Source: Pelagibacteraceae bacterium TMED259 (GTDB lineage Bacteria; Pseudomonadota; Alphaproteobacteria; HIMB59). Taken from it: DNA of 8,311 nt. Positions within the stretch are counted from its first letter, which is position 1. Every line of letters begins with the position of its first letter. Below, one piece after another: positions 1 to 8,311 of this stretch. The DNA is taken from the NCBI GenBank assembly GCA_002169365.1, contig NHLE01000021.1, positions 1 through 8,311 on the forward strand, read 5' to 3'. The notes beneath the pieces are model-generated. The model was not told the origin of the DNA and ran no database searches. It worked only from the letters and a program-made list of their open reading frames with translations. Made by a program: the position numbers and the translations under genes.

Positions 1-187
1 GAAAAACGTGAGGGGTGAAACAAAGTGATTGAATGTGCGATCTGTAACTGTGTTACACATTCTGTTACGCCATTTGGCAAAATCTCAACAAAGAATCTAC
101 AGAAGGACGGCGTAAGTGAATTCAAATAATCGTATAGATTCAGCAATTCCAGCCGACTTTTTTGCAGCTTTTAGCTCCGTCTCGATC

Positions 188-209
188 AAATTTGATTCGA
201 ATCAAATTT
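188..209. repeat. Perfect 22-bp palindrome over the tyrosinase stop codon
   Basis: The left arm AAATTTGATTC is followed immediately by its exact reverse complement GAATCAAATTT, with no spacer. The TGA stop of the tyrosinase gene (202-204, minus strand) lies inside the right arm. As RNA it could fold into a hairpin of about 9 bp with a 4-base loop. No separate U-tract follows on the minus strand, so it is not a textbook intrinsic terminator. A 3'-end stabilising hairpin or a protein-binding site is equally possible. Confidence 0.7.
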
Positions 210-3200
210 CTGCAAAGACAAGACTCCTCGCGGCTGCAATGGTTGATGTTCGCAGCCACCCATCAAGCGATCGGCCATGGAAGAGACCCTCATCTAAATA
301 CTGCTTGATTGCTGCAAGTGGATTATCACGATATATGGGGATAAGGTCCGGATTTGTTGCCATATAGACGCATGCAAGATCAATTGCACGATCGTAGTAC
401 GTGGATGCATCGGGAGAGTGAGTTTCTGCCCATACTTGTATGTTGGCAAGTGCCGCAGGATTCCCTATTACCGCTGGATTGGTTTGGAGGTAGGTCAGAG
501 CATCGACATCACCCCCGATAGTTCCCACAGTGATGTTCTGGTGTAGCGAGGAAGATATTTCTGAAAGAGTTGTTTGCTGACTGGCGTCACTATCGGGTGT
601 CGCAGAAAGAATCATAATGGCAAGCTGTGAATCTTCTCGGATAATGTCATGTTGAAAAGAAAACTGCTGGCTCGTCGGGAATGAAACATCAGCTGAGTAG
701 TGTGTCGTCATCGGCATTGATGTACTTGACATGGCAAGCGGATTGAAACGCGCCAGCTGAAGATTCCGCATCGCATTTACAGAATCATTATGACTCAGCA
801 GGGAGTTGTCGAGATTCATTAACCGGAACGTTTCATTAGGTCTAAAATTGCCGTCTCGATTTCCCGTTCCAGCCGTGACATCCCAGCTGTTCCAGTACTC
901 TTGAATTTTGTCAGCATTGGTTTCAAGAAAATGTTTGGATCCGATGGCAACACCAATATTCTCTGAAGACTTCATTGGCGCCTCAAGAACCATCTCAATC
1001 GCTACACGAATGTCTTCTTGGTCAGTCTCGGTACTTGTCAATTCGTTTATAAGGCCTGCAGTGAGTGGTAGTTCAAGATTCACGGCATGGAACGCGAGAT
1101 CATGAATTGTGTTTTGCTCACCGGGGATAGAACTGTCTGCATCTGGCTGGATTGTGTTCAGGGATGGTGAGAAAATTGGATTTTCGAACAAGGCAAGCGC
1201 ACTGTTTGATGTCTTTGGAAGCGGCAGGTACTTGCTATTGAGTGGTTCGACGGAGTCATAGGTGTAGTTCGGGTAATACACTGCCTGAAGAACCTTGTTC
1301 GATGTGATCGTTTCCACGCCGGATCCGAGATAATTTGCATTGTTCCAGGTTGAATATGTTTGCAGGATTGGGTCGCCATTTGCATCAGGCTCCCAGAAGG
1401 TGAAGTTCCATCCAGCAATATCGAGGACACTTTCTTGCAAATATGCAGATGTCGGAAGTGTGTTGTATTCAGTCCATAACTTATCAACGTACCCATGATG
1501 CAGATAAAATATGGAATCACGACCAGCAGTCGGTACCCAACCAATGAGAGATGGTGCGATATTTGAGGATTCACCAAAAAATGTTGTTAGGTAGTTGGAG
1601 TCATCTATGATGCTCGTGATGGCACTTGGGTCTGTAGAATACTTGTCACTAATGAAGTTGTAGACGTTTCCATAATTACCCTGTTCGATTGCATTTCTCA
1701 GAGTTTCTCCGGCATCAGATGGAATGGTGTTACTTTCCCAGAGCGTAGGGACGTTTTCAAGACGTGCGATGTCCACCATGTCAATCCAGTTTGAGATTCT
1801 TGGTAAAGCCGTGTCAGACATTCCACCGATGACATCATGAGCAACTGCGTGAGGCGAGAGTTCAGCTAGTGAGTTGAATTGAGTGAATAATGTCTGGGCT
1901 TGTTGAAGAGCGACACTCTGATTGAAGTATTGAGAGACACTGACTCCTGTTTGTGCATTGCCGGGTACAGGAACAATGCCAAGGTCGCCTTCAGGCATGT
2001 GTGTTTCACTCAGAGGTAGCCCCGCGTTTATATCGGCTCCGCGAATTTTTTCGTAGAGCGAGTTTGGGCGACCATTATGCATGGGTTCACGGAAACCTTG
2101 CGGGAGAGCACTGTTCTCAGGTGTACGGTAATCCCAATAGGGAAGCGCCCATGTTTCGACATCTGCGTCACTAAGCTCTGCAGCGAACGGAGAATTATTA
2201 TCTGTTTTTTCATTGATGAGTACTTGCCGAATAACTTTTTCAAAAGCGGCGATATACAGTCGATGCCAAGCAATAAAAACAACACTAAAATTCTGCGTGG
2301 GAATAGTAGGATCGACACCTTGGGCTTGAGCCCACAACTTGACCCAGTGATTGCAGTTGTTGAGAACAACTTTCCAGTCGCTGAAGGCTTCATCAGCTTC
2401 TGCGGTAGTCATGAATCCTTCGTCAATCATCCCTTGCTTCAGGCTGCTGAGGGTTGTCCAAAAGGTTCCATGGATGCCAGCTTGGACATCCCAGCTATAT
2501 GGGTTATCGGAAGGGAGGCCTTTCATGACATCAACGGCTATTCGGTAGAGATCAATAGCGTTTGCACCCTCTGGCGTATGCGCACCATAACGAATGAAGT
2601 CAGGATTTCCGGTTTCAAGAGAGGAGTCTTGGAAATCTTGTACTAGATCTGAGAATGTGAGTAATGATTGTGATGCGGTTGAAGAGTCGCCTTCTCCGTG
2701 CGTGTTTGACGCTGAAACGGTCAGTGTGTAATCACCTGACTGCAGATCTGCAAGCTCGATAGTCGTGCTGTCGGTTACGGTGATTTCTTGAGAAATGCCA
2801 TTATCTGTTGATACGATGTAATGAGCGGTTGGGGCAGCAGAAGCGGTCTGAGACCAAGAGACGGTAAGTTCACCATCTGCATCGGAGTATGCCTTGAGGT
2901 TCTCTACGGCACCCGGTAACAAAGCTGGATCTGGCGCTACGCTCGGACTCCCGTCATCCCAGCCAACAATTTCAAATGCTTTTTGCGTCACTCCATCTGT
3001 GGACTTTGGTAGCCAACGAATCTGGTCATCTTTTTGGATGATGCGATTTTGCAACAGTTGCAGGAGTTGTCTTGGGTTACTGGTAGTTGGCGGCGTAGAT
3101 ACATCATGCCATTGATCGGCTGCTGCGTCCCATTTCTCAACAGTTGAGCCGGCAACAACGCCAGTAATGACAAAACTCTTGGTGTCTTGTCCGACAAGTT

Positions 3201-3408
3201 CTGACTTGCCGAACACCACCGGGTCAACACCAACAAGGGATTTATCAATGTAGACTTCACAGACTGGTTCGAGCTGTGGCCTGATACCAGATGCATCTAG
3301 GGCGATACGTTGTTCCAAATGCTCTAGTGAGAGTGTCTTTGAACGCTTGTTCACACTACGATCGTTGGTGTTGGTAGAACGGTTGAAAAGAGTGTTAAGA
3401 AATCGCAT
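202..3408 (-). CDS. Tyrosinase-family binuclear copper protein with LEPR-like leader, shared module, FN3-like domain and C-terminal NPDLI-type module
   Basis: Predicted extracellular type-3 copper oxidase (phenol or catechol oxidation) of 1068 residues. The ATG follows GGCGGGG with a 5-base spacer. Residues 1-40 are a basic leader with LEHLEQRIALDA, a LEPR variant with Gln for Pro and no hydrophobic segment. Residues 52-152 are the module shared with the subtilase-like protein (DVSTPPTTSNPR at 102-113). Residues about 163-250 look like fibronectin type III (ELTVSWSQ, HYIVS, DYTLTVSASNTHGEG). The copper domain spans about 285-650. CuA has H313 (QAGIHGTFW) and H382 (FIAWHRLYIAAFE). CuB has H520 and H524 (SPHAVAHDVIGGM) and H638 (DSIFYLHHGYVDKLW). 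The second CuA His, normally nine residues before the WHR His, is N373; the only other nearby histidine is H354 in NNCNHW. YYPNYTYDSVEPLN (711-724) resembles the linker after tyrosinase cores. Residues about 970-1051 (TYLQTNPAVIG, YMATNPDLIPIYRDN, AIKQYLDEGLFHGRSLDGW) match a C-terminal module seen in secreted bacterial proteins. Copper chemistry and substrate are inferred; the family call is strong. Confidence 0.92.
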   Translation of the reverse strand: MRFLNTLFNRSTNTNDRSVNKRSKTLSLEHLEQRIALDASGIRPQLEPVCEVYIDKSLVGVDPVVFGKSELVGQDTKSFVITGVVAGSTVEKWDAAADQWHDVSTPPTTSNPRQLLQLLQNRIIQKDDQIRWLPKSTDGVTQKAFEIVGWDDGSPSVAPDPALLPGAVENLKAYSDADGELTVSWSQTASAAPTAHYIVSTDNGISQEITVTDSTTIELADLQSGDYTLTVSASNTHGEGDSSTASQSLLTFSDLVQDFQDSSLETGNPDFIRYGAHTPEGANAIDLYRIAVDVMKGLPSDNPYSWDVQAGIHGTFWTTLSSLKQGMIDEGFMTTAEADEAFSDWKVVLNNCNHWVKLWAQAQGVDPTIPTQNFSVVFIAWHRLYIAAFEKVIRQVLINEKTDNNSPFAAELSDADVETWALPYWDYRTPENSALPQGFREPMHNGRPNSLYEKIRGADINAGLPLSETHMPEGDLGIVPVPGNAQTGVSVSQYFNQSVALQQAQTLFTQFNSLAELSPHAVAHDVIGGMSDTALPRISNWIDMVDIARLENVPTLWESNTIPSDAGETLRNAIEQGNYGNVYNFISDKYSTDPSAITSIIDDSNYLTTFFGESSNIAPSLIGWVPTAGRDSIFYLHHGYVDKLWTEYNTLPTSAYLQESVLDIAGWNFTFWEPDANGDPILQTYSTWNNANYLGSGVETITSNKVLQAVYYPNYTYDSVEPLNSKYLPLPKTSNSALALFENPIFSPSLNTIQPDADSSIPGEQNTIHDLAFHAVNLELPLTAGLINELTSTETDQEDIRVAIEMVLEAPMKSSENIGVAIGSKHFLETNADKIQEYWNSWDVTAGTGNRDGNFRPNETFRLMNLDNSLLSHNDSVNAMRNLQLARFNPLAMSSTSMPMTTHYSADVSFPTSQQFSFQHDIIREDSQLAIMILSATPDSDASQQTTLSEISSSLHQNITVGTIGGDVDALTYLQTNPAVIGNPAALANIQVWAETHSPDASTYYDRAIDLACVYMATNPDLIPIYRDNPLAAIKQYLDEGLFHGRSLDGWLRTSTIAAARSLVFAEI
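2953..3255 (-). repeat. Shared module, copy 2 (N-terminus of the tyrosinase-family protein)
   Basis: Codes for residues 52-152 of the tyrosinase-family protein, directly after the LEPR-like leader and before the FN3-like domain. Landmarks are VYIDKSLVGVDPVVF, GSTVEKWDAAADQWHDVS, STPPTTSNPRQLLQLL, KDDQIRWLP and KAFEIVGWDDG. The 12 residues DVSTPPTTSNPR are identical in both copies, while the flanking positions have diverged. That pattern suggests constraint on this segment rather than a very recent duplication. Confidence 0.75.
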
Positions 3409-3431
3409 GAGTGCCCCGCCTGAGTTCCCAA

Positions 3432-3455
3432 AGAGTTACCTTTAAAGATACCTTT
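3432..3455. repeat. Imperfect 12-bp direct repeat upstream of the tyrosinase start
   Basis: Read on the minus strand, AAAGGTATCTTT is followed directly by AAAGGTAACTCT, matching at 10 of 12 positions. The pair lies 24-47 bases upstream of the start codon. A repeat with a period near one helical turn in this place could be a regulator site, but it could also be chance in an A/T-rich leader. No convincing -35/-10 pair was seen around it. Confidence 0.35.
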
Positions 3456-3603
3456 GTTTTTCAGGGGACGCCAGAAATTATTGAGCGTAGGAAATGTGCG
3501 TTAGTTCACATGAAGTTTGCCTACCAGGGTGCCAGTTGAGGCATTCTTCCACACATGTCCCGCACAAATTTGAATAACGTTATCAATTGATTTCTAACAA
3601 GCT

Positions 3604-4671
3604 TTACCCGCCTTTTTCGCTAAGCGCTTCTTTCATTTCGTTCCGGGTGAGCTTTTGATCACCATTCTTGTCCCATTGGTTGAATTGTCGAAACACAAGG
3701 GAACGTGGATTATTTACTTCTTCTCGTGTGAGAGTTCCATCACGATTTAAATCAAATCGTAATAATATCTGTGGGACAATTTCTGGCCCCAATGTATTTC
3801 GTTTTATATTGATTCGTTGGTGTTCTGAGATAATTTTGTATTCATCTTGCGTTATGGTGTCATTTGACGATCGAGAAGCCTTGCGAAAAAACTCACGAGT
3901 AAACTCACGAAATTCAGGAGCAGAATCTTCAATGCGAAGGATCCCACTTCCAGTTGAATCAAGAATCTGAAATACATCAGTTGGACTTCCTTGAGGTCCT
4001 CGTATTCTTTGTGGCTGAAATGGCCTGCCTTGCGCAGCATATGTGCGAGCAATCGTGGCTTGTGAATCGGTTATAGGTTTGATGCGAGTCGGTATTCGGC
4101 CAGGTCCAGCACCCATCATCAAATTATTATTTTTTTCAAAAATAGTGTGTGGTAAACCAAGAGCGTGGCCTAACTCGTGTGCAAGCACAGCAGGTGTCTG
4201 CAGTCCTTTAGGACCCCGCGTTGCAAAATAGACAACGCCATCAGGCTTTGGGATAAAAACCCCACCAATTGTTTTTTCAAAGTCCTCCGCGAGTACAACA
4301 TTAAACCCGTTGGCAAGTAGATTCTCGCGCTTGGTGTTGGCAATCAGAGCGGGTGCTATCTTTTCACGATGCTGGGAAAGAGCGAGAGCAAACGCTTCGG
4401 GCACCTGTGGTGTCATGTTCTGGATCGATTCAATGTCCCAGATGATTGAAGCCTGTTTCCATGTTTCATTTACTGCTTTCATTTGCTCTCGTATGTCGTC
4501 ATCACTCATCGAACAGTTGAGTCGGGGTTCGGTTGCAGTGCGAAAGCGATGAATACGAACAGGAAGAGTAATGGATTCATTATCAGCAGAGGCTGAGATG
4601 AGTTCCCGTGCCTGCAAAAATAACACTGCCAAACAGATCAAAAGGGAAGATAAAGAAAACGGAGTTGCCAT
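3604..4671 (-). CDS. Secreted metzincin-type zinc metalloprotease with C-terminal EF-hand loops
   Basis: Predicted extracellular zinc endopeptidase of 355 residues, substrate unknown. It starts at an ATG with a weak CAGG about 8 bases upstream. A hydrophobic stretch (6-19) followed by SASA|DNES suggests a Sec signal peptide cleaved after A29, although the n-region lacks Lys and Arg. Residues 50-80 (DDDIREQMKAVNETWKQA, IIWDI) match the usual N-terminal part of matrixin-like domains. The zinc motif HELGHALGLPH gives ligands H165, H169 and H175 with catalytic E166. NNLMMG (182-187) is a plausible Met-turn. The C-terminal third holds two canonical EF-hand loops, DLNRDGTLTREE (307-318) and DKNGDQKLTRNE (334-345). 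It also holds two degenerate ones, DSTGSGILRIED (238-249) and a loop ending at E277 that lacks the first Asp. This suggests calcium-dependent folding or regulation. The gene sits about 104 bases after the subtilase-like gene and about 195 bases before the tyrosinase gene, all on one strand. The metzincin call is strong; assignment to M10 or another subfamily is not secure. Confidence 0.9.
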   Translation of the reverse strand: MATPFSLSSLLICLAVLFLQARELISASADNESITLPVRIHRFRTATEPRLNCSMSDDDIREQMKAVNETWKQASIIWDIESIQNMTPQVPEAFALALSQHREKIAPALIANTKRENLLANGFNVVLAEDFEKTIGGVFIPKPDGVVYFATRGPKGLQTPAVLAHELGHALGLPHTIFEKNNNLMMGAGPGRIPTRIKPITDSQATIARTYAAQGRPFQPQRIRGPQGSPTDVFQILDSTGSGILRIEDSAPEFREFTREFFRKASRSSNDTITQDEYKIISEHQRINIKRNTLGPEIVPQILLRFDLNRDGTLTREEVNNPRSLVFRQFNQWDKNGDQKLTRNEMKEALSEKGG

Positions 4672-4775
4672 CGTGAAGACCTGAAAGATCAGAACTATGT
4701 ATGTGAAGTTTTTGTGTTATTTCGATGAAAGAGGAATTCAATCGATCTACTAACAAATTGATTTCAAACCGGTGT

Positions 4776-7700
4776 TTACTGCATCTCAAAGCGAATAGAG
4801 CTTTTTGATTCGGATACTAATTTGCCATTCCATCCAACGAGTGAGAATGCTTCTTCTGCTTGTGGTGATTCGGCTGGCGGTATCCACCGCAGTTCATCAT
4901 CTGGCTTAACTACTCTTAATGAAAGTAATCGAAGTAATTCACGTGGATTACTGGTTGTTGGAGGCGTAGAGACATCAACCCATGTATCTCCAGACTTCTT
5001 TTCAACGGTTCCACGTACAGAATCGACGACGAATCGAATGCCAGATACTGATGGAAGCAGTGACGTAGCAAGATTATTCCATGAAAATACAAATGGGTTT
5101 GGCCCCGGAACGCTGTTATCAACAATGATTTTTGTCGAGGGAAGCAGTTCTGGTCGTTCAACACGAGGTAGAGAAATTCCAATGTTGACAGTTGGTTTGA
5201 GATTTCTTCTTCCGATTGCAGTTTTATTATTGGTTGTTATGAATTGGTTATCAGGTAGTTCAACCATTGGGGTATATGCACCGACGGCTGATGAAAATGA
5301 AAGATGTGAACCAGGAAATTCATATGTTCCTTGAGCATCAGTCACAACCTGAGGCTCTTCTGTTGTGAGTGTTAAGGACCAGTTGTCGAGCATATAACTA
5401 TGGTTTGGATCAGCATTCATGACCTCGAGAGACCAGGATCCATTGGCCGGGGTGTGCTTAAACGCCGCAAGGTTTGCCAATGACATATGGTCAGCTGAAG
5501 AGGTTTCCATCAAGATGGTTTGACTACTTCCAAACACGGTTGTTGAATCTTGATGGGAAAAGTTGCCCGGACTATTAAATGCTTGTCCTACGAGCTTTGT
5601 ACCAGTGATCGGCACCCGGATGCCAAGCGGGCTTATGAGTGTCAGAAAGACTCGGTCTTGTCCTGACGGATCGCCGCCTTGGGGTGCATGTATGGTGTAG
5701 CTCAGTTCCAAATCTGTAATTGTGCCAGCCATGTTCGCAAATGTAATGACGGACCCAGCCTTTGCTGGCCAAATCAGCTCGTTTTCATACGTTATGTTTT
5801 CGGGAGTAAAGTACCGAGCAGCCGAATGAATGGTGAGTGGCTGAACATTTGGTTCTGTCAAAGTTTGCTCGGATTCACGAATGCCGTTGCCGTTACTATC
5901 AAGAAAGACAGGCATGCCCTCAAGAGGTCGGTCACCCTGGTCTTGGATTCCATTCCTGCCAAAGTCTTCAAAGACCTTCCCTTGTATGGAAATGTCTGCA
6001 ATACGGGCAGCTGCCTCCTTGGCCCGAATGAGCCCTACACCAGTCGGATAGTTGAAATGTTCAGGGTCACCAACTGGCGGAAGCGTTGGCGGATCTATTG
6101 TTGGCTGATCATCTCTATCAATCGGCAGTGGCAATGCAGAGGCGGCAAGGTGCTCGTAGATTTCTGCAGGAGTCAGTTTCTCATTGAGCTCAAGCAGTAG
6201 TGCAGCAACAGCTCCAACATTGGGTGTCGCAGCAGACGTACCCGAGAAGTTTTTTAATGTATCCTTATCTGGGTCACCAGACCCAAAAAAACTTGTGTCG
6301 CCGTTCTGGGGTGCGATGAACCGTGGTTGTGGCCGATATTCAGGTTCCTGCCTTTGGCCATCGGAATCGAAAAAAATTGGTGTCCCACCAAAGGAACTGA
6401 AGTCAGACAGCACAGATTCCCAATCCGAAGAATTCGCCTGATACGCAGGGGTACTCCAGTATTGTGCTGCCCCAACGTTTGCAGCAAGTTTCGAATTATT
6501 ATGTCCCCATACTGTGCTGGACCCATGCTCTGCATATTCAATGAAACTGGTTTGAGGAAAATCTTCTCCAACTGGAGGCTGGCTGCCGTCAAATACCGTA
6601 ATCCACTTAAAAAATGTGGGCAATTCTTGACCCCCACCACCATCATAGCCATGAGTGTTATGAACAAACGCTACATAAAAAGTATTTGGAAGTGCTTCTA
6701 AGACTTGCGTTCCGCCTTGCTGCATTCCACTTAGAGGATAGAGAGACATTGGATAGTCGGGATCGCCGATAGCTTTCCCGAAGTACACTCGTTCTCCATT
6801 TTCTTCAGTAAAGAACCAAACCTCATTTGCACTGTTGTTGTGTTTTGCACTGTTGTTGTGTTTCCAAGGTTGATCCCACTGCACAAAAAAGTTGTTTTTA
6901 TTAAATGCGCCTGGAAAATACACCTCCTGCATAATATCAATGTTTTCTGCATCAGGATCAAAGTCATGATAAAGATACTGCTCTGTATTACCTGGAACTG
7001 ATGATGGAAGTTGAGAGCTGATTTCCGGGTAGGGTGTGCCACGAAAAGTCGATTGGTAACTTGTATTAGTATCATTTCCAGCGGCGCTGAAATACGCTAC
7101 CGCTTTGTTTCCGTCTTTTCCTTCAACAGCCCAGTCAACAGCCTGAGCGATAATACCGTCCTGGAACCATGGCACAATGGGGTCGTATAAGTCGTCGACG
7201 ATGATATTTACTTTGATATCGTCGACCAATTTCTTGATTACGCTGACGTATCTTTCTGCCCACTCGTTTGCATGATCTATCGCCATACTTGGACTTGTCG
7301 GATCACCAAAATCTGTTACAGGATTAGGAGTGGCAAAGTAGATCTCTGCATCGGGGGCAATCGCATGGACCAACTGTGCCATCCCGCGTCCCTCGTCATC
7401 TTTATAATCTACGTCGTTACAAATATATGAATAGCCTCTGCTATCCGTCCCCTTCATGTCAGGAAGTACACCGAGCGCAATGTCCTCATCCATGCCACCT
7501 AACGCATTAAAGCTGGTGGAGATAACTCCAATCTTCATGCCTTTTCCAGTTACCCCATAACGCGCTCTCACAACATCAGCGAGCATGGCGACGTCAGCCT
7601 GATTCAGGTTACTACTCGAATAGCCGCTCCCAATGACATGAGGAGCAGCACGTCCTTGTTGTTGATACGCATTTTTCAAGGTATCGTACGTAACATGCCA

Positions 7701-7862
7701 GCTTTCACCTTCCGCCTGCTCAAGGCCGTTGGCTGACAGGTAGTGTCGTGGTTCAAGTCGTTCTGACGACAACACAAACTCAGGCCGGCTTTGTCTGCGT
7801 GATGGACGGGGATACTTTGTACGCTTGTGCACAGAACGGAATATAGAAGAAAATAGATTCAT
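4776..7862 (-). CDS. LEPR-leader subtilase-fold (S8/S53-like) protein with P domain, SdrD_B-like domain and C-terminal shared module
   Basis: Secreted or surface peptidase-like protein, 1028 residues from the ATG at 7862. A TTG directly before it is a less likely start, and a weak GGA lies about 8 bases upstream of the ATG. Residues 1-45 form a basic leader ending SERLEPRHYLSA, the planctomycete LEPR motif, without a hydrophobic signal peptide. The peptidase domain spans about 105-620. It contains KIGVISTSFNALGG (110-123), DDEGRGMAQLVHAIAP (155-170), VDDLYDPIVPWFQDGIIAQ, the oxyanion segment SAAGND (N263) and FSGTSAATP with the serine nucleophile S543. The family usually shows VISDSF, but here T116 replaces the Asp, and the His motif HGTHVAG is replaced by DEGRGM. 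Activity is therefore uncertain. Between N263 and S543 lies a beta-rich insert (about 280-430) resembling a PPC or jelly-roll domain. Residues 625-871 form an SdrD_B-like domain (GKVFEDFGRNGIQDQ, LDSNGNGI, later DAQGTYEF) interrupted by a P/Homo B-like domain at about 699-835 (LTLISPLG, NGSWSLEV, LDNWSLTL). Residues 911-1012 are a module also found in the tyrosinase gene downstream. Confidence 0.88.
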   Translation of the reverse strand: MNLFSSIFRSVHKRTKYPRPSRRQSRPEFVLSSERLEPRHYLSANGLEQAEGESWHVTYDTLKNAYQQQGRAAPHVIGSGYSSSNLNQADVAMLADVVRARYGVTGKGMKIGVISTSFNALGGMDEDIALGVLPDMKGTDSRGYSYICNDVDYKDDEGRGMAQLVHAIAPDAEIYFATPNPVTDFGDPTSPSMAIDHANEWAERYVSVIKKLVDDIKVNIIVDDLYDPIVPWFQDGIIAQAVDWAVEGKDGNKAVAYFSAAGNDTNTSYQSTFRGTPYPEISSQLPSSVPGNTEQYLYHDFDPDAENIDIMQEVYFPGAFNKNNFFVQWDQPWKHNNSAKHNNSANEVWFFTEENGERVYFGKAIGDPDYPMSLYPLSGMQQGGTQVLEALPNTFYVAFVHNTHGYDGGGGQELPTFFKWITVFDGSQPPVGEDFPQTSFIEYAEHGSSTVWGHNNSKLAANVGAAQYWSTPAYQANSSDWESVLSDFSSFGGTPIFFDSDGQRQEPEYRPQPRFIAPQNGDTSFFGSGDPDKDTLKNFSGTSAATPNVGAVAALLLELNEKLTPAEIYEHLAASALPLPIDRDDQPTIDPPTLPPVGDPEHFNYPTGVGLIRAKEAAARIADISIQGKVFEDFGRNGIQDQGDRPLEGMPVFLDSNGNGIRESEQTLTEPNVQPLTIHSAARYFTPENITYENELIWPAKAGSVITFANMAGTITDLELSYTIHAPQGGDPSGQDRVFLTLISPLGIRVPITGTKLVGQAFNSPGNFSHQDSTTVFGSSQTILMETSSADHMSLANLAAFKHTPANGSWSLEVMNADPNHSYMLDNWSLTLTTEEPQVVTDAQGTYEFPGSHLSFSSAVGAYTPMVELPDNQFITTNNKTAIGRRNLKPTVNIGISLPRVERPELLPSTKIIVDNSVPGPNPFVFSWNNLATSLLPSVSGIRFVVDSVRGTVEKKSGDTWVDVSTPPTTSNPRELLRLLSLRVVKPDDELRWIPPAESPQAEEAFSLVGWNGKLVSESKSSIRFEMQ
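4827..5132 (-). repeat. Shared module, copy 1 (C-terminus of the subtilase-like protein)
   Basis: Codes for residues 911-1012 of the subtilase-like protein. Landmarks are IIVDNSVPGPNPFVF, GTVEKKSGDTWVDVS, STPPTTSNPRELLRLL, KPDDELRWIPP and EEAFSLVGWNG. It aligns along its whole length with residues 52-152 of the tyrosinase-family protein, with only small gaps. The pattern (G-x-x-E-x-W, a W-x-D-V-S strand, an I-x-x-x-D-x-x-R-W-x-P strand, then A-F-x-x-x-G-W-D/N-G) is reminiscent of CSPG or cadherin-like extracellular beta repeats, but I do not recognise a named family. Confidence 0.75.
6826..6861. repeat. Exact 18-bp tandem duplication inside the subtilase-like gene
   Basis: Two adjacent identical copies of TTTGCACTGTTGTTGTGT (plus strand), at 6826-6843 and 6844-6861. 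In the protein this produces KHNNSAKHNNSA at residues 334-345, in the insert between the oxyanion Asn and the nucleophilic Ser. The copies are identical and in frame, as expected for replication slippage. Confidence 0.85.
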
Positions 7863-8056
7863 CAAAAAATTCCAAAAAAGTTTTTAACCACCCACCAACA
7901 GCTACCCGATTTAAGCATGACTTCTAAATAAGACGGCTGCAATCTTTTGTTGTCTCAATTCTCTTTGTGAGGGAACAACGCGGGTGAATATGCGGGCTTT
8001 AACCGTTTTACAGACCTTGCTGTGCACTTTTAGAAGCGTATTGAGCAGCGTTGTCA

Positions 8057-8311
8057 TCATGGATTTGATTCAAAGACATTTTTTAGAAGCACGACACCCC
8101 ATGAATCTAGGCTGTCGATCCCAGACACTTCGAGATGATTGCCGGTTGCTGTAATAGTCAATTGAATGGGCGATTCCCCTGCTTGGTAGAAAGTAGCTTT
8201 GGAATAGACTGGATTTTTTAGGTTGAGAATCAGGCCATTTTGTGTCACCAATTGACGGGCATCATCGAAGTTAGTGTTGATCACATGAACAACCAAACTG
8301 TTCGGCTGCGT
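8057..8311 (-). CDS. C-terminal fragment of a beta-rich protein of unknown function (gene starts beyond the window)
   Basis: The frame is open from the window edge to a TGA stop, giving 84 residues that begin TQPNS and end VFESNP. An in-frame TTG at 8296 could be read as a start, but the frame stays open upstream of it, so this is most likely the tail of a larger protein. Strands alternate in a way that suggests a beta-sandwich: VVHVINTN, LILNLKNP, IQLTITATGNHLEVSGI and a final SWGVVLLK. This resembles the small C-terminal beta domains that follow catalytic barrels in some glycoside hydrolases (a V-H-x-I/V-N strand, then a closing W/Y-x-V-V-x-L strand). That is a resemblance from memory, not an identification. 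No signal peptide, catalytic motif or metal site is visible in the part present. It lies 191 bases upstream of the subtilase-like gene on the same strand. Confidence 0.6.
   Translation of the reverse strand, partial: TQPNSLVVHVINTNFDDARQLVTQNGLILNLKNPVYSKATFYQAGESPIQLTITATGNHLEVSGIDSLDSWGVVLLKNVFESNP

What the first reader, a model, noticed from the sequence alone, without database searches (positions are those of the whole stretch)
2263..2349. Tyrosinase-like protein has Asn where the second CuA histidine is expected
The CuA helix reads N-FSVV-FIAWHRLYIAAFE. In the PROSITE tyrosinase CuA pattern (H-x(4,5)-F-x-x-[FW]-H-R) and in plant polyphenol oxidases (HFSWIFFPFHRWYL) the position nine residues before the WHR/FHR histidine is a copper ligand. 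Here it is N373, codon AAT, one base from the His codon CAT. The distance from the first CuA His (H313) to this position is 60 residues, much longer than the 21 or so in plant enzymes, so there is an insertion. It contains H354 in a C-x-H context (NNCNHW), which might replace the missing ligand. The CuB ligands (H520, H524, H638) are all present. Either the copper site is rearranged or the enzyme has lost normal type-3 chemistry.
Basis: partly seen in the sequence, partly recalled or inferred. Interest (0 to 1): 0.72.

Follow-up and report, generated by a model that had tools for sequence, protein, structure and literature searches.

The report
Tyrosinase with a displaced copper-binding histidine
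A planctomycete copper enzyme that seems to lack a copper-holding histidine very probably still has it, earlier in the chain, pushed away by an extra loop that a whole family of related bacterial tyrosinases shares.

Summary
In detail: N373 (AAT, window 2290-2292, minus strand) lies nine residues before HisA3 (H382), where textbook tyrosinases carry HisA2. It is no error: relatives in three planctomycete MAGs also have Asn, and His occurs there in 0 of 52 family rows. But no ligand seems lost. Of the protein's 23 histidines, seven are invariant in non-gap rows of 53: H313, H354, H382, H520, H524, H637, H638, i.e. six copper ligands plus the conserved 'seventh' histidine. H354 sits in an invariant C-x-H, which MAFFT and hhalign put on the C-x-H HisA2 of relatives with normal X8 spacing. 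N373 precedes the predicted HisA3 helix and looks like a helix cap. Best reading: an intact C-x-H type-3 copper oxidase with an enlarged CuA loop. Copper binding, thioether and activity are inferred. New variant of a known kind.

The parts
202..3408 (-). Tyrosinase-family gene, 1068 aa: N-terminal LEPRxLL-like motif (name recalled), ~110-aa shared domain, fn3, tyrosinase core, C-terminal region
2956..3282 (-). Residues 43-151: ~110-aa domain also found in the window's subtilase
   Evidence: BLASTP 42% over 114 columns; three matches in each of 3 planctomycete genomes
2668..2910 (-). fn3 domain, residues 167-247
   Evidence: Pfam 26.8 bits, cut-off 25
1174..2661 (-). Tyrosinase core as modelled, residues 250-745
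2470..2472 (-). HisA1, H313
   Evidence: 51 of 51 non-gap family rows
2353..2355 (-). C352, candidate thioether partner of HisA2
   Evidence: 52 of 52 non-gap family rows
2347..2349 (-). HisA2, H354 (C-x-H)
   Evidence: 52 of 52 non-gap family rows; aligned with HisA2 of X8 relatives
2293..2346 (-). Enlarged HisA2-HisA3 loop, residues 355-372
   Evidence: X27 in the window, X18-X32 in the family
2290..2292 (-). N373 (AAT), residue at -9 from HisA3; predicted helix cap
   Evidence: His in 0 of 52 family rows; helix starts at residue 374 in the model
2263..2265 (-). HisA3, H382 (FIAWHRLY)
   Evidence: 52 of 52 non-gap family rows
1861..1863 (-). Water-keeper Glu, E516 (HisB1-4)
   Evidence: 53 of 53 family rows; position as in vsTyr E254/H258 (PMC10526336, passages)
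1849..1851 (-). HisB1, H520
   Evidence: 53 of 53
1837..1839 (-). HisB2, H524
   Evidence: 53 of 53
1495..1500 (-). H637 (seventh His) and HisB3, H638
   Evidence: 53 of 53 each
529..1176 (-). Residues 745-960, possible lid-like C-terminal domain
   Evidence: full-length model aligns to 8b74 and latent aurone synthase out to residues 955-960

Best explanation
The gene encodes a probably secreted, multidomain type-3 copper oxidase of the tyrosinase/catechol oxidase superfamily with a complete six-histidine dicopper site. CuA is held by H313 (HisA1), H354 (HisA2, in the C-x-H motif with C352) and H382 (HisA3); CuB by H520, H524 and H638. A loop insertion between HisA2 and HisA3 stretches the usual X8 to X27, so a reader who counts back nine residues from HisA3 lands on N373. 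N373 is only the cap before the HisA3 helix. Shown: the sequence, the conservation, the alignment of H354 with HisA2 of X8 relatives, the clade-wide long spacing, and the tyrosinase fold of the model. Inferred: secretion, copper loading, the C352-H354 thioether, oxidation of phenols or catechols to quinones, and latency by the C-terminal region. The loop's job is unknown; my guess is shaping the entrance over CuA or anchoring a partner or lid.
Against: No coordinates were returned, so no His-to-His distance was measured. Model confidence is low (10-residue means 65-72) from residue 340 to 379, which holds H354 and the loop; in the full-length model it was 56-71 over residues 341-380. [quoted passage not shown] My paper searches listed no assay of a clade member. 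The 18 locus rows were picked by their C-x-H, so its 48 of 48 is partly selection; the 52 of 52 is not, though that family was found by similarity to the window.
Confidence: 0.86

Rival explanations
1. CuA has truly lost a ligand. N373 sits where HisA2 was, and the protein is a degenerate, one-copper or non-catalytic member.
For: Asn at -9 from HisA3 in the window and its close relatives. Replacing copper-ligating histidines by Asn in AoMelO abolished activity (PMC11608171 passage).
Against: H354 and C352 are invariant while position 373 drifts among Ala, Asn, Gly, Asp, Ser, Thr. All other ligands, the seventh His and the water-keeper Glu are kept, which a decaying enzyme would not need.
Confidence: 0.05
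2. CuA has been rebuilt like the two CuB-type sites of insect phenoloxidases and PvdP, with all ligands on helices.
For: H354 falls at the start of a short predicted helix, residues 353-362. The HisA2-HisA3 distance of 28 is close to that in arthropod proteins (recalled). Insect PPOs and PaPvdP have two CuB sites (PMC11608171 passages).
Against: There is no H-X3-H in the CuA part: H313 and H354 are 41 apart and no other His lies between them. The listed matches of the core model are plant, fungal, bacterial and molluscan enzymes, and H354 aligns with loop HisA2. The short helix has low confidence.
Confidence: 0.05
3. N373 is itself a copper ligand through its side-chain oxygen, in place of or beside H354.
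For: Asn at 373 in most rows near the window; Asn can ligate copper in rare cases (CuZ, PMC11608171 passage).
Against: Ala is the commonest residue at 373 in the family, 21 of 52, and Ala cannot ligate.
Confidence: 0.02
4. Sequencing or assembly error at base 2292.
For: AAT is one base from CAT.
Against: The same Asn in L001-L003 from three MAGs and in 16 of 52 family rows, with His in none.
Confidence: 0.01

Closest known systems
Verrucomicrobium spinosum tyrosinase vsTyr (PDB 8bbq)
   Different: HisA2-HisA3 is X8 (H86, H95) against X27 here; no fn3 or shared N-terminal domain known to me
Hahella HcTyr1 (PDB 8b74)
   Same: First row by Z, 25.7 for the core (rows within 1 count as tied); with the full-length model the match runs on to residue 955; C-x-H (Cys76, His78; passage)
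   Different: No thioether seen in its crystal; its HisA3 was not in the passage I saw, but the model of its sister HcTyr2 has X8 (His84, His93)
Fungal tyrosinases and molluscan haemocyanins with a Cys-His link at HisA2
   Same: Fungal enzymes share the vsTyr position of the cysteine; A. oryzae C92A and H103F mutants and haemocyanins are among the structural matches
   Different: X8 spacing (HisA2 = H94 in A. oryzae and C-x-H in molluscs are recalled)
[quoted passage not shown] 2013 (PMC3658974)
   Different: Cytosolic by that paper, which found only the alpha subclass in the bacteria it examined; the exact position is in a figure I could not see

Membership tests
Tyrosinase / type-3 copper superfamily (PF00264) | Profile match above curated cut-off | tested here: met
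   64.2 bits against 22.6
Tyrosinase / type-3 copper superfamily (PF00264) | Six copper-ligating histidines | tested here: met
   H313, H354, H382, H520, H524, H638 invariant in non-gap rows of 53; by conservation and alignment, not by structure
Tyrosinase / type-3 copper superfamily (PF00264) | CuB motif H-X3-H-Xn-H | tested here: met
   H520, H524, H638
Tyrosinase / type-3 copper superfamily (PF00264) | Fold of the central domain | tested here: met
Tyrosinase / type-3 copper superfamily (PF00264) | Binds two coppers and oxidises phenols or catechols | not testable with these tools
   needs protein
Canonical alpha/gamma CuA enzymes | CuA spacing H-Xn-H-X8-H | tested here: not met
   X27 in the window, X18-X32 in the clade; motif from PMC11608171 and PMC3658974
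C-x-H thioether-type polyphenol oxidases | Cys two residues before HisA2 | tested here: met
   C352 in 52 of 52 non-gap rows
C-x-H thioether-type polyphenol oxidases | Covalent Cys-His thioether | not testable with these tools
   needs mass spectrometry or a structure; absent in the HcTyr1 crystal despite C-x-H
Insect-type PPO / PvdP with two CuB sites | H-X3-H in the CuA part | tested here: not met
   no such pair; H313 and H354 are 41 apart
MelC2 tyrosinase (NF047834) | Equivalog score | tested here: not met
   23.3 bits against 450

The most novel reading that the evidence does not exclude
The enlarged HisA2-HisA3 loop is a working part: in this clade it builds a new wall or gate over CuA, or a docking site, that steers the enzyme to unusual substrates (for example surface-bound or polymeric phenols) or controls copper loading. 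The clade would then be a separate functional subclass of type-3 copper oxidases rather than a tyrosinase with a harmless loop.
Probability: 0.2. Interest if true: 0.6.

Novelty: new variant of a known kind. Interest (0 to 1): 0.42.

Why it matters
H-Xn-H-X8-H is given as the CuA signature in reviews (PMC11608171) and underlies the PROSITE pattern (recalled). This clade and the X11-X13 clade show that the distance between HisA2 and HisA3 can grow, as one would expect of a ligand on a loop. Counting back nine residues from HisA3 would call such enzymes dead: 9 of 37 readable genes in my four-phylum sample lack His there, and 6 of those 9 keep a C-x-H further upstream. It also gives a natural series of loop lengths on which the role of the HisA2 loop and its possible thioether in copper loading and substrate choice could be tested.

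Tried and rejected
Viral origin: a scan of viral contigs with A1 found no relative. Plasmid copy: no megablast match in the plasmid collection. Own-genome search: no genome is held for the window. A conserved protease-tyrosinase gene cluster, with the neighbouring subtilase and metalloprotease activating a latent tyrosinase: in the genome of L003 the nearest genes on both sides are sulfatases, and the 807-aa frame after the gene in L001 has no Pfam match, so the idea stays a guess. The full-length model had low confidence over residues 320-375, so the core was modelled again. Neither model gave coordinates, so distances between ligands were not obtained. The profile search of the PDB with A2 printed haemocyanin alignments that start near HisA3, so it did not help to place H354. 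Paper searches listed no description of this clade or of an X18-X32 CuA; the library is open-access only, I saw listings and passages of few papers (one section of PMC3658974), and figures are not held. Rows dropped: the 53-row family count uses P0001-P0049 and leaves out the near-identical fragments P0050 and P0051, and L004. A3 holds 49 of 62 P proteins; left out were P0002, P0003, P0030, P0032, P0037, P0042, P0044 (relatives of rows kept), P0009, P0050, P0051, P0061 (no CuA motif found) and P0059, P0062 (no C-x-H; P0059 has Leu and P0062 His at -9). One search used 29 of 62 P proteins and 18 loci picked by C-x-H. Of 58 P proteins with a readable CuA, 56 have C-x-H upstream. Census genes that could not be read: L026, L079, L084, L096, L097 (5 of 42). 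The treekit output warns of long branches meeting; no AU test was run.

Full report
What is there. The window is coded mostly on the minus strand: a subtilase (4776-7865), a small matrixin-like protein with EF hands (3604-4671; its matrixin score, 23.9, is just under the cut-off of 24) and a 1068-aa tyrosinase-family protein (202-3408). The tyrosinase carries an N-terminal LEPRxLL-like motif (LEHLEQRIALDA; name recalled), a ~110-aa domain also present in the subtilase, an fn3 domain, the PF00264 core and a long C-terminal part. The nearest named genomes are planctomycete MAGs (L001-L003). That the clade is marine is my reading of names such as Synechococcus and of the MAG titles; most of its rows come from unnamed contigs.

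The observation. N373 (AAT, 2290-2292) is nine residues before H382 of FIAWHRLY. Reviews give the CuA motif as H-Xn-H-X8-H (PMC11608171, passages; PMC3658974, section 5 read), so HisA2 is expected at 373. The Asn is not an error: L001, L002 and L003 from three MAGs keep it, and His is found at this column in 0 of 52 family rows with a residue.

Where HisA2 went. Over 53 family rows (window, L001-L003, P0001-P0049) I tabulated all 23 histidines of the window protein. Seven are invariant in the non-gap rows: 313, 354, 382, 520, 524, 637, 638; the other 16 vary. That is the six ligands plus the 'seventh histidine' described for these enzymes. C352 is equally fixed, 52 of 52. H354 therefore takes the HisA2 role. 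Alignment agrees. In A3 (50 rows, including X7, X11, X13 and X20 relatives and four X8 enzymes) C352 and H354 are invariant columns. hhalign of the family profile against P0056, which has a normal C-A-H-X8-H, pairs NNCNH with AQCAH and opens the gap right after H354. In the solved vsTyr the CuA ligands are H80, H86, H95 with C84 bound to H86, the same C-x-H followed by X8 (PMC10526336, passages).

How unusual. HisA2-HisA3 spacing in the family is X27-X32, with X18 in four rows (P0017-P0020). A tree without the insert columns puts the 28 sampled rows with X18-X32 in one clade, 100/100; four genes with X13 from the Bacteroidota sample and P0052 (unnamed) with X11 form another, 100/100. P0053 (X20), P0055 (X13) and P0054 (X7) sit elsewhere, the first two on long branches whose place is unsure, so a long spacing alone does not define the clade. 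A first, quick tree gave the same clade for 42 rows at SH-aLRT 96. To see how common departures are I tried to read CuA in all 42 genes matched by PF00264 in samples of 294, 244, 247 and 100 genomes of four phyla (read): 37 were readable, 28 with His at -9 and 9 without (L014 X27, L016 X29, L080-L083 X13, and L024, L060, L062, which lack C-x-H and whose HisA2 I did not settle). Leaving out the four genomes that served as search centres because they held a match, it is 26 with and 5 without, of 31. So X8 is the rule, but not universal. The window's clade is rare: 3 of 72 genomes in the planctomycete family of G003, the three being those already found. In the Synechococcus family 36 of 201 genomes matched P0031, but the listed matches outside G004 (the search centre), G430 and G564 cover only its C-terminal part, from residue 646 on; G004 and G430 (two genes, L054 and L055) have the long loop, G564 has a canonical X8 gene, L056.

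Mechanism. HisA2 is the only ligand on a loop (PMC11608171), so residues can be added after it without disturbing the helix bundle that carries the other five (inference). I infer a normal type-3 site: two coppers bind O2 and oxidise phenols or catechols to quinones, with a likely C352-H354 thioether. E516 keeps the water-keeper place (53 of 53; 43 of 48 in the wider set). HisB1+1 is Ala in the window and in 19 of 53 rows, Asn in 33; Ala does occur in active tyrosinases such as MdPPO1 (PMC11608171 passage), so substrate class cannot be told. Against a certain thioether stands HcTyr1, whose C-x-H showed no bridge in the crystal (PMC11609597, passage).

Verdict. It is a clade-wide variant of a known enzyme kind: CuA with HisA2 displaced in sequence. 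The nearest precedent I saw in print is the beta subclass, said to have its second CuA histidine elsewhere; that paper found only the alpha subclass in the bacteria it examined.

Noticed in passing
window 2956-3282 (-) and the C-terminus of 4776-7865 (-): A ~110-aa domain (DVSTPPTTSNPRxLLxLL...RWxP) is shared by the tyrosinase (residues 43-151) and the subtilase (904-1013), 42% identical; each of 3 planctomycete genomes has three matches, one being the tyrosinase; in L101 another is followed by fn3 and pentapeptide repeats (PF00805). Pfam gave it no name in the tyrosinase.
   Followed up: partly
window 3604-7865 (-): A subtilase and a matrixin-like EF-hand protein lie just upstream of the tyrosinase on the same strand; they could process a latent tyrosinase, but this neighbourhood is not kept in the genome of L003.
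   Followed up: partly
L058 7034-15418: In a planctomycete relative the tyrosinase (8547-11783, -) is flanked by sulfatases (PF00884) on both sides, with a third beyond, as in regions that break down sulfated polysaccharides.
   Followed up: partly
L080-L083: Bacteroidota-sample tyrosinases with DCTH-X13-H form, with P0052, a second clade with a lengthened CuA loop.
   Followed up: partly
L060, L062, L024: Tyrosinase-family genes without His at -9 and without C-x-H; upstream histidines suggest longer spacing, but HisA2 is unsettled.
   Followed up: no
L057, 756-aa frame at 1051 (+): A planctomycete-sample protein whose CuB end matches PF00264 but with HHEHWH-type histidines upstream, perhaps an insect/PvdP-like CuA.
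   Followed up: no
L054, L055: One Synechococcus-family genome (G430) carries two long-loop tyrosinases, X31 and X32.
   Followed up: no
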